In this document: piece by piece, positions 1-64,000 of the stretch
How the letters are laid out: the number at the start of each line of letters is the position of its first letter
Numbering within the stretch: the stretch's first letter is position 1
Assembly: GCA_028683385.1 (NCBI GenBank)
Contig: JAQUIJ010000022.1
Coordinates: 1-64,000, forward strand
Reading direction: 5' to 3'
DNA length: 64,000 bases
DNA from: Prolixibacteraceae bacterium
GTDB lineage: Bacteria; Bacteroidota; Bacteroidia; Bacteroidales; Prolixibacteraceae
Program-made: the position numbers and the translations under genes
The notes under the pieces: generated by a model
The model's database searches: none
Told to the model about the DNA's origin: nothing
Seen by the model: the letters and a program-made list of their open reading frames with translations, nothing else

Positions 1-83
1 TCTTCCCTTTCCGAACAGAGAAGTTAAGACCGCCAGCGCCGATGGTACTGCAATTATTGTGGGAGAGTAGGTCGTCGCCATTC
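1..83 (+). rRNA. rrf: 5S ribosomal RNA, 3' part (5' end outside window)
   Basis: The first bases read as the 3' two thirds of a bacterial 5S rRNA: CCGAACAGAGAAGTTAAG of loop B/helix III, a GCGCCGATGGTACTGC segment, and the closing GGGAGAGTAGGTCGTCGCCA. The 5' end lies before base 1. It is followed directly by a strong terminator, so the window begins at the downstream edge of an rRNA operon. Confidence 0.93.
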
Positions 84-90
84 TTTAATT

Positions 91-127
91 CCCTTCGTTT
101 CTTTATTGAGACGAAGGGTTTTTTTTT
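91..127 (+). terminator. Rho-independent terminator of the rRNA operon
   Basis: An 11-bp stem (CCCTTCGTTTC at 91-101 with GAGACGAAGGG at 108-118, one G-T pair) is followed by an unbroken T run from 119 to 127. It sits a few bases after the 5S rRNA and ends that transcript. Confidence 0.93.
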
Positions 128-129
128 GC

Positions 130-494
130 CCTGTATTGCCGTATCTGTTCGCTAAAGCGGAACGGTAACGAATATCTTGGCATAGCTTGTTAATTACTTC
201 TAACTATTCACAATGTGAAATATTGTTTCTAACTTACGAAATGAAATTTTCAATCGGCGGAATCGAAAAACCAATTTGCGGAGTCAATATTCCATATTAT
301 GGGACCAAGTTTCTTCGATTGCCTTTGTTGTCAGGTCTAACTTTCTAATTTTAATTTGATGCGTCAGGTTTGAAGCAAATTAGAGTTTATTTGGATTAAG
401 GTTTCAAGCTAGAATACGTTTCTGATTGATAAATCATCTATTCACCTTCGACCAATTAATTGCATCTTTGTGCCTTATTAAAATCACTCAAACT
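130..494. other. Intergenic stretch without a recognised gene
   Basis: This 365-base AT-rich spacer lies between the rRNA terminator and the SMR gene. No open frame in it looks like a protein. Because guanidinium exporters are often under a guanidine riboswitch, the leader was read for the conserved ykkC-type core; none was recognised. CATCTTTG at 473-480 resembles a Bacteroidetes -7 box, but no TTG lies at the usual distance upstream. Confidence 0.6.
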
Positions 495-815
495 ATGGCT
501 TGGATTTATTTACTTATTGCAGGTATATTAGAAGTTGTGTGGGCTGTTGGGATGAAATATTCTGAAGGTTGGACAAAGCTTTATCCTAGCATATTTACGA
601 TTGTCTCTATGATAATTGGCTTCTATTTTCTGTCGCTGGCTGTTAAATCGTTGCCTTTGGGTACTGCTTATGCGGTTTGGACCGGGATTGGTACTGTTGG
701 TACAGTTATCTTCGGACTTATTTTCTTTAAAGAACCGATAGACCTGATTAAGGCTGTTTGCATCCTGCTTATTGTGACCGGAATTGTTGGACTAAGAGTG
801 TTTCACAAGGCATAG
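495..815 (+). CDS. SMR-family exporter, SugE/Gdx type (guanidinium/proton antiporter)
   Basis: This 106-residue protein has four membrane helices and works as a dual-topology dimer in the inner membrane. It matches SugE/Gdx closely: the essential Glu13 in the LEVVWAVGMKYSEG segment, and the GTAYAVWTGIG motif in helix 3. Family members export guanidinium in exchange for protons, and some export small quaternary amines. The ATG at 495 is chosen because homologues start at MAWIYLL; the frame is open back to 426, but the added residues are unlike the family. The gene stands alone, with a minus-strand gene after it. Gdx rather than EmrE-type assignment rests on overall similarity to E. coli SugE and is inference. 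Confidence 0.88.
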   Translation: MAWIYLLIAGILEVVWAVGMKYSEGWTKLYPSIFTIVSMIIGFYFLSLAVKSLPLGTAYAVWTGIGTVGTVIFGLIFFKEPIDLIKAVCILLIVTGIVGLRVFHKA

Positions 816-886
816 GTTGATGGTTTAATGGATGGATGGTTTAATTGTTAATGGAAAACCATAAAACTATTTAGCAATTTAACCAT

Positions 887-2680
887 TTACTCCTTCGGAA
901 TGATTCCCATCTTTTTCATCAGGAAGGTGGCATTCATGGTTCGGGTTACCCCGTTGGTCAGTTTATAATCGAAGTTTAGCTCGTCGTTGTTCAACTGAAC
1001 TTCAAAACATTGGTTTTTGATTGCCGGAATGGTTTGTGCCAACTCGGTAAGTCCCAGGTCGTGGGTGGCCACAATTCCGTGTGTTTTTAAGGAAATAAGC
1101 TGATGTATTAATTCTTTCGATCCGTTCAGCTTGTCAACTGAGTTAGTTCCTTTCAGCATTTCGTCAAGAATGACAAACAGGTTTTCACCATTCCGGAGCA
1201 GCGTGAGCATGGATTGAAGCCGCAACAATTCAGCATAGAAATACGATTCGTCGTTCATCAGATTGTCGGATGTGCGCATGTTGGTGTAAATGCGAATTGG
1301 GCTAAATTCGAAGCTTTCAGCACAAACTTTACTGCCGTTTGAAGCAAGTATTAAATTAACTCCAACGGTTCGTAAAAAGGTGCTTTTCCCGGCCATATTG
1401 GCTCCTGTAATAATGACGATCTTTTCTTCATTCAGAATTTGAAACGAATTGCTGACGCAACGGCTTTCGTCGATCAGCGGATGCCCCATGCCTTTGGCGT
1501 TAAATGCAAACGTGTTTGGTGATACTTCAGGAATAACCCATGCCGGATGATTATAATTGCAATTGGAGAGGCTAGTCAGAGCGTCAATTTCCGCAATTAC
1601 CTCGAACCAACGCGGAAGAACGCCGGCATAATCTTGCTGCCATTTGTTGAGTTTTACCAAACAACCAATATCCCATAGAAAAATAGAATCGAGCACAAAT
1701 CCGACCAGTAAATTTTTGCTGTAATCGAACTGATCCAATATTTTCTGTAGCTCAGAAGTGATTGTACTTGCTGTTTTCCCCTGGTGCGAAAGCTTTTCTT
1801 TGAGCGAAAGCAGATAACTGCTTTTAAAATTGAAGCCTTCGATTTGTCTTAGCATTTCGGCATAACGACGAAGCAACTTACCCTGACTTTCGAATTTCTG
1901 GTGAAATTTTAAGATCGTTTTAAAGTAAAGCCCGATGATTGTCCATTGTGCCAAAAGTGCAAGCCTGTAAAATGAATGAGTATCAATTTCGGCAATACTT
2001 AATCCAATCAGGACAATGGTTAGAGCCGGAAGTATTATTAGCAGATATTTTAGGAAGTGAATATATTTGAGGCCTATTACCTCGTCGATCGATTCGTTGT
2101 AGTGGTCTTTATTCCCATCAGATTCCATGCCTTTGGCCATGAAATCCTGCCTCCAACTAATATCTTCTGCAAGTTCCTGAATAGCATCCTGTCTGCTCCT
2201 GATTTCTTCGGAAGTGCGATGACTCTGCTTCAAGAGCGTTGCCAATTGGTTTTTTCCTTGCTTTGTAACTGTTCTGTTCAGGAACTGAAACAGGGATCCG
2301 ATTCCAAACAAATCCAAGTCGTAACTGTAGTCGTGGTGCGGATCGATAAATTCTTTGCCTGAATCGAACGAACTTAAGTCGCGGTTTAAGGCGCTAATCT
2401 CGTCGCGATTGATCTTGAATAAGCACTGATAATAGAAAAGTTGTTTTTCGGCCTGAATGAATTTTTTGATCAGGAGAAAAAAAGCGACCAGAAGAACAAC
2501 AGAAATTGTTGCCGCCAGTATTTCATTGATTGGACTTAGATAAAACCACGCCGGAAGAATTCCGACAAAACTGATCAGGCGTGCCATGGCGATGAACCGA
2601 AGCTGATCTTTCTTTTTGTTCGCTAGCGATTGGTATTGATCGGCAAGAGCCTGATAGTTTGCCAAAAGGTCTGCTTTCAT
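887..2680 (-). CDS. Membrane-anchored MutS-like ATPase
   Basis: The 597-residue protein ends in a MutS-type ABC ATPase: Walker A GANMAGKST near residue 426, and a Walker B with signature region around LFVILDEMLKGTNS near residue 505, followed by an ATHD switch. Unlike true MutS it has no mismatch-recognition domain. It carries two pairs of hydrophobic helices, at about residues 28-75 and 208-260, with a core/lever-like helical region between them and the ATPase. Such proteins are common in Bacteroidetes, and their role is not established; DNA repair at the membrane is only a guess from the family. It lies downstream of obg, with an inverted repeat in the 88-base gap. Confidence 0.85.
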   Translation of the reverse strand: MKADLLANYQALADQYQSLANKKKDQLRFIAMARLISFVGILPAWFYLSPINEILAATISVVLLVAFFLLIKKFIQAEKQLFYYQCLFKINRDEISALNRDLSSFDSGKEFIDPHHDYSYDLDLFGIGSLFQFLNRTVTKQGKNQLATLLKQSHRTSEEIRSRQDAIQELAEDISWRQDFMAKGMESDGNKDHYNESIDEVIGLKYIHFLKYLLIILPALTIVLIGLSIAEIDTHSFYRLALLAQWTIIGLYFKTILKFHQKFESQGKLLRRYAEMLRQIEGFNFKSSYLLSLKEKLSHQGKTASTITSELQKILDQFDYSKNLLVGFVLDSIFLWDIGCLVKLNKWQQDYAGVLPRWFEVIAEIDALTSLSNCNYNHPAWVIPEVSPNTFAFNAKGMGHPLIDESRCVSNSFQILNEEKIVIITGANMAGKSTFLRTVGVNLILASNGSKVCAESFEFSPIRIYTNMRTSDNLMNDESYFYAELLRLQSMLTLLRNGENLFVILDEMLKGTNSVDKLNGSKELIHQLISLKTHGIVATHDLGLTELAQTIPAIKNQCFEVQLNNDELNFDYKLTNGVTRTMNATFLMKKMGIIPKE

Positions 2681-2690
2681 TGATTAAGTA

Positions 2691-2753
2691 AGTTCGGAGT
2701 GACTAGAGCGCCTGGAGTTCGGAATGGCTGCATTACTTTAAGCACTCCGAACT
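2691..2753. repeat. Inverted repeat between obg and the MutS-like gene
   Basis: AGTTCGGAGTG (2691-2701) is perfectly complementary to CACTCCGAACT (2743-2753). A third, imperfect copy, GAGTTCGGAATG, lies between them at 2715-2726. The 41-base spacing is long for a terminator and there is no T run, so it is recorded as a repeat rather than a terminator. Confidence 0.6.
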
Positions 2754-2768
2754 TTAGGCACCTCGCAC

Positions 2769-3758
2769 TTATTTATTCAGAATTTGCCAGATTTTATCTT
2801 TTAGTTGCGTGATTCCCTGTCCGGTTATCGATGAAATGAACAAGTGTGGAATGTCTTTCAGTTGTTCGCTGATTTCCACTTTCAATTCATCATCCAGAAA
2901 ATCACTTTTACTGATCACCAGGAAACGATCTTTGTCTAACAGCTCCGGATTGTATTGCTGCAATTCGTTCATCAGAATACCAAATTCTTTGCGATAGTCT
3001 TTGGCATCGGCAGGAACCATAAACAGAAGCATTGAATTTCTTTCGATGTGCCGCAAAAATCGCAGTCCCAGACCTTTGCCTTCGTGAGCCCCTTCGATAA
3101 TTCCGGGAATATCGGCCATCACAAACGATTGATTGTCGCGGTAGCTTACAATCCCGATGTTTGGAACCAGAGTTGTGAATGGATAATCCGCAATTTTTGG
3201 TTTTGCAGCCGACACAACTGAAAGTAAAGTTGATTTGCCAGCACTTGGGAATCCTACCAAACCAACATCAGCCAAAATCTTTAATTCGAGCGTAAACCAA
3301 CCTTCGATAAAAGGCTCGCCTGGTTGAGCAAAACGTGGAGTTTGTTGCGTAGCCGATTTGAAGTGTACATTTCCAAGTCCACCACGACCACCTTGCACCA
3401 GAATTTTTGATTCGCCTTCAGTGGTAATTTCAAAGAGTGTTTCACCTGTTTCAGCATCTTTGGCAACAGTTCCCAGCGGAACATCCAAATAAACATCTTC
3501 ACCATCAGAACCACTACTGCATTGTTTTCCGCCTGATTCTCCGTGGCCAGCAAAAACATGCCGGCGGTATTTTAAATGAAGCAAAGTCCACATTTGTGTA
3601 TTGCCTACCAGAATAATGTGTCCTCCACGACCGCCATCTCCACCATCCGGGCCTCCTTTGGGTTCCGATTTTTCTCTCCGGAAATGCGCTGAGCCGGGAC
3701 CTCCGTTTCCTGACCGGGCATATATTTTAACGTAATCAACAAAATTAGTATCTGCCAT
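2769..3758 (-). CDS. obg: Obg-family GTPase
   Basis: This 329-residue GTPase has the glycine-rich Obg fold at residues 1-158 ([24 protein letters not shown]), then a G domain with G1 GFPSAGKST near 165, G3 [12 protein letters not shown], and a G4 of SKSD where NKxD is usual. Obg binds the large ribosomal subunit and links ribosome maturation to growth and the stringent response. The C-terminal extension of some Obg proteins is absent, as is normal for this phylum. The start is followed by the expected [13 protein letters not shown]. Downstream genes on the same strand begin after a spacer with an inverted repeat. Confidence 0.97.
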
Positions 3759-3762
3759 AAAA

Positions 3763-3789
3763 AAAGTTCAAAGTTCAAAGTTCAAAGTC
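3763..3789. repeat. Tandem heptamer AAAGTTC
   Basis: Three perfect copies of AAAGTTC (3763-3783) and a partial fourth lie directly upstream of the obg start codon on the minus strand. Read on that strand they give a run of TTTGAAC units in the 5' leader. Such short tandem arrays can change length by slippage; no function can be read from the sequence. Confidence 0.7.
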
Positions 3790-3927
3790 CCAAGTATTAG
3801 TCCTTGATTGTCATTCAACTGTCATTTTATAGTAAAGACAGCAATAAATGACAATTTCATGATGCGAAACAAACGACTACTGCGACTGATCACTGGCCAT
3901 TTTATTGGGGGCGCAAGTTAAGCAAAA

Positions 3928-3961
3928 AAAAGACGAATGGTAAGTTAACCATCCGTCTTTT
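3928..3961 (-). terminator. Rho-independent terminator after adk
   Basis: The arms AAAAGACGAATGG (3928-3940) and CCATCCGTCTTTT (3949-3961) pair with one mismatch. On the minus strand the hairpin is followed by about eight T residues (the A run at 3924-3931), so it terminates the hpt-adk transcript before obg. Confidence 0.8.
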
Positions 3962-3979
3962 CTGTTTATTATGAGAATC

Positions 3980-4552
3980 TTAAAGAGTTGATACTGTATC
4001 ACTGAGCCGTTGAGCAATTTCTTCTATCGTTCCAGTGCCATCAATTTTATAATACTTATTTTGTGCGCGATAATAATCTCTCAAAGGAGCCGTTTTTTCG
4101 TGATAGATTTTGATTCGGTTTTCAATGATCGAAACATCCTGATCATCTGGCCTGCCAGATGTTTTTCCACGGAATAGCAATCGGTTGATAAGCTCTTCAT
4201 TTTCAACTAACAGGCAAAGCATGCCTGAAACCGGTGTATTGTATTCGGCTAGCAATTCATCGAGTGCCTTTGCTTGTGCGACTGTCCGTGGGAAGCCATC
4301 AAAAATGTATCCGTTGGCACTTTTGTTTTCGTTGAGTTTCGATTTGATCATGCCAATAACGATAGAATCAGGAACTAAAAATCCTTTATCCATATAGCTT
4401 TTAGCTTCCACTCCGAGAGTTGTTTCTGCAGCGATCTGGCTACGTAATAAATCACCTGTTGAAAGGTGAATAAGCCTAAACTTCTCAATCAAAAAGTCAG
4501 CCTGAGTGCCTTTTCCTGCACCAGGAGGGCCAAATAAAACTAGATTTAACAT
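3980..4552 (-). CDS. adk: Adenylate kinase
   Basis: The 190-residue enzyme interconverts ATP + AMP and two ADP in the cytoplasm. It has the P-loop GPPGAGKGTQ at residues 8-17, the AMP-binding DGFPRT, and a short LID (GKTSGRPDD) without zinc-binding cysteines, which makes it a short-form adenylate kinase. It lies 11 bases after hpt on the same strand, and the pair form a purine-salvage operon ended by the hairpin at 3928-3961. Confidence 0.96.
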   Translation of the reverse strand: MLNLVLFGPPGAGKGTQADFLIEKFRLIHLSTGDLLRSQIAAETTLGVEAKSYMDKGFLVPDSIVIGMIKSKLNENKSANGYIFDGFPRTVAQAKALDELLAEYNTPVSGMLCLLVENEELINRLLFRGKTSGRPDDQDVSIIENRIKIYHEKTAPLRDYYRAQNKYYKIDGTGTIEEIAQRLSDTVSTL

Positions 4553-4563
4553 TTGAAAATAGA

Positions 4564-5109
4564 TTACTTTTTTTCGGTTACTTTATAAATGTCAATCAAA
4601 TTACGACCTCTTCCATCGTAATCCAGACCATAGCCAACAATAAAATCATTCGGAATTTCTATTCCGATGTAGTCGAGTTGAACTTTAACCTGAAGTGCGT
4701 CGGGTTTTAGAAGTAGGGTTGCAATTTTGATATCAGCAGGGTTCATTGCTTTTATTTGCTCAATGGTATTAACGATGGTGATGCCTGAATCAACGATGTC
4801 TTCGAGCACAATTACTGTGCGACCTGTCAAATCTTCGTTTAGTCCAATTAATTGTTTCACTGTTCCGGTAGTATGTGTGCCGGAATAAGAGGCTAGTTTG
4901 ATAAACGATATCTCAGCATCTAGTAAAGAAATACGCTTGAAAATTTCAGCAGCAAACATAAACGAACCGTTTAGAATACAGAGAAACAAAGGGTTTTTAT
5001 CTTTGAAATCGTTATTCATTTTCTCTGACATTTCTTCAACGATTGATCTGATCTTCTCATAGGTGATGAAAAGCTCAAACTCTTTGTCATGTATTTTTAC
5101 GTTTTTCAT
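4564..5109 (-). CDS. hpt: Hypoxanthine phosphoribosyltransferase
   Basis: This 181-residue enzyme joins hypoxanthine or guanine to PRPP to give IMP or GMP. The PRPP-binding signature VIVLEDIVDSGIT lies near residues 98-110, and the C-terminal FIVGYGLDYDGRGRNL segment matches the purine-binding end of the family. It is the first gene of an operon with adk and is transcribed away from purE, so salvage and de novo purine genes share the spacer 5110-5228. Confidence 0.95.
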   Translation of the reverse strand: MKNVKIHDKEFELFITYEKIRSIVEEMSEKMNNDFKDKNPLFLCILNGSFMFAAEIFKRISLLDAEISFIKLASYSGTHTTGTVKQLIGLNEDLTGRTVIVLEDIVDSGITIVNTIEQIKAMNPADIKIATLLLKPDALQVKVQLDYIGIEIPNDFIVGYGLDYDGRGRNLIDIYKVTEKK

Positions 5110-5228
5110 TTGCTGGTATTTTGAGATAGATTTGGTTTTTTATGAGTTATTTTCGACTAATTTTGTTTGAAAATAAAGCGACAAAGTAACAAAACTAATT
5201 TATATTGGAAAAATTAAATTCTCAAAAG

Positions 5229-5735
5229 ATGGAACCAAGAGTAAGTATTATTATGGGAAGTACTTCCGATTTGGGAGTAATGGAAGCAGCAGCTAAAATA
5301 TTGGATGAGTTTGAGATCCCTTTCGAAATCAATGCTTTATCGGCACACCGAACACCCGAAGCAGTGGAAGTCTTTGCAAAAGGTGCAAAAGCTCGCGGGA
5401 TACAGGTTATCATAGCTGCAGCAGGAATGGCAGCCCACTTGCCTGGGGTTATTGCTGCAATGACAACACTTCCGGTAATTGGAGTGCCAATTAATGCCTC
5501 GATAAGTGGTATTGATTCGTTGCTGGCTATTGTGCAAATGCCTCCCGGAATTCCAGTTGCTACGGTTGCTGTGAATGGTGCTCAAAATGCTGGTATTCTT
5601 GCTGTTCAGATGATGGCGTTGGGCGATGCCGAACTGGCGGTCAAATTGGAAAATTTCAAAGAGACTCTGAAAGTAAAGATTGAAAAGGCTAATAAGGATC
5701 TGGCAGAGATAAAATTCAGGTACAAAACGAATTAG
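5229..5735 (+). CDS. purE: N5-carboxyaminoimidazole ribonucleotide mutase
   Basis: PurE moves the carboxyl group of N5-CAIR to give CAIR in de novo purine synthesis. Motifs are IIMGSTSDLGVM at the N terminus, the catalytic SAHRTPEAV, and AAAGMAAHLPGVIAA. The ATG at 5229 gives the usual 168 residues and begins right at the conserved VSIIMGSTSD; the frame is open to a TTG at 5205, but no conserved residues are gained. A good terminator follows at 5781-5813. Confidence 0.96.
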   Translation: MEPRVSIIMGSTSDLGVMEAAAKILDEFEIPFEINALSAHRTPEAVEVFAKGAKARGIQVIIAAAGMAAHLPGVIAAMTTLPVIGVPINASISGIDSLLAIVQMPPGIPVATVAVNGAQNAGILAVQMMALGDAELAVKLENFKETLKVKIEKANKDLAEIKFRYKTN

Positions 5736-5780
5736 ACTTGACTTTTTAACAAAAAGTTTGTACCTTTTAGGTAGCAAATG

Positions 5781-5813
5781 AATTCCTGATGTTTTATCAG
5801 GAATTTTTTTTTT
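5781..5813 (+). terminator. Rho-independent terminator after purE
   Basis: AATTCCTGAT (5781-5790) and ATCAGGAATT (5796-5805) form a perfect 10-bp stem with a GTTTT loop, running into an eleven-base T tract (5803-5813). It separates purE from the outer-membrane gene pair and shows that the latter starts after it. Confidence 0.93.
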
Positions 5814-5824
5814 GCCTCAATGTT

Positions 5825-6646
5825 ATGAAATTGTTACCGACGTTTTTGTTGTCCGTATTGTTCTTCTTTACAACTGGAGAATGCATAGCACAGGATGTGT
5901 TTGGGTCAGGTTCACGCTATCAGGCGTTGTCTGATGCTTCGGTTGGACTGTCGGATTGCTGGTCTGTTTTCGGAAATCAGGCAGGACTTGCAGGGATTCA
6001 ACGGCCAGCAGTTGGTGGTTCATTCCAGAATCGATTTCTGGTTAGTGAATTGTCGACTCGATCTGGTTTGATTGTGTATCCATTTCAGTCTTCAGTATTT
6101 GCTTTTTCACTTTCCCAATTTGGGCAGATTCCTTTTCGTCAGGAAAAATATGGACTGTCATTTGCCCGAAAAGTCTCTCCAAAACTCAATTTTGGCTTGC
6201 AGTTTAATGGTTATCGGCTTTTTCTTTCGGAAGAAAACCGGTCGGTCGGTTCTTTTGGTGTTGAACTTGGCACTCAGTATTTATTTACCGATCGTTTTGT
6301 GGTTGGGATTCACGCAACGAATCCATACCGAACCGGCGTAAAATTGGCATCCGGAACGTTTTATTATCCTTCACGCATCCGGGTGGGATCGTTTTACCAA
6401 CTTACCAATTTGTTTCGCCTGACTACCGAGCTCGAAAATGACTTTGACGATCACTTTATTTTGAAGTCAGGAATCGAATATTGCATTCTCGAAAAGCTTT
6501 TCCTACGTGCCGGGGTGGCAGGGAAACCCTACCAGCTTTCGGGCGGAATTGGTTTTCAGGTGAAACGGCTTACGCTTGATTTGGCGACTGTTTATAATCA
6601 GTACTTGGGCAATTCTCCTTCAGTCTCATTTCAATATCAATTCTGA
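5825..6646 (+). CDS. Outer-membrane beta-barrel protein, PorV/PorQ-like
   Basis: A 273-residue secreted protein with a signal peptide of about 22 residues (MKLLPTFLLSVLFFFTTG, cut before QDVFGSG). The mature start, with ALSDASVGLSDCWSVFGNQAG, resembles the 'ALGGA..A..D..A.F.NPA' opening of PorV/PorQ/FadL-like barrels, and the rest alternates polar and aromatic residues and ends in F (VSFQYQF) like an outer-membrane strand. The start at 5825 is used because upstream codons lie inside the purE terminator. Its stop overlaps the next start (TGATG), so the two genes are translationally coupled and probably act together. The exact function is unknown. Confidence 0.78.
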   Translation: MKLLPTFLLSVLFFFTTGECIAQDVFGSGSRYQALSDASVGLSDCWSVFGNQAGLAGIQRPAVGGSFQNRFLVSELSTRSGLIVYPFQSSVFAFSLSQFGQIPFRQEKYGLSFARKVSPKLNFGLQFNGYRLFLSEENRSVGSFGVELGTQYLFTDRFVVGIHATNPYRTGVKLASGTFYYPSRIRVGSFYQLTNLFRLTTELENDFDDHFILKSGIEYCILEKLFLRAGVAGKPYQLSGGIGFQVKRLTLDLATVYNQYLGNSPSVSFQYQF

Positions 6647-8622
6647 TGAAGCGAATATTTCTACTGATATTGATTTCAGGATTAGCTGTGTTTTCAAATG
6701 CACAGAACCCCAAGGTAACCCAAATTACCGAAGATCTGCTTGAATCGGTTGGCGAAAATATGAGTGATGATTCCGATATTCAGGAAATTCTGGATGACTT
6801 GGAGGATTTCAGTCAAAATCCCTTGAAAATCAATCTGGCTTCAAGAGATGATCTGCTCCGATTACATCTGTTGTCAGAGGTTCAGATTAATAACCTGATT
6901 GCGTACAGAGAGAAAACGGGTATTATTTATAGTTTGTATGAGTTGGCGGCTGTTGATGAATTTACTCCGGATGTAATGCAAAAGTTGGAGCCATTTATTT
7001 CGTTTGATATTTTGGAGCCACAATCTGGAAAGAAACGTTCGTCAACCGATCTGTTTGTGCGCTCGAACCGGACTTTTTATTCGGTTGGCCAAGCCGACCA
7101 GGCCAAATATGAAGGTTCTCCGGAACGGTACTGTGTGAGATTTAAACACGTCTCCCATGGAATGGAGTATGGTGTAGTTGCTGAGAAAGATCCCGGCGAA
7201 GCCTTTTTTCGGCGTTCGAACAAGCGAGGATTCGATTACACCAATGCTTTTGCCAATTTCAGGTTGGGACATCAGGATAACCGAATTTATGTTGGGGGCT
7301 ATCATGTGCGTTTCGGGCAGGGATTAGTTGCCTGGCAAGGCTTTTCGATGGGTAAGTCTGCCGAAACGACTCAGGTTTCTCGTTCTGATCAGGGCATTAA
7401 ATCTTATTCGTCAACCGACGAAAATCAGTTTTTTCGAGGAGTAGCAGGTCGGTTTAACTATCGAAATTTTACTTTTTATCCATTTCTTTCGCGACACAAG
7501 TTAGACGCCAGTTTGGACACATTGGATGGACAGCCCTATTTTGGCGCGTTACAGACGAGCGGATATCATCGGACAAGTTCTGAAATTGCCGGCGAGAATT
7601 CGTTGGAACAGCTTGTGGGTGGCGGTCATGTGACTTATTCGCACAATCAATGGTCGTTGGGTCTGACTTCAGTTTATACCCGTTTTAATGCGGTTATGGA
7701 TCGAAGTGACGAGCCGTATAATCAATTTCTTCCGGAGGGAAAGGATTATTTGGTGGCAGGTTTTGACTGGAAAGGTTCGTTGAAGAAAATATTCTTTTTT
7801 GGAGAAGCCGCAGTAGGCAGGAATTCAGGAAAGGCTTTATTGACTGGAGTTATGATGAAACCGGCATCGAATGCGGAACTATCGGTGGTTTACCGCAACA
7901 TCAATAAAACTTATTTTAGTTTTTTCTCCAACGCGTTTACCGAGTCTTCAAGGACTAACGATGAGCATGGATTATATCTGGGGTTAAAAGTTTTTCCGGC
8001 TTCTCGTTGGATTCTTTGGGCTTATGCCGATTTCTTTCAACATCAATGGCTGAAATATACCACGGCGGCGCCATCGTCTGGCACTGAATTCCTGGCGCAG
8101 GTTTCGTACAGTCCATCCCGTCGAACTGGTTTTTATCTGAGGTTTTTTCAGGAAGAAAAGGAACAGCGATTGATTACAGAAAGCTTAAGATACAACGAGC
8201 AACAGTTGATTAATCGGCTAAGGCTAAATTTTACACAGGATTTAACTGAACAGATTAATCTGAAAAGCAGGATTGAGTTTTCTTTTTACTCAAAGCAAAG
8301 CAACGAAAAGGGCATTCTCGTTTACCAGGATGTCGCGTTTAAACCGCTTCAAAAGTCTTTTTCAATGAATGGACGTTTTGCGTTTTACTCAACAGATAGT
8401 TATAATTCAAGACTTTATGCCTACGAAAATGATTTGTTATATTCGTTTTCAGTTCCGGCACTTTACGGAAAAGGAATTCGTGCCTATTTTAATTTTCAGC
8501 AAAACTTCGGAAGTAAGTTTACGCTCTGGCTGAAATTTGCAACAACTCATCAATTGGCTTCAACGATCGTTGATTCTTCGACCAAATCGGAGGTGAAATT
8601 TCAGGTTCGCTATCAGTTTTGA
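6646..8622 (+). CDS. Helix-hairpin-helix protein with outer-membrane barrel
   Basis: This 658-residue protein has a signal peptide (residues 1-19, ending SNAQ), a helical segment, and then at about 58-118 two helix-hairpin-helix units of the ComEA type (KINLASRDDLLRL, LIAYREKTGIIYSLYEL). The remaining 530 residues look like a large beta-barrel with alternating aromatic strands and a terminal RYQF. ComEA-type HhH modules bind DNA, but here the usual hairpin glycines (GIG) are replaced by LLSE and DEFTP, so DNA binding is doubtful. It overlaps the preceding barrel gene by one base. Similar proteins are widespread in Bacteroidetes without known function. Confidence 0.8.
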   Translation: MKRIFLLILISGLAVFSNAQNPKVTQITEDLLESVGENMSDDSDIQEILDDLEDFSQNPLKINLASRDDLLRLHLLSEVQINNLIAYREKTGIIYSLYELAAVDEFTPDVMQKLEPFISFDILEPQSGKKRSSTDLFVRSNRTFYSVGQADQAKYEGSPERYCVRFKHVSHGMEYGVVAEKDPGEAFFRRSNKRGFDYTNAFANFRLGHQDNRIYVGGYHVRFGQGLVAWQGFSMGKSAETTQVSRSDQGIKSYSSTDENQFFRGVAGRFNYRNFTFYPFLSRHKLDASLDTLDGQPYFGALQTSGYHRTSSEIAGENSLEQLVGGGHVTYSHNQWSLGLTSVYTRFNAVMDRSDEPYNQFLPEGKDYLVAGFDWKGSLKKIFFFGEAAVGRNSGKALLTGVMMKPASNAELSVVYRNINKTYFSFFSNAFTESSRTNDEHGLYLGLKVFPASRWILWAYADFFQHQWLKYTTAAPSSGTEFLAQVSYSPSRRTGFYLRFFQEEKEQRLITESLRYNEQQLINRLRLNFTQDLTEQINLKSRIEFSFYSKQSNEKGILVYQDVAFKPLQKSFSMNGRFAFYSTDSYNSRLYAYENDLLYSFSVPALYGKGIRAYFNFQQNFGSKFTLWLKFATTHQLASTIVDSSTKSEVKFQVRYQF

Positions 8623-8767
8623 TCCAATTTTACTCTTTTGTGAAAGGCTTGTAGATATAAGGATACAAGTCATAGGAAAAGTTCTTTTTCTGAAGCTGCG
8701 TGCGTGTTGCAAATCAATGTTTTGTGCGTTTTGTAGGTTGCCATATGTATAGTTCGCTCTCAATTAC

Positions 8768-8775
8768 TATATTTG
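8768..8775 (+). promoter_or_regulatory. Probable -7 box for the acyltransferase gene
   Basis: TATATTTG matches the Bacteroidetes -7 consensus TANNTTTG exactly and ends 21 bases before the ATG at 8797. The nearest upstream TTG (8738-8740) is 27 bases away, more than the usual 19-21, so the -33 element is uncertain. Confidence 0.45.
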
Positions 8776-8796
8776 CACGTCAAAATAGAAAAAGGG

Positions 8797-9942
8797 ATGG
8801 TTCATAAAATTAATTTCGACGATATTCGTCCATTCAATGATTCTGAGGTTAATCAAAGCCTGAGAATACTGCTTCAGGATGAAGGTTTTCAGCATATTTT
8901 ACAATTCATTTTCAAAGATCAGGAAAAGATTGATCAGATCAAGTTGCTTCTTTCCAATGTTCATAACATTAAAGATTTGCAATTAAAGTTTGTTTATCAA
9001 CTGATTGAGGACCTGATCCTGAAAAAATCGACAGATGGGCTGACCTCAAGTGGACTTGATTTACTCGATAAAAACACCAGCTATCTCTTTATCTCGAATC
9101 ATCGGGATATTATTCTTGATGCTGCAATCATGAATTTTTTGATCGTTCTGGAAGGAATGAATACTACGGAGATTGCAATTGGAAATAATTTGCTCATTGA
9201 AAAATGGATTGAATATACCGTTAAGCTTAACCGTGCTTTTGTTGTTCGTCGAAATCTGCCTGTCAGGGAGTTGCTGTTGGCTTCACAAAAGCTTTCCGAA
9301 TATATCCGGAGAGATATTACCCGCGAAAATACCTCGGTTTGGATTGCCCAACGCGAAGGACGAACAAAAGATGGAAATGATAAAACGCAGCAAGCTTTGC
9401 TTAAAATGTTGAATTTGAGTAATATTCATGAAGTAGGTGAAGGATTTAAAGAATTGCGCATTGTTCCACTTTCGATCTCCTATGAAATTGAACCTTGTGG
9501 TATTTCTAAAGTTGCAGAGTTGTACAAAAAGCAAACTGAGGGTTTTGAAAAGACTCAGGATGACGACTTGAGAAGTATGGGAGAGGGGCTTGTAAGACCC
9601 AAAGGACGTGTTCATTTTGGATTTGCTGAACCCATTACCAGTCAGATTGATTTAATTCGCAAGGATGAACCCATTTCGAATCAGATCGAAAAATTGGCCG
9701 AGATTATTGATGCCAAAATTTACAGCAACTTTAAGCTTTGGCCAAATAATTATATTGCTGAAGATATCCTGAATCATACCAATACCAACCTCGACCAATA
9801 TACCCCCGAACAGTTCGATCGTTTTACCACGATGCTTAATGAAGCCGTAGAAACAATTTCAGGTGACAAAGAAGTGATACGAACCATGTTCCTGCAGATG
9901 TATGTAAATCCGTTAATCAACAAACGTAAATCATTGATGTAA
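8797..9942 (+). CDS. 1-acyl-sn-glycerol-3-phosphate acyltransferase-like protein
   Basis: The 381-residue protein has the PlsC-type motifs: the catalytic HX4D in SNHRDIILDAAI near residue 104, and the glycerol-phosphate-binding block QREGRTKDGND near 190. There is no clear membrane helix before the motif, and the protein is longer than PlsC (about 240 residues), with an extra C-terminal helical part, so its lipid acceptor is not certain. The ATG at 8797 is preferred to the TTG at 8773, which lies inside the likely -7 box. The HAD phosphatase gene follows after one base, suggesting one transcript. Confidence 0.82.
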   Translation: MVHKINFDDIRPFNDSEVNQSLRILLQDEGFQHILQFIFKDQEKIDQIKLLLSNVHNIKDLQLKFVYQLIEDLILKKSTDGLTSSGLDLLDKNTSYLFISNHRDIILDAAIMNFLIVLEGMNTTEIAIGNNLLIEKWIEYTVKLNRAFVVRRNLPVRELLLASQKLSEYIRRDITRENTSVWIAQREGRTKDGNDKTQQALLKMLNLSNIHEVGEGFKELRIVPLSISYEIEPCGISKVAELYKKQTEGFEKTQDDDLRSMGEGLVRPKGRVHFGFAEPITSQIDLIRKDEPISNQIEKLAEIIDAKIYSNFKLWPNNYIAEDILNHTNTNLDQYTPEQFDRFTTMLNEAVETISGDKEVIRTMFLQMYVNPLINKRKSLM

Positions 9943-9943
9943 G

Positions 9944-10579
9944 ATGATTGGTAACATCAGTGGGATAATCTGGGATTGGAATGGCACCTTGCTCAATGAT
10001 GCCGATCTTGCTGTTCAAACCATGAATCAAATGCTTGAAAGACGCGGACTCCAGGTGCTTTCGGTTGATGATTACAAGTCAGTATTTACTTTCCCCGTTA
10101 AAGATTACTACAAAAAGATAGGTTTCGATTTTCAGAAAGAACCTTTTGAAGTTCCGGCACAGGAATTCATCGATTGCTACAACAGCCGGGTAACTGAATG
10201 CAAACTTCAGAAAAATACAGTAAGGGTATTAGAATATTTCAGATCGATTGATGTCAGGCAATATATTCTTTCTGCGATGGAACAAGAGGTTTTGGAGAAT
10301 TGTCTGACCAACTACCAAATCAGTGGTTTTTTTGAATATGTTTTGGGTCTGGATAATATTTATGCAGCCTCAAAGATTGAAAACGGACATCGGCTGATTG
10401 CTGATCTGAAGCTGGATGCCAGCGAACTGGTTTTGATTGGCGATACAGTTCACGATTTTGAAGTAGCTACCGAACTGGGCTGTCAATGTGTTTTAATAGC
10501 CGACGGGCATCAATCAAAAGAAGTACTTCAGTCTACCGGCGCTTTGGTTATCGATTCGATCTCGCAATTGCTGGGTTAA
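9944..10579 (+). CDS. HAD-family phosphatase
   Basis: This 211-residue hydrolase has the haloacid dehalogenase motif I as DWNGTLLND (the usual DxDGT with a changed third position, as in a subgroup of Gph-like enzymes), a helical cap, motif II in ILSAMEQ, and motif IV GDTVHDFEVA. It most resembles phosphoglycolate phosphatases, but the substrate cannot be read from sequence. Its start codon is one base after the stop of the acyltransferase gene and 12 bases before the CobW-type gene, so the three are probably co-transcribed. Confidence 0.87.
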   Translation: MIGNISGIIWDWNGTLLNDADLAVQTMNQMLERRGLQVLSVDDYKSVFTFPVKDYYKKIGFDFQKEPFEVPAQEFIDCYNSRVTECKLQKNTVRVLEYFRSIDVRQYILSAMEQEVLENCLTNYQISGFFEYVLGLDNIYAASKIENGHRLIADLKLDASELVLIGDTVHDFEVATELGCQCVLIADGHQSKEVLQSTGALVIDSISQLLG

Positions 10580-10591
10580 TACTAAAACTTC

Positions 10592-11611
10592 ATGGAACAG
10601 GAACGAATACCGGTGACCATTATTACCGGCTTTTTAGGTGCCGGAAAAACCAGTTTGCTGAATAAGCTGATTGGAAAACATCCGGATAAGAAATTTGCCA
10701 TCATCGAAAACGAATTTGGTGAAACTGGCATCGATGGCGGGTTGATTGCTACTGCTACTGACGCGATCTTTGAATTGAACAATGGTTGTATCTGTTGTTC
10801 GCTTGGCGACGATTTTTTGCATACACTCGAAACTTTGCTGGGCAGTTCGTACGAATTCGATCATTTGCTGATTGAAACTACTGGCATTGCCGACCCATCC
10901 GGTATCGTCGATGCTTTTATCTCCGGAAATACAGTGCAGGAGCGGTTCAGGATTGATAGCGTGGTTTGTGTTGCTGACGCCGAAAATATGGAAGATTTAT
11001 TTGATGAGCAACCGGAAGTGCGCTTGCAGTTGGCTTTGGCCGATTTGGTACTACTGAATAAAACTGATTGCGTGCATCCCAGTTATTTGTCGCGCTTAAC
11101 CGAGCTGATTAAACAGGTTGCACCGATGGCTAAAATCGTCAATACGACGTTCTGCAACATTGATGGAACCGCGGTTTTGGATACCAATTCATTTTCTGGC
11201 GAGGTTGTTGAGAAATCGACGTTGTCATTCTTCGGAATGGATCTTCAGGAGAATAAACAAGCTGGACAAAAGTCATTTGTGCACAACCTTCACAGTCAGG
11301 AATCCACCCATAAGCATGATATTTCATCAGTGGGTTTTACGTTTGAAGGCAGTTTTGATGTCAATAAATTTGGTTTGTGGATGCAGAATTACCTGTACTT
11401 CAATCGCGAGAATATTTTTAGGGTAAAGGGCGTCATGAGTTTCGACCAAACCGAAGATCAGTTTATTTTTCATGCCGTTCGCAGTTCGTTTATGTTTGAA
11501 GTGGGAAAGCCGTGGGGCAACGAAACGCGTTTCAGCAAACTGGTTTTTATCGGTAGAAATATTTCAGGCAAGGAACTTGAAGCTAATTTGCTGCAATTGC
11601 TGGTGAAATAG
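10592..11611 (+). CDS. CobW/G3E-family GTPase (metallochaperone-like)
   Basis: The 339-residue protein has the P-loop GFLGAGKTSLL at residues 13-23, the IENEFGETGIDGGL switch segment, the metal-binding CxCC motif in NNGCICCSLGDDF, an ETTGIADP block, the LLNKTD guanine-binding motif, and a C-terminal CobW_C domain (FNRENIFRVKG). A histidine-rich linker (HNLHSQESTHKH) precedes that domain. Family members deliver zinc or another metal to target enzymes using GTP. No zinc-regulator site was recognised upstream, and the client protein is unknown. Confidence 0.9.
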   Translation: MEQERIPVTIITGFLGAGKTSLLNKLIGKHPDKKFAIIENEFGETGIDGGLIATATDAIFELNNGCICCSLGDDFLHTLETLLGSSYEFDHLLIETTGIADPSGIVDAFISGNTVQERFRIDSVVCVADAENMEDLFDEQPEVRLQLALADLVLLNKTDCVHPSYLSRLTELIKQVAPMAKIVNTTFCNIDGTAVLDTNSFSGEVVEKSTLSFFGMDLQENKQAGQKSFVHNLHSQESTHKHDISSVGFTFEGSFDVNKFGLWMQNYLYFNRENIFRVKGVMSFDQTEDQFIFHAVRSSFMFEVGKPWGNETRFSKLVFIGRNISGKELEANLLQLLVK

Positions 11612-11797
11612 AAATCCGATTAGAAAAGAATAAAGACATGGCAATACTCCGTATAAATGCTACATCGTAAATATCTGTTGAAAACTGACTCATATCTAAT
11701 TGCATCTCCTGAAGTTCATATTTCAAAACTATCACTATTTTCATCCGATTTTAACCAAATCCACATTGTCACTTATAAATAACCAAATCTAAAAACT

Positions 11798-11804
11798 AAA
11801 GGAG
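11798..11804 (+). promoter_or_regulatory. Shine-Dalgarno site of the uracil permease gene
   Basis: AAAGGAG lies eight bases before the ATG at 11813. Such a clear ribosome binding site is rare in this window, where most starts lack one, and it fixes the start of the permease. Confidence 0.7.
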
Positions 11805-11812
11805 AACTACAA

Positions 11813-13102
11813 ATGGCGAGACGAATCATTGGTATTCATGAAAAACTACCTGTATTAGAGAGCTTACCGCTCAGTTTCCAGCACTTGACTGCCATGTTTG
11901 GCGCAACAATCCTGGTTCCCATATTGTTGGGAGTTGACCCTGCTATTGCATTGTTGATGAATGGTATTGGCACCTTAATTTACACATGGATTACCAAAGG
12001 AGGAATTCCGGCTTACCTCGGATCCAGTTTTGCGTTTATTGCGCCGGCCATGTTGGTTATCAGTACCTATGGCGGTTTTGCACATGCTCAGTCGGGATTT
12101 ATCTTTTTTGGTCTGTTCTTTATACTGATATCGTTTGTAGTTAAGTTTTGGGGAATTAAATGGATCGACATTGTGATGCCACCTGCAGTAATGGGTGCTG
12201 TTGTTGCTATCATCGGATTGGAACTAGCCCCTGTTGCAGCTCAGCAAGCAGGATTGGCTCCATGGCCTACTGCTGTCGGACAAGTCGTTCAGCCTTTTGT
12301 GATGTCTCCCAATGTGGTGATTGTTTCCATGTTCACCTTAGTTGTAGGTATTGCAGGATCTGTACTTTTTAAAGGTTTTATGCAGGTAATCCCAATCCTT
12401 TTTGCCGTAGTTGCCGGTTATTTACTGGCCTTGGGAATGGGTATGGTTGATACAACTGCGATTGCCAATGCTTCATGGCTTGCTTTACCCAAATTTCAAA
12501 CTCCGGTTTTCGATATTAATGCAATTGTTATTATCGCACCGGCATGTATTGTCGTATTGGCCGAACACATCAGTCACCTGATTGTAACCGGTAAAATTAC
12601 AGGAACTGATTTGATGGAAAATCCTGGGTTGCACAAATCGCTGCTTGGCGATGGTATTAGCAATGTTTTATCCGGATTTGTTGGTTCGCCTCCAAACACT
12701 ACTTATGGCGAAAATATTGGCGTAATGGCAATCACCCGCGTTTATTCAGTTTGGATTATTCGTGGCGCAGCTTTGTTAGCTATTGCGTTCTCTTTAATTG
12801 GAAAGGTTTCGGCTGCTATCTCAACTATTCCTAACGCAGTAATGGGTGGAATCACCATGCTGTTGTACGGTGTGATTGCAGTTCAAGGGTTCCGCATGTT
12901 TGTGGAACAAAAAGTTGATTTCAGCAAAAACAGTAACATGGTTCTTGGAGCTGTTACCTTCGTTGTTGGGGTAAGTGGTGCAAGTATCAATATCGGATCA
13001 GTTCAGCTCAAAGGAATGGCTTTTGCCGCTATTGTTGGAGTCGTATTGTCACTGATCTTCTGGTTGCTCGGGAAAGTTAATGTGATGAATAAAGAAGCAT
13101 AG
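11813..13102 (+). CDS. uraA: Uracil permease, NCS2 family
   Basis: A 429-residue inner-membrane nucleobase:proton symporter with about 14 helices. It follows UraA closely: the start RRIIGIHEKLPVLESLPLS, the QHLTAMFGATILVPILLG helix 1, IPAYLGSSFAFIAP, and the two substrate glutamates in VVLAEHISH and TTYGENIGVMA of the core helices. Uracil is the likely substrate; xanthine/urate transporters of the family have a different signature. It is a single gene with a strong ribosome binding site, ended by the long hairpin at 13113-13164. Confidence 0.92.
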   Translation: MARRIIGIHEKLPVLESLPLSFQHLTAMFGATILVPILLGVDPAIALLMNGIGTLIYTWITKGGIPAYLGSSFAFIAPAMLVISTYGGFAHAQSGFIFFGLFFILISFVVKFWGIKWIDIVMPPAVMGAVVAIIGLELAPVAAQQAGLAPWPTAVGQVVQPFVMSPNVVIVSMFTLVVGIAGSVLFKGFMQVIPILFAVVAGYLLALGMGMVDTTAIANASWLALPKFQTPVFDINAIVIIAPACIVVLAEHISHLIVTGKITGTDLMENPGLHKSLLGDGISNVLSGFVGSPPNTTYGENIGVMAITRVYSVWIIRGAALLAIAFSLIGKVSAAISTIPNAVMGGITMLLYGVIAVQGFRMFVEQKVDFSKNSNMVLGAVTFVVGVSGASINIGSVQLKGMAFAAIVGVVLSLIFWLLGKVNVMNKEA

Positions 13103-13112
13103 TGTAGTATTT

Positions 13113-13164
13113 AGTGTTCAGTCTCAGTTAGCAGTAACAAAACTGCCTACTGCGACTGAACACT
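13113..13164. terminator. Long hairpin between convergent uraA and DUF1080 genes
   Basis: Arms of 23 bases (13113-13135 and 13142-13164) pair at 20 positions around an AACAAA loop. It lies between two convergent genes and probably terminates both. The right arm contains CTACTGCGACTGAACACTG, a sequence found again at 3877-3895 and, in part, at 38396-38409, so it is also a member of a dispersed repeat family. Confidence 0.65.
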
Positions 13165-13174
13165 GAGACTGCAA

Positions 13175-14155
13175 TTATTTCGCCGGTGTAAGAATGATAT
13201 TCCGGTAGTCAGCAGGTCTGTGATCTCCCTGTAACATAATTGGTCCTGGTTCTCCTTCTTTACTATCTAATGCTCCACCTGTAATTCCGGGAATAATCTG
13301 GTCGGTAATAATAGCCTTGCCATTGGCTACAATTGTAACGCGACGGCCAATCAATGTAATGTCGTAAGTTTGCCACTCGCCCGGAGATTTGGCAACATTT
13401 TCGTTTGGAGTCAGGAATCCATAAACTCCACCCAGATAAATCGAGGCTGGTTCTTTTCCTTTGCTGTCTTCAACCTGAACTTCATAACGGCCTCTTAAAT
13501 ATACGCCGGTATTACCACCTTCCGGATACCTGAATTCAATGTGTAATTTGAAATCTTCAAATTTCTGATCGGTAATGATGTTGGTTCCCGGTTTTGGGCA
13601 TTTTAAAATGCCGTCCTCTGCTACCCACTGGTTGTTCGGATTTTGAGGATGCCATCCTTTCAGATCTTTTCCGTTGAAAAGCGTAATTGGCTTTCCCCAT
13701 TCCGGAGAAGTGTTGTTTCGTTTAAGTAAAGGGGCGCGCTCACCTGTGAAGTTGTGTTTAACACCAGAGCTGCTGGTGATCACTCCTTTGAGTTTGTCAT
13801 TTTCCAGGGTTCCTTCAAAAACCATGTCTTTGTCAGAGTTGTCCCATTGAGGCGGAATGCTAAACGAAATTTTTCCGTCGGTCACATTTACTTTTGAAAT
13901 GGGTCTTGCGCTACCAGATTCAGCGACAAAATAGCCTACAAGTGTTTTTATTCCTGAAAGTTTAACTTCCAGCCAGGAAGGAACAGATTGATCTTCCATT
14001 TGAACCAGGAGATCCCAACGGCCAATAATGGGCTGTTCTCCGGCATTTGAATTGCTTCCGAAAGAAATAGAAGGCATGGCGATAAATAAAGTGATGGCAA
14101 TCAATAAGAAGTGGAACTTGCCACTAAATATTGAGGAAAAACGAACATTTTTCAT
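13175..14155 (-). CDS. Secreted DUF1080 (3-keto-disaccharide hydrolase-type) protein
   Basis: The 326-residue protein has a signal peptide (residues 1-33, hydrophobic FLLIAITLFIAMPSISFGS). An N-terminal lipocalin-like part (about 40-145, GRWDLLVQMEDQS) precedes a DUF1080 domain (about 155-324) beginning ITLFNGKDLKGWHPQ and containing GVYLRGRYEVQVEDS. DUF1080 is a concanavalin-like lectin/glucanase fold; some members hydrolyse 3-keto-glycosides. It is periplasmic or secreted. A second DUF1080 gene lies at 37478-38362 without the N-terminal part. No sugar-uptake genes lie nearby, so the substrate is unknown. Confidence 0.87.
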   Translation of the reverse strand: MKNVRFSSIFSGKFHFLLIAITLFIAMPSISFGSNSNAGEQPIIGRWDLLVQMEDQSVPSWLEVKLSGIKTLVGYFVAESGSARPISKVNVTDGKISFSIPPQWDNSDKDMVFEGTLENDKLKGVITSSSGVKHNFTGERAPLLKRNNTSPEWGKPITLFNGKDLKGWHPQNPNNQWVAEDGILKCPKPGTNIITDQKFEDFKLHIEFRYPEGGNTGVYLRGRYEVQVEDSKGKEPASIYLGGVYGFLTPNENVAKSPGEWQTYDITLIGRRVTIVANGKAIITDQIIPGITGGALDSKEGEPGPIMLQGDHRPADYRNIILTPAK

Positions 14156-14334
14156 GGTGTATTATTTGTTGGTTAAGAATAAACAAAAGTACTTTTTTTA
14201 GAGATGTCAGATCAGTCCGCGCCTTTGAAATGTTCGGAAATTACCATATTACCGAATTTTTCCTCATTTATTTAAGAGGAAGAAAATGATCGATTGGTGA
14301 GAAATGCTTTGTGGAGAATGGTTTGTAGTGTCCG

Positions 14335-16056
14335 TTAATAGGCTTTCGACTTGATGTCGCGGATGTATAATTGCAGGCTCGTTTTTCCTCTGAACTCATT
14401 TTCGGCAATTGAATAGCAAATGTCGAAGGGCAATCCTTGGTTAATCGAATCGAAATGATGAGCCTGGTTGAATGCGATAGCTGAAAATTGCGATGAATTA
14501 CTGGTCGGTTCAATCAAATCCAGTTTCAGATGCTCCATGTTTTTCCCAACAGGCCGGCTGGTGCCGCTGTCAAGAACATTTTCAGAAATAAAAACCGGGA
14601 TCATGTTGTGAGGGCCAAACGGTGCAAACTGTTTCAGTATCCGGTAGAACTTTGGCGTAATCTCCGAAAGATATATTTTGGCGTCAGCTTCAATCGATTC
14701 AGTTTGCTGCTGATTGGTTATTTGTTTGGTTACAATTTCTTCGAAACGGCGCGAAAATTCGTAGATGTTTTCAATTTTCAAGGTCAAGCCGGCAGCATAC
14801 ATGTGTCCACCATACGATTCGAGCAGATCGCTGCAAGCGCCTATTGCTTCGTATAAGTCGAAATCGCGAATTGAACGTGCCGAACCTGTTGCCAGACCAT
14901 TTGATTCAGTCAGAACTACCGTTGGGCGGTAGAAATGTTCGGTCAGGCGGGAGGCAACGATACCTACAACTCCTTTATGCCAATCGCGATTATACAGAAC
15001 AGTTGCATTTTTTCCTTCATGTTCAGGGTCGCGCCTGATCATTTCCAACGCTTCCAGGGTGATGTCGCGATCGAGCGTTTTCCTGATTTCATTGTACGAA
15101 TTAATCTCATCGCCAAGCAGTAATGCTTCCTGTTCGTTGGTTGCAGTCAGAATAGCAACCGATTTTTTGCCATGTTCAATTCTTCCGGATGCGTTCAGGC
15201 GTGGTCCGATTTTAAAAACAATATCGCTAACCGATTTTTCTTCGGTATTTAATCCTGAATAATTCATGATCGTTTTAAGCCCGATACTTGGCGATGAATT
15301 GAGTTTTTTCAGCCCGAAATGAGCTAAAACGCGGTTTTCACCCGATACCGGAACAATGTCGGAAGCAATACTTACAACAACCAAATCAAGTAGTTCTGTC
15401 AGTTCTGTAAAAGGAATGTTGTTTTTTCTTGAGAATGCCTGAAGAAATTTAAAGCCAACGCCACATCCTGAAAGTTCTTTGTATGGATAGGGGCAGTCGA
15501 GTCTTTTGGGATCGAGCACAGCATAAGCTTCAGGTATGGTTTCGTCAGGATTATGGTGATCACAAATAATAAAATCGATGCCCAAATCTTTAGCCATCTT
15601 AATTTTTTCAATGGCTTTAATCCCGCAATCGAGTACAATAACCAAGGTGATCTTTTGTTCCGCAGCGTAAAGTATGCTGGTTTTCGAAATACCGTATCCT
15701 TCTGAATATCGGTCGGGAATATAATAATCGAGATTTTTTAACCGGCTGCGGAGAAACTGGTACATCATGGCAACCGATGTTGTTCCATCAACATCGTAAT
15801 CGCCATAAATCAATACCTTTTCCTGGTTGTCAATGGCTCTTTCGAGTCGTTCCACTGCTTTATCCATGTCTTTCATCAGAAAGGGATCGTGGAGATCTGA
15901 TAATTTTGGTCTGAAAAAAGCCTGAGCCTCGGCATAGCTAGTAATGCCTCTTTGCGCTAAAAGATTGGCAATTACCATGTTCACATTTAACGCGACCGAT
16001 AAATGTTTTATGATGTTAATATCGCCCTCCTTTTTGATATTCCAGACTTTATCCAT
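14335..16056 (-). CDS. recJ: Single-stranded-DNA-specific exonuclease RecJ
   Basis: RecJ degrades single-stranded DNA 5' to 3' in recombination and mismatch repair. The 573-residue protein has the DHH phosphoesterase motifs in order: IYGDYDVDGTTS near 79, VLDCGI, the DHH triad in IICDHHNPDE near 158, and VLDPKR. The DHHA1 part has GRIEHGKKSVAIL and the glycine-rich SYGGHMYAAGLT. Length and order agree with the family. A TATCTTTG -7 box lies on its strand at 16099-16106. Confidence 0.96.
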   Translation of the reverse strand: MDKVWNIKKEGDINIIKHLSVALNVNMVIANLLAQRGITSYAEAQAFFRPKLSDLHDPFLMKDMDKAVERLERAIDNQEKVLIYGDYDVDGTTSVAMMYQFLRSRLKNLDYYIPDRYSEGYGISKTSILYAAEQKITLVIVLDCGIKAIEKIKMAKDLGIDFIICDHHNPDETIPEAYAVLDPKRLDCPYPYKELSGCGVGFKFLQAFSRKNNIPFTELTELLDLVVVSIASDIVPVSGENRVLAHFGLKKLNSSPSIGLKTIMNYSGLNTEEKSVSDIVFKIGPRLNASGRIEHGKKSVAILTATNEQEALLLGDEINSYNEIRKTLDRDITLEALEMIRRDPEHEGKNATVLYNRDWHKGVVGIVASRLTEHFYRPTVVLTESNGLATGSARSIRDFDLYEAIGACSDLLESYGGHMYAAGLTLKIENIYEFSRRFEEIVTKQITNQQQTESIEADAKIYLSEITPKFYRILKQFAPFGPHNMIPVFISENVLDSGTSRPVGKNMEHLKLDLIEPTSNSSQFSAIAFNQAHHFDSINQGLPFDICYSIAENEFRGKTSLQLYIRDIKSKAY

Positions 16057-16098
16057 TCTTTTTGTTTCAGAACAATCTTAATTTTGACAAAAATTTCT

Positions 16099-16106
16099 CA
16101 AAGATA
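16099..16106 (-). promoter_or_regulatory. Probable -7 box for recJ
   Basis: Read on the minus strand the bases are TATCTTTG, a full match to TANNTTTG, 42 bases upstream of the recJ start. No TTG at the standard distance was found, so only the -7 element is claimed. Confidence 0.45.
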
Positions 16107-16436
16107 GAAAATGAACTTAGAACTGGAAACTAAATCAACCACATTAATTCACATTTTGTTAACAGGATTCAGGTCGTGATTTTGTAATGTTCATCTTCTC
16201 AAAACCTTAGCATTATTAAATAAATTTCAGGTTTTAGTTGCTTATTTTTCTGAATTTAATTTATTGCTGTTTCGAGTATAAAACAAAGTTGAATAGACTA
16301 AAATAGAGTGTTGTTCTGATGTTTAAACAGACATGGTAAAATACCTGTTGACTCGACCCTTTTTTTTTAAAAAAACTGCTTTTGAGTAAAAACTGAACTC
16401 AAATTTTGCGGTCACTTCTTGTATGCAATAGTTTGT

Positions 16437-16444
16437 TATCTTTG
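16437..16444 (+). promoter_or_regulatory. Probable -7 box for the lysS-gpsA-pgi operon
   Basis: TATCTTTG matches the consensus exactly and lies 36 bases before the lysS ATG at 16481. Upstream TTG triplets are 15 or 28 bases away, neither ideal. Its place also argues that lysS starts at 16481 and not at the upstream in-frame ATG at 16406. Confidence 0.5.
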
Positions 16445-16480
16445 CGGAAATTTTTTTCTAAATTTCAAATAGTCCCAACA

Positions 16481-18205
16481 ATGAGCATATCTGAATTAAG
16501 CGAACAGGAAATTGTGAGGAGAAACTCCATGCAAAAAATGAAGGATATGGGAATTGATCCTTATCCCGCTGCTGAATTCCCGGTAAATGTAACCACCGCC
16601 GAAATAAAAGAAAACTATAATGCAGAAAAGGGTAATTATCAGGAAGTGGTTCTGGCTGGTCGTATTATGAGCCGCCGCATCATGGGAAAAGCCTCATTTG
16701 CCGAATTGCAGGATTCAACCGGAAGATTGCAACTGTATATTAACCGCGATGAAATATGCCCTGACGAAGATAAAAGCCTGTATAACGATGTTTTTAAAAA
16801 ACTACTCGATATTGGCGACGTTGTTGGTGTAAAAGGTTTTGCATTTATCACCCAGGTTGGCGAACTTTCTGTTCATGTTAAAGAATTTGTTGTGCTGAGT
16901 AAATCGCTCAGGCCATTGCCCATCGTGAAAGAAAAGGACGGTCAATTGTTTGATGCAGTAACCGATCCTGAAATGCGCTATCGTCAGCGTTATGTCGACC
17001 TGATTGTAAATCCTCAGGTGAAAGACACTTTCATCAAACGGTCGAAAATCATCAATACCATGCGCCAGTTTTTCAACGAACAGGGTTATCTGGAAGTTGA
17101 AACGCCGATTTTACAATCGATACCAGGTGGGGCAACTGCGCGCCCATTTATTACGCACCACAATGCCTTAAATATTCCCCTCTATTTGCGAATTGCCAAC
17201 GAACTTTACCTGAAACGCCTCATTGTTGGCGGTTTTGATGGGGTTTACGAGTTCGCTAAAGACTTCCGTAACGAAGGAATGGATCGCACGCATAATCCTG
17301 AATTTACCGTAATGGAAATTTATGTGGCCTACAAAGACTACATCTGGATGATGAATTTTACGGAAGAAATGATTGAGCGTGTTGCCTTGGCTTTGCACGG
17401 AACCACCAAAGTTCAACTGGGCGAAAACGAAATTGATTTCAAACGTCCGTTTAAGCGCGTAACCATGTACGATGCCATTAAAGAATATACTGGTTTCGAA
17501 ATCGCTGGAAAATCGGAAGACGAGCTTCGCGATATTTGCAAGCAGTTGGGTATCGAGACCGACAAAACCATGGGCAAGGGCAAAATGATCGACGAAATCT
17601 TTGGTGAAAAATGCGAGCACCACTACATTCAGCCAACTTTCATTATTGATTATCCGGTAGAAATGTCGCCGCTTACTAAAAAACACCGTTCAGTCGAAGG
17701 TTTGACCGAACGTTTTGAACTGATGGTAAACGGAAAAGAATTAGCCAATGCTTATTCAGAATTGAATGATCCAATTGATCAGCGTGATCGGTTTGAAGAT
17801 CAGATGAAATTATCGGAAAAAGGCGACGATGAAGCTATGTTTATTGATCAGGACTTCTTGCGTGCATTGGAATACGGTATGCCGCCAACTTCAGGAATGG
17901 GGATTGGTATTGACCGTTTGACCATGTTTATGACCAATAACCTGTCGATTCAGGATGTTCTTTTCTTCCCGCAAATGAAACCAGAGAAAGCTGCTGAAAC
18001 CAACGATCCGGATGAAAAGTTTCTTGAAATAGGTATTCCTGCCGAATGGATTTCGGTGATCAGGCAAATAGGGTTAAAAAAAGTTAAAGATTTGAAAGAA
18101 ATCAAAACGGGAAAGTTTTTTAACGACATTTGTGGCTACAACAAAAAAAACAAACTGGGCCTGGACAACCCATCATTGGACGAAGTAACCAAATGGTTGT
18201 CATAA
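16481..18205 (+). CDS. lysS: Lysyl-tRNA synthetase, class II
   Basis: This 574-residue cytoplasmic enzyme charges tRNA-Lys. An OB-fold anticodon domain (about 50-160) is followed by the class II core: motif 2 [20 protein letters not shown] and motif 3 [13 protein letters not shown]. It is longer than E. coli LysS (505) because of a C-terminal tail of about 70 residues after the core, which is usual in Bacteroidetes. The ATG at 16481 is used since [10 protein letters not shown] is the family start and the promoter box lies just upstream. gpsA follows after 16 bases. Confidence 0.96.
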
Positions 18206-18221
18206 CTCTGTAAACTATAAA

Positions 18222-19217
18222 ATGTTTTCAAACTCCAAAATAGCAATAGTCGGAAGTGGAAGTTGGGCTACAGCATTGGCTAAAATTCTTTTGCACAATG
18301 TCGATAGTATCAATTGGTATTTCCGCAACTCTGATAATATTGAGCAATTCAAAAGGTTCAAGCACAATCCAAGCTATCTGAGAGGGGTTGAGTTTGATGT
18401 GAACCGGATTAACTTTTTTACTGATATAAGTACGGCCATTGAAGATGTTGATATTGTTATATTGGCAATTCCATCTGCCTTCCTGAAAGAGTCGATGTCG
18501 GAGGTTACGGTTGACTTATCCAAAAAGTTTGTGGTTTCGGCCATTAAAGGTATAGTGCCCGGCGATAACCTGATTGTAGGGCAATATCTTCACCAGTATT
18601 TCAACATTCCTTACGAAAAGATCGGGGTTATTGCAGGTCCGTGCCATGCAGAAGAAGTGGCGCTGGAGCGTTTGTCGTATCTTACAATTGCCTGTCCTGA
18701 TGTAAAAAAGGCTCGCGCATTTGCTTTCAGGCTCGAGTGTCCGTATATCCGCACCCATGTTTCCGACGATATTTATGGAACTGAATACGCTTCAGTATTG
18801 AAGAATGTTGTAGCCATTGCCTCCGGAATTGTTCACGGATTGCGCTATGGTGATAATTTTCAGGCTGTTCTGATTTCGAATGCCATTCAGGAAATTAAAC
18901 GATTTGTCGATAAAGTTCACCCGATTACCCGCGATATTAAGAGTTCTGCATATTTAGGCGATTTACTGGTTACCGCGTATTCACAATTTTCCCGAAATCG
19001 TACCTTTGGAACAATGATCGGGAAAGGTTATTCCGTACGTTCTGCTCAGCTTGAAATGCACATGGTTGCCGAAGGTTATTATGCGGCTAAATCCATCAAG
19101 GAAATCAACGAAGAATTCCGGGTAAATATGCCTATTGCTGAAGCGGTTTATAATATTTTGTACGAAAACATCTCCCCGGCTATCGAAATCCGATTGTTAA
19201 CAGAACACCTTAGATAA
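18222..19217 (+). CDS. gpsA: NAD(P)H-dependent glycerol-3-phosphate dehydrogenase
   Basis: The 331-residue enzyme reduces dihydroxyacetone phosphate to sn-glycerol 3-phosphate for phospholipid synthesis. It has the N-terminal dinucleotide fold [23 protein letters not shown], the AGPCHAEEV block, and the catalytic lysine in [12 protein letters not shown]. It lies between lysS and pgi with gaps of 16 and 7 bases, so the three form one operon. Confidence 0.94.
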
Positions 19218-19224
19218 AAGTAAA

Positions 19225-20568
19225 ATGGAAAGAATTTCTTTAAATTTTGATAAGACTTTTGATTTTATTTCAAAAGACTCGATTTTCTCATACAAAGAAG
19301 CTATTGAGAATCACAACCGCGCACTTTTCAATAAAACAGGAAAAGGCAACGATTTTTTAGGTTGGACCAACTTGCCAACATCAATTTCTGAAGCAGAATT
19401 GGCTGACTACGAAGCTACCGCTGCAAAATTGGTATCGAAAGATATTGATATTTTTGTAGTTATCGGTATCGGAGGTTCTTACCTCGGATCAAAAGCTGTG
19501 GTCGATGCACTTTCTGATAGTTTTGCTCACCTCAAAACACGTAAAAATCCGTTCATTTTATTCGCCGGACAAAACATCAGCGAAGATTACCTGTTCGAAC
19601 TTCGCGAGTTGCTGAAAACCAAAGAGTATGCGATGGCCGTGATTTCCAAATCAGGAACAACTACCGAGCCTGCATTGGCTTTCCGTCTGTTGAAACAGGA
19701 TATTGAAGATAAATATGGCAAAACTGAAGCCAACGAACGTATTGTTGCAATTACTGATGCCAGTAAAGGTGCATTGCGCTCATTAGCTACTATCGAAGGA
19801 TACAAGACATTTGTTATTCCTGATGATGTGGGCGGCCGTTATTCAGTGCTGACTCCAGTAGGTTTGCTTGCCATTGCTGTTGCTGGATTTGATATTCGTG
19901 CATTGGTTCAGGGCGCTGTTGATATGGAAAAGGCAACCGGAGTTGATGTTCCTTTCGAAGAAAACCTTTCAGCTCAATATGCTGCTGTTCGTAACGAACT
20001 ATACAAAAACGGGAAAAAGGTTGAGATTTTGGTGAACTACAATCCAAAACTTCATTTTTTTGCTGAATGGTGGAAACAGCTTTACGGCGAAAGTGAAGGC
20101 AAAGAAAGCAAAGGTATTTTCCCTGCTGCGGTTGACTTTTCATCCGATTTGCATTCAATGGGTCAATACATTCAGGAAGGTGAACGCACTTTGTTCGAAA
20201 CAGTACTTTCAGTTGCCAGTCCCGATCGTGAAGTCCGCATCCCTAACGATGCTGCCGATTTGGATGGACTGAATTTCCTCGCCGGAAAACGCGTTGACGA
20301 AGTGAATAAAATGGCTGAATTGGGAACCATGTTGGCGCATGTCGACGGTGGAGTTCCAAACATCCAGATCGTTCTTCCTAAACTGAACGAATATTTTCTT
20401 GGTCAGTTGATTCAGTTCTTTGAAGTGGCTTGTGGCTTGAGCGGATATACTTTGGGTGTTAATCCATTTGATCAACCCGGAGTTGAAGCTTACAAAAAGA
20501 ATATGTTTGCATTGCTCGAAAAACCTGGTTACGAAGAAGCAACAAAAGCGATTAAAAAGCGGTTGTAA
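19225..20568 (+). CDS. pgi: Glucose-6-phosphate isomerase
   Basis: The 447-residue enzyme interconverts glucose 6-phosphate and fructose 6-phosphate. It is of the short, Bacillus-like type. Motifs are [15 protein letters not shown], the phosphate-binding [32 protein letters not shown], and the catalytic glutamate region [17 protein letters not shown]. It is the last gene of the lysS-gpsA-pgi operon, followed by a strong terminator at 20593-20628. Confidence 0.96.
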
Positions 20569-20592
20569 TCCAAAAAATACGATAACTTTCGA

Positions 20593-20628
20593 AAGAGAAA
20601 TCTCCTTGTTGAGGTTTCTCTTTTTTTT
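20593..20628 (+). terminator. Rho-independent terminator after pgi
   Basis: AAGAGAAATCTC (20593-20604) pairs with GAGGTTTCTCTT (20611-20622), with one G-T pair, around a CTTGTT loop, and an eight-base T run ends it at 20628. Confidence 0.92.
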
Positions 20629-20642
20629 GATCAGCTTTTTAT

Positions 20643-20843
20643 GAAAACCACATAGGTCACATAGATTTTAATCTTTTTTTGGATCTCCGTTCATATTAAT
20701 CAATGTTGCTAAGTCATTCAATTCTCATTAATTGTCATTTCGTTGCCTTGAAATGATAATTAATGACTACAATTGATTGACGCAAAATACCGGATCGGTA
20801 AGTAAACGGACAATCAACTTTTCCTATGTGTTCAATGTGGTTC
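20643..20843. repeat. Noncoding MITE-like element with terminal inverted repeats
   Basis: The ends are imperfect inverted repeats: GAAAACCACATAGGTCACAT from 20643 and CTATGTGTTCAATGTGGTTC to 20843. Inside, CATTAATTGTCATTTC (20726-20741) and GAAATGATAATTAATG (20750-20765) form a second hairpin with 15 of 16 positions paired, and the pairing continues imperfectly outward to about 20713 and 20783. The element has no coding capacity and ends 14 bases before the start of the EamA transporter gene, so it supplies that gene's leader. Related CACATAG/CTATGTG repeats are frequent in Bacteroidetes genomes. Confidence 0.55.
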
Positions 20844-20857
20844 AAACAAAATTAAAC

Positions 20858-21787
20858 ATGAAAACAAAGCAATCGGAAGAGTGGAAAGGATATGTATTTG
20901 CATTGGTTGGTACCATTGCTTTTTCGAGCCTTTATGTGTTTAGCAAGGCAGGTTTAAATCAGGTTGAACTGGCTCAATTCGGACTTTACTATTTTGGGCT
21001 GGGGTTTCTCCTAAACCTAGTCTTTGTTCTGGCTTCAGGAAAATACCGGCTGATTTCTGGAATTTCGAAGAATGTGATCGGGTTGTTGGTTATTCTTGGT
21101 GTCATTGATATTCTTTCGAACATTACCTTTTTCATGGCCATCCGTGCCATTCCTGATCCATCGATCACCTCATTTCTCGGTAATTTATTCCCGGTTTTTA
21201 TGACGCTTTTAGCGCTTTCGTTTTTAAAGGAACGATTTTCAATGATTGAAGCCGTTGGAGCGCTTATGGCCATTGGCGGAGCTTTTATTATTAGTTATTC
21301 AGGTGAGCTTGACTGGCGGAAATTCTTTATTCCGGGTACTGGTTTTGTAGTGATGAATACTTTTCTTGCTGCTCTGGTCTCGATCATTGTGAAAAAGAAT
21401 GTTCAAAAGGCAAGTCCTGAAGTTTTTAACCTGAATTCGAATGGCTGGATTTTTCTCTTCTTTTTGGGCTATTTTCTTTGGAGTGGGCAATCCGCTGTTA
21501 TTCCTGTTAAAGCCTTTCAAAACATCGCGCTTGGGGCTTTCTTCGGCTCATTTGTTGGATTACTGTCGTTCTTCTATTCTTATCGGTATATCACTGCATC
21601 CCGATCTTCCATTATTCAAAGTTTAAAAGGGATATTTGTTCTGATTATCGCATATTTCTACTTAGATAAATTCCCGTTAGCAGTTCAGTTGTGGGGTGGG
21701 GGGATTACCATTGCTGGAGTTTTGGTTATGACTATGGCTCAGGCAGGGATAATTCGGGTCGGGAAAAAGAATGGTCAAATGGTTTAA
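20858..21787 (+). CDS. EamA/DMT-family membrane transporter
   Basis: A 309-residue inner-membrane protein with ten predicted helices in two EamA repeats (about 10-145 and 160-300). The proline- and serine-containing ends of helix 3-4 (MAIRAIPDPSITSFLGNLFPVF) and the matching second-half segment (YRYITASRSSIIQSLKGIFV) are typical. Substrates of this family are varied metabolites, and none can be assigned here. The ATG at 20858 is chosen because the 27 residues upstream fall in the repeat element and are not hydrophobic. Confidence 0.85.
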   Translation: MKTKQSEEWKGYVFALVGTIAFSSLYVFSKAGLNQVELAQFGLYYFGLGFLLNLVFVLASGKYRLISGISKNVIGLLVILGVIDILSNITFFMAIRAIPDPSITSFLGNLFPVFMTLLALSFLKERFSMIEAVGALMAIGGAFIISYSGELDWRKFFIPGTGFVVMNTFLAALVSIIVKKNVQKASPEVFNLNSNGWIFLFFLGYFLWSGQSAVIPVKAFQNIALGAFFGSFVGLLSFFYSYRYITASRSSIIQSLKGIFVLIIAYFYLDKFPLAVQLWGGGITIAGVLVMTMAQAGIIRVGKKNGQMV

Positions 21788-21847
21788 TTGTTATGCCGAG
21801 GTTTATATCTAGCCAAATATCAATTAAGCCATAAAAGCAATTTGTCG

Positions 21848-22774
21848 TTATTGATGAAACCTTACCGAGTTCCGGTTGTGAGGAATTACCATAAAGTCGA
21901 GAATTTCTTTTTTGCTAATAGGCGAAGTCGCTCCTGTTGTTCTTGCAACCATTGCACCGGCAGCATTACCAAAACTTAGGGCTTCATCGATTGGATAATC
22001 ATTCATGTAATAATGAACAAATCCGGCGGAGAAAGCATCACCTGATCCAACAGTGTCACCCAAACTAATTTGGTATCCTGAATCGTAATAAAATACATCC
22101 TCTTTTGTCAGGCAGAATGCACCATTCGAACCAAGCGTGCATAGAATAATTTCAAGATTGTATTTTTCAATGGTTTCCTGCGCAAGTTCTTTCAGATTTT
22201 CATGCTTTAAATTCAACAAATTCTTAGTGATCAGGAGCTCTTCATCATTCGTTTTCAGAATGTTTGTCATCCTCAGGCTTTCTTCGATGCTCGCTGCTGT
22301 GTAACAATTTTTTCGCAGGTTTATATCCAAAAATTTGACTACATCCGGCGACTCGTGTATCAATTCGCGCAAGGTATTTTTCGAAATTCCATACCGCTGA
22401 ACCAAAGTGCCAAAACAAACACATGAGGCCTGGCTAAAGGCATCTATCATTTCAGCATTAATCTCAATATGGTCGTATGCTACGTCAGTAATAATGTTGT
22501 AGTCGGCATTTCCGTAGCTGTCAATCTTTACTTTTACTGAGCCTGTCGGAAATTCATAATCAGTTTGTATGTTTTCATCTGATACCCCCAGTTTTTTGAG
22601 TGCTTCACGGGCTTCTCTTCCGGCTTTATCGTTTCCTACTTTGCTAAGCAGAGTGCCATTGTCGCCGAAAGAATTAATCCGGTAAATAAAGTTAGCAGGC
22701 GCTCCACCCAAGACTTTTCTGTCAGGAAGAAGATCCCAAAGTAATTCACCAAATGCTGCAATTTTCTTCGGCAT
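21848..22774 (-). CDS. PfkB-family sugar kinase, probably fructokinase
   Basis: The 308-residue kinase begins FGELLWDLLPDRKVLGGAPANF, the substrate-binding signature of PfkB kinases, and has the anion-hole/catalytic motif GDTVGSGDAFSAGF near 240 with the catalytic aspartate. The sequence is of the Bacteroidetes fructokinase type; a different hexose cannot be excluded. It stands alone on the minus strand, and no transporter gene is coupled with it. Confidence 0.88.
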   Translation of the reverse strand: MPKKIAAFGELLWDLLPDRKVLGGAPANFIYRINSFGDNGTLLSKVGNDKAGREAREALKKLGVSDENIQTDYEFPTGSVKVKIDSYGNADYNIITDVAYDHIEINAEMIDAFSQASCVCFGTLVQRYGISKNTLRELIHESPDVVKFLDINLRKNCYTAASIEESLRMTNILKTNDEELLITKNLLNLKHENLKELAQETIEKYNLEIILCTLGSNGAFCLTKEDVFYYDSGYQISLGDTVGSGDAFSAGFVHYYMNDYPIDEALSFGNAAGAMVARTTGATSPISKKEILDFMVIPHNRNSVRFHQ

Positions 22775-22900
22775 ATTTCCATTTTTAAAACGGTGGCAAG
22801 TTAAAAAAAAAACAAAAAACGAAGTAGACTTAATCAGTTTACTTTTAAACTAACAATTTACATCTTTGTCTGTTGTTAAACTTGACGAAGAGTAAAATGT

Positions 22901-22968
22901 CAATAGTCGTTAGGAAAATATTATAACGTGTTATCCCAAATGACTAATGACTATTTGCATTGTGTTGT
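22901..22968. repeat. Intergenic inverted repeat, TAGTCATTAGTC family
   Basis: CAATAGTCGTTAGGAAAA (22901-22918) faces CCCAAATGACTAATGACTAT (22935-22954) as an imperfect inverted repeat in the divergent spacer between the sugar kinase and acpH-like genes. The same motif occurs near 29440-29470, 40347-40403 and 57373-57430. Confidence 0.5.
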
Positions 22969-22997
22969 AAGTCGCTGCTTGAATTTTAGAGGGAAAT

Positions 22998-23630
22998 ATG
23001 AATTATTTGGCTCATATCTATTTATCAGGAGATTCCGACGATATTTTACTCGGGAATTTTATAGCTGATTTTGTGAAAGGGAATAAATATCTTGATTATC
23101 CGGAGCAGGTGTCGTATGGCATTCGTCTTCATCGGAGTATCGATTTGTTTACCGACCAACATCCTCTTGTAAAAGAATGTATGAATATGCTGAGGCCGGG
23201 TTATGGTCGCTATGCCGGAATTGTGACCGATGTTTTTTTTGATCATTTCCTTGCTGCTAACTGGAATCAGTATTCAGAATGTACTTTACGGCAATTTTCA
23301 AAACATGCTCATGCCGTTTTTTTATCCAATTTTTTACTTCTTCCATTTCGGGTCAAGCAGTTTTTGCCATTCCTGATTCAGCACAAGCGACTCGAATCGT
23401 ATGCTCATCGGGATTCGATGTTCCAGGTTCTGGAAATCATGTCGCGTAGAACTTCTTTGCCGGCTAACAGCGAATGGGCGATGCAGATTTTGCATCAGGA
23501 ATACGATCAGTTTGATGCTTTATTCCGCATTTTTTTTGCTGAAATGATTGACTATGTTGAGACTAATTTTGGGATCATTATTTCGCGACCCGAAATCAAA
23601 AGAACAATAGTAGAACTTCGGAGAACGTAA
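22998..23630 (+). CDS. Acyl carrier protein phosphodiesterase-like protein (AcpH/DUF479)
   Basis: The 210-residue protein belongs to the AcpH/DUF479 family, which removes the phosphopantetheine arm from acyl carrier protein. Conserved parts are the start MNYLAHIYLSGDSDDILLGN, the metal-binding LHRSIDLFTDQHP, and TDVFFDHFLAANW with its aspartate and histidine. The fold is the all-helical HD-like type. GAGGGA lies just before the start codon. It is a single gene. Confidence 0.87.
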   Translation: MNYLAHIYLSGDSDDILLGNFIADFVKGNKYLDYPEQVSYGIRLHRSIDLFTDQHPLVKECMNMLRPGYGRYAGIVTDVFFDHFLAANWNQYSECTLRQFSKHAHAVFLSNFLLLPFRVKQFLPFLIQHKRLESYAHRDSMFQVLEIMSRRTSLPANSEWAMQILHQEYDQFDALFRIFFAEMIDYVETNFGIIISRPEIKRTIVELRRT

Positions 23631-23675
23631 AATTCAGATTATTCAGTAAGTCAGTCCATCAATAATTTGGTTTTT

Positions 23676-25103
23676 CTAGAAACTCAATTGCTCAAATCTA
23701 CTGGCATCGAGCCTGATGAAAACAAATAAAAGTAAGGTGAACGACCAAAGCGAAGAACCTCCGTAACTAAAAAAGGGCAGAGGTATCCCAATAACCGGAG
23801 CAAGGCCAATGGTCATACCGATGTTTATTGCGAAGTGAAAGAAGAGAATAGAGGCAACACAATATCCGTAAACCCGACTGAATTTGGAACGGTTACGTTC
23901 GGCCAGAAAAATAAGCCTCATCAGTAAACCCAGAAATAGCCCAATAACAGTTACTGAACCAATAAATCCCCACTCTTCGCCAACAGTACAAAAGATAAAA
24001 TCGGTACTTTGTTCAGGTACAAAGTCGAATTTGGTTTGAGTTCCCTGAAGAAACCCTTTCCCGAAAAATCCACCTGATCCGATGGCAATTTTTGATTGGT
24101 TTACATGGTATCCGGTACCATGAATGTCGGTCTGAATCCCCAGTAACTCATTAATCCTGTTCCGTTGGTGTTCTTCCATGATGTTGTGGAATACATAGTC
24201 AACAGAAACCGAGAAAAGGACACTTCCGAGGTAGATGCCTATTAGAATAGCAAGACTGCGTTTGTGCAAAAGAATAGCCCAGGTAAAAAATAACCCTGAA
24301 GTTATTACGGCAGCAATCAGGATGAAAAAGACAGAACTGACTGAACCTCCTAAAACTAAATTGAGAAGCCACAGAGAGCCGAAGATGCCTGTAAATACGC
24401 CAATCCCAATCAGGGTGCGCTGCAATTTCTTTTTCAGCAAATAATTAATTAAGAAAGCGGCAACGGTTAAGATGATGATCGTAGGAAGTGGATCTAAAAC
24501 CATGGTTAAAATGAAGACCAGGGCAATCAGGAAGGTAAAAAACAAAACGATTCCGTTAAGGCCTTCACGGTAAAGTACCAAAAGAAATACTCCAAAAACA
24601 ATTGCGGATCCGGTGTCATTCTGCAAAAATATCAGGCCAACCGGTACGAAAAGAATACCAGCCATGGTCAGTAATGATTTCCAGCTGTGCATTTTGAAGT
24701 TGTACGAACTGATATATCGGGCCAGGGCAAGCGATGTTGCCATTTTCATAAATTCGGATGGCTGAAGTAAAAATCCTCCAATCTGTATCCACGATTTAGC
24801 ACCATTTATGGTCGTGCCTATAAATGGGACCAGTATCAATAAAAAAATGATGGCTATATAAATCGGGAAGGCAAAAGTTACAAAGAACTTCGAGTCTGTA
24901 TTTATCATCAGTACTGCAATAAAAATCGCGGCACCAATCCACATCAACTGTTTGCCATATTGCTGGGTTGTATCGAAAATGCTTTTGTGATCTTCGTTAT
25001 AAACAGCGGCATAAATATTTATCCAGCCAATAAGCATCATGGCCAGATATATGCCTATGGTTATCCAGTCGACATTTTCCCAAACGTTGTTTTTCTTTTC
25101 CAC
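23676..25103 (-). CDS. rodA: Rod-shape peptidoglycan glycosyltransferase RodA
   Basis: RodA (SEDS family) polymerises lipid II into glycan strands for cell elongation, together with PBP2. The protein has multiple membrane helices, the LQPSEFMKMATSLALARY block, the loop with KIAIGSGGFFGKGFLQGTQT, and the C-terminal GIPLPFFSYGGSS signature. At 475 residues it is about 100 longer than E. coli RodA; the extra part (about 195-300) adds hydrophobic helices, which is common in this phylum. Its start is one base after the mrdA stop, as the last gene of the mre cluster. Confidence 0.94.
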   Translation of the reverse strand: MEKKNNVWENVDWITIGIYLAMMLIGWINIYAAVYNEDHKSIFDTTQQYGKQLMWIGAAIFIAVLMINTDSKFFVTFAFPIYIAIIFLLILVPFIGTTINGAKSWIQIGGFLLQPSEFMKMATSLALARYISSYNFKMHSWKSLLTMAGILFVPVGLIFLQNDTGSAIVFGVFLLVLYREGLNGIVLFFTFLIALVFILTMVLDPLPTIIILTVAAFLINYLLKKKLQRTLIGIGVFTGIFGSLWLLNLVLGGSVSSVFFILIAAVITSGLFFTWAILLHKRSLAILIGIYLGSVLFSVSVDYVFHNIMEEHQRNRINELLGIQTDIHGTGYHVNQSKIAIGSGGFFGKGFLQGTQTKFDFVPEQSTDFIFCTVGEEWGFIGSVTVIGLFLGLLMRLIFLAERNRSKFSRVYGYCVASILFFHFAINIGMTIGLAPVIGIPLPFFSYGGSSLWSFTLLLFVFIRLDASRFEQLSF

Positions 25104-25104
25104 C

Positions 25105-26940
25105 TTAAAGTTTCTTTTTTACTTCAACAACATTTAATAAGTCGGTTTCAATCAGTTTTTGCTCCAATTCTTTATGTTTTGGAGAAATCGAGTCATTCAG
25201 GTATTTTTCCATAAGAAGCCCTCCAATTGGTGCAGCATACGTGGCTCCAAAACCGGCATTCTCAACAAAAACGACTATGGCTATCCTCGGATTATCCTTT
25301 GGGGCAAATCCGACAAATGCCGAATGGTCTGCTCCATGAGGGTTTTGAACGGTACCAGTTTTTCCGCAAACAATGAAATTATCTTCCTTTACCGTGTATT
25401 GCAATCTGGTTTCCGAAATTACAGCCTCCATCCCTTCGATTACAGTATTGAAATGTTCAGGACTGATATTAACCATTTTTTTTTCGTATTCAAGTTTGTG
25501 AACTTCCCTGTTGGCATCCTGAACTGCACTAACAATGTGTGGTGTAATGTAATACCCCCGGTTGGCGATCATTGCACACAAGTTGACCATTTGCAGCGGT
25601 GTCGCTTCGATTTCGCCCTGGCCAATAGCCAGCGATCTGATGGTCATTGCATTCCAGTGCCCTGGGGTGTACCATTTGTCGTATAGGCTCACTTCAGGTA
25701 TACTTCCTTTATTTTCGGAAGATAATTCAGGATTGAGCTTCGTGCCAAAGCCAAAGCTGGTTATGTAGTCGCGCCATACCTGATAACTTTCTGCTGAATT
25801 TGATTTGTGACTCATGATTTCCCTGAAGGCATTCCAGAAAAATGAATTACATGATTCACGAATACCTTCACGAATAGCTAATGGACTAACGTGGCTGTGT
25901 GTGCATGAAATAGGTTTTGATCCTTTGCCGGAACATGAGAACCGGTCGAATGGCGTGATGGCATGCTCCTCAAGTGCAATCAGTGCGTTGGCAAGTTTAA
26001 ATGTAGATCCGGGAGGATAAAGTGCATTTACGGCTCTGTTCCACATGGGTTTAGCAATCGAGTCGCGATCCAGAATACTGTAATTGGTGCTTCGTTGACG
26101 GCCAACAAGCAAGTTGGGGTCGTACGAAGGGGCGCTGACCATCATTATGATTTCACCTGTTGAAGGTTCGATAGCTACAACGGCTCCCCGTTTGTTGGTC
26201 ATCAGTAATTCGGCATAGGCCTGAAGGCTGGCATCCATTCCAGTCATCAGGTTTTGTCCCAGAATAGCAGTGGAGTCTTCCTTTCCTTCGTTGTATTTTC
26301 CTTTCACGCGGTTGTGGACATCAACCATCGATTTGGTTATTCCTTTAATTCCACGAAGCTCTTTTTCATAAGCTTTTTCCAGACCACTTACACCAATGTA
26401 GTCTCCCGATAAGTAATACGGATCATTATCGATGATTCTCTGATTGACTTCGCCAACATATCCTAATACCTGGGCAGCACTTTTACTTGGGTACTCGCGC
26501 AAAGTTCGCGATTGAACATAGAAACCAGGGTATTTGTATAATTTTTCCTGAAGTGGGGCATAAATATCAGGCGAAATCTGGCCAACAACAATTGACGGTT
26601 TATAGCGAGAATATTGTTTCGCTTTTTTGATCGCTTCTCTTAATTCAACCCGGTCGAGTTGCACGATGTTACACAATTCTGTCGTATCAAAAGTCTTTAC
26701 TTCACGAGGAATCATCATCAGGTCGTAAGCAGCCTTATTGTACACCATCAGCTCGCCTTTACGGTCGTAAATAAGCCCTCGTGCAGGGTAGATCGTTATA
26801 AATCGAAGTACATTGCGTGTTGCAAATTGCTTGTATGTTTTGTTGGTAATTTGAATCGAGAATAGTCTGAGAATGAAAATCACACCAACCCCGAGCATGA
26901 TACCTGCAATAATAAGTTTCCGTTTAGAAAATGTATCCAC
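25105..26940 (-). CDS. mrdA: Penicillin-binding protein 2 (elongation transpeptidase)
   Basis: A 611-residue class B transpeptidase that cross-links peptidoglycan during elongation. It has one N-terminal membrane helix (about 10-30), a dimerisation/pedestal region, and the transpeptidase motifs SxxK in YPPGSTFKLANA, SxN in ESCNSFFWN, and KTG in CGKTGTVQNPHG. It acts in the periplasm with RodA, whose gene follows directly, and with MreBCD encoded just upstream. Confidence 0.96.
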   Translation of the reverse strand: MDTFSKRKLIIAGIMLGVGVIFILRLFSIQITNKTYKQFATRNVLRFITIYPARGLIYDRKGELMVYNKAAYDLMMIPREVKTFDTTELCNIVQLDRVELREAIKKAKQYSRYKPSIVVGQISPDIYAPLQEKLYKYPGFYVQSRTLREYPSKSAAQVLGYVGEVNQRIIDNDPYYLSGDYIGVSGLEKAYEKELRGIKGITKSMVDVHNRVKGKYNEGKEDSTAILGQNLMTGMDASLQAYAELLMTNKRGAVVAIEPSTGEIIMMVSAPSYDPNLLVGRQRSTNYSILDRDSIAKPMWNRAVNALYPPGSTFKLANALIALEEHAITPFDRFSCSGKGSKPISCTHSHVSPLAIREGIRESCNSFFWNAFREIMSHKSNSAESYQVWRDYITSFGFGTKLNPELSSENKGSIPEVSLYDKWYTPGHWNAMTIRSLAIGQGEIEATPLQMVNLCAMIANRGYYITPHIVSAVQDANREVHKLEYEKKMVNISPEHFNTVIEGMEAVISETRLQYTVKEDNFIVCGKTGTVQNPHGADHSAFVGFAPKDNPRIAIVVFVENAGFGATYAAPIGGLLMEKYLNDSISPKHKELEQKLIETDLLNVVEVKKKL

Positions 26941-26946
26941 CGCAAT

Positions 26947-27453
26947 TTAGTTTTTAAAGACAATGAATTGACTGCCCAGTATAATGATGATCGAAAATAC
27001 ACTGCTGAGAATCCAGCGGAGTAAAGTTTCGAAAAAGTCGGCAAACGAAAATGCCTCAGCAAAAAAGAGAAATAAGTGGTGGATTAAAACTGAGATGACT
27101 GTGTATTTAATAAAACTGGCGAATCCAAGTTGGGTCATGTTGGGCGTGGTCCCTTTTTCGATGAGTTCGCGCGATGAAACCAGTTGGGCAATTCCAGGGC
27201 GCAAAAATCCCAATAAAACAGTTGCACCGGCATGGATTCCCGGCGTATTTCCAAAAATGTCAATCGTAATACCCAGGATGAAAGAAATACCTAATAGAAA
27301 ATATCCTGGAATAGTAAACGGTAGCAACAGAATAAACAGAATGTATATATATGGATTAACCAGTCCACTGAATTGGATATTGTTCAAAATTAGCACTTGT
27401 ACCAGAACAAGTACGAAAAACATAATAACGTATTTCCCCAAATCTTTTATCAT
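26947..27453 (-). CDS. mreD: Rod-shape-determining protein MreD
   Basis: A 168-residue protein with five to six membrane helices (LGKYVIMFFVLVLVQVLILN, then INPYIYILFILLLPF). Sequence conservation of MreD is low, so the call relies on size, topology and its place between mreC and mrdA. It overlaps mreC by four bases (ATGA-type coupling) and ends 6 bases before mrdA. MreD is a membrane part of the elongasome. Confidence 0.88.
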   Translation of the reverse strand: MIKDLGKYVIMFFVLVLVQVLILNNIQFSGLVNPYIYILFILLLPFTIPGYFLLGISFILGITIDIFGNTPGIHAGATVLLGFLRPGIAQLVSSRELIEKGTTPNMTQLGFASFIKYTVISVLIHHLFLFFAEAFSFADFFETLLRWILSSVFSIIIILGSQFIVFKN

Positions 27454-28280
27454 TCACCTACGTTGTTAGATTCAAGTCTTTTCAATTCGTCCTGCTTGGT
27501 GTTTTTAACAACTTCCACGTATTTCAGGGTTCTGAAATTGGTCGAAAGCTCAACTTTAATGTTGTAGAAATTTGTTCCGCTTTCTACATCAAAATTCTTA
27601 ATGGTTCCAATCATAATTCCTTCAGGAAAAATGCTCGAATAGCCACTTGTTACCACGGTATCTCCAATGTTTACAATGATATGAAACGGAATTTCTTTCA
27701 GGTCGGCAGTATTCGCATGTTCACCATCCCATACCAAAGCTCCGAAATAATTATTTTTGTTGATTTTGGCCGGAATACTCAGGCGCTTGTTCAGCAATGA
27801 TAATCCGGTTGAATAGTTTGGCGAAACATTGGTGATTACACCAACAACCCCGTCTGCGCTAATCACTCCCATGTCGGGCCTGATACCTTGCCTTGAGCCT
27901 TTATTCAGGGAAATGTAGTTGAATTGCTTGTTTACCGAGTTGCTTATTACTTTTGCTGATGCAAAATAGTAGGCAGGTGCATCCACTGTATCAGGTCGGT
28001 TAATCGGATATTTTTCCTGATTCCTGATCCTGAACTCAAGCTGTTTGTGCAAGGAGGCATTTTCGGCAGCCAATCGGGCATTTGTCCGGCTTAAACTGAA
28101 ATAGTCGTCAAAATGACTGAACCGCTCATAAAGAGTTCCAACAATATCGTTGCTGGAATTAACAAATGCTACCCGTTGGTAATTGTTGAGACTGACTATC
28201 AAGGAAAACGAAATTGCCTCAAGAACCAGAAACATCATTACAAAATAATTTCGTAGTAAGAAACGAAATAAACTTCTCAT
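27450..28280 (-). CDS. mreC: Rod-shape-determining protein MreC
   Basis: This 276-residue protein has one N-terminal membrane helix (about 10-30), a coiled coil (about 55-95, NARLAAENASLHKQLEF), and the MreC beta-domain with DMGVISADGVVGVITNVSPN and the VVTSGYSSIFPEGIMIG block. MreC is the periplasmic scaffold that activates PBP2-RodA. It is 35 bases downstream of mreB and overlaps mreD. Confidence 0.95.
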   Translation of the reverse strand: MRSLFRFLLRNYFVMMFLVLEAISFSLIVSLNNYQRVAFVNSSNDIVGTLYERFSHFDDYFSLSRTNARLAAENASLHKQLEFRIRNQEKYPINRPDTVDAPAYYFASAKVISNSVNKQFNYISLNKGSRQGIRPDMGVISADGVVGVITNVSPNYSTGLSLLNKRLSIPAKINKNNYFGALVWDGEHANTADLKEIPFHIIVNIGDTVVTSGYSSIFPEGIMIGTIKNFDVESGTNFYNIKVELSTNFRTLKYVEVVKNTKQDELKRLESNNVGE

Positions 28281-28315
28281 TTTAATTTGGAAGGTTTACC
28301 CCTTCCTTTTCAGTT

Positions 28316-29338
28316 TTATCTGATCAGGAAAGAGAATTTATTTACATTCTTAAGTGCGATACCGGTACCACGAGCTACTGCACGCAATGGATCTTCGGCA
28401 ACATGAAACTGGATGTTGATTTTATCAGTAAATCGTTTGGCCAATCCACGCAACAAAGCTCCACCACCAGCCAGCCATATTCCACGGGCAACAATGTCGG
28501 AATAAAGTTCCGGAGGCGTTTGTTCGAGTGCGCTCAAAATGGCTGTTTCAATTTTATTGATCGATTTTTCAAGACAGTGAGAAATTTCCTGGTATGAAAC
28601 AGGCACTTCAATCGGAAGGGCTGTCATTTGGTTTGGACCTTGAATGACATAGTCTGCTGGTGGATTGTCGAGTTGCGACAACGCTGATCCAACATTGATC
28701 TTAATTTCTTCTGCAGTACGCTCACCAATTTTGATGTTGTGTTGATGGCGCATGTATTCCATGATGTCAGCAGTCAAATCGTCGCCAGCGATGCGGATTG
28801 ATTTATTCGTAACCAAACCTCCCAGTGAAATTACAGCAATTTCGGTAGTACCACCACCGATGTCAACAACCATGTTTCCTTCAGGAGCTTCAACATCTAG
28901 TCCGATACCGATTGCGGCAGCCATTGGTTCATAAATCATATAAACATCGCGTCCACCGGCATGTTCCGACGAGTCACGAACAGCACGGATTTCAACTTCG
29001 GTTGATCCGGAAGGGATGCAAACTACCATTCGAAGTGAAGGTGCAAAAAAGCGAGACTTGGGATTCATCATTTTGATCATTCCCCTGATCATTTGTTCAG
29101 CAGCGTTAAAGTCGGCAATTACACCGTCACGCAGCGGACGTATTGTTTTCAGGTTCGCATGCGTTTTTCCCTGCATTTGCCGGGCTTTTTCACCTATTGC
29201 AACAAGCTTTTCAGTTTTTAGGTCGATGGTAACGATCGATGGCTCGTCAACAACAATTTTATCGTTGTGGATAATAATGGTGTTGGCTGTTCCAAGGTCG
29301 ATGGCAATTTCCTGCGTTAAAAATGAAAACAATCCCAT
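28316..29338 (-). CDS. mreB: Rod-shape-determining actin homologue MreB
   Basis: The 340-residue bacterial actin has the phosphate-1 motif DLGTANTIIIHNDK, phosphate-2 VVDIGGGTTEIAVIS, and an adenosine-binding GIWLAGGGALLRGLAKR. It forms filaments under the inner membrane that direct elongation. It heads the mreB-mreC-mreD-mrdA-rodA run, 139 bases downstream of purH in the same direction; the gap contains a dispersed repeat. Confidence 0.97.
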   Translation of the reverse strand: MGLFSFLTQEIAIDLGTANTIIIHNDKIVVDEPSIVTIDLKTEKLVAIGEKARQMQGKTHANLKTIRPLRDGVIADFNAAEQMIRGMIKMMNPKSRFFAPSLRMVVCIPSGSTEVEIRAVRDSSEHAGGRDVYMIYEPMAAAIGIGLDVEAPEGNMVVDIGGGTTEIAVISLGGLVTNKSIRIAGDDLTADIMEYMRHQHNIKIGERTAEEIKINVGSALSQLDNPPADYVIQGPNQMTALPIEVPVSYQEISHCLEKSINKIETAILSALEQTPPELYSDIVARGIWLAGGGALLRGLAKRFTDKINIQFHVAEDPLRAVARGTGIALKNVNKFSFLIR

Positions 29339-29439
29339 TTGTATGTCTATTTTTCTTTGTTTAAAATTTTAATTAACAGTCGTTTGACATGATTAAACAG
29401 TCAATGGTCATTTGTAAAATGTCAATGCTTGAAGTCTTT

Positions 29440-29470
29440 AGGATTTTTTCCTAACGACTAATGACTAATT
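29440..29470. repeat. Intergenic repeat, TAGTCATTAGTC family
   Basis: GGATTTTTTCCTAACGACTAATGACTAAT, read on the minus strand, gives TTAGTCATTAGTCGTTAGG followed by A residues, the same motif as at 22901. AAAATGTCAATG and AGTCTTTAGG nearby (29417-29441) give partial inverted partners. It lies between purH and mreB. Confidence 0.5.
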
Positions 29471-29477
29471 TCTGTTT

Positions 29478-31070
29478 TTAGTGTTTGAAATGTCTCACTC
29501 CTGTGAATACCATTGCAATACCGAATTCGTCACAGGCCGCGATTACTTCTTCGTCGCGAATACTGCCACCAGGTTCTACAATGTATTTTATTCCGAATTC
29601 GTTGGCAGCTTCAACGCTGTCTCTGAAAGGGAAAAATGCATCCGAGATTAATACTGAATCTTCAATACTAATGCCTTCTTTTAAATTGAATCTCGGAATG
29701 GTTAATTGGCGCAAACTATCTAGTCGGTTGGGTTGTCCCATTCCGGCTCCGGTGAGCCAGAACGATCCGTCCGGATTTTGTGTTACCAGGGCAATCGCAT
29801 TACTTTTTAAATGTTTGCAGGCGGTAATGCCAAATTTCGACAGATTCATTTTCGAATCGTCAAATTGTATTTTTGTTACATTTTTGAATTCTGTTTCCAA
29901 ACCTTCGTCTTCATCCTGAATGAGTAACCCACCGCTGATCGAACGATAGAGTTTTTCACCTGCGATTTCAGGTTTTACAGGTGTTTCCAATACGCGAAGG
30001 TTTTTCTTTTTGCCCAACACTTCCAGAGCTTCCGGAGTGTAGCCAGTTGCAATGATTATTTCAACGAATCGTTTATTGAACCATTCGGCTATTGTTTGGT
30101 CAATCACTCCGGTGAAACAAACAATGCCTCCGTAGGCGCTAACCGGATCGCCAGCCCAAGCCAGTTCTAGCGATTTCAGAATGTCATCAGTAACAGCAAG
30201 TCCGCATGGATTTAAATGTTTGACTACCGAAACAGCAACTTTATTTGCTAAATGAGTTACTGAATGGAAGGCATCACTTGCTGATTTCCATGCAGCATCG
30301 GCATCAAGCATGTTATTGTACGAAAGTGCTTTCCCTTGCAATACTTTTGCATTAGAAAGGGTGATGTCTGAATTGGTATTGTTGAATTTGAAAAAGGCAG
30401 CCGACTGATGAGGGTTTTCGCCGTAGCGTAAAACCTGTCCATCGTTAACACTAATACGGGCTTCTTCTGATTTTTCGCCGTTAAAATAATTGAAGATGGC
30501 GCTGTCGTAATGCGATGAAGTTGCAAAAGCTAAACGGGCAAATTCTTTACGGTCGGCAAGTGAAGTTGCTCCTTCTTTTTCGATGAGCAAATCGAGTAGT
30601 GTCTGGTATTGGTTACGCGACGATACAATAACCACATCGTTGAAGTTTTTGGCAGCGGCGCGAATCAGAGAAATGCCGCCAATGTCAATCTTCTCAATGA
30701 TGTCTTCTTCAGACGCTCCTGAAGCAACGGTTTCTTCAAATGGATAAAGGTCGACGATAACTAAATCGATTTCAGGAATTTCGTATTTGGCAATTTGTTG
30801 TTGGTCGCCCAGGTTGTCTCTGCGGTTCAAAATTCCGCCAAATACTTTTGGATGAAGGGTTTTTACGCGTCCTCCCAAGATTGAAGGATAACTTGTAAGT
30901 TCTTCTACCGCAATAACGGGAGTTCCAAGTTCTTCAATAAATGATTGTGTTCCACCGGTTGAATAAATAGTGACGCCTATTTCGTCCAATTTTTTAACTA
31001 TCTGATCCAACTTATCTTTGTGATATACTGAAATTAACGCCGATTTAAGTGTTTTTAAGTCCTTCATCAA
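29478..31070 (-). CDS. purH: Bifunctional AICAR formyltransferase / IMP cyclohydrolase
   Basis: PurH carries out the last two steps of IMP synthesis. The N-terminal MGS-like cyclohydrolase domain (about 1-200) has ALISVYHKDKLD, STGGTQSFIEE and GGRVKTLHPKVFGGIL; the C-terminal formyltransferase has the VKHLNPCGLAV motif and ends SIRDEEVIAACDEFGIAMVFTG. The 530-residue length is normal. A TATCTTTG -7 box lies at 31093-31100 on this strand. It is followed by the mre cluster. Confidence 0.96.
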   Translation of the reverse strand: MMKDLKTLKSALISVYHKDKLDQIVKKLDEIGVTIYSTGGTQSFIEELGTPVIAVEELTSYPSILGGRVKTLHPKVFGGILNRRDNLGDQQQIAKYEIPEIDLVIVDLYPFEETVASGASEEDIIEKIDIGGISLIRAAAKNFNDVVIVSSRNQYQTLLDLLIEKEGATSLADRKEFARLAFATSSHYDSAIFNYFNGEKSEEARISVNDGQVLRYGENPHQSAAFFKFNNTNSDITLSNAKVLQGKALSYNNMLDADAAWKSASDAFHSVTHLANKVAVSVVKHLNPCGLAVTDDILKSLELAWAGDPVSAYGGIVCFTGVIDQTIAEWFNKRFVEIIIATGYTPEALEVLGKKKNLRVLETPVKPEIAGEKLYRSISGGLLIQDEDEGLETEFKNVTKIQFDDSKMNLSKFGITACKHLKSNAIALVTQNPDGSFWLTGAGMGQPNRLDSLRQLTIPRFNLKEGISIEDSVLISDAFFPFRDSVEAANEFGIKYIVEPGGSIRDEEVIAACDEFGIAMVFTGVRHFKH

Positions 31071-31559
31071 TAATCCTTTTGTAATTTGGGCTCAAAGATA
31101 ATAAAACACCTTGATTTTTTCCGCTACGAATCTTACTAATTAAGCTTAATCTAACATTTATAATTAGATTCTAATTTCGGTGATGTATCCTTGCCGCACT
31201 GATATAAATATTCTAACGGACGGATTGCTTCTTTGTTATAGAAAGTAAAAACAAATAAAAAGCTGAAAGTGAGATTCATTCGAATAAAGAGTTTGTAGTA
31301 GTGTCGGTATTTATCGTCAGGTTTTATTCTGAAAGTTTCTTTTTGTATTCATTTTGAACGGGTTGAGGTTGATTGGTAGATTATCCGATTTTATTTCCTT
31401 CAATTTTTCAATTTATTTGTAATCATTTCAGAAATCAGTAACTAATTTTTTAGATTCCGGAAATTCCGGTTCCGTTTTTGGCTTACTTGTGGTTTTTAGA
31501 AAGCAATTGCTGTTTCTGTTTCAGGATTGTTTTATATTTACTTTTCAATTCGGGGAAAT
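31071..31559. other. Divergent intergenic region between purH and the ABC permease
   Basis: This AT-rich spacer of 489 bases holds no recognisable gene. An exact -7 box for purH (minus strand, 31093-31100) is its clearest element. On the plus side TATATTTA (31533-31540) resembles a -7 box, with TTG 23 bases upstream. The central 300 bases show no clear palindrome or RNA structure. Confidence 0.5.
31093..31100 (-). promoter_or_regulatory. Probable -7 box for purH
   Basis: On the minus strand the bases read TATCTTTG, a full consensus match, 22 bases before the purH start. No TTG lies at the standard distance, so only this half of the promoter is claimed. Confidence 0.45.
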
Positions 31560-32813
31560 ATGCTTTTAACCAGATTAATAATAGAAAGTTTTTCATTTGC
31601 CTTTGGTTCGCTCAGAGGAAATAAGTTGCGCACATTTCTTTCGTTGTTGGGAATTACCATCGGCATTTTTGCCATTATTTCCGTTTTTACAGTAATCGAT
31701 TCTTTGGAAGGATACATTCGGAACAGCCTGAATTCTTTGGGTAGCAACATGGTTTACATTCAGAAATGGCCATGGGCTCCTCCTGAAGGTGAATCGGAAT
31801 ATCCCTGGTGGAAATACATGAACCGGCCCGTGCCTACCATGGAGGAAGCCGAGGAATTGGGTCGTCGTTCGAAGAATATCGAAGATGTCGTTTATTTTTT
31901 TGGTTTTAACCGTACCGTGCAGTTCGAAAACAGCAAGGCTGAAAATACAGAAATATTGGCGACCACTCACGACTTAATTAATACCTGGAGTCTCGACATT
32001 GAAAAGGGGCGTTATTTCACTGAGTCAGAATCGAACTCAGGAGCTAGTCTGGCGATTTTGGGAAGCGAGCTTGCGGTTAAGCTTTTCGACAACGTGGATC
32101 CAATCGGTAAAATGATTAAAATTCAAGGACATCGGTTACAGGTAATAGGTGTTTATTTGAAAAAGGGAACTGATATGTTCAATACCAGCATGGATAAACG
32201 GGTTCATATTCCGGTGGTTTATGCCATGAGCATGGTTGATGTGCGCGATCACGACCAGGGGCAGGCCATTAATATAAAAGCCAAGCCTGACGCCGATCAT
32301 GATGAATTTGTTGCTGAAATAGAAGGGCAGATGCGTTCTTTACGCCGGTTACGACCTTTGGAAGAAAACGATTTTGCGATTAATGAAGTGAGTGTGATCT
32401 CGAACAGGTTCGATGCATTCTTTAAGGTCTTTAACTTTGCAGGATGGATCATTGGCGGTTTCAGCATTCTGGTGGGTGGTTTCGGTATTGCCAACATCAT
32501 GTTTGTATCGGTTAAAGAACGAACAAAAATTATAGGAATTCAAAAGGCCATTGGTGCCAAAAAATATTTCATCCTGCTTCAGTTTATTTTCGAAGCAGTA
32601 GTGCTTTCTTTGGTTGGAGGTGTCATCGGACTCATCCTTATATTTATAGGTACGCTTATCTTTAGTTATGTTGCCGATATGACAATTGCCTTGTCCATGG
32701 CAAATATTATTCTGGGCTTAACCATTTCCGGAGTCATCGGCATCCTGGCTGGGTTCATTCCTGCCCTTTCGGCTTCGCGGCTCGATCCGGTTGAGGCGAT
32801 GAACAGCGTTTAG
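31560..32813 (+). CDS. MacB-type ABC transporter permease
   Basis: The 417-residue protein has the MacB/FtsX layout: a first membrane helix (about 20-45, LRTFLSLLGITIGIFAIISV), a periplasmic domain of about 240 residues, and three C-terminal helices from about 295 with SVKERTKIIGIQKAIGAK between them. Such permeases move lipoproteins, peptides or macrolides or transmit force to the envelope. No ATPase gene lies next to it, so its partner is elsewhere. The ATG at 31560 is preferred because it gives the normal N terminus. Confidence 0.87.
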   Translation: MLLTRLIIESFSFAFGSLRGNKLRTFLSLLGITIGIFAIISVFTVIDSLEGYIRNSLNSLGSNMVYIQKWPWAPPEGESEYPWWKYMNRPVPTMEEAEELGRRSKNIEDVVYFFGFNRTVQFENSKAENTEILATTHDLINTWSLDIEKGRYFTESESNSGASLAILGSELAVKLFDNVDPIGKMIKIQGHRLQVIGVYLKKGTDMFNTSMDKRVHIPVVYAMSMVDVRDHDQGQAINIKAKPDADHDEFVAEIEGQMRSLRRLRPLEENDFAINEVSVISNRFDAFFKVFNFAGWIIGGFSILVGGFGIANIMFVSVKERTKIIGIQKAIGAKKYFILLQFIFEAVVLSLVGGVIGLILIFIGTLIFSYVADMTIALSMANIILGLTISGVIGILAGFIPALSASRLDPVEAMNSV

Positions 32814-32846
32814 TCGGGTTGCGGGATGCGAGTTCTGAGTTACGCG

Positions 32847-32883
32847 ATTAGTCAGGGTTTCACTCCAAAGTGAAGCCCTGACT
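32847..32883. repeat. Hairpin repeat, copy 1, overlapping the DUF2238 stop codon
   Basis: AGTCAGGGTTTCACT (32850-32864) pairs over 15 bases (one G-T) with AGTGAAGCCCTGACT (32869-32883) around CCAA. It lies between convergent genes and can act as a terminator in both directions. A near-identical copy is at 37390-37430. The last eight codons and the stop of the DUF2238 gene lie in it and the two bases beyond. Confidence 0.85.
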
Positions 32884-33540
32884 TGTTTCTAAAGGGGATT
32901 GTTGAGTGTTCTGCTGAGTCAAATGAACGGAATTAGCAATTGAGACCAAATGCTTATGCCCAAATAAAATGGTGAGGGCTGCACCTATCAAAGCGCACAA
33001 CATATCAGATTGAGCATCCCAAACATAACCCTGCGTTCCAAGTACATCGGAGGTGTATTGGTTGTCGCCCAATACGATTATAAAAAACCACTCAAAAATC
33101 TCATACATTCCGCTCACAGTGATTGCGACACAAAATGAGAAAAAATTTATCCAGGAAAAATTCCGAATAATATCGTGTTTGATTATTACTTCTCTTGCGA
33201 TTAATACCGGGAGAATTCCTTGAACAAGATGTCCTAATTTATCGAAATTATTTCTCTCCATTCCAAATAAATCCTTAATATCATTAAAAATGGGAACGTT
33301 TGGAAAAGAATAATGTGCTCCTACAGAAATCATACACGCAGCAATAAATGCCCATGAATTCGTTGTATTTGTAAATCTGATTTTATGATAGAAATAGATA
33401 TAAACCAGAATAATAAATATAACTCCTGTAATCTCAAGCATCCATACATAATAATCTTTCGGGAATATAGACGACCAGATAAATACAAGTGCATACAATA
33501 TAATTAAAACTCTATTGTATAAATTGTTACTAAGCTTCAT
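32860..33540 (-). CDS. DUF2238/YjdF-like membrane protein
   Basis: A 226-residue protein with about six membrane helices. It has the YjdF/DUF2238 signatures NNFDKLGHLVQGILPVLIARE, SGMYEIFEWF and GTQGYVWDAQSDM. The function of the family is unknown. The C-terminal TSQGFTLE and the stop codon are encoded by the hairpin repeat at 32847-32883, so the original end of the gene may have been replaced. It is 18 bases after the small membrane-protein gene, in the direction lipoprotein, membrane protein, DUF2238. Confidence 0.82.
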   Translation of the reverse strand: MKLSNNLYNRVLIILYALVFIWSSIFPKDYYVWMLEITGVIFIILVYIYFYHKIRFTNTTNSWAFIAACMISVGAHYSFPNVPIFNDIKDLFGMERNNFDKLGHLVQGILPVLIAREVIIKHDIIRNFSWINFFSFCVAITVSGMYEIFEWFFIIVLGDNQYTSDVLGTQGYVWDAQSDMLCALIGAALTILFGHKHLVSIANSVHLTQQNTQQSPLETSQGFTLE

Positions 33541-33558
33541 CCTGAAATTGCTAAATGA

Positions 33559-34047
33559 TTAGAGCAAATTACCCTTTGTTTTTTCCTGATGGAGATATAA
33601 ACGGAACAATACATTATAAGCAAGCAAAAAGATGATGAGAATTGAAAATGATACAATGAAAATAGCCATTCCATAGACCAATAAGAACGAAATTAACCAA
33701 AGCAGAATAGTAAAAAAGAGGGAATTTATAAGCGCTTTGATACGCAGAAAATTATAATTGAATTTTTCATTTTGCTCCTTCGAAAATGAAACCAGTCCAA
33801 TTCCACCTATTAAAAATATTGCAGCCAATTCATCTAAAATATTGGTCTGAGATACAACAAAATACTTCGTTTGAAGATAAGTAGTAACAATCGCAAATAT
33901 TTTTATATTAAATATTTCAGGCTTCCCTCCCCAAAAATATAAATAAATAAACGGCACAGACAAAGCCATCAATAGAAACCCAATGTACTTTGCTTTATAG
34001 GGGAAAATGGACAGGTTTAATTTCAAACTACTTTCAGGATTTAACAT
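33559..34047 (-). CDS. Hypothetical four-helix membrane protein
   Basis: I do not recognise this 162-residue protein. It has four hydrophobic segments (about 22-42, 68-88, 108-128, 130-152), a basic linker, and no catalytic motif. The stretch is AT-rich, with many Ile, Phe, Asn and Lys codons, more so than its neighbours. The ATG at 34047 overlaps the end of the lipoprotein gene by seven bases; a GTG two codons upstream is an alternative start. Translation is therefore coupled with the lipoprotein. Confidence 0.65.
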   Translation of the reverse strand: MLNPESSLKLNLSIFPYKAKYIGFLLMALSVPFIYLYFWGGKPEIFNIKIFAIVTTYLQTKYFVVSQTNILDELAAIFLIGGIGLVSFSKEQNEKFNYNFLRIKALINSLFFTILLWLISFLLVYGMAIFIVSFSILIIFLLAYNVLFRLYLHQEKTKGNLL

Positions 34048-34682
34048 GTGCACCCAATGTATTTAACCGTTCCATCTTCAAGATAAACATCTAATCCAAC
34101 AAGAGCAAATTTGTGGTTATAAATAGCGTCGACATGCAAAATGCCTGGCGAATGACTTTTGTACCTAACCTTAATGACTTTAATATACATTCCTCCCCAG
34201 TAAAAATCATCTTCAGTTGATTTTTCGATAACCTCGTTCTCCAAAGTTACACCACCAACTTTTGCCGAATATTTATCTCCAACTTTGCTATTGTAATTCA
34301 CCAAAGTAAGCTTACTTCCATCGTTAAAGACGACCTGAGCCCCTTCATCAGTTATTTTTGCGTTTACAGTTGCATTAACCGTATTCCCTGAAATAGTAAC
34401 TGTGCCGGGAAATCTTTCGGTTGGTACCGCTTTTAATATATCGATATACGTGCTGTTTGTTGTGCTTCCCGAACAGGAAAAAGTTGACACATCTCCCTCT
34501 AATTTTGTAACAGTCATCCCTTTAACTGCGACACCTTGAATTGGTCCCCACGATATTGTGTGACCAACTTCACCAACTGGCGACTGGGAGCCGCCTAAAA
34601 CAGATAAGTCATCTTTTTGACAGGAAGTAAATGCTGAGAAAGCGCTAAACAGGATAGTTAGCGAAAAAATTTTTGGTTTCAT
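34041..34682 (-). CDS. Hypothetical lipoprotein
   Basis: The 213-residue protein has a lipoprotein signal: KPKIFSLTILFSAF followed by the lipobox FTSC with Cys21, then QKDD. The mature part is beta-rich with many Thr, Val and Gly, and ends in a CTC motif. No known domain was recognised. It is the first gene of a three-gene minus-strand operon with two membrane proteins and is divergent from the membrane-bound AraC regulator at 34836, whose probable operator lies in the 153-base spacer. Confidence 0.72.
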   Translation of the reverse strand: MKPKIFSLTILFSAFSAFTSCQKDDLSVLGGSQSPVGEVGHTISWGPIQGVAVKGMTVTKLEGDVSTFSCSGSTTNSTYIDILKAVPTERFPGTVTISGNTVNATVNAKITDEGAQVVFNDGSKLTLVNYNSKVGDKYSAKVGGVTLENEVIEKSTEDDFYWGGMYIKVIKVRYKSHSPGILHVDAIYNHKFALVGLDVYLEDGTVKYIGCTC

Positions 34683-34769
34683 AGTAATTGAATTTTGGTT
34701 GTTGATTTTTTTGTATTGTATAGTATGGTTACATTTGAGATAAAATTAGTTGAAGTTGGAATGGGGGAT

Positions 34770-34800
34770 GGTTCAAATGAACAAAATGAGAGGTTCAAAT
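34770..34800. promoter_or_regulatory. Paired GGTTCAAAT repeats, probable regulator site
   Basis: GGTTCAAAT occurs at 34770-34778 and again at 34792-34800, a spacing of 22 bases or about two helix turns on one DNA face. The first copy is also half of a palindrome, GTTCA-AA-TGAAC (34771-34782). The pair lies between a lipoprotein operon and a divergent AraC-type regulator, ending 35 bases before the latter's ATG. Direct repeats at this spacing are typical of AraC-type dimers. Confidence 0.5.
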
Positions 34801-34835
34801 CGTAAAAATCAACTAACTGGTATTGACTTTGACTT

Positions 34836-35942
34836 ATGGATCATTTAAAACTAACCTTATTAGTTTCGTCGTTTACAATTCCTCTGGTACTGGCAATTAC
34901 ATTGTTCGTTTCTTCGAAGAATAATTTGTCGAAAAAGATTATGGGTTTTGGATTATTGAATGCCTTTTTTGTATTTCTGGCCAATTATATTTATTTCTAT
35001 AAGTTATTCGACACCTATTCATACATTCACAGTTTGCACATTGCTACTGTTCTTTGGATTTTCCCTTCGATATATCTTTACATAAAATCGATTGCTGAAA
35101 GTGAAAAACAGTTGAAAAAAGAGTTTTGGCATTTCCTTCCGGGGCTTGTTTTTGGACTGACTTCAGCAATTCTTTTCGGGTTACTATTGAGCCACGACGA
35201 AAAAATCTATTATTTGTCGAATTACAGGAGCGGAGTTCAATTTGCGAGTCGGAACATTAAAATGGTTTCTGTTTTTCGTTCAACTGATGTTATCCTAATT
35301 GTTGGGCAAGTCATTTATTATTCAGTAAAATTTATCCGGATCCCGAATAAATACCAGCTTGAATTAAATGAAGAATATTCCAATATCGAGAATTTCTCTA
35401 TCAACTGGCTAAAATGGTTTAATGTGTCGTTTGTTTCCATTGGACTATTATGTATATCTTTTTACATGTTTAATCCATTTCACGAAAAAAATGACTTTTT
35501 CCTGATCCTGTTTCTGTTTTCTATTTCAGCTTTTATTTGGGTTCTTGGAATTTGGTCGTTTAAGCAGAAGAAACCGGAAGTTGCTTTGGATTCAATTCAG
35601 GAACAGCCTGCCGTGAATAGCGATTCTCTTAAAATAAAGGAAGAGGAGTTGGCTAAAACCCTAATGGCTTATTTCGAAAAGGAGAAGCCTTATTTACAAC
35701 CCGACCTTACGTTGACCGCAGTAAGTAAGGTTATTGGAACGAACCGAACCTATCTTTCTTCGGTTATCAATAGTGATTTTGGAGTAAATTTTAATGTTTT
35801 TGTGAATCAGTTTCGGGTGCGTTATATCGAAGATTACCTAAAACAATACCCCAAAACAACAAAAGAAGAATTAGTCGACATCGGAGGCTTTGGCTCTGTT
35901 AGTTCGTTAAAACGGGCTATGAAAAAAGAGGATAACAACTGA
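34836..35942 (+). CDS. Membrane-bound AraC-family transcriptional regulator
   Basis: The 368-residue protein has about seven membrane helices in residues 5-245 and a cytoplasmic AraC-type DNA-binding domain from about 265 (LQPDLTLTAVSKVIGTNRTYLSSVINSDFG and the second helix-turn-helix up to VDIGGFGSVSSLKRAMKK). Such proteins join a membrane sensor directly to DNA binding, without phosphotransfer. The likely target is the divergent lipoprotein operon at 32860-34682. The ligand is unknown. Confidence 0.85.
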   Translation: MDHLKLTLLVSSFTIPLVLAITLFVSSKNNLSKKIMGFGLLNAFFVFLANYIYFYKLFDTYSYIHSLHIATVLWIFPSIYLYIKSIAESEKQLKKEFWHFLPGLVFGLTSAILFGLLLSHDEKIYYLSNYRSGVQFASRNIKMVSVFRSTDVILIVGQVIYYSVKFIRIPNKYQLELNEEYSNIENFSINWLKWFNVSFVSIGLLCISFYMFNPFHEKNDFFLILFLFSISAFIWVLGIWSFKQKKPEVALDSIQEQPAVNSDSLKIKEEELAKTLMAYFEKEKPYLQPDLTLTAVSKVIGTNRTYLSSVINSDFGVNFNVFVNQFRVRYIEDYLKQYPKTTKEELVDIGGFGSVSSLKRAMKKEDNN

Positions 35943-36022
35943 TTCGGATAGTGAATCCCTGATTGTCTTTGTTCGCAATATTAAGAAATTTACGTTTTAA
36001 AGAAGGTTGAAACTTATTTCCC

Positions 36023-36053
36023 TTTGGGAAACATAATACATTATGTATTTTAG
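36023..36053 (+). promoter_or_regulatory. Promoter of the DUF3667 gene
   Basis: TTTG (36023-36026), 19 bases, and TATTTTAG (36046-36053, seven of eight consensus bases) match the Bacteroidetes promoter layout, 42 bases before the ATG. A small palindrome, TTTCCC-TTT-GGGAAA (36017-36031), overlaps the -33 element, and ATACATTATGTAT (36036-36048) lies in the spacer and -7 box; either could be an operator. Confidence 0.5.
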
Positions 36054-36095
36054 CGCTACGGTCGATGAACAACCTTCGAGCGTTGAATCTTGTCT

Positions 36096-37331
36096 ATGTC
36101 AACAAATAAAATTAAATCCGAAACCTGTTTGAATTGTGAAACGCATTTGCGTCTTGAAGATAATTATTGCCCAAATTGTGGGCAAAAAAACACCACGCAC
36201 ATCATTCCACTAAAACACATTTTGCTTGAAACTTTTGAAGACTTTTTTCATTTCGACACAAAGTTGTGGAACACCATTAAAACCACGTTTACAAGGCCCG
36301 GAAAAATTACAACTGATTACCTGGAGGGCAAGAGAGCCCGTTATGTGCCACCCGTTAAACTTTACATTTTTATCAGTTTTATCTTTTTCTTACTGTTGGG
36401 AAAACTGAGCGACCATACCATCGAAAACAGCAAAAATAAGCACCTGATTAAACAAGGTGATGATAAAGCGATGAGTATTTCGCTAAACGAACTGTTGGAA
36501 AACAAGAGGATTTATCACAGCAAGAATTCAGGTGATGTCCGCATGATGGAGTTACGCATGATGGAGTTTGACTATACCTCGAAAGACAGCCTCCGAGAGG
36601 ATTTGAAGCGACTGAAATCTGCACCTGATTCGATCATTGACAAGCTGTTGATGAAGGAAGAAATTGATACAACAGCATATTACCGGGAGAACCTCCGCAG
36701 CTTGCTTGACCTTATTCCTGAACACTGTCAGGCTTTAGATTCCGCGAAGTTTCGCATCAACCTCTTTAACAAAGTTGAATTCGCGTCGCAGGAAGAGTAT
36801 GATAAATTCAAAGAACAGATTCACGATTATTCCGATGAACAGGTTGACTCTTTGTTAATATCGAAAGGTGAAAAGGTAACCTGGTTCAACCGGCAAATGT
36901 TAAAAAAGCTTGGAAAGTTCGACTGGAAAAACAAAGATGATATCAAAGAGATTACTCACGCGATCTTAAAAAGTATCTCACTGACTATGTTTATTATGAT
37001 GCCTCTCACGGCTATATTGCTTCTGCTGATATTCTATCGCAGGAAGTATTACTATGAACATCTGATTTTTTCCATTCATATACATACGATCTTTTTCCTT
37101 ATCCTAAGTTTTGTTCTTGCTGTTCAGGTTTTTATCAGCGATACTGTGGGTGGAAAACTGTGGTTTTGGGCATTTCTGGTATGCCTGATCTATCTGATTT
37201 CATCACTAAAGCACAACTACAATCAAACCTGGGGCAAAACAATTGCTAAGTTTTTGTTGATGTCGATTCCTTATTTAATAATTAGTCTTTCGCTTACTTT
37301 GTTTGCTGTACTGTATGGTTTTTTAGCTTAA
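36096..37331 (+). CDS. DUF3667 zinc-ribbon membrane protein
   Basis: The 411-residue protein starts with a zinc ribbon (CLNCETHLRLEDNYCPNCGQ, two CxxC knuckles at about 11 and 27), followed by the DUF3667 block LLETFEDFFHFDTKLWNTIK and RPGKITTDYLEGKRARYVPP. There is a membrane helix near 95-110 and four more after about 295. Between them lies a long soluble, charged region. The function is unknown. The ATG at 36096 is used rather than the TTG at 36090. It has its own promoter and ends before the second copy of the hairpin repeat. Confidence 0.85.
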   Translation: MSTNKIKSETCLNCETHLRLEDNYCPNCGQKNTTHIIPLKHILLETFEDFFHFDTKLWNTIKTTFTRPGKITTDYLEGKRARYVPPVKLYIFISFIFFLLLGKLSDHTIENSKNKHLIKQGDDKAMSISLNELLENKRIYHSKNSGDVRMMELRMMEFDYTSKDSLREDLKRLKSAPDSIIDKLLMKEEIDTTAYYRENLRSLLDLIPEHCQALDSAKFRINLFNKVEFASQEEYDKFKEQIHDYSDEQVDSLLISKGEKVTWFNRQMLKKLGKFDWKNKDDIKEITHAILKSISLTMFIMMPLTAILLLLIFYRRKYYYEHLIFSIHIHTIFFLILSFVLAVQVFISDTVGGKLWFWAFLVCLIYLISSLKHNYNQTWGKTIAKFLLMSIPYLIISLSLTLFAVLYGFLA

Positions 37332-37389
37332 AACAATTGGTGGAATAGCTAAATAGGTTTTAACGAGAACAGTGCTTCACGTATGAGAT

Positions 37390-37430
37390 ATTAGTCAGGG
37401 TTTCACTTCCAAAGTGAAGCCCTGACTAAT
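37390..37430. repeat. Hairpin repeat, copy 2
   Basis: ATTAGTCAGGGTTTCACT (37390-37407) pairs over 18 bases with AGTGAAGCCCTGACTAAT (37413-37430) around a TCCAA loop. Apart from one loop base and the stem ends it is identical to the hairpin at 32847-32883. It lies between the convergent DUF3667 and DUF1080 genes and probably works as a terminator for both. Confidence 0.87.
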
Positions 37431-37477
37431 TTTATGCGAAATCGGTTTTGTAGAACATCGATTTCTCCATTTATTTA

Positions 37478-38362
37478 TCAATTAAAGTATTTGGAATATC
37501 CTTCTGGTAATTTTTCGATCGATTTGATCTGAATGTCTTTGAAATACACTTCAGCGGCTTCGCTTTGAAGCTGAATTTTTCCTTTGGTCAATGGAATTGA
37601 TTTTCCGTCTTTTACATATCTCGAGTTTTGCAGAACCATAACTACATGCCCGTTAACGATTCGAACACTTTTGTCGCCAAAACAAATCAATTCAAGAGTT
37701 GTCCATTCACCGGTTTGACTTTCGTAATCGGCACTGCGCAAACAAAAGCCATCCCGCCCCGTTCCCGGACCAATTGGCAGGAAGGGTTGCTTTTCGCTGG
37801 CTACCGTGTTCATATTTCCTTCCGGAATAAACGCCCGAACATCAATTGCCGAACTCGCAATTCCCCAATGATCACCCATGTGTCCTTCCATAATCTGGAA
37901 TTCCTGCGAAAGCATCCATGAACGCCAGTAATCTACGCCACATTCTCCAATTGAATGATACAGTAAGCCTGAATCTTTCAACTTCTCGATGCGAGGTTCC
38001 CATTTTTTATCGCCCCATTTTACTTTCAAGGTCAAATGGTAATTCTCAAATTCCTGTTTGGTAAATACGCAGCCGTAAATTTCACCGGTGATGTGCAGTA
38101 CCGGCTCGCCGTTTACTTCGTCAACCGTAAAAACGTTGCTCTTGTTTTTATTGTAACCAACAGGTTCAATCAAATTGCCATTTTCATCTTTCGGTTGTTG
38201 TCCGTTAAAGCTGTTTGAGAAGCTGAAACTCTGGTAAACTTCCCATTGAGAAAGATTTTTATCAAGTAAGTTGACCCATTTTTCGTTTGAAGGAGTGAAT
38301 GAACTAAAACTAAACAGTAACGCAAATGCGATAGTTGATTTGATTAAATGATTCATATTCAT
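37478..38362 (-). CDS. Secreted DUF1080 protein, second copy
   Basis: The 294-residue protein has a signal peptide (NHLIKSTIAFALLFSFSSF) and a DUF1080 domain through most of its length (WVNLLDKNLSQWEV, CVFTKQEFENYHLTLKVKWG, GLLYHSIGECGVD, and a C-terminal IQLQSEAAEVYFKDIQIK). It lacks the lipocalin-like N-terminal part of the protein at 13175-14155. The family includes 3-keto-disaccharide hydrolases and sugar-binding proteins; the substrate is unknown. The frame is open to 38428, but that would overlap rsmA, so the ATG at 38362 is used. Confidence 0.85.
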   Translation of the reverse strand: MNMNHLIKSTIAFALLFSFSSFTPSNEKWVNLLDKNLSQWEVYQSFSFSNSFNGQQPKDENGNLIEPVGYNKNKSNVFTVDEVNGEPVLHITGEIYGCVFTKQEFENYHLTLKVKWGDKKWEPRIEKLKDSGLLYHSIGECGVDYWRSWMLSQEFQIMEGHMGDHWGIASSAIDVRAFIPEGNMNTVASEKQPFLPIGPGTGRDGFCLRSADYESQTGEWTTLELICFGDKSVRIVNGHVVMVLQNSRYVKDGKSIPLTKGKIQLQSEAAEVYFKDIQIKSIEKLPEGYSKYFN

Positions 38363-38390
38363 AGTTTTAGTATTATGGTTTATTCGCTGT

Positions 38391-39188
38391 TTAAAGCGAC
38401 TGATCACTGTTTTTTGACTGTTCCCCAATCAACCTCACGATCATTTCAAACTCAGTCACACCCAATTGCTCCGGACGTTTGTCGAATATGGGGTTTGCCT
38501 TTAATTCGTCGGTGGTAATCATGGTTTTTAACGAATTCCGCATGGTTTTACGCCGCTGGTTGAACGCCATTTTTACGATGCCTTTAAAGAGCTTTTCGTC
38601 ACAGTTCAGCTTCTCTGTTTTGTTGCGGGTCAGGCGGATGACTCCCGATTTTACTTTCGGCGGTGGGGTAAATACATCTTCGTTTACGGTAAAAAGGTAT
38701 TCAATGTCGTAATATGCCTGAAGAAATACACTTAATATTCCGTAGGTTTTCGATCCGGGACCGGCTGCCAAACGCTCTGCAACTTCCTTCTGCAACATGC
38801 CAACAACTTCAGGAATTTGGTTGTGGTATTCGAGCACCTTGAAAAATATTTGAGAGGAGATGTTATATGGGAAATTGCCAATGATAGCAAACGGTTCAGT
38901 AAAATGGTTATGCAGATTTAATCTCAGAAAGTCAGCAGAAATGATCCGCTCTTTAATTTCAGGGAAATGAGTATTCAAGTAATCAACCGATTCACGGTCG
39001 ATCTCTACCACCGAAGTTTCATACGCTTTGTTTTCCAATAGAAATTGAGTCAAAACTCCCATTCCAGGGCCAATTTCCAATACTTTTTTTACGTTGGTTG
39101 CCCGAAGACTTTCAACGATTTCTTTCGCAATATTCTTATCGTTTAAAAAATGTTGCCCCAAATTCTTTTTTGCCCTTACGTTTGCCAT
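38391..39188 (-). CDS. rsmA: 16S rRNA A1518/A1519 dimethyltransferase
   Basis: RsmA (KsgA) dimethylates two adenines in helix 45 of 16S rRNA. The 265-residue enzyme starts [14 protein letters not shown] and has the SAM-binding motif [12 protein letters not shown] and the catalytic motif NFPYNISS. The last residues (NSDQSL) and stop codon lie in a copy of the GCGACTGATCACTG repeat (38396-38409), as in the DUF2238 gene where a repeat also supplies the 3' end. It is divergent from the flippase-like gene. Confidence 0.95.
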
Positions 39189-39351
39189 AATTCTTTATGA
39201 GTTGCCTGACTTGGTTTTAATTATTGATAAAAAACTGCCCGATTTAAAACAAATCTGTATTTTTGCCACGATGGCAGATTTTGTGCCGTGACAAAAGTAC
39301 GTTAAATTCGGCTGCTATTACAAACGCATTTATATCAATAAATAAAAGAGC

Positions 39352-40356
39352 TTGAAACAAAGTATACTTAAAACCCTCAAATTTGTCTCCTTCTTTTTAC
39401 TCGGAATATTCATATTCTGGATGGTTTATAAAGATCAGGATTTTAAACGTATAAAAAGTGTTTTAACCAACGATGTTAATTATTTCTGGATTGTGGTTTC
39501 ACTCTTGCTTGGATTGTTAAGCCACGTCAGCCGGACGATAAGATGGAATTTATTGATTGAACCGCTCGGAAGGAAACCACGGTTGATGAATACTTTTTTA
39601 GCGGTTATGGTTGGCTACCTCATGAATCTGGCATTGCCGCGGATGGGCGAAATATCGAGGTGTGGTGTGATCGCACGCTACGAAAAAATATCGTTTACCA
39701 AGTTGGTCGGTACCGTCGTTACCGAACGTCTGATTGATGTATTGATGCTGCTTATTCTTTTGGCAATAGTTGTTTTAACTCAATTTGGACAGGTTCTTGA
39801 ATTTCTGAACAATAACCCTGAAGTAAATGAAAAGCTGCAAAAAGTAATTTATTCGCCAGTTCTGATTGGTGGATTGTTTTTATTTCTGGCCGTTTTATGG
39901 TTTAGTCGTCACAAGATTCGTGAAAGTTCATTGATGAAAAAAGTGATGGGTTTTGTTGGTCAGTTCGTCGAAGGTTTTCGCAGCATTAGTAAAATGAAGA
40001 AGAAAGGTTCATTTATTTTTCACTCGGTATTTATATGGGTAATGTATTACCTGATGATGTATCTGATATTCTTTTCATTTGGATTTACTTCGCATTTAGG
40101 TCCATTGGCAGGATTAACTGTTTTTGTTTTGGGTAGTTTTGGTATGGTGGCTCCGGTCCAGGGTGGTATTGGCGCTTGGCATTTTATGGTCATTGAGGGA
40201 CTTGCCCTTTATGGAGTTGACAGGGCTGACGGGAAAGTATTTGCTTTACTTGCCCATGGAACCTCAACCGTTATGCTGATTGTGCTTGGCCTTATTGGAG
40301 TATTGGTTCTGCCATTTGTAAATGAACGCGAAGAAGTATTAGAAAATAGTCATTAG
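39352..40356 (+). CDS. Flippase-like membrane protein (UPF0104/LPG synthase TM region)
   Basis: The 334-residue protein has about eight membrane helices and the family blocks LSHVSRTIRWNLLIEPLG, MVGYLMNLALPRMGEISRCGVIARYE and VVTERLIDVLMLL. Related proteins include the flippase domain of MprF and AglD-like proteins; the substrate here is unknown. A TTG at 39352 is the only start that keeps the first membrane helix intact; the next ATG (39421) would remove it. A TATTTTTG box at 39258-39265 may be its promoter. Confidence 0.82.
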   Translation: MKQSILKTLKFVSFFLLGIFIFWMVYKDQDFKRIKSVLTNDVNYFWIVVSLLLGLLSHVSRTIRWNLLIEPLGRKPRLMNTFLAVMVGYLMNLALPRMGEISRCGVIARYEKISFTKLVGTVVTERLIDVLMLLILLAIVVLTQFGQVLEFLNNNPEVNEKLQKVIYSPVLIGGLFLFLAVLWFSRHKIRESSLMKKVMGFVGQFVEGFRSISKMKKKGSFIFHSVFIWVMYYLMMYLIFFSFGFTSHLGPLAGLTVFVLGSFGMVAPVQGGIGAWHFMVIEGLALYGVDRADGKVFALLAHGTSTVMLIVLGLIGVLVLPFVNEREEVLENSH

Positions 40357-40403
40357 TCAATAGAAAAGCGAGTTAACTTTGTCCAATGACAATGACTTTT
40401 TCC
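40347..40403. repeat. Intergenic inverted repeat, TAGTCATTAGTC family
   Basis: ATAGTCATTAGTCAATAGAA (from 40346) faces GTCCAATGACAATGACTTTT (from 40381), an imperfect inverted repeat between the flippase-like and LolE-like genes. The first arm overlaps the last codons and stop of the flippase-like gene (ENSH-stop). It is related to the elements at 22901, 29440 and 57373. Confidence 0.5.
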
Positions 40404-40426
40404 CAAAAGTAAATTAGTAAATAGCC

Positions 40427-41680
40427 TTGAATATAAATCTTTACATAGCCAGACGAATTTTTTCTTCGAAAGAAAATCGGGAAAACCTTTCGCATCGGAT
40501 CGTAAACATTGCCCTTTTCGGTATTGTTCTCGGCTTGGTGGTGCTGATTTTGTCAGTGGCTATTGTTACCGGTTATAAATCGGAGGTTGGGCGTAAAGTC
40601 ATCGGGTTTGGCTCTCATTTGCAGGTTGTCAATCTCGACTCCAACCAATCGTTCGAAACCAGTCCAATTAGCCAAAATCAGCCATTTCTTCCTGAACTCA
40701 AGAGTATTGAAGGCATCCGTCATGTTCAGATTTTTGCGACTAAACCTGGTATAATTCGCACCGATGACGAAATTCAGGGCGTTGTGCTGAAGGGAATCGG
40801 ACCTGATTTCGACTGGTCATTTTTTCAGGAAAATAAAGTGGCAGGCGAACCTTTTCAGGTTCAGGACACCGTTCGAAGCAACAAAATCTGGATTTCGAAA
40901 CAAATGGCCGACTTGATTAAGCTTAAGTTGGGCGACGACCTCAATATGTTTTTTATCAATGGATCGGAGTTTGTACCACGTCAGCGTAAATTTCAACTGG
41001 CCGGAATTTACAAGACCAGTCTCGAAGAGTTCGACCGGATGTTTGTTTTGGTTGACATCAATCACATTCGTCGGTTAAACAACTGGAAGGAAGATCAGGT
41101 CAGTGGTTTCGAGATTCTGGTCAACGATTTCAAGCAACTTGAGCCTGTTGAAAAGGAAGTAAATGATTTGCTCCTGAGAAATACGACTCCCGACAGCCCA
41201 GTTTTACAGGTTGTAAGTATCAAGGAAAAATACAGGCATATTTTCGACTGGTTGGGTCTGCTCGACATGAATGTTTGGGTGATTTTAACACTGATGGTTT
41301 TAGTCGCCGGATTTAATATGGTATCAAGTCTGTTAGTTATTATTTTGGAACGCACGCAAATGATTGGAATTCTAAAAGCCATGGGAGCACGTAATTGGAG
41401 TATTCGAAAGGTGTTCCTTTATTTTTCGGTTATGCTGATTCTGAAAGCCTTGGTATGGGGAAATATTCTGGGTATTGGCATTTGCCTTATTCAGTTGTAC
41501 ACGCATGTTTTCAAGCTCGATCCAAGTTCGTATTACCTTGAATATGTTCCAATACATCTGACTGTTTTGCACCTGGTTTTGCTGAATGTCGGAACTGTCT
41601 TGATAACAGTGCTGATGTTGCTTTTGCCATCCTATTTCATCACCAAAGTTTCTCCTGAAAAAACAATTCGCTTCGAATAA
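40427..41680 (+). CDS. LolE/LolC-like ABC transporter permease
   Basis: The 417-residue protein starts with a lipoprotein-releasing-type N terminus (NINLYIARRIFSSKENRENLS), one helix (about 26-48), a periplasmic domain, and three C-terminal FtsX helices from about 280, with ILERTQMIGILKAMGA between them. LolCDE extracts outer-membrane lipoproteins from the inner membrane. No LolD-type ATPase gene is beside it. The start is a TTG; no ATG lies near the conserved beginning. Confidence 0.86.
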   Translation: MNINLYIARRIFSSKENRENLSHRIVNIALFGIVLGLVVLILSVAIVTGYKSEVGRKVIGFGSHLQVVNLDSNQSFETSPISQNQPFLPELKSIEGIRHVQIFATKPGIIRTDDEIQGVVLKGIGPDFDWSFFQENKVAGEPFQVQDTVRSNKIWISKQMADLIKLKLGDDLNMFFINGSEFVPRQRKFQLAGIYKTSLEEFDRMFVLVDINHIRRLNNWKEDQVSGFEILVNDFKQLEPVEKEVNDLLLRNTTPDSPVLQVVSIKEKYRHIFDWLGLLDMNVWVILTLMVLVAGFNMVSSLLVIILERTQMIGILKAMGARNWSIRKVFLYFSVMLILKALVWGNILGIGICLIQLYTHVFKLDPSSYYLEYVPIHLTVLHLVLLNVGTVLITVLMLLLPSYFITKVSPEKTIRFE

Positions 41681-41845
41681 TAAAATGGCTGATTGCTTTT
41701 GTGAAAATGATCTTTTGAAAGGTTAGGGTTCTTCCTTTTTTGATTGTCCGTTACAATGAATTAAGCCAACATTAAATCATGTTTTTCTTCGGAAAATAAT
41801 TGAAGCTTTGTCTGCGTTAAGGTCATAATTCGTTAATTTTAGACA

Positions 41846-42478
41846 ATGTATTCTGCTGTTAAAACATATCTAAAAGAATATTTGCAGGGCGAATTGCCTG
41901 GCATCAATGCGCATTCAAAAATGCTTCCTCCCGGCAGGCGCTTAAAGACGAACGCCGATGAACTTCCGTCGGTAAAAATGAGCAGTGTTTTGTTGCTGCT
42001 TTTTCCTGAAGGTGATCAGTTGTACATTTGTTTAACTAAACGCCCGCATACCATGAAGCACCATCCGGGGCAAATCAGTTTTCCCGGAGGAAAGGTTGAG
42101 AAAGACGATACTTCCGCAGAGATGACTGCTTTGCGCGAAGCGAGGGAAGAAGTGGGTATTGATCACCATCAAATTGAAATTTTGGGGAAATTATCCGATC
42201 TGTATATTGAGGTTAGTCAATTTTCCATTCAGCCATTTCTGGCCTGGGCCGATCAGAAACCTGAGTTTTTAGTTGATTTTGGTGAAGTTGAAAAGCTGAT
42301 CTTATTTCCAGTCAGCGATTTTATTGCCAATGAAGTTATTTCAGAAATCGAGCTTGAGACGGTTACAGGGGCACTTCGGGTGAAATACTACCCTTATGAT
42401 GGCGAATTTATCTGGGGCGCTACTGCAATGATTTTATCCGAATTAATTGAGATTCTGAAAAAACAAGTAACTGTATGA
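41846..42478 (+). CDS. Nudix hydrolase, probable coenzyme A pyrophosphatase
   Basis: The 210-residue protein has a Nudix box GGKVEKDDTSAEM followed by TALREAREEVGI, preceded by TMKHHPGQISFPGGK, the NuCoA signature of CoA pyrophosphatases (NudL type), which split CoA into phosphopantetheine and adenosine diphosphate. The first 40 residues contain a basic GRRL segment also seen in this group. It is a single gene; substrate assignment is by family. Confidence 0.88.
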   Translation: MYSAVKTYLKEYLQGELPGINAHSKMLPPGRRLKTNADELPSVKMSSVLLLLFPEGDQLYICLTKRPHTMKHHPGQISFPGGKVEKDDTSAEMTALREAREEVGIDHHQIEILGKLSDLYIEVSQFSIQPFLAWADQKPEFLVDFGEVEKLILFPVSDFIANEVISEIELETVTGALRVKYYPYDGEFIWGATAMILSELIEILKKQVTV

Positions 42479-42543
42479 TCGGGCGATTAGGTGGCCAAAA
42501 TATCTAGTGTTGTGTTAATGATCTTTTGACGTAATGTCGAGGC

Positions 42544-42724
42544 AGTATCAAAAGTGATTATGCTTTTTCAAAAACTTACAATTTGAAAGTACTGACACTG
42601 TTAAAACCCCTAAATCCCCTGAAGGGGACTTCAAAGCCGCCCCTTCAGGGGAGGTTTGGAGGGGTGAAATGAAGTTGAACTTACAATTTGAAAGTTGAAT
42701 TTGTGAAACATTGACTTTTGATAC
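42544..42724. repeat. Composite palindromic element with terminal inverted repeats
   Basis: The ends are perfect 11-base inverted repeats, GTATCAAAAGT (42544-42554) and ACTTTTGATAC (42714-42724). Inside are two direct copies of ACTTACAATTTGAAAGT (42573-42589 and 42679-42695). Between these lies a GC-rich palindrome (42606-42665): ACCCCTAAATCCCCTGAAGG on the left and a matching CCCCTTCAGGGGAGG and GGAGGGGT on the right. The nested order looks like a short nonautonomous mobile element that took in, or was built around, a palindromic repeat. Confidence 0.6.
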
Positions 42725-42743
42725 AACCTCCTCTTCGATGATG

Positions 42744-42769
42744 AGATCCCGAAATAAATTCGGGATGAC
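42744..42769. repeat. ATCCCGAA hairpin repeat
   Basis: ATCCCGAA (42746-42753) pairs with TTCGGGAT (42759-42766) around ATAAA. On the minus strand the flanks give GTCATCCCGAA...TTCGGGATC, the same layout as two hairpins at 47878-47944, with compensated stem differences. Confidence 0.75.
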
Positions 42770-42860
42770 CAGATTCCGAAAGAATCAAGTTAATACACCA
42801 TTAGTTTTTGTTAAGTTGATTACTATTTCCTTATTTTAGGCGATATAAAAATTTCTGTAC

Positions 42861-44339
42861 ATGCATTCAAAATACCTGGTTTCGCTTTTCTTGTGTTTGT
42901 TCTTTATCCGTGCCAATTCTCAGGATCAGGAAAAAGCCATTCTATCTACATTTCATTCCATTTCAAGTCACGATTTGCTGAATTATGCTGCTGAGTTAAG
43001 TTCTGAAAAATACAATGGACGGCTTTCCGGCTCTCCGGGATATGCGGCTGTTGCCAGTTGGGTGGCCGATCAGCTTAAACAGGTCGGGGTAAAACCGGGT
43101 TTGTCTGATGATAATTATTTTCAATGGTTCCCGAATGCATACAGCGATGTACTGACTCCTGGCAGCGTGACTTTGCTTGCTGGTAAAGACAATCCTGAAA
43201 AAGAATACAAATTCCCCGATGATTATTATCCCGGATCGAATTCTGCTTCTGGAACTGTTTTCGGCGAGGTGATTTATGTTGGATTCGGCATTTCGGCGCC
43301 CGAACTGAATTACGACGATTATCGAAACATCGATGTCAAAGGTAAAATTGTATTGATGGAAACCGGCGTGCCATACACACGCAACGATAGCACTCTTCAG
43401 AAATGGGAACCCTATAGCTATCACCGGTATAAATTTCAACGGGCTCACGAACTGGGTGCTGCCGGATTATTGTATGTCAGCAAAATTGCGAATCCAAATA
43501 CATCGTACCTCGAAGGATTTGTTTACGCGCACATTGGCGAACCTGTTGCCGAAGAACTCTTTGCCGGAACTGGTCAAAAATACGCCGAAACACATGCCGC
43601 AATTGTGAAGAATATCAAGCCAAATTCGTTCTTGCTGAATAAAAAGGTTAGAATTTCGGCTTCGACCAACTATTTTCCGGATAGTCGCTCGTGCAATGTA
43701 ATCGGGATGATTGAAGGCTCTGACCCCATTTTGAAGAATGAGGCCATCATTATTGGTGGACACCTCGATGCTGTCGGAAGTCCCGGATGTTTGTTTCCCG
43801 GAGCACTCGACAATGCTTCAGGATCGGCCGACATCCTGGCCGCTGCAAAGGCGCTGGCAAAGTCCGAAGTAAAACCTGCCCGTACCGTCATTTTTGTTTT
43901 CTTCGGAGGGGAGGAGTGTGGCCTTTACGGAAGTAAGAAATGCGTGGAATCGCCTGTCTGGCCAAAAGAAAAGGTAATTTGCATGATTAACCTCGATATG
44001 GTAGGGAACGGAACAGGCTTCCGTCTGGGAAACGGAAAATCATTTCCTGAAATTTTAGATCATTTTTCAGAAGCCAATGATAAATACATTCATCGCGATT
44101 TCAAAGCTTCAGAAACTCATGTGAATTATGGCAGGCCACGTACCGACGGGGCGATTTTTGAAAAAGTTGGATACAAAGTGCTGGATTTGTCTACCTCTGG
44201 CACGGTAAAACCCGTTTATTACCATGCGCCGCTTGATAATACCGAAGCGCTGACACCTGAAATTATGGAAGATGCTGCCAAGTTGCTTTATTTGGGTGTG
44301 CTGGATTTGGCCAACGATCGGACGATCAGTGTTAAGTAA
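42861..44339 (+). CDS. Secreted M28-family zinc aminopeptidase
   Basis: The 492-residue protein has a signal peptide (1-20, ending ANSQ), an inserted PA-like domain (about 125-260), and the M28 catalytic core with the two-zinc ligands in order: GGHLDAVGS, PGALDNASGSAD, the catalytic GGEECGLYG, NLDMVGNG, and the last histidine in VYYHAPLDN. It would cleave N-terminal residues from peptides in the periplasm or outside. It is convergent with the GH1 gene, 15 bases away. Confidence 0.9.
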   Translation: MHSKYLVSLFLCLFFIRANSQDQEKAILSTFHSISSHDLLNYAAELSSEKYNGRLSGSPGYAAVASWVADQLKQVGVKPGLSDDNYFQWFPNAYSDVLTPGSVTLLAGKDNPEKEYKFPDDYYPGSNSASGTVFGEVIYVGFGISAPELNYDDYRNIDVKGKIVLMETGVPYTRNDSTLQKWEPYSYHRYKFQRAHELGAAGLLYVSKIANPNTSYLEGFVYAHIGEPVAEELFAGTGQKYAETHAAIVKNIKPNSFLLNKKVRISASTNYFPDSRSCNVIGMIEGSDPILKNEAIIIGGHLDAVGSPGCLFPGALDNASGSADILAAAKALAKSEVKPARTVIFVFFGGEECGLYGSKKCVESPVWPKEKVICMINLDMVGNGTGFRLGNGKSFPEILDHFSEANDKYIHRDFKASETHVNYGRPRTDGAIFEKVGYKVLDLSTSGTVKPVYYHAPLDNTEALTPEIMEDAAKLLYLGVLDLANDRTISVK

Positions 44340-44354
44340 AAAGATTAATTGTGC

Positions 44355-45818
44355 TTATTTTAGAAACTCCTGAAACCACAAACCTGAATCTTTCACGATT
44401 CGCTGCTGAGTTTGAAAATCGATATAAACCAGTCCGAATCGGGTGCGGAAACCTTTATCCCATTCGAAATTGTCGGTAGGCGACCAGACAAAGTATCCAT
44501 TTACGTTAACATCGTCCAGTCTGGCTTTGAAAACGGATTGCAGGTGATTTTTGAAATATTCTATTCGCCGGGCGTCGTGAACTTTGCCACCCTCAACACG
44601 ATCGGGAACACACGTTCCGTTTTCGGTCACCAGTAAATTCCGGATACCTTTATATTCGCTGAATTTCTTCAGGACATGGTAAAGTCCTTCCGGATAGATT
44701 TCGTATTCCAACTCGTTAGCAGGCACACCACGATCTTTGGCTTTTACTTCTTTGGCCTGAATATACGGGATGATTGACTTTTCGACAATGGCCCGGAAAT
44801 AATACTGAACGCCAATGAAATCGAAATCAAAAATCATCCGATCCTCGTCGCCCGGCTCGTAATATTTGTGGATTTTTTTCAGTACAGGTAGCGCATTTTC
44901 CGGATAACCCAAACCAAGCGCGGGTTCAATAAAAAGCCGGTTAATTCCTGCATCAACACGGCTGGCAGCTTCAATGTGTTTTTGTTCCTGATTGAGCGGT
45001 TCGATGTGGGCGGTAAAAAAAGTGGTGCCAATGTTAGCCCCGGCCACATTTCGCCGGATGATGCGGCCACCTTCGGCATTGCACAATACCGAATGATGAA
45101 CTGCTTTCAGAAATCCCCTGATGTTTCGGCGTCCGGGAGCCATGTATCCCGCAAGGTAACCACCTGCGACGAACGAAAATTGCTCGTTTAACACCATCCA
45201 GTTTTTTACTTTGCCGCCATACTCTTTGGTAACCACTTCGACATATTCCGAAAACCAGTCCAGAATCTTCCGGTTCGTCCAACCGCCCTGATCTTCGAGT
45301 ACCTGAGGTAAATCCCAGTGGTAAATGGTAATCCAGGGTTCAATGCCGACAGCTAAGCATTTGTCGATCACACGGTGGTAAAAATCCAGCCCGGCCTGAT
45401 TAATTTCACCTGTTCCTGAAGGTAAAATCCTGGGCCAGGAAATTGAAAACCGAAAGACTTTAAAATTCATCGATTTGATCAAGTCGATATCTTCTTCGTA
45501 CCTGTGGTAAAAATCGGCAGCAACATCGGCATTTTCGCCCCGTTCAATTTTGCCTGATTTTCTTGAAAAATGATCCCAGGTTGACTCGCCTTTCCCGTCC
45601 GCATTCCACGCACCTTCGGTTTGGTAGGCTGCCGCAGAAACTCCCCACTTAAAATCAGGGCCAAAATCGGCTTTACTTAAATTAAATGCTGCATCGACTG
45701 ATGCTTTATTACTTCCCATTTTAGTGTATCCAAATTTCATGTAACTGGACAACAAAAGGCCAGTTCCTGCTACTCCGGTTATTTTTACCCAGTCTCTCCG
45801 CTTCATTTTGCTGATCAT
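44355..45818 (-). CDS. Glycoside hydrolase family 1, beta-glucosidase type
   Basis: The 487-residue enzyme has the GH1 N-terminal KADFGPDFKWGVSAAAYQTEGAW, the acid/base glutamate in WMVLNEQFSF near residue 210 (the usual NEP is NEQ), and the nucleophile in LLVTENGT near 396. The N terminus, KRRDWVKITGVAGTGLLL, looks like a Tat signal, so the enzyme is probably folded in the cytoplasm and exported, which is unusual for GH1. A second ATG four codons later is possible. No sugar transporter genes accompany it. Confidence 0.92.
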   Translation of the reverse strand: MISKMKRRDWVKITGVAGTGLLLSSYMKFGYTKMGSNKASVDAAFNLSKADFGPDFKWGVSAAAYQTEGAWNADGKGESTWDHFSRKSGKIERGENADVAADFYHRYEEDIDLIKSMNFKVFRFSISWPRILPSGTGEINQAGLDFYHRVIDKCLAVGIEPWITIYHWDLPQVLEDQGGWTNRKILDWFSEYVEVVTKEYGGKVKNWMVLNEQFSFVAGGYLAGYMAPGRRNIRGFLKAVHHSVLCNAEGGRIIRRNVAGANIGTTFFTAHIEPLNQEQKHIEAASRVDAGINRLFIEPALGLGYPENALPVLKKIHKYYEPGDEDRMIFDFDFIGVQYYFRAIVEKSIIPYIQAKEVKAKDRGVPANELEYEIYPEGLYHVLKKFSEYKGIRNLLVTENGTCVPDRVEGGKVHDARRIEYFKNHLQSVFKARLDDVNVNGYFVWSPTDNFEWDKGFRTRFGLVYIDFQTQQRIVKDSGLWFQEFLK

Positions 45819-46165
45819 TTGATGTTGAAGGGCTAATTTTCAGTCGCAAAAGTAGATCAATTGTATGGATCGAAAGATTAAATTTTGATTACAACTAAAT
45901 CATTCAAAAGCCAGTCAGTTAAAACTGACGGCTAGGGATAATCGCTTTAAATATGCTTATCGGACAGTAATCAGATGCTTTATATAGAAAACTGATTCGA
46001 TTAGAATTAAAATAAAAGACACACACATCTCTTATTTATTTTAGTATATTCAAACTCCTTAAGTTATTGAATTAAATGCTGTTCATAATCGAAATATTTA
46101 AAACAAAAGGAATCTGTATTTCGGGATTAAATAAATACTGAAATAAAAGTCTATAACTAAAAAAG
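45819..46165. other. Divergent intergenic region between GH1 and AraC genes
   Basis: The 347-base AT-rich spacer holds no gene. It has one small hairpin of a repeat type at 45909-45933. No exact TANNTTTG box at a good distance was found for either gene. Confidence 0.5.
45909..45933. repeat. AGCC-GTCAGTT hairpin repeat
   Basis: AGCCAGTCAGTT (45909-45920) pairs with AACTGACGGCT (45923-45933) with one bulged base. Small GTCAGTT/AACTGAC palindromes of this kind recur in Bacteroidetes intergenic regions. Only one copy is seen in this window. Confidence 0.55.
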
Positions 46166-46987
46166 ATGATCTACAAATTCTTTCAGCCTCGTCCTGTATT
46201 AAAAGAATATATCAAGGAATATCTTTTGCTTCATTTTGAATTTACCGGGCTTTCGGTTAATCCACAGAGAGATTACACGCCCTGTCCGGAACAATGTCTG
46301 ACTTTTGACCCAAGAGGACACATCACCGCAATTAACAGACAAACCGGAGAAAAACAACGAAGAAACAGCAGCTATATTTCCGGACAACAAAGCACCTGTT
46401 ATGATCTGCGCTTCGATCCGGATTATTTGATGATAAAAGTAGTTTTTCAGCCGGGAGCATTGTTTAAATTATTGGGGGTTCCACTTTACGAATTCAATGG
46501 ATATGTTGATGCCTCCCTGATACTCAATACTGAAATTGACCCGGTAAACGAACAGCTGGCCAATGCAACCGATTATATAAATATGATTCAAATAATCGAA
46601 GATTACCTGTTGGCAAAAGTCAGAAACACACGGTTCAGCAATCAACCAATGGATCACATTCAATACATATTAAACCGTCAACCAGACCAGTTTTCCTTAA
46701 AATGGTTTGCAAATCAGGCATGTTTAAGTCCCAGACAATTTGAACGGAAGTTTTTGGAACGTTTTGGCGTCAGCCCAATTTTATACTGCAGAATTGCACG
46801 GTTTCACAAGGCATTCGAAATGAAAGAAAGTCATCCGGAAATGGACTGGCTTGATGTGGCCTTAAACTGTGGATATTCAGATTTTCAGCACATGAACCGA
46901 GATTTCAAACAATTTTCGTCGACCACCCCAACCACTATGCTAAACAACCATCTTAATGCCACTGAAAGAATACTTAATTTGGTTTAA
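46166..46987 (+). CDS. AraC-family transcriptional regulator
   Basis: The 273-residue protein has an N-terminal sensing part (about 1-140, MIYKFFQPRPVLKEYIKEYLL, like DUF6597-type AraC proteins) and a C-terminal AraC DNA-binding domain (about 175-265) with LKWFANQACLSPRQFERKFLERFG and VALNCGYSDFQHMNRDFKQF. It is cytoplasmic. The cupin gene 90 bases downstream, with its own promoter, is a probable target; the GH1 gene upstream is divergent and is another candidate. Confidence 0.87.
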   Translation: MIYKFFQPRPVLKEYIKEYLLLHFEFTGLSVNPQRDYTPCPEQCLTFDPRGHITAINRQTGEKQRRNSSYISGQQSTCYDLRFDPDYLMIKVVFQPGALFKLLGVPLYEFNGYVDASLILNTEIDPVNEQLANATDYINMIQIIEDYLLAKVRNTRFSNQPMDHIQYILNRQPDQFSLKWFANQACLSPRQFERKFLERFGVSPILYCRIARFHKAFEMKESHPEMDWLDVALNCGYSDFQHMNRDFKQFSSTTPTTMLNNHLNATERILNLV

Positions 46988-47007
46988 AAGATGTCGTTTT
47001 TTTACAC

Positions 47008-47037
47008 TTGTACTGGGTTATTGCAAGTTTATATTTG
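47008..47037 (+). promoter_or_regulatory. Promoter of the cupin gene
   Basis: TTG at 47008-47010, a spacer of exactly 19 bases, and TATATTTG at 47030-47037 fit the Bacteroidetes primary sigma factor consensus fully. GGAGG follows at 47056-47060, 16 bases before the ATG at 47077. Confidence 0.75.
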
Positions 47038-47076
47038 TCAAATCGAATAATCTTTGGAGGTAATAATTTAAAGTAA

Positions 47077-47739
47077 ATGGTCATGAATGAAAATCAAAAT
47101 GCCTCAAACAGACGCAATGCCATACAAAAAATGGCTTTGAGCACAGCTGCCCTAAGTTTCTTTTCGTTCAAATCTTTTAATGAGCCAGAAGTGACGGACA
47201 AGCCTAAAAATGGAGATGCAAAGTTATCGCCCTTTTATTTACCTCCGGCAGAACCATTACAACCCGGTCCAGGTGGACTCAATATCAGAACCTGGGTTCG
47301 AAGCTCTCAAACCAACATGCAATTTTCGAATGTTGAAACAGCCGTTGCACCAAAACATATGGGCCCTGCACCTCATTTGCATGAAAGTCTGGATGAAATC
47401 ATGCTGGTTCTTGAAGGTACTGCTACAGTAATTTTAGACGGTAAAATCGACGAAATCCAGACTGGTGGCTGGCATATGCGCCCACGTGGACTCGAACATA
47501 CATTCTGGAATGCCTCAGATAAACCATTGCGTTTTATGGACATGTATTTCAACCAAAACTTTGAAGATTACCTGGAAGAATTATTTCACAGTATTATTCC
47601 TGATATGGTTAAAAACAATTTAACACCCATGGATCCAGGTATCCATAAACGCATGGCCGATCTTGATAAAAGATTTGGCGTAACCATGTTTCCTGAAAAA
47701 AGACAAGCCATTGTTGACAAATACGGACTGATTGGATAA
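47077..47739 (+). CDS. Cupin-domain protein with Tat-like N terminus
   Basis: The 220-residue protein has an N-terminal segment with twin arginine (NRRNAIQKMALSTAALSFFSF) like a Tat signal, then a cupin barrel (about 75-165). The first cupin motif is GPAPHLHESLDEIMLVLEG, with histidines and a glutamate for metal binding, and the second is GWHMRPRGLEHTFWN. The enzymatic role, if any, is unknown. An ATG two codons downstream is an alternative start. It has its own promoter and a terminator at 47772-47820. Confidence 0.83.
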   Translation: MVMNENQNASNRRNAIQKMALSTAALSFFSFKSFNEPEVTDKPKNGDAKLSPFYLPPAEPLQPGPGGLNIRTWVRSSQTNMQFSNVETAVAPKHMGPAPHLHESLDEIMLVLEGTATVILDGKIDEIQTGGWHMRPRGLEHTFWNASDKPLRFMDMYFNQNFEDYLEELFHSIIPDMVKNNLTPMDPGIHKRMADLDKRFGVTMFPEKRQAIVDKYGLIG

Positions 47740-47771
47740 TTGAGATGTTCGATATAATCGTTATAAACTAA

Positions 47772-47820
47772 CAAGCCCCCGCCATCCTTTTCCGGACAAC
47801 GAGGGCTTGATTTATTTTTC
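47772..47820 (+). terminator. Probable terminator after the cupin gene
   Basis: CAAGCCCCCG (47772-47781) pairs with CGAGGGCTTG (47800-47809) with one mismatch; the loop of 18 bases can pair further inside, and a T-rich tail (ATTTATTTTTC) follows. Confidence 0.6.
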
Positions 47821-47877
47821 AAATGATTGGTATCTTAAGAAGTGCTTAAATTTAAAGTAACAAAACCCAATTTTTGG

Positions 47878-47944
47878 TCATCTCGAATTTATTTCGGGAT
47901 CTGATATTTAGCATGGTGTGATCCTGAAACAAGTTCAGGATGAC
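47878..47944. repeat. Inverted pair of ATCCYGAA hairpins
   Basis: ATCTCGAA-TTTAT-TTCGGGAT (47880-47900) and ATCCTGAA-ACAAG-TTCAGGAT (47921-47941) are two hairpins in opposite orientation between the convergent cupin and E1 genes. Read the same way both give GTCATC, two variable bases, GAA, a short loop, TTC and GGATC. Stem differences (C-G against T-A) keep the pairing, as in the copy at 42744-42769. Confidence 0.75.
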
Positions 47945-47986
47945 TGGCCCCTTAAAATTTAAGATACCTCCTATTTTAATCAAATA

Positions 47987-50455
47987 TTATACTCCCAATT
48001 TATTTCTCCTGATCTGTTCGGCGCTGGTAAAATTGTTTTTCACCACATGGCCTTTTAATGGCAGCATTTTTTCGTGGATCGCATCGATCATCCAGTCTGC
48101 GCAGGGGAAGAATGAGTTTTCGAGTTCGTAAGCCGGAGTGATCCAGTTGCGCGAACCAACCACTACTGGTGGAGCATCCAGATCATCGAAGGCCAGTTCT
48201 GATATGGTTTGTGCCATTTCTTTCATAAACGATCCACGGGTTGAGGCATCTCCTGAAATTAAAATCCGTCCCGTCTTTTTAATTGAAGCCAAAACGGGTT
48301 CGTAGTTAAACGGACTTAAACTTCGTGCATCAATTACTTCTGCCGAAATTCCGTATTTTTCCTGAAGAATATCAGCAGCTTCAATGGCACGGTATAAAGT
48401 TGCACCAATGGTCAGAATAGTTACATCTGTTCCTTCGCGTTTCACATCCGGTTCACCAATGGCAATTTCGTAATAACCTTCAGGAACACCACCTTTGTGG
48501 AACATTTCACCCATGTCATACAAACGTTGGCTTTCAAAGAAAATTACCGGATCGGTACCCTGCAATGCTGCATTCATCAAACCTTTGGCATCATATGGAG
48601 TCGCAGGGAAAACCACTTTCAATCCCGGAATCTGAGCAGTCAAAGCAGTCCAGTCCTGTGAGTGTTGAGCGCCGTATTTCGAACCTACCGAAACACGCAA
48701 CACCACCGGCATTTTGATCACGTTTCCGCTCATCGCCTGCCATTTCGGGAGTTGGTTAAACACCTGATCGCCGCAACGGCCAAGGAAGTCGCAATACATG
48801 ATTTCAGGAATGACACGGCCGCCACACATCGCATAACCAATTGCTGTTCCAACGATGGCAGCTTCAGCAATCGGAGAGTTGAACAAACGGTGATATGGAA
48901 GCGCTTCGGTCAAACCGCGATACACAGCAAACGCACCACCCCAGTCACGGTTTTCTTCACCGTAGGCAATTAGAGTTGGGTCTTTGTAGAAACGATCAAC
49001 GATTGCCTCGAAAATTCCGTCGCGGTAGGCGTAAGTTTTTATTTTTGAGTGTGCTTTGCCATTTTCGTCAAATGCAAAACGTTCTTTTTTAGCCAATTGC
49101 TGAACGCGTGGGTTTTCTTCCATTGGATGATTTACGTCCGGAGCACGGTCTTCCATGCGGTCAACTGATTCGTTTCCAAACATCATCTCACCAATCAGGT
49201 TTGGATTTTTTGCCATATCCATCCGTGGAGAAATCTCCAGGTCAATCGCCAGTTTCATGCTCGATTCCATCAAACTGATGGTGTCGCCTTTAATTCCGGT
49301 TAATTGTTCTTCAGTAGCTACTCCGGTTTTAACCAGTTCTTTTCCAAACCAGGCAATCGAATCCTGTGCTTCCCAGGCTTCCACTTCTTCTTTCGAACGA
49401 TACGAAGATGCATCTGAAGGAGAGTGACCGCTGTAACGGTAAGTCAAAACATCCAATAAAACCGGTCCGCGTTTTTCTTCCAGAATTTTACGTTTGCGTT
49501 TGTAAGCGTCAATCACAGCAAGCGGATTGTACCCATCTACACGCTCTGCGTGAAGTTGATCGGCGTTCAAACCAGCACCAATACGGGCAGCAACTGTGTA
49601 ACCTGCAGTTTCGCCACAAGTTTGCCCACCCATTCCGTATTGATTGTTCATGATGTTGATGATCAACGGAAGACCACCTTTCATATCACCTTCCCACAAT
49701 TCGTTGAATTGATCCATCGTAGCGAAAGTCAGACCTTCCCAGACCGGACCACAAGCCATCGAAGCATCACCAATGTTGGCAACCACGATTCCTTCTTTGC
49801 GGTTTACTTTTTTATAAAGCGCGGCACCTACTGCAATATCTCCTGAACCTCCAACAATCGCGTTGTTCGGATAAACACCGAAAGGAGTAAAGAATGCGTG
49901 CATCGAACCACCCAATCCTTTGTTGAAACCGGTTTCACGCGCAAAGATTTCAGCCAGTGTTCCATAAATCAGGAATTTAATGGCCAGTTCCTTTACCGTT
50001 CCGGTATGTCCTTTTTTTACAGGCGCAAAAGTGATTCCGTCGAAATGACTTTCCATCACGTTCATCAGTTGTTCGTCGCTCAGTTTCGCGATGGCCGACA
50101 AGCCTTTGGCCAGAATTTCGCCGTGTGAACGGTGCGAACCGAAGATAAAATCCTCAACGCCCAGCGTATAAGCCATTCCAACCGCGGCAGCTTCCTGTCC
50201 TATTGACAAGTGAGCAGGTCCCGGATGATCATAAGCGATACCGTTGTAATCGCCACGGATTTTAATCATGTTCAACATGGTTTCAAACTCACGAATCACC
50301 ACCATATCGCGGTAAATACGCATCAAATCTTCATTGCTGAAATTTGCTTTTTCTTCTTCAACAGTTTTACTGTACTGGTTTACAGGAATCGGATTGAAGG
50401 TAATCTCACCAGCTTTCCTGACTTCTGATGGATCAATAAATTGTGACTTTGGCAT
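47987..50455 (-). CDS. 2-oxoacid dehydrogenase E1, fused alpha and beta subunits
   Basis: The 822-residue protein joins the two E1 subunits in one chain. The alpha half (about 1-460) has the thiamine diphosphate site with SHRSHGEILAKG, GGSGDIAVGAA and GDASMACGPVWEGL; the beta half (about 480-822) has AYGEENRDWGGAFAVYRGL and GAQHSQDWTALTAQIPGLKVVFP. E1 decarboxylates the 2-oxoacid and passes the acyl group to lipoyl-E2. Pyruvate, branched-chain oxoacid or acetoin are possible substrates, and the sequence alone does not decide. The ATG at 50455 is chosen; the frame extends to 50497. It is the last gene of the E2-E3-E1 operon. Confidence 0.9.
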   Translation of the reverse strand: MPKSQFIDPSEVRKAGEITFNPIPVNQYSKTVEEEKANFSNEDLMRIYRDMVVIREFETMLNMIKIRGDYNGIAYDHPGPAHLSIGQEAAAVGMAYTLGVEDFIFGSHRSHGEILAKGLSAIAKLSDEQLMNVMESHFDGITFAPVKKGHTGTVKELAIKFLIYGTLAEIFARETGFNKGLGGSMHAFFTPFGVYPNNAIVGGSGDIAVGAALYKKVNRKEGIVVANIGDASMACGPVWEGLTFATMDQFNELWEGDMKGGLPLIINIMNNQYGMGGQTCGETAGYTVAARIGAGLNADQLHAERVDGYNPLAVIDAYKRKRKILEEKRGPVLLDVLTYRYSGHSPSDASSYRSKEEVEAWEAQDSIAWFGKELVKTGVATEEQLTGIKGDTISLMESSMKLAIDLEISPRMDMAKNPNLIGEMMFGNESVDRMEDRAPDVNHPMEENPRVQQLAKKERFAFDENGKAHSKIKTYAYRDGIFEAIVDRFYKDPTLIAYGEENRDWGGAFAVYRGLTEALPYHRLFNSPIAEAAIVGTAIGYAMCGGRVIPEIMYCDFLGRCGDQVFNQLPKWQAMSGNVIKMPVVLRVSVGSKYGAQHSQDWTALTAQIPGLKVVFPATPYDAKGLMNAALQGTDPVIFFESQRLYDMGEMFHKGGVPEGYYEIAIGEPDVKREGTDVTILTIGATLYRAIEAADILQEKYGISAEVIDARSLSPFNYEPVLASIKKTGRILISGDASTRGSFMKEMAQTISELAFDDLDAPPVVVGSRNWITPAYELENSFFPCADWMIDAIHEKMLPLKGHVVKNNFTSAEQIRRNKLGV

Positions 50456-50509
50456 CGTATTTTGTTTTAAAATTGTTTTTCGTTGTTTTAACTCCACTTT
50501 AAAAGCTGC

Positions 50510-50705
50510 AATTTAATACCCCGAAGGGGTTAAATTTGAATAACCACCGGTGAAACCGGTGGAAAAGAACTACAACAAATACCCAACCCTGAAAGGGTTG
50601 TATTAATTACAGCCCTAATATTCAACCCTTTCAGGGTTGATGTATTGTTTTTCGTCTTCCGTGGGTTTCACCCACGGTTATTCAGATTAAGTCCTTTCAG
50701 GACTT
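50510..50705. repeat. Array of six GAA-loop hairpins as two facing three-hairpin elements
   Basis: Hairpins at 50510-50536, 50544-50562 and 50584-50600 have a GAA loop on the plus strand. Those at 50623-50639, 50659-50677 and 50689-50705 have TTC, that is, GAA on the minus strand. Read in the same direction, the two halves align hairpin by hairpin: TGAATAA precedes hairpin 2 in both, an A-rich linker precedes hairpin 3 in both, and hairpin 3 (CAACCCT-GAA-AGGGTTG) is identical. Hairpins 1 and 2 have different but fully paired stems, for example CCACCGGT/ACCGGTGG against CCGTGGGT/ACCCACGG. It abuts the lpdA stop codon and lies within the operon transcript. Confidence 0.88.
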
Positions 50706-52064
50706 TCAAAACTGAAAGATCGTTTCCTTGATGATCTCACTCACGGTCGGGTGGGGGAATACAATTTCTTCCACGTCCTGAACACGCAGTTGCGCTTCGA
50801 TGATGGCACAGGCTCCCCAAATCATTTCGGAACAAGCTCCGCCAACCATATGAATCCCGAGAATTTCGCGGTATTTTTTACCGACAATCACTTTGCAGAA
50901 ACCGTCTTTACCTTCGTTTTCGGCAACAAACCGCCCGGCAAAAGCCATTGGCAGTTGTTTCACTTCCACTTCAATGCCTTTTTCTTTGGCTGCGGTTTCG
51001 GTAAGTCCAACTCCGGCAATCTCAGGATGAGTATAAACTACGCCAGGAATGGCATCATAACGCATCATATCTTTCCGACCCAGCATGTGGTTTACCGCCA
51101 CTTCACCTTCGCGACTGGCCGTGTGTGCCAATAATGAGAATCCGGTGATGTCACCGGCGGCATAAACATTCGGCACATTGGTGCGGCAATTCTGATCGAT
51201 TTTTACTCCACGTGGCGTAAATTCAACACCGATATTTTCGAGACCAATTCCAGTCGCATTGACTTTTCTACCAACAGAAAGCAAAACCTGATCACCAGTA
51301 ATTTTCATTTCCTGATCGTCTTTTTCGAAGACCACTTCTTTGCCGTTTAGTTTGGTTACGCGGGCATTCAGGTGGAATTCGATTCCTTTTTTCACAAATT
51401 CTTTGCGAACAAAAGCAGCAATTTCTTCATCCACTCCGGTTAAAATCTCCGGAAGCATTTCGATGACAGTCACTTTGGTTCCCATCGCGTTGAAAAAATC
51501 GGCAAATTCAGAACCGATCACACCGCCACCAATAATGACGAGGCTTTCAGGCTTTTCCTTGAGCTGAAGAATTTCGCGGTTGGTCAAAATCTGCGAGGCA
51601 TCCAGTCCCGGAATTGGAGGGACGGCAGCTTCAGAACCAGCGCAAACCAATAAACGGTTCGCCTGATATTCCTGACCATCAGCTTCGATGGTAATTACTT
51701 CGCCACGTTTTTCCTTGATGGTTGCTTTGGCCATCACCACATCGGCTTTGGCATGTTTCATTTTGGCGCCAATTCCGGCAACCAGTTTGCGTACCACTTT
51801 GTCTTTGCGGAGCATGATTTTCTTGAAATCGATGGAAATGTTTTCCACATTGATTCCGTATTTGCCTGCTTCTTCGGCATATTCGAGCATTTTGGCCGAA
51901 TTCAGAAGTGTTTTGGTTGGTATGCAACCTTCGTTCAGGCAAACACCACCCAGCGAACGCATGTCGAATATCAAAACGCTCATGCCTTTGGCTCCGGCAC
52001 GTTCTGCTGCTACATAACCTGCAGGGCCTCCGCCTATAATTGCTAAATCGTATATTTTGCTCAT
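50706..52064 (-). CDS. lpdA: Dihydrolipoyl dehydrogenase (E3)
   Basis: The 452-residue flavoprotein reoxidises the dihydrolipoyl group of E2 with NAD. It has the FAD fold DLAIIGGGPAGYVAA, the redox disulfide GGVCLNEGCIPTK, the NAD fold VIIGGGVIGSEFADFF, the FAD motif VYAAGDITG, and the catalytic HPHPT-type histidine near the C terminus (FPHPTVSE). The ATG at 52064 is correct; the frame is open to 52253, but that extension is a translation of a palindromic repeat. Hairpin repeats flank the gene on both sides. Confidence 0.96.
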   Translation of the reverse strand: MSKIYDLAIIGGGPAGYVAAERAGAKGMSVLIFDMRSLGGVCLNEGCIPTKTLLNSAKMLEYAEEAGKYGINVENISIDFKKIMLRKDKVVRKLVAGIGAKMKHAKADVVMAKATIKEKRGEVITIEADGQEYQANRLLVCAGSEAAVPPIPGLDASQILTNREILQLKEKPESLVIIGGGVIGSEFADFFNAMGTKVTVIEMLPEILTGVDEEIAAFVRKEFVKKGIEFHLNARVTKLNGKEVVFEKDDQEMKITGDQVLLSVGRKVNATGIGLENIGVEFTPRGVKIDQNCRTNVPNVYAAGDITGFSLLAHTASREGEVAVNHMLGRKDMMRYDAIPGVVYTHPEIAGVGLTETAAKEKGIEVEVKQLPMAFAGRFVAENEGKDGFCKVIVGKKYREILGIHMVGGACSEMIWGACAIIEAQLRVQDVEEIVFPHPTVSEIIKETIFQF

Positions 52065-52171
52065 TGTATTTTTATTGTTCTTTTTAATCTTGATTTGATC
52101 TATTTCGTCCGAAATTTGATCCTCACATTTATCATCATTTGCTCGCGGACGATTTTGCTTTTGTTCTATTT

Positions 52172-52200
52172 CCCCCGGGTTGAAACCCGGGGCTACAATA
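52172..52200. repeat. Single GAA-loop hairpin, relative of the 50510-50705 array
   Basis: CCCCGGGT (52173-52180) pairs with ACCCGGGG (52185-52192) around TGAA. It is followed by CTACAATA, like the CTACAACAA linker after hairpin 2 of the array. It lies in the 220-base gap between the E2 and E3 genes; the rest of that gap holds no gene. Translated on the minus strand it gives VAPGFNPGE, which produces a false N-terminal extension of lpdA. Confidence 0.75.
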
Positions 52201-52284
52201 TTTCCACCGCTACGCAGTTTAAATTCGATGCACAAATCGACGTATTTCGACATCCCGAAACGCGCAACTCGTAACCTGCAACAA

Positions 52285-53604
52285 TTAAATCACAAGATTT
52301 TCAATTTGTTCTTTAATCTCTCTCAGGAAAAGCGTTGCTTCGCCGCCGTCCAATGCCTGATGGTCGTAGGTTAGCGACAAACCCATCATCGGAACGAATC
52401 CGTAAACGCCATCGCCCAAATCTTTCGGACGTGGAACAATGGTACAAACGCCCAAAATAGCAGTCTGCGGAATGTTGATGACCGGAGTAAACATTTCGAC
52501 ACCGTAGTTTCCAAGGTTGGAAATGGTGAAAGTTGCAGCTTCAGGTGCCAGTAACTCCGGACTCACATTGCCTTTGCGGCATTGTCCGGCGATGGCTTGC
52601 AGCTGTCCCGAAAGTCCTTCTAGTGAAAGATCATCGGCATTTTTAATGGCAGGTACCATCAATCCGCGATCGGTATCAACAGCCAGACCAAGGTGAACTT
52701 TCTTGAACCAGCGCATGCTGTCGCCAATAAAATGGGTATTTACCTGTGGAAATTTCTTTAGAGCTTTGATCACCGCGAAACAAACCAAATCGTTGATGGT
52801 GATGTTCTGCGTAATTTGTCCGGCATCGAGTGCTTTCTTGTATTTTTTGCGCAAAGCCATGATGGTGCGGGCATCGGCGCTCATGTGGTGAGTCAACTGA
52901 GCTGAGTTTTGCAGCGAAGTATGCATTGCTTTGGCAATTAACTTGCGCATGTTGGTGAGTTTTTTCACTTCGAAATCGTCGCTGTAAATCGGATTGTACG
53001 AAATTAGGTCTTTTGCAACTGCTTTTCCTCCCAATCCAGTTGTCGTTTCGCCAACTTTCAGGCCTTCTGCTTTGGCTTTTTCCTGAGCCAGCGGAGTGAG
53101 TTTTGGCATCACCTGTGCCGCAGCTTCAATGTCGCGCTCAATGATACGACCTTCAGGACCGGAACCATGTAATTGTTGATAAGCAACACCTGACTTTTCA
53201 GCCAGATTTTTCGCACGGGGCGAAATTTTTACTTTTCCTGATGGTTCCGAAACCGTTTTTACTTCCGGAACAGTAGCCTTTTCAGCAACTACCTCAGCGG
53301 CAGCAGCAGTTTCAGCAACAGGAGCGGCTACTTGTCCACCCGGACGGAATTCGTCGACCGATTCACCGGCAGCACCGATGACTGCAACGTTTACCAATAC
53401 CGGAACTTCGTCGCCTTCAGCAAAAAACACGTCTAACAAAATACCGTCAGCTTTGGCTTCCTCTTCAAACGAAGCTTTGTCTGTTTCATACGAAAAAAGG
53501 ATGTCGCCTACCTTCACAGCGTCACCCTTCTTCTTAACCCATTCACCTAAAATACAGGTCTCAACCGATTGCCCCTGACGAGGCATTAATACAGGAATTG
53601 CCAT
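52285..53604 (-). CDS. 2-oxoacid dehydrogenase E2, dihydrolipoamide acyltransferase
   Basis: The 439-residue protein has one lipoyl domain (about 1-80, lysine in YETDKASFEEEA), an Ala/Val/Glu-rich linker (about 90-125), a peripheral-subunit-binding domain (about 128-165, KISPRAKNLAEKSGV, GPEGRIIERDIE), and the catalytic core ending SLTYDHQALDGGEATLF, where HQALDG stands for the active-site HxxxDG. It receives the acyl group from E1 and gives it to CoA. It is the first gene of the E2-E3-E1 operon and starts 197 bases from the divergent gntR gene. Confidence 0.92.
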   Translation of the reverse strand: MAIPVLMPRQGQSVETCILGEWVKKKGDAVKVGDILFSYETDKASFEEEAKADGILLDVFFAEGDEVPVLVNVAVIGAAGESVDEFRPGGQVAAPVAETAAAAEVVAEKATVPEVKTVSEPSGKVKISPRAKNLAEKSGVAYQQLHGSGPEGRIIERDIEAAAQVMPKLTPLAQEKAKAEGLKVGETTTGLGGKAVAKDLISYNPIYSDDFEVKKLTNMRKLIAKAMHTSLQNSAQLTHHMSADARTIMALRKKYKKALDAGQITQNITINDLVCFAVIKALKKFPQVNTHFIGDSMRWFKKVHLGLAVDTDRGLMVPAIKNADDLSLEGLSGQLQAIAGQCRKGNVSPELLAPEAATFTISNLGNYGVEMFTPVINIPQTAILGVCTIVPRPKDLGDGVYGFVPMMGLSLTYDHQALDGGEATLFLREIKEQIENLVI

Positions 53605-53628
53605 ATTTGATTTGTTTTAACAACTTTA

Positions 53629-53642
53629 GTTTACTTGTAAAC
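53629..53642. promoter_or_regulatory. Second GntR-type palindrome, in the E2 leader
   Basis: GTTTAC-TT-GTAAAC is a perfect 14-base palindrome that contains ACTTGTA, the half-site of the larger palindrome at 53732-53747. It lies in the 5' leader of the dehydrogenase operon, 25 bases before the E2 start. Confidence 0.55.
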
Positions 53643-53714
53643 ACAACTGCATGTATTTATTCAGCTTAAATAGCTAATAAGTCAGCAATTAAAATACTAT
53701 CACATATCATTCGT

Positions 53715-53745
53715 CAAAACTATATTATTCTACTTGTATTTACAA
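53715..53745 (-). promoter_or_regulatory. Promoter of the 2-oxoacid dehydrogenase operon
   Basis: On the minus strand, TTG (53745-53743), 20 bases, and TAGTTTTG (53722-53715) give a full Bacteroidetes promoter. The TTG lies inside the palindrome 53732-53747, so a bound repressor would cover the -33 element. The leader to the E2 ATG is about 105 bases. Confidence 0.7.
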
Positions 53746-53747
53746 GT
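53732..53747. promoter_or_regulatory. GntR-type operator palindrome
   Basis: ACTTGTA-TT-TACAAGT is a perfect 16-base palindrome in the spacer between gntR and the E2 gene. TTGTA/TACAA half-sites are like those of HutC-subfamily GntR regulators, the subfamily of the adjacent gene. It overlaps the -33 part of the dehydrogenase promoter and lies 54 bases before the gntR start. Confidence 0.65.
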
Positions 53748-53800
53748 TAAATTTTAAATTTTAATATTTTTTATTACTTTTGACTCAAATTCATTCGATT

Positions 53801-54517
53801 ATGGCCGAAGAGAATAAAATACCACAGCACAAAAAAATCTACGAAATCCTCCGGAAGCACATTTTAACAGGCGTTTACGAAGAAGGAAGCCTTTTGCCGT
53901 CTGAAAATGAATTGTGTGCGGTTCATAACATCACACGACCTACCGTTCGTCAGGCGCTTGAAGCCTTGGTGAATGATGGTTTTATTTCGAAAAAACAGGG
54001 AAAAGGTAGTATCGTCAGAAAGCCGCCTCAGGATATTGGAATTCTTAGTATTTCGGGAACAGCATCGGCCATTGGAAATCAATATTTGCAGACACAGATT
54101 TTGCAAAAGCCACAGATTAAACCCTGGCCCGAACGTTTCCCATTTGATTTGACTGAGATTGAACGTGAATCGGGCTGTATTTACATGGAACGGCTTCGAC
54201 TGGTTGATGCGCAGCCTGTTTTTTACGACATCAACCGAATACCAAATATCAATCTGCCCCGCTTTTCGAGTCGTTCGTTTGAAAACAAATCGCTGTTCGA
54301 AACGCTTCGCACACAATACCAGATTGAAATTAGGGGAGGGGAGCAGAAATTAAAAGCCATTAAAGCCGATCAATTGATTGGACAATTGCTAAATATTCCA
54401 GTTGGCGATCCAGTTTTGAGCATGGAACGTAAGCTGAATACAAACCGGGATGGATTTCATATTTACTCGACTATCTTTTTTAATTCGGCCAAGCATTCGA
54501 TATTCGGAACGTTTTAA
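53801..54517 (+). CDS. GntR-family regulator with UTRA domain
   Basis: The 238-residue protein has a winged helix-turn-helix (about 8-75; LLPSENELCAVHNITRPTVRQAL, then DGFISKKQGKGSIV) and a UTRA effector domain (about 90-235; GCIYMERLRLVDAQPVFYD), which makes it HutC-subfamily. It is divergent from the E2-E3-E1 operon, and a palindrome of GntR type covers that operon's promoter, so it probably regulates it and itself. The effector is unknown. The ATG at 53801 is used; TACTTTTG at 53775-53782 may be its -7 box. Confidence 0.9.
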   Translation: MAEENKIPQHKKIYEILRKHILTGVYEEGSLLPSENELCAVHNITRPTVRQALEALVNDGFISKKQGKGSIVRKPPQDIGILSISGTASAIGNQYLQTQILQKPQIKPWPERFPFDLTEIERESGCIYMERLRLVDAQPVFYDINRIPNINLPRFSSRSFENKSLFETLRTQYQIEIRGGEQKLKAIKADQLIGQLLNIPVGDPVLSMERKLNTNRDGFHIYSTIFFNSAKHSIFGTF

Positions 54518-54631
54518 AAAAGATACCAGGTATATTTTTTTTGCAACTTTCGAAATGTAAGCAATTAGGCTCAAATTGGTATCAAAAAAGACGAATTCTT
54601 AAATAATACCCAATATTTACTTCCAGATCGT

Positions 54632-54649
54632 AAATCAAGCGCTTGATTT
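54632..54649. promoter_or_regulatory. 18-base perfect palindrome before the aspartate kinase
   Basis: AAATCAAGC-GCTTGATTT is a perfect palindrome with a central CG and AAGCGCTT core, the layout of LacI-family operators. TTG (54643-54645), 17 bases, and CATCTTTG (54663-54670) form a promoter-like pair, so the palindrome covers the -33 element of the aspartate kinase gene. No LacI-type gene is in the window. Confidence 0.55.
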
Positions 54650-54718
54650 CAAAAATAATTCTCATCTTTGTCTCACATATAAATATTTACTCAACTCCTT
54701 TTAAATAAGAGGTTTATT

Positions 54719-56035
54719 ATGAAAGTATTAAAATTTGGAGGAACCTCCGTAGGATCGGTAGAAAACATGCGCGCTGTGATGCAGTTAATTGCCGATGGAA
54801 ATCAAAAATTAGTCGTTTTGTCGGCCATGTCGGGCACGACGAACTCGCTGGTTGAAATTGCCAACTACCTTCAGAAGAAGAACAAGGATGCAGCCAGACA
54901 AGTGATCAGCCAATTGGAACAGAAGTACTACAAGGTAGTCAACGATTTATACGAAACAGAGGAGAAGAAGGAAAAGGGTAAAACTATTGTTTCCGGAATT
55001 TTTCAAACGATAAAATCTTTAACCGCCGGCGATTTTAATGAAGTGGGCGAAAATACCATTGTTGCACAGGGCGAATTGCTGTCAACCGCTTTGTTTGCTG
55101 AACTGATGCTTGAAAACGGATACAAAGCAGTCTATCTTTCTGCGTTGGATTTCATGAAAATTGACAGCGATAAAGCTGCTGATTCTCACTTTATTCAGGA
55201 AAACATCGGTAAAATACTGGAGCAATCAGAGGTTGCCGATTACTATATTACTCAGGGTTTTATCTGCCGCAATGCAGAAGGAAATATTGACAACCTACAG
55301 CGTGGTGGAAGTGATTATACCGCAACATTGATTGGCGCTGCAATTGATTCAGAAGAAGTTGAGATTTGGACTGATATCGATGGATTCCATAACAACGATC
55401 CTCGGTTTGTGGAGAACACCAAAAAGATCGATCAGTTGTCGTTTGACGAAGCTGCTGAGTTGGCTTATTTCGGAGCAAAAATCCTGCATCCGCAAACGGT
55501 GCTTCCGGCTAAATTACAGAATATTCCGGTTCGCCTGAAAAATACGATGCACCCAAGCGATTCCGGGACCTTGATAACATCTAAATCAAGTTCACATGGA
55601 ATTAAAGCTGTTGCGGCAAAAGATGGGATTACTGCCATTAAAATCCGTTCGTACCGAATGTTGAATGCTTATGGTTTCCTGAAAAATGTTTTCGAAATTT
55701 TCGAATTCTTTAAGACTCCAATCGATATGATTTCTACTTCTGAGGTTGCTGTATCCTTAACCATTGACAATACAAAACATCTGAAAGAAATTATTTCGGA
55801 ATTGAAAGAATATGGCGAAGTGGAAGTTGATACTGATCTGACTATTGCTTGTATTGTTGGCGATATGATTGCGGAAGAAGTTGGATTTGCGGCTAATGTA
55901 TTTTCGGCATTGAAAGAGATTCCAATTCGAATGATTTCATACGGGGGTAGTCGTCACAACATTTCTGTGCTTGTAAAAACAGAACTCAAAAAGCAAACGC
56001 TTCAGGCATTGAGCAATAATTTGCTGAATACATAA
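54719..56035 (+). CDS. Aspartate kinase, monofunctional
   Basis: The 438-residue enzyme phosphorylates aspartate, the first step to lysine, threonine, methionine and diaminopimelate. It has the N-terminal KFGGTSVGS, the catalytic-domain block LQRGGSDYTATLIGAAI, WTDIDGFHNNDPR, and two C-terminal ACT domains (about 300-438) for feedback control. There is no homoserine dehydrogenase domain. It is a single gene with a palindrome at its promoter and a strong terminator after it. Confidence 0.93.
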   Translation: MKVLKFGGTSVGSVENMRAVMQLIADGNQKLVVLSAMSGTTNSLVEIANYLQKKNKDAARQVISQLEQKYYKVVNDLYETEEKKEKGKTIVSGIFQTIKSLTAGDFNEVGENTIVAQGELLSTALFAELMLENGYKAVYLSALDFMKIDSDKAADSHFIQENIGKILEQSEVADYYITQGFICRNAEGNIDNLQRGGSDYTATLIGAAIDSEEVEIWTDIDGFHNNDPRFVENTKKIDQLSFDEAAELAYFGAKILHPQTVLPAKLQNIPVRLKNTMHPSDSGTLITSKSSSHGIKAVAAKDGITAIKIRSYRMLNAYGFLKNVFEIFEFFKTPIDMISTSEVAVSLTIDNTKHLKEIISELKEYGEVEVDTDLTIACIVGDMIAEEVGFAANVFSALKEIPIRMISYGGSRHNISVLVKTELKKQTLQALSNNLLNT

Positions 56036-56057
56036 GCCTAAGAGCGAAACAATACAG

Positions 56058-56098
56058 AGAGCTGCCCTGCTGATATTCAGTCGTTGGCAGCTCTTTTT
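56058..56098 (+). terminator. Rho-independent terminator after aspartate kinase
   Basis: AGAGCTGCC (56058-56066) and GGCAGCTCT (56086-56094) form a perfect 9-bp stem, followed by TTTTT and further T-rich sequence. Confidence 0.9.
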
Positions 56099-56253
56099 AT
56101 TTTCTATTCTCTCCGAAGTACAAAAAATAAGCATCACAAATCAGGAAAGACTGATTCCGTAGTTTCTTCATGCTCAGTGAACGATGCACTCATTTATTTT
56201 ACTCAAAATCAGCATTTTTTTAATGCTAGAATTAGTTTGCATTGAAAATTGCC

Positions 56254-56261
56254 TATATTTG
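56254..56261 (+). promoter_or_regulatory. Probable -7 box of the cold-shock gene
   Basis: TATATTTG fits TANNTTTG exactly, with TTTG 14 bases upstream at 56236-56239, closer than usual. The leader to the ATG at 56293 is about 25-30 bases and T-rich. Confidence 0.5.
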
Positions 56262-56292
56262 CAACAATATTTCAATTTTTTTATTAATTATT

Positions 56293-56484
56293 ATGAAAAC
56301 AGGTAAAGTTAAATTTTTCAACGAATCTAAAGGATTCGGTTTTATTAAAGACAGTGAATCTGATAAAGAATACTTCGTTCACGTTTCAGGTTTGGTTGAC
56401 CAGATCAGAGAAGATGACGACGTAACTTACGAACTTCAAGAAGGAAGAAAAGGATTAAACGCGGTAAATGTTAAACTAGCATAA
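56293..56484 (+). CDS. Cold-shock protein, CspA family
   Basis: The 63-residue single cold-shock domain binds single-stranded RNA and DNA. RNP1 is KGFGFI and RNP2 is YFVHVS, both complete. The ATG at 56293 gives the family start MKTGKVKFFNE; the frame is open to 56242, but that would span the -7 box. It is a single gene with its own promoter and terminator. Confidence 0.95.
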   Translation: MKTGKVKFFNESKGFGFIKDSESDKEYFVHVSGLVDQIREDDDVTYELQEGRKGLNAVNVKLA

Positions 56485-56515
56485 GTAGTCTAATATTTTT
56501 AAGATTTAAAGTTCG

Positions 56516-56546
56516 AAGCCTTGCATTTTTGCAGGGCTTTTCTTTT
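56516..56546 (+). terminator. Rho-independent terminator after the cold-shock gene
   Basis: AAGCCTTGCA (56516-56525) pairs with TGCAGGGCTT (56530-56539), with one G-T pair, around TTTT, followed by TTCTTTT. Confidence 0.88.
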
Positions 56547-56581
56547 GCCCTCTACTTTGGATTATCCTGATGTTACGGAAA

Positions 56582-57343
56582 TTAGCGCAAACGGCACAAT
56601 TCGCTATGAGTGTTCCTCGAAGTAAGTTTTACATTAAATCGGTCGGTCAAACTTTCGAACCTCGCCTTTGCTAGTTCGGGGCGGTTATTTTCTCCTGAAA
56701 GGTGACTCAGAAATACATGAACTAACTCGGGACCGGCATGGTCGCGAATCAACTCAAAAGCCTGATCATTTGATAAATGACCGTGGGATGAGGCCACTCT
56801 TCGTTTCAGAAGATAAGGGTAAGAACCTTCCCAAAGCATTTTTTCGTCGTAATTTGTTTCCAGAAATAAGGCGTGGCATTTACGCAAATGATGTTTCAGT
56901 TGATCGCAAGCTTCGCCAATATCGGTAAAAACACCAATATGCCAGTCGTCGTGCTCAATCCGAAATGAACACGGTTCGGCAGCATCATGGTTTTTAAGGA
57001 AGGAATGAATACTTAATGTTCCGGCTTTCACCGTTTTCCCGGGAATGAAAATATGGTAAAGTTCAGGTTGCTCTGTTTCGCGTAATGCATTGTAAGTACC
57101 CTGACTAAACCACGCCGGGATACCCAGCTTTTTACTCAAAACACGAACTCCGCTCACATGGTCGGTGTGTTCGTGACTCACAAAAATTCCCCTGATTTTG
57201 GATGCATCTAATCCTGCATCGTGGATTCGTATTAATATTTTCTTGGCAGAAACACCTGCATCGACCAGAATTGCATCCGTTTCGTTACCTACATAGTAAC
57301 AATTTCCATTACTTCCCGATGCCAGTGCACAAAGCTCTATCAC
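56582..57343 (-). CDS. MBL-fold metallohydrolase, WalJ/YycJ-like
   Basis: The 253-residue protein has the metallo-beta-lactamase metal motif SHEHTDHVSG near residue 56, ASGSNGNCYYVG at the N terminus, DIGEACDQL and HGHLSND. It matches the YycJ/WalJ group, linked in Firmicutes to DNA repair and cell-wall signalling; its role in this phylum is not known. Its start is 110 bases after aroK in the same direction, with a repeat between, and it is at the end of the parE-parC-aroK run. Confidence 0.87.
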   Translation of the reverse strand: MIELCALASGSNGNCYYVGNETDAILVDAGVSAKKILIRIHDAGLDASKIRGIFVSHEHTDHVSGVRVLSKKLGIPAWFSQGTYNALRETEQPELYHIFIPGKTVKAGTLSIHSFLKNHDAAEPCSFRIEHDDWHIGVFTDIGEACDQLKHHLRKCHALFLETNYDEKMLWEGSYPYLLKRRVASSHGHLSNDQAFELIRDHAGPELVHVFLSHLSGENNRPELAKARFESLTDRFNVKLTSRNTHSELCRLR

Positions 57344-57372
57344 TTTATTGATTGATTATTTGTTATTGATTT

Positions 57373-57430
57373 TATTAGTCATTAGTCATTGGAAAAAAGT
57401 GAAAAGAAATTTCCCAATGACTCTTTTCAC
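57373..57430. repeat. Intergenic inverted repeat, TAGTCATTAGTC family
   Basis: ATTAGTCATTAGTCATTGGAA (from 57374) faces TTTCCCAATGACTCTTTTCA (57410-57429). GTCATTGG and CCAATGAC form the paired core. It lies between aroK and the MBL-fold gene. Confidence 0.55.
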
Positions 57431-57453
57431 TTAATCGAGAGTCTTGTGTACGC

Positions 57454-57954
57454 CTAATTACCCAACAATTCTACAACCTGGGCTGGTGCAATTTCACTTC
57501 CTTTCAGAATATACTTTGCCTTTTCGTAAAAAGGACGTCGTTTGGCAAGTAATCCTTCAATGAATTGGTGAAGTTCTTCCGGAGATTTTCCTTTGATGAG
57601 TGGCCGTTCAATTTTTGCATGGATTAGTCTGCTTACCAACGAACTAACATCAACATCAAGAAAAACACAAAAACCGGAATCATTCATCAGTTCCATGTTG
57701 TCAAAAAAACAAGGAGCGCCGCCGCCAGTTGCTAAAATAACATCGTCGAAGCCACAAACCTCTTCCAACACGTTTCGCTCTTTTCTGCGGAAACTTTCTT
57801 CTCCTTCCTCGGCGAAAATCTGTGGTATCGTTTTAAAATATTTTTCTTCCAGAAAAGAGTCCAAATCAATGAAGGTCAAATTTAACTCTGAAGCAAGTGA
57901 ACGTCCGAGAGTAGATTTGCCGCAACCCATAAAGCCAATCAGGAATATTCTCAT
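57454..57954 (-). CDS. aroK: Shikimate kinase
   Basis: The 166-residue kinase phosphorylates shikimate on the way to chorismate. It has the P-loop GFMGCGKSTLG at residues 7-17, the shikimate-binding DLD and FRRKE, the ATGGGAP loop, and the LID arginine in RRPFYEKA. It lies 37 bases after parC on the same strand. Confidence 0.95.
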   Translation of the reverse strand: MRIFLIGFMGCGKSTLGRSLASELNLTFIDLDSFLEEKYFKTIPQIFAEEGEESFRRKERNVLEEVCGFDDVILATGGGAPCFFDNMELMNDSGFCVFLDVDVSSLVSRLIHAKIERPLIKGKSPEELHQFIEGLLAKRRPFYEKAKYILKGSEIAPAQVVELLGN

Positions 57955-57991
57955 AAATCAAGATAAAAGTAAAAAAGGCAAAAGTAATTGA

Positions 57992-60631
57992 TTAAAACTC
58001 CAAAGTCATTTGATTTGGTGGATCTTCGTTTTCGCCTGGTTTATCTGGTCCAAACAATAAGTCTTCAATATCCGGAATCACAATTTCGTTTGACTTGACT
58101 TCTTCTTCCGGCTCTTCAACTTCTTCGTCGATAACCGTTGGCTCAAGTTCATTGATTTGGCTGATTTCATAGATAGAAAGTCGTTTCCCTTTGGCTTTGT
58201 ATGATTTAATACCGATGAATTCATCTACATCAATCACTTCTGGTTCACGACCTTCATTTTTACCGCCAAATATGAGTTCCAAACGAGGATGACCGACCCA
58301 GGTAAAAGTTACCAACCGATTTCCAGGGAATTCGCCAATAAACCCGGCCTCCTTCTGTGATTCGTCAATCTCGAATCGTTTCACGTAATAAAAGCTTTGC
58401 TCAGCATCAAAATACACTGCGGTAAGGACTTTCCCGGGGTCGAATTTTTCGATGAGTAATATGCCATCGTTGAAATGGTTCGACAAGTCAAAATTACAGA
58501 TCAGGTATTCACCGTTCTTATAGATTACAAAAATCATATCGTCGCCGGTGAATTCGCCAAGATACTTGCCACGGTTATCAGAATTAAGTCTCCGCACATC
58601 TTCGTCGAACCAAATTTTACGGCCACCCAAAGTTGAGACACCTTTTTCCTTGAGCGCTATTTTATGAATTTCGAATTTAGTCAGGATATTGCCCATCGAA
58701 GCACGGCCTTTAATCGCCAATTCACTGAAGTCAACTTCGAATATAAGTTTTTTAATACGCGGTTTTGGCTTCAGAGTAACACGCAAAACTTCAGCTTCTC
58801 CATTCGGGTTTTCGCTGAAATACATGATTCGCGAACCTGGAGTGCCTTGCGTTAAGTCGTATTCTTTATCGCGGGTGACGCCAGTTACAGCCATGCGTTT
58901 CATGTAAACAAAGCCATTTTTCCCATCTCGATATACCACATTATAAATGGTCCGGTTATCGTTTTTCTTGAAAATGGCAATGTGCAAAACGTTTTTACCG
59001 ATGAACGCCTTTTCGGATACTTTAGAAACGATGTATGTGCCGTCTTTCCTGAATACGATTACATCGTCGATGTCAGAACAATCGCAAATGTATTCGGCCT
59101 TTTTGAGGCTGGTTCCCATAAAGCCTTCAATCCGGTCGACGTATAGCTTTTCGTTGGCAATTACCACTTTCGAGGCCACAATGTTTTCAAAATTCCGAAT
59201 TTCGGTTTTACGTTCGCGTCCTTTTCCATATTTATTCCGGAGGCGCTCGAACCATTCGATTGTAAAAGGAATGATATTGGCAATCTTATTGTTTATCTCT
59301 TCAATTTCGGCTTCGATGGCCAATAAATGATCGTTGGCTTTATCTGTATTGAATTTCAGGATTCGAGCCATGCGGATTTCCATCAGTTTCAGGATATCAT
59401 CGCGGGTTACTTCGCGCTTTAATTTTGGTTTCCATGGAGTAAGTCGCATGTCAATATGGTCGACCGCTTCATCCATATTGGCTGAATCTTCAAACTGCTT
59501 ATCCTTATAGATGCGTTCTTCGATAAATATTTTTTCGAGCGACGAAAAATGCCAGGCTTCTTCCAGTTCGCCTCTTCGGATTTCGAGTTCCAGCTTCAGC
59601 AGTGCAACCGTTTGATCGGCATTGATTTTCAGGATTTCGCTGACACCAATAAATTTTGGTTTGTCGTGCTCGATGATGCAACTGTTGGGCGAAATAGAAA
59701 CCTCACAATCGGTAAAAGCAAAAAGGGCATCAATGGTTTTGTCTGACGACATTCCGGGAACCAAATGGATCAGGATTTCAACTTTATCGGATGTGTTGTC
59801 GTCAATTTTCCGGATTTTAATTTTGCCTTTGTCGTTGGCTTTGAGGATCGATTCGATGAGCGAAGCTGTTGTTCTTCCAAAAGGGACCTCTGTAATGACC
59901 AGCGTTTTGCTATCTTTTTTCTCAATTTTAGCCCTGACTTTAATTGATGAACCCCGGATACCGTCATTGTAGCGGGTAAAATCACCCGATCCGCCAGTTG
60001 GAAAATCAGGATATAACACGAAGTCTTCGCCACGCAGATAAGCGATGGAAGCATCGATCAACTCGAGAAAGTTGTGAGGTAGAATTTTACAGGCCAGACC
60101 TACGGCAATTCCTTCGACTCCCTGAGCCAATAAAAGCGGGAACTTAACCGGAAGAGCCAGTGGCTCACGGTTACGTCCGTCGTATGATAATTTCCAGTTG
60201 GTGGTTTTCGGATTGAACACCACATCGAGTGCAAATTTCGAAAGGCGCGCTTCGATGTAACGGGGAGCTGCAGCTCCATCACCAGTAAGTAAATTTCCCC
60301 AGTTTCCCTGACAATCGATCAACAGTTCTTTTTGTCCGAGCTGAACCAATGCATCGCCAATGGAAGCATCCCCGTGCGGGTGATACTGCATGGTTTGCCC
60401 GATAATATTAGCAACTTTGTTGAAACGACCATCGTCCATAATACTCATGGCGTGCAAAATCCTTCGCTGAACTGGCTTAAAGCCATCCTCGACATAAGGT
60501 ACTGCGCGTTCGAGAATAACATAAGAGGCATAATCTAAAAACCATTGCTGGTACATTCCTGACAAATAGACTATTCCGTCCTTTTTTTCTTCTTTTGGAA
60601 ATTCTTCTTTATTGATGTTTTCTTCAGTCAT
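57992..60631 (-). CDS. parC: DNA topoisomerase IV subunit A
   Basis: The 879-residue subunit cuts and rejoins DNA to unlink daughter chromosomes. It has the breakage-reunion domain with the PVQRRILHAM segment, YHPHGDASIGDAL, and the catalytic tyrosine in AAAPRYIEARLS near residue 129. The C-terminal domain is beta-pinwheel-like, then comes an acidic tail (EEVEEPEEEV). Missing GyrA box and pairing with parE support topoisomerase IV. The ATG at 60631 is preferred over a TTG five codons upstream. It is 90 bases downstream of parE. Confidence 0.93.
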   Translation of the reverse strand: MTEENINKEEFPKEEKKDGIVYLSGMYQQWFLDYASYVILERAVPYVEDGFKPVQRRILHAMSIMDDGRFNKVANIIGQTMQYHPHGDASIGDALVQLGQKELLIDCQGNWGNLLTGDGAAAPRYIEARLSKFALDVVFNPKTTNWKLSYDGRNREPLALPVKFPLLLAQGVEGIAVGLACKILPHNFLELIDASIAYLRGEDFVLYPDFPTGGSGDFTRYNDGIRGSSIKVRAKIEKKDSKTLVITEVPFGRTTASLIESILKANDKGKIKIRKIDDNTSDKVEILIHLVPGMSSDKTIDALFAFTDCEVSISPNSCIIEHDKPKFIGVSEILKINADQTVALLKLELEIRRGELEEAWHFSSLEKIFIEERIYKDKQFEDSANMDEAVDHIDMRLTPWKPKLKREVTRDDILKLMEIRMARILKFNTDKANDHLLAIEAEIEEINNKIANIIPFTIEWFERLRNKYGKGRERKTEIRNFENIVASKVVIANEKLYVDRIEGFMGTSLKKAEYICDCSDIDDVIVFRKDGTYIVSKVSEKAFIGKNVLHIAIFKKNDNRTIYNVVYRDGKNGFVYMKRMAVTGVTRDKEYDLTQGTPGSRIMYFSENPNGEAEVLRVTLKPKPRIKKLIFEVDFSELAIKGRASMGNILTKFEIHKIALKEKGVSTLGGRKIWFDEDVRRLNSDNRGKYLGEFTGDDMIFVIYKNGEYLICNFDLSNHFNDGILLIEKFDPGKVLTAVYFDAEQSFYYVKRFEIDESQKEAGFIGEFPGNRLVTFTWVGHPRLELIFGGKNEGREPEVIDVDEFIGIKSYKAKGKRLSIYEISQINELEPTVIDEEVEEPEEEVKSNEIVIPDIEDLLFGPDKPGENEDPPNQMTLEF

Positions 60632-60721
60632 TTTTGCTTTTTGCAATCACTTATTTCATTCGCATTTTATGCAGTATTACTCAACAGGTGACTTTAGGTA
60701 CCCCGCTGAGTCTCGCGTTTC

Positions 60722-62554
60722 TTAAAAGTCGTCTTTCTCAACGTACAGATTTTCAATAATAAACTCCTGTCGTTCGGGTGTATTTTTGCCCATGTAATAT
60801 TCAAGCATATTGGCTACCGATTCGTGCTTTTTCATCAGAATTGGGTCGAGTCGGATATCAGGTCCGATGAAGTTTTTAAACTCATCAGGCGATATTTCTC
60901 CCAGACCTTTGAATCGGGTAATTTCAGCGGTTTTCCCAAGTTTCTGAATGGCTGCAACCCGTTCGTCTTCGTTGTAACAATAGTAAGTTACTTTTTTGTT
61001 GCGGACGCGAAAAAGCGGGGTCTGAAAAATAAAGAGATGTCCCTGACGAACCACTTCGGGGAAAAACTGCAAAAAGAAAGTAATGAGCAACAACCGGATG
61101 TGCATTCCGTCGACATCGGCATCGGTAGCGATAATCACTTTGTTGTAACGTAAATCGTCTATGCTTTCTTCGATATTCAAAGCTGCCTGAAGGAGATTAA
61201 ATTCTTCATTTTCGTACACAATTTTCTTTGTTAATCCGAAAGTGTTGAGTGGCTTACCCCGCAAACTAAATACAGCCTGTGTATTTACATCGCGCGACTT
61301 GGTGATCGATCCACTTGCCGAATCTCCTTCAGTAATAAAAATTGACGAATTTTCGCGCAATTCATGATTGCTGTCCAGATGCACCCGGCAGTCGCGCAAT
61401 TTTTTGTTATGCAGGTTGGCCTTTTTTGAGCGCTGTTTGGCCAGTTTCTTAATTCCGGAAATGGCTTTGCGTTCGCGTTCCGATTCCTGAATCCGGCGTA
61501 ACAAAACCTCCGAAACGTCTGGATTTTTATGCAGGTAATTATCCAGTTCCTTCAGCACAAAATTGGTCACAAAAGTTCTTACGGAAGGTCCTTCCGGTCC
61601 AATGTCTTTGGAGCCCAGTTTGGTTTTGGTTTGCGACTCAAATACAGGTTCTTCAACTTTAATACTGATGGCCGCAACAATTGAAGCACGTATGTCGGAA
61701 GGATCAAAATCTTTTTTATAAAAATCGCGGATAGCTTTTACGAGAGCTTCACGAAAAGCAACGAGGTGAGTTCCTCCCTGTGTTGTATGTTGTCCGTTTA
61801 CAAACGAATAATAATCTTCTCCGTATTGGTTTCCATGTGTTAGGGCAATCTCAATGTCGTTACCTTTCAAGTGAATGACCGGATAAATGGATTCCCCTTC
61901 CATGTTTTCTTCGAGCAAATCGCGTAACCCGTTTTTGGAATGGAACTTTTCTCCATTGAATTCCAGCGTAAGGCCGGCATTCAGGAAAGAATAGTTTTTC
62001 ATCATATTGACCACATAGTCGTCAATGTAATGATAGGCTTTAAAAACGGTAATGTCAGGTGTGAAAGCGACATAAGTACCGTTGGGTTGATCGCTTGGAA
62101 CAACTTCTTGCTCTTCTTTGACAATGCCTTCGCTAAAGCTTATTTCTTTAACTTCACCTTCACGGAATGATTTGATTAAAAAATGACTTGATAAGGCATT
62201 CACTGCCTTGATCCCAACGCCATTCAGTCCTACTGATTTTTTAAATACTTCAGAGTCGTATTTGGCTCCGGTATTCATTTTTGAAGCAACATCGAGCAGT
62301 TTCCCCAATGGAATGCCGCGACCATAATCGCGCACTGAAACCAGTTCATTGCTGACGCGGACTTCAATCCTCCTTCCGTTTCCCATCATGAACTCGTCGA
62401 TGGAGTTGTCCATCACTTCTTTTAACAAAACATATATACCATCGTCGCTCGCCGAGCCATCACCCAACTTACCGATATACATTCCGGGTCTTTTCCGGAT
62501 ATGTTCCTGCCAATCGAGCGTTTTTATTGAACCTTCATCATAATTCGGCATCAT
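60722..62554 (-). CDS. parE: DNA topoisomerase IV subunit B
   Basis: The 610-residue ATPase subunit has the GHKL ATP site ([34 protein letters not shown]), the transducer domain, and the TOPRIM motifs ITEGDSASG and [12 protein letters not shown]. It ends in the short C-terminal domain typical of ParE. The start at 62554 follows AAGGGAAT, a possible ribosome binding site. parC follows on the same strand, so both subunits are made from one transcript. Confidence 0.94.
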
Positions 62555-62913
62555 ATTCCCTTCCAATTTGCAACAAATATAAAGAAAACAAAAGTCGATT
62601 GGAAATTCAGAAGTCCGACATTAACTAACAATTGGCGGTTGAAAACTTATTCGGATTTCTGTGGGTTAGCTCAAAAATAAGTTGAGAATAAGTGTATTTA
62701 TCCGATTGGTTTACAGGTGCGTATTCCGATTTTAAATTGATTTTTTAAATCATCACATTATTCTCAGTTTTCATTCGTTTTAATGAGGCGTGGAATGACT
62801 GGATTGGTCTTCATTGTTAAATTTCACGAACCGAATCCTGTTTTTAAAAATTCAGATTTGAACTTCTTTTCAGAATATTGATGAGGGTTTATTTTAATTA
62901 TCTTTGCGCCGAC
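62555..62913. other. Divergent region between parE and the porin gene
   Basis: The 359-base AT-rich spacer holds no gene or repeat that I recognise. At its right end lies the promoter of the porin gene (62878-62906). No clear -7 box was seen for parE on the minus strand. Confidence 0.5.
62878..62906 (+). promoter_or_regulatory. Promoter of the Porin_10 gene, with a very short leader
   Basis: TTG (62878-62880), 18 bases and TATCTTTG (62899-62906) match the Bacteroidetes consensus. Transcription would start only a few bases before the ATG at 62914, so the mRNA would be almost leaderless. Confidence 0.65.
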
Positions 62914-64000
62914 ATGTTTAAAAAGTACATCTATATAGTTATTGCGGCAGTTCTGATTGTATTCCAATCGAATGCGCAAGTCAGGCCGGGAGTTTCGAAT
63001 TCAAATAGACAAAATGATTCGGAGGAGAATTCGGAATCAACTTCAAAGAAGAACAAGGCACCCGTTAAGCCTAAGATTCCTTCTTATATAAAAACATGGC
63101 AGGTTAGCCAGCAAGGTTCGCGGATTGAAAAAAACGAACTGGATACGGCTATGACTTTTTATCATGTTTACCAACCAATTTTTCAAAAAAGTATAAGCAA
63201 TACCTTTGTTGGGAATAATGGGGGAGCCTACATTTCCAATGACTTTTTCCAGCGGAAGCCCAATTCTGATTTCTATTTTGCCCGATCGTTTGATGTTTAC
63301 TGGCTTACTCCATCGCAAATCAATTATTTCAATACTACTACTCCCTTTTCGCTGCTCGATTACAGCCAAAGTGATAGCAAAAACACAAAAAACGAAACAA
63401 GGTTTAATGTTTTCCTTTCGCAAAATGTGAATAAGAAACTCAACTTCGAATTTATTTATAACCAGACAAAATCTCAGGGGCAGTATTTATATCAGGCGAA
63501 TAAGTTTCACAGTATAGCATTGGTTTCTTCGTATAATTCCAATAATTTTCTGTCTCATACGAACATCATTTTTAACCGTCTGGAAGGGCAGGAGAATGGG
63601 GGAATTGAGGCGAATCAACCCCTCGACTTAACTGATAAAACTGAAAATTTCAGTGTTCGGATGGATGATGCAGCTAATAAACTCCAGAACAATACGATTT
63701 TTACAGTCAACGAATATCGGGTGGGTAAAACGATTGAGGCCGACTCTGCTGAAAATGTGATTAAACGATTTATTCCACGGGTGGGATTTATACACGAATT
63801 TGAGTTCTCGGGAAACAAAAGAGGATTCACAAAAAAGGATAAGTCTAAAGACTTTTTTGCAAACAATTACGTCAATACAGGACTTACAAACGACAGTGTA
63901 AGGTATAACCGATTGACAAATATATTTCAGATCAAATTTTACGAAGCTCCGGATCGGAAATATACTTTTGGGAAGCGCGTATACATTGGGCACGATGAAA
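62914..64000 (+). CDS. Putative porin, Porin_10 type (3' end outside window)
   Basis: The first 362 residues are present and the frame is open to the window edge. A signal peptide (1-21, YIYIVIAAVLIVFQSNA) is followed by a Ser/Asn/Lys-rich stretch and a beta-barrel sequence. The segment LDTAMTFYHVYQPIFQKSIS and then TFVGNNGGAYISNDFFQR fits the start of Bacteroidetes Porin_10 outer-membrane proteins. Members are thought to be outer-membrane channels; the substrate is unknown. The signal peptide supports the ATG at 62914, although the promoter lies just before it. Confidence 0.82.
   Translation, partial: MFKKYIYIVIAAVLIVFQSNAQVRPGVSNSNRQNDSEENSESTSKKNKAPVKPKIPSYIKTWQVSQQGSRIEKNELDTAMTFYHVYQPIFQKSISNTFVGNNGGAYISNDFFQRKPNSDFYFARSFDVYWLTPSQINYFNTTTPFSLLDYSQSDSKNTKNETRFNVFLSQNVNKKLNFEFIYNQTKSQGQYLYQANKFHSIALVSSYNSNNFLSHTNIIFNRLEGQENGGIEANQPLDLTDKTENFSVRMDDAANKLQNNTIFTVNEYRVGKTIEADSAENVIKRFIPRVGFIHEFEFSGNKRGFTKKDKSKDFFANNYVNTGLTNDSVRYNRLTNIFQIKFYEAPDRKYTFGKRVYIGHDE

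Follow-up and report, generated by a model that had tools for sequence, protein, structure and literature searches.

The window analysed here is a stretch of 64,000 nucleotides from a Prolixibacteraceae bacterium, and its minus strand carries the genes of a 2-oxoacid dehydrogenase operon. The E2 gene (52285–53604; PF00198, PF02817) lies upstream of an lpdA-like dihydrolipoamide dehydrogenase gene (50706–52064; PF07992, PF02852), which precedes a fused E1 gene (47987–50455; PF00676, PF02779, PF02780). We took MSKIYD as the start of lpdA, the mechanical ORF being longer, and the ATG at 50455 as the start of E1, for which the mechanical ORF begins with a GTG at 50497. In the gap between lpdA and E1 we found two inverted halves of ~90 nt, 50515–50604 and 50619–50706, each made of three hairpins with GAA loops. 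All six hairpins are perfect, with the GAA loops on the plus strand in three and on the minus strand in the other three, and the facing pair of three-hairpin halves described in the initial annotation is thus as reported.

Half A, on the plus strand, presents hairpins 1-2-3 in order. Hairpin 1A (ACCCC-GAA-GGGGT, 50518–50530) is followed by an unpaired linker (50531–50543) that carries a conserved AATAA immediately 5' of hairpin 2; at AATA the conservation is A 88%, A 85%, T 98% and A 92% in an alignment of 150 sequences. Hairpin 2A (CCACCGGT-GAA-ACCGGTGG, 50544–50562) and hairpin 3A (CAACCCT-GAA-AGGGTTG, 50584–50600) complete this half. Facing it on the minus strand is half B, with hairpin 3B (TCAACCCT-GAA-AGGGTTGA, 50622–50640), hairpin 2B (CCGTGGGT-GAA-ACCCACGG, 50659–50677) and hairpin 1B (AAGTCCT-GAA-AGGACTT, 50689–50705), the last of which lies immediately past the lpdA stop codon. 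Three consecutive base pairs of hairpin 2 differ between the halves and all three are compensated, as had been noted before; hairpin 1 also differs (five versus seven pairs), and hairpin 3 retains a seven-pair core. The initial annotation needs one correction: the halves represent two recurrent types, I (half A) and II (half B), assigned from hairpin 2.

Compared with dinucleotide shuffles, the halves fold with z-scores of −5.3 and −8.2, equalled by 0 of 200 shuffles, and the whole element reaches −11.5 as DNA and −10.2 as RNA. A search of Rfam, at gathering thresholds and with a relaxed E-value, returned no family at gathering score for the element.

Dispersed copies and paired variation

Counting the element itself, a BLAST search gave 34 matches in this genome, from which a single 21-nt match (L015) and an overlapping, spurious one (L004_m_1584) were removed. 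Of 27 trimmed halves, 22 entered a first alignment (A1), leaving out three whose hairpin 1 contains an additional palindrome and two without hairpin 3. These 22 dispersed halves, with the three hairpins as structure, were used to build the covariance model R1, which scores its training halves A and B of the window at 93.8 and 97.2 bits, respectively. At E ≤ 1 there are 39 R1 matches in this genome, including the 22 training halves, and the 25 strongest (at least 63.5 bits) form 12 pairs and one single half. Hairpin 3 points inward in six of the 12 pairs, as in the window, and hairpin 1 points inward in the other six; moreover, 11 of the 12 combine type I with type II (P about 0.01). In three halves (L018, L020 and L021) a nested palindrome resembling CCTGCCGGCCGCAGGCAGG replaces the GAA loop of hairpin 1. 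A weak relative of the element also lies on the minus strand between E2 and lpdA (52151–52221; 25.5 bits, E 0.0045) and is clear only in its hairpin 2, CCCCGGG...CCCGGGG. Of 19 orthologous loci, 11 (L158–L160, L162–L166, L168, L169 and L171) have weak R1 matches (26–46 bits) 5' of lpdA.

In the 22-half alignment, 91.7% of the cells are paired and 14 of the 22 pairs change on both sides, more than in any of 500 shuffles, and pairing falls to at most 56% when the partners are shifted by one column. We also assembled a larger alignment (A3) from the best 150 of 218 matches at 77 loci that were chosen for having matches (66 of the 80 loci in named genomes and 11 of the genus, both described below). 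Since its loci were chosen in this way and the alignment was fitted to R1, the pairing and conservation percentages of A3 lean towards the model: 95.6% of the cells are paired, two-sided changes are seen in 21 of the 22 pairs and, cell by cell, number 772 compared with 200 in shuffles, and slid partners pair in at most 49%. RNAalifold predicts the three stems from A3, with 20 pairs, every one of which shows changes on both sides. The GAA loops are conserved at 81–91% in hairpins 1 and 3, and in hairpin 2 the values are 76% for G, 60% for the first A and 94% for the second. Other conserved unpaired bases in A3 are the AATA 5' of hairpin 2 (85–98%) and the AA 3' of hairpins 1 and 3 (85–93%). The strong covariation in both alignments, together with the RNAalifold prediction, supports the proposal of the initial annotation that structure and loop are under selection. 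It had named a lack of further copies or of covariation as evidence to the contrary, and both are present.

At E 1e-3, R1 has hits in each of the 23 genus genomes, our own included, with 1 to 127 matches per genome, and it matches at the same threshold 104 of 140 genomes and 17 of 23 genera of the family, again counting our own. Across the phylum, 36 of 296 drawn genomes, own included, have a match at E 1e-4. The spacers of the genus appear by eye to be rich in inverted repeats of other families, which would suit an origin of the hairpins by chance in AT-rich spacers, but the fold z-scores, the covariation across 150 sequences and the specificity of the model, with 260 of the 296 phylum genomes lacking a match, reduce the probability of such an origin to practically nothing.

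Orthologous spacers and the operon setting

Strong double matches (at least 69 bits) are present in three of 18 readable lpdA-E1 gaps, in five of 21 leuC-leuD gaps and, upstream of the uxaC-like gene of L003, in one of 17 gaps, the names leuC-leuD and uxaC-like having been read from the sequences. Two leuC-leuD gaps (L197 and L201) hold one weak match each, of 34.4 and 33.6 bits. Hairpin 2 of the leuC-leuD elements reads, by eye, CCGTCCCGAT...ATCGGGGCGG in L191 and L203 and CGTGGG...CCCACG in three others.

That the hairpins act in the operon mRNA, on its stability, on attenuation or on E1 translation, with covariation reflecting selection for RNA folding, is a reading to which the setting lends itself. 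The element sits between co-oriented operon genes, six of 13 elements of this genome lie in short gaps between co-oriented ORFs (the window, L003, L004, L017, L019 and L026; crude ORF calls), the RNA fold is strong, and there are three terminator-like matches (two on the plus strand and one on the minus strand) where 0.6 are expected. We nevertheless consider an RNA element unlikely, as 15 of the 18 readable orthologous lpdA-E1 gaps are without a strong match, no Rfam family reached its gathering score for the element, and the module is associated with a single clade of transposases across many Bacteroidota. G-U pairs are also few (113 of 3238 cells in A3), so that DNA suits the paired structure at least as well as RNA.

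In many element-free gaps one sees, by eye, a small ORF or inverted repeats of other kinds. At the site of the element, nine of the 18 lpdA-E1 gaps (L159, L160, L161, L163, L165, L166, L168, L169 and L170) have a small RFEDLKIWQLARELC-like ORF between inverted repeats such as GTTCCAAATTTCAAGTTCCAAGT (by eye). We take this ORF to be of the four-helix-bundle, 23S-intervening-sequence type. The lpdA-E1 spacer looks like an insertion hotspot. Another small ORF, RTKKFAH[DE]CVK-like, is seen by eye in eight of the 21 leuC-leuD gaps (L187, L189, L190, L192, L196, L198, L200 and L202) between TTGAATCTTGAA-type repeats, with TTGATTATT-like repeats instead in L200 and L202. The spacer upstream of the uxaC-like gene (L207–L223) contains several unrelated inverted-repeat families across species; eight of 17 have, for instance, a AGTTCGGAGTGCCTAAA type, and several others a CAATTTACTATT...AATTGTAAATC type (by eye). 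It is as if the spacers of this genus had been re-filled repeatedly.

Ends around a Y1 transposase clade

The genome contains eight Y1 transposase genes. R1, which was blind to transposase loci, matches both flanks of one of them, L013, the only gene of its clade in this genome, with E-values of 2.6e-7 and 8.9e-6 (45.9 and 38.5 bits); this is the best of the eight loci, the runner-up reaching 28.9 bits. Since the gene that adjoins the matching ends is a Y1 transposase gene, the retron or intron alternative raised in the initial annotation was set aside. L014 was also considered as the cognate gene, having one GTCCTGAAAGGAC hairpin in its left flank, and was dropped with an R1 score of only 17.5 bits. 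Four Y1 genes of the same signature in this genome (L010, L011, L012 and L015) have other hairpin repeats as flanks, and around the L015 gene an apparent three-hairpin unit is repeated (by eye).

Every one of the 23 genus genomes holds relatives of the L013 protein (99 matches at E 1e-10). Of these 99 loci, 95 were scanned with R1, the four omitted being of 27–29% identity, and for L016 tblastn returned no match. The protein tree comprises 90 rows, with five sequences shorter than 110 aa (L067, L082, L121, L124 and L148) omitted. Among the omitted five, L067 and L124 have flanking elements on either side, and in L121 an element lies at a distance of 812 nt. Genes flanked at 30 bits or more make up 24 of the 38 inside one supported clade and none of the 52 outside it (Fisher P 2e-12, a value that ignores relatedness). 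On the tree the flank state requires four changes, compared with 21.4 in shuffles, and none of 500 shuffles had as few. Fourteen of the 38 genes inside the clade are unflanked at 30 bits, and outside it weaker matches reach up to 29.5 bits (L139). In the L013 subclade of the tree all 17 genes are flanked, and with L067 (87% identity) 18 of 18 genus genes of the L013 clade have a nearby element of at least 30 bits, on both sides in 11 of 18 by script count. At five of these 18 (L072, L074, L075, L090 and L096), the nearest element of at least 30 bits turns hairpin 1 to the gene.

The link extends beyond the genus. Among named genomes we scanned the top 80 from a set of 547 confirmed relatives, counting elements of at least 30 bits within 350 nt; four of these loci have less than 150 nt of flank on one side, and one, L247, is on the same contig as L069 of the genus set. 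In these best 80 of 547, both flanks carry an element at 49 genes, one flank at 24 and neither at seven. Hairpin 3 of the nearest element is turned towards the gene in 111 of 122 cases, at a median of 7 nt from the stop and 37 nt from the start. The records include Draconibacterium, Carboxylicivirga, Chryseobacterium and Kaistella as well as Cyclobacterium, Algoriphagus, Pedobacter and Prevotella, and the few labelled as other phyla are metagenome bins that may be misbinned.

End and protein diverge together. Across the 34 loci for which A3 contains both ends, end distance and protein distance are correlated (Mantel r 0.48 and 0.46; 0 of 2000 permutations), as they are in pairs of less than 65% identity (r 0.33 and 0.32; 0 of 2000 permutations each). 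Moreover, the distance between the two ends of a gene is smaller (0.344) than that to the ends of other genes (0.440; 0 of 5000, 34 loci).

The fit between the dispersed copies of this genome and its own L013 flanks is imperfect, and some relatives' gene flanks, also unseen by R1, score up to 87.6 bits. The copies may therefore stem from a lost gene or from another member of the clade. Copy number is tied only loosely to holding such a transposase gene: the median is 31.5 in genomes with one and 14 in those without (one-sided P 0.017), and genome G009 has 56 R1 matches and no such gene. Perfect-stem hairpins occur at 3.43 per 400 nt around the 23 R1-positive Y1 genes, at 0.87 around the 62 R1-negative ones and at 0.18 in the control. 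Given the lower density around R1-negative genes, we claim no common rule for the whole of subclass 1.2, the subclass to which these enzymes are assigned below.

In genome G078 (L311–L322), five of the 12 fetched copies have outer repeats, GAGTCCACTCCG(A/G)AAAGT...ACTTTTCGGAGTGGACTC, around a three-hairpin pair, and for nine of the 12 a contig end is no more than about 150 nt away. No consistent target-site duplication was seen by eye at the G078 copies. Here the near-identical copies lie inside unrelated outer inverted repeats, and another transposase may therefore have spread them; the 247-bp element is probably chimeric and recently amplified. One could extend this to all pairs and regard them as passengers spread mainly by a different, terminal-inverted-repeat transposase, with the Y1 gene as one more carrier. 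The five G078 copies are indeed 247-bp elements, GAGTCCACTCCG...CGGAGTGGACTC, read end to end or within two bases; one copy of this genome, L004, resembles the outer repeat by eye; and the left flank of the window element resembles it weakly, with 9 of 2000 composition shuffles equal in a post hoc comparison. However, the strict outer-repeat pattern recurs in only one other fetched locus, L222, where no three-hairpin pair was noted, and the gene-facing orientation, the 7-nt spacing and the co-divergence would be left unexplained. We judge general spread as passengers to be improbable.

The enzyme, known systems and the window element

The residues H54, H56, Y114, Q118, H121 and H122 are the same in all 16 aligned members of the clade, and 15 of the 18 genus members are 148–149 aa long, the rest being broken, cut by a contig end or read as 180 aa. 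The protein passed the IS200/IS605 model NF033573 (72.2 bits, cut-off 55) and PF01797 (87.6 bits, cut-off 23). Its closest solved sequence is 2a6m, and the solved relatives include the transposases of IS608 and ISDra2. In an AlphaFold model of the L231 relative (pLDDT 88.3, pTM 0.78), ISDra2 and IS608 match ahead of 4er8, a RAYT structure that ranks 30th. From their Y---Q--HH signature, the transposases would belong to TnpA-Y1 subclass 1.2. The table entry for this subclass in Quentin et al. (2018; PMC6006769) gives REP as 'no', and the text of that paper adds that typical terminal IS200 secondary structure is generally missing from it. The clade agrees with the subclass as characterised there in signature, in a length of about 148 aa, in its [DN]H[IL]H motif and in its occurrence in Bacteroidota, and departs from that description in having conserved three-hairpin ends and dispersed copies. 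Indeed, 73 of the best 80 of 547 relatives have an R1-type end of at least 30 bits on at least one side.

The initial annotation had likened the layout to REP/BIME pairs handled by RAYTs. The likeness in layout stands, as inverted palindromic ends surround a Y1 gene and pairs are dispersed in the genome, both of which are described for RAYTs in the relevant passages of PMC2817692, and with the co-divergence of ends and protein it extends to REPtrons with their REP, BIME and REPIN sequences as outlined in PMC2817692 and PMC8266576. Membership in RAYT/REP finds no support. The REP-associated NCBIfam model (REP_Tyr_transpos) failed at 24.5 bits against a cut-off of 80, and the signature is Y---Q--HH, not the Y---NP listed for TnpA-REP in PMC6006769. 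A REP, in the accounts of PMC2817692 and PMC8266576, consists of a single hairpin with GT(A/G)G at its foot, whereas each end here has three GAA-loop hairpins and accompanies an IS200-type enzyme; in the 150-sequence consensus the GT(A/G)G foot is not found, and the conserved unpaired positions are AATA(A/G), the GAA loops and AAY. With 4er8 ranked only after 29 IS200/IS605-type and similar small-transposase chains, a canonical RAYT/REP (BIME/REPIN) system is very improbable. Since inverted ends flank a Y---Q--HH, IS200-type enzyme, we describe the arrangement as REPtron-like and not as canonical RAYT/REP.

Other Y1 systems share parts of this arrangement. Subclass 2.6, found mostly in Bacteroidetes, and class 3 TnpA-Y1 also have atypical hairpins at the gene and copies elsewhere, but by the text descriptions in PMC6006769, on which this comparison is based, their signatures, YIH[QN]NP and Y----Q, differ. 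TIRtrons/TIRYT likewise have inverted repeats flanking Y1 genes, some self-complementary and some dispersed, but their enzymes have RAYT motifs and the description in PMC3733652 of these systems, as far as it covers the ends, gives neither a three-hairpin module nor GAA loops. IS200/IS605 elements such as IS608 and ISDra2 share the enzyme family, the fold and the HUH and Y residues; they are, in the outline given in PMC2817692, without terminal inverted repeats, whereas the ends here are inverted three-hairpin modules. A Chryseobacterium 'RayT' gene has been reported, in a paper whose accessible text does not contain 'palindrom' (PMC11194056). In searches of open-access papers we found none recognisable as a description of three-hairpin subclass 1.2 ends.

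We propose, with a probability of roughly 0.8, that the window element is a gene-less, non-autonomous, MITE- or REPIN-like copy of the two ends that bound a small Y1 HUH transposase unit. The end module reads hairpin 1, AAY, an AATA(A/G) linker, hairpin 2, ~20 A-rich nt, hairpin 3 and AAY, and the full unit is [1-2-3] - tnpA - [3-2-1]. In the window this order is kept with 14 nt (50605–50618, between the two model matches) in the place that the transposase gene occupies in gene-bearing units, and the element is therefore best read as a non-autonomous pair. Several observations count against this proposal: the hairpin-1-inward layout of six of the 12 pairs, which simple deletion of the gene leaves unexplained, the imperfect match between the L013 flanks and the dispersed copies of this genome, the only loose dependence of copy number on the presence of such a gene, and the G078 copies carried within another inverted-repeat element.

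In the mechanism that we envisage, an end would fold on single-stranded DNA, for example on the lagging-strand template, and the IS200-type TnpA would recognise the GAA triloops together with the conserved unpaired bases that adjoin the stems, while accepting any paired stem. Its catalytic tyrosine would cleave and rejoin one strand, and TnpA could thereby move gene-bearing units and, in trans, gene-less pairs. Concerted drift of the stems alongside conserved loops would follow if the transposase reads loops and unpaired bases, with any paired stem sufficing. Binding, strand choice, cleavage, mobilisation and spread by this enzyme are inferred. On balance, we lean slightly towards the broader view that a lineage of subclass 1.2, IS200-type enzymes evolved a REPtron-like life independently of RAYTs, with a three-hairpin single-strand end that was compensatorily diversified in many Bacteroidota and formed lasting dispersed populations in operon spacers.

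The three-hairpin ends supply a DNA partner for a transposase subclass that was described in 2018 as generally without recognisable ends, and REPtron-like arrangements would thereby number two, apparently of independent origin. The 90-nt three-hairpin substrate, with its free stems and conserved loops, lends itself to direct tests of single-strand recognition. The same explanation accounts for one widespread class of unannotated spacer hairpins in Bacteroidota, including those in core operons.
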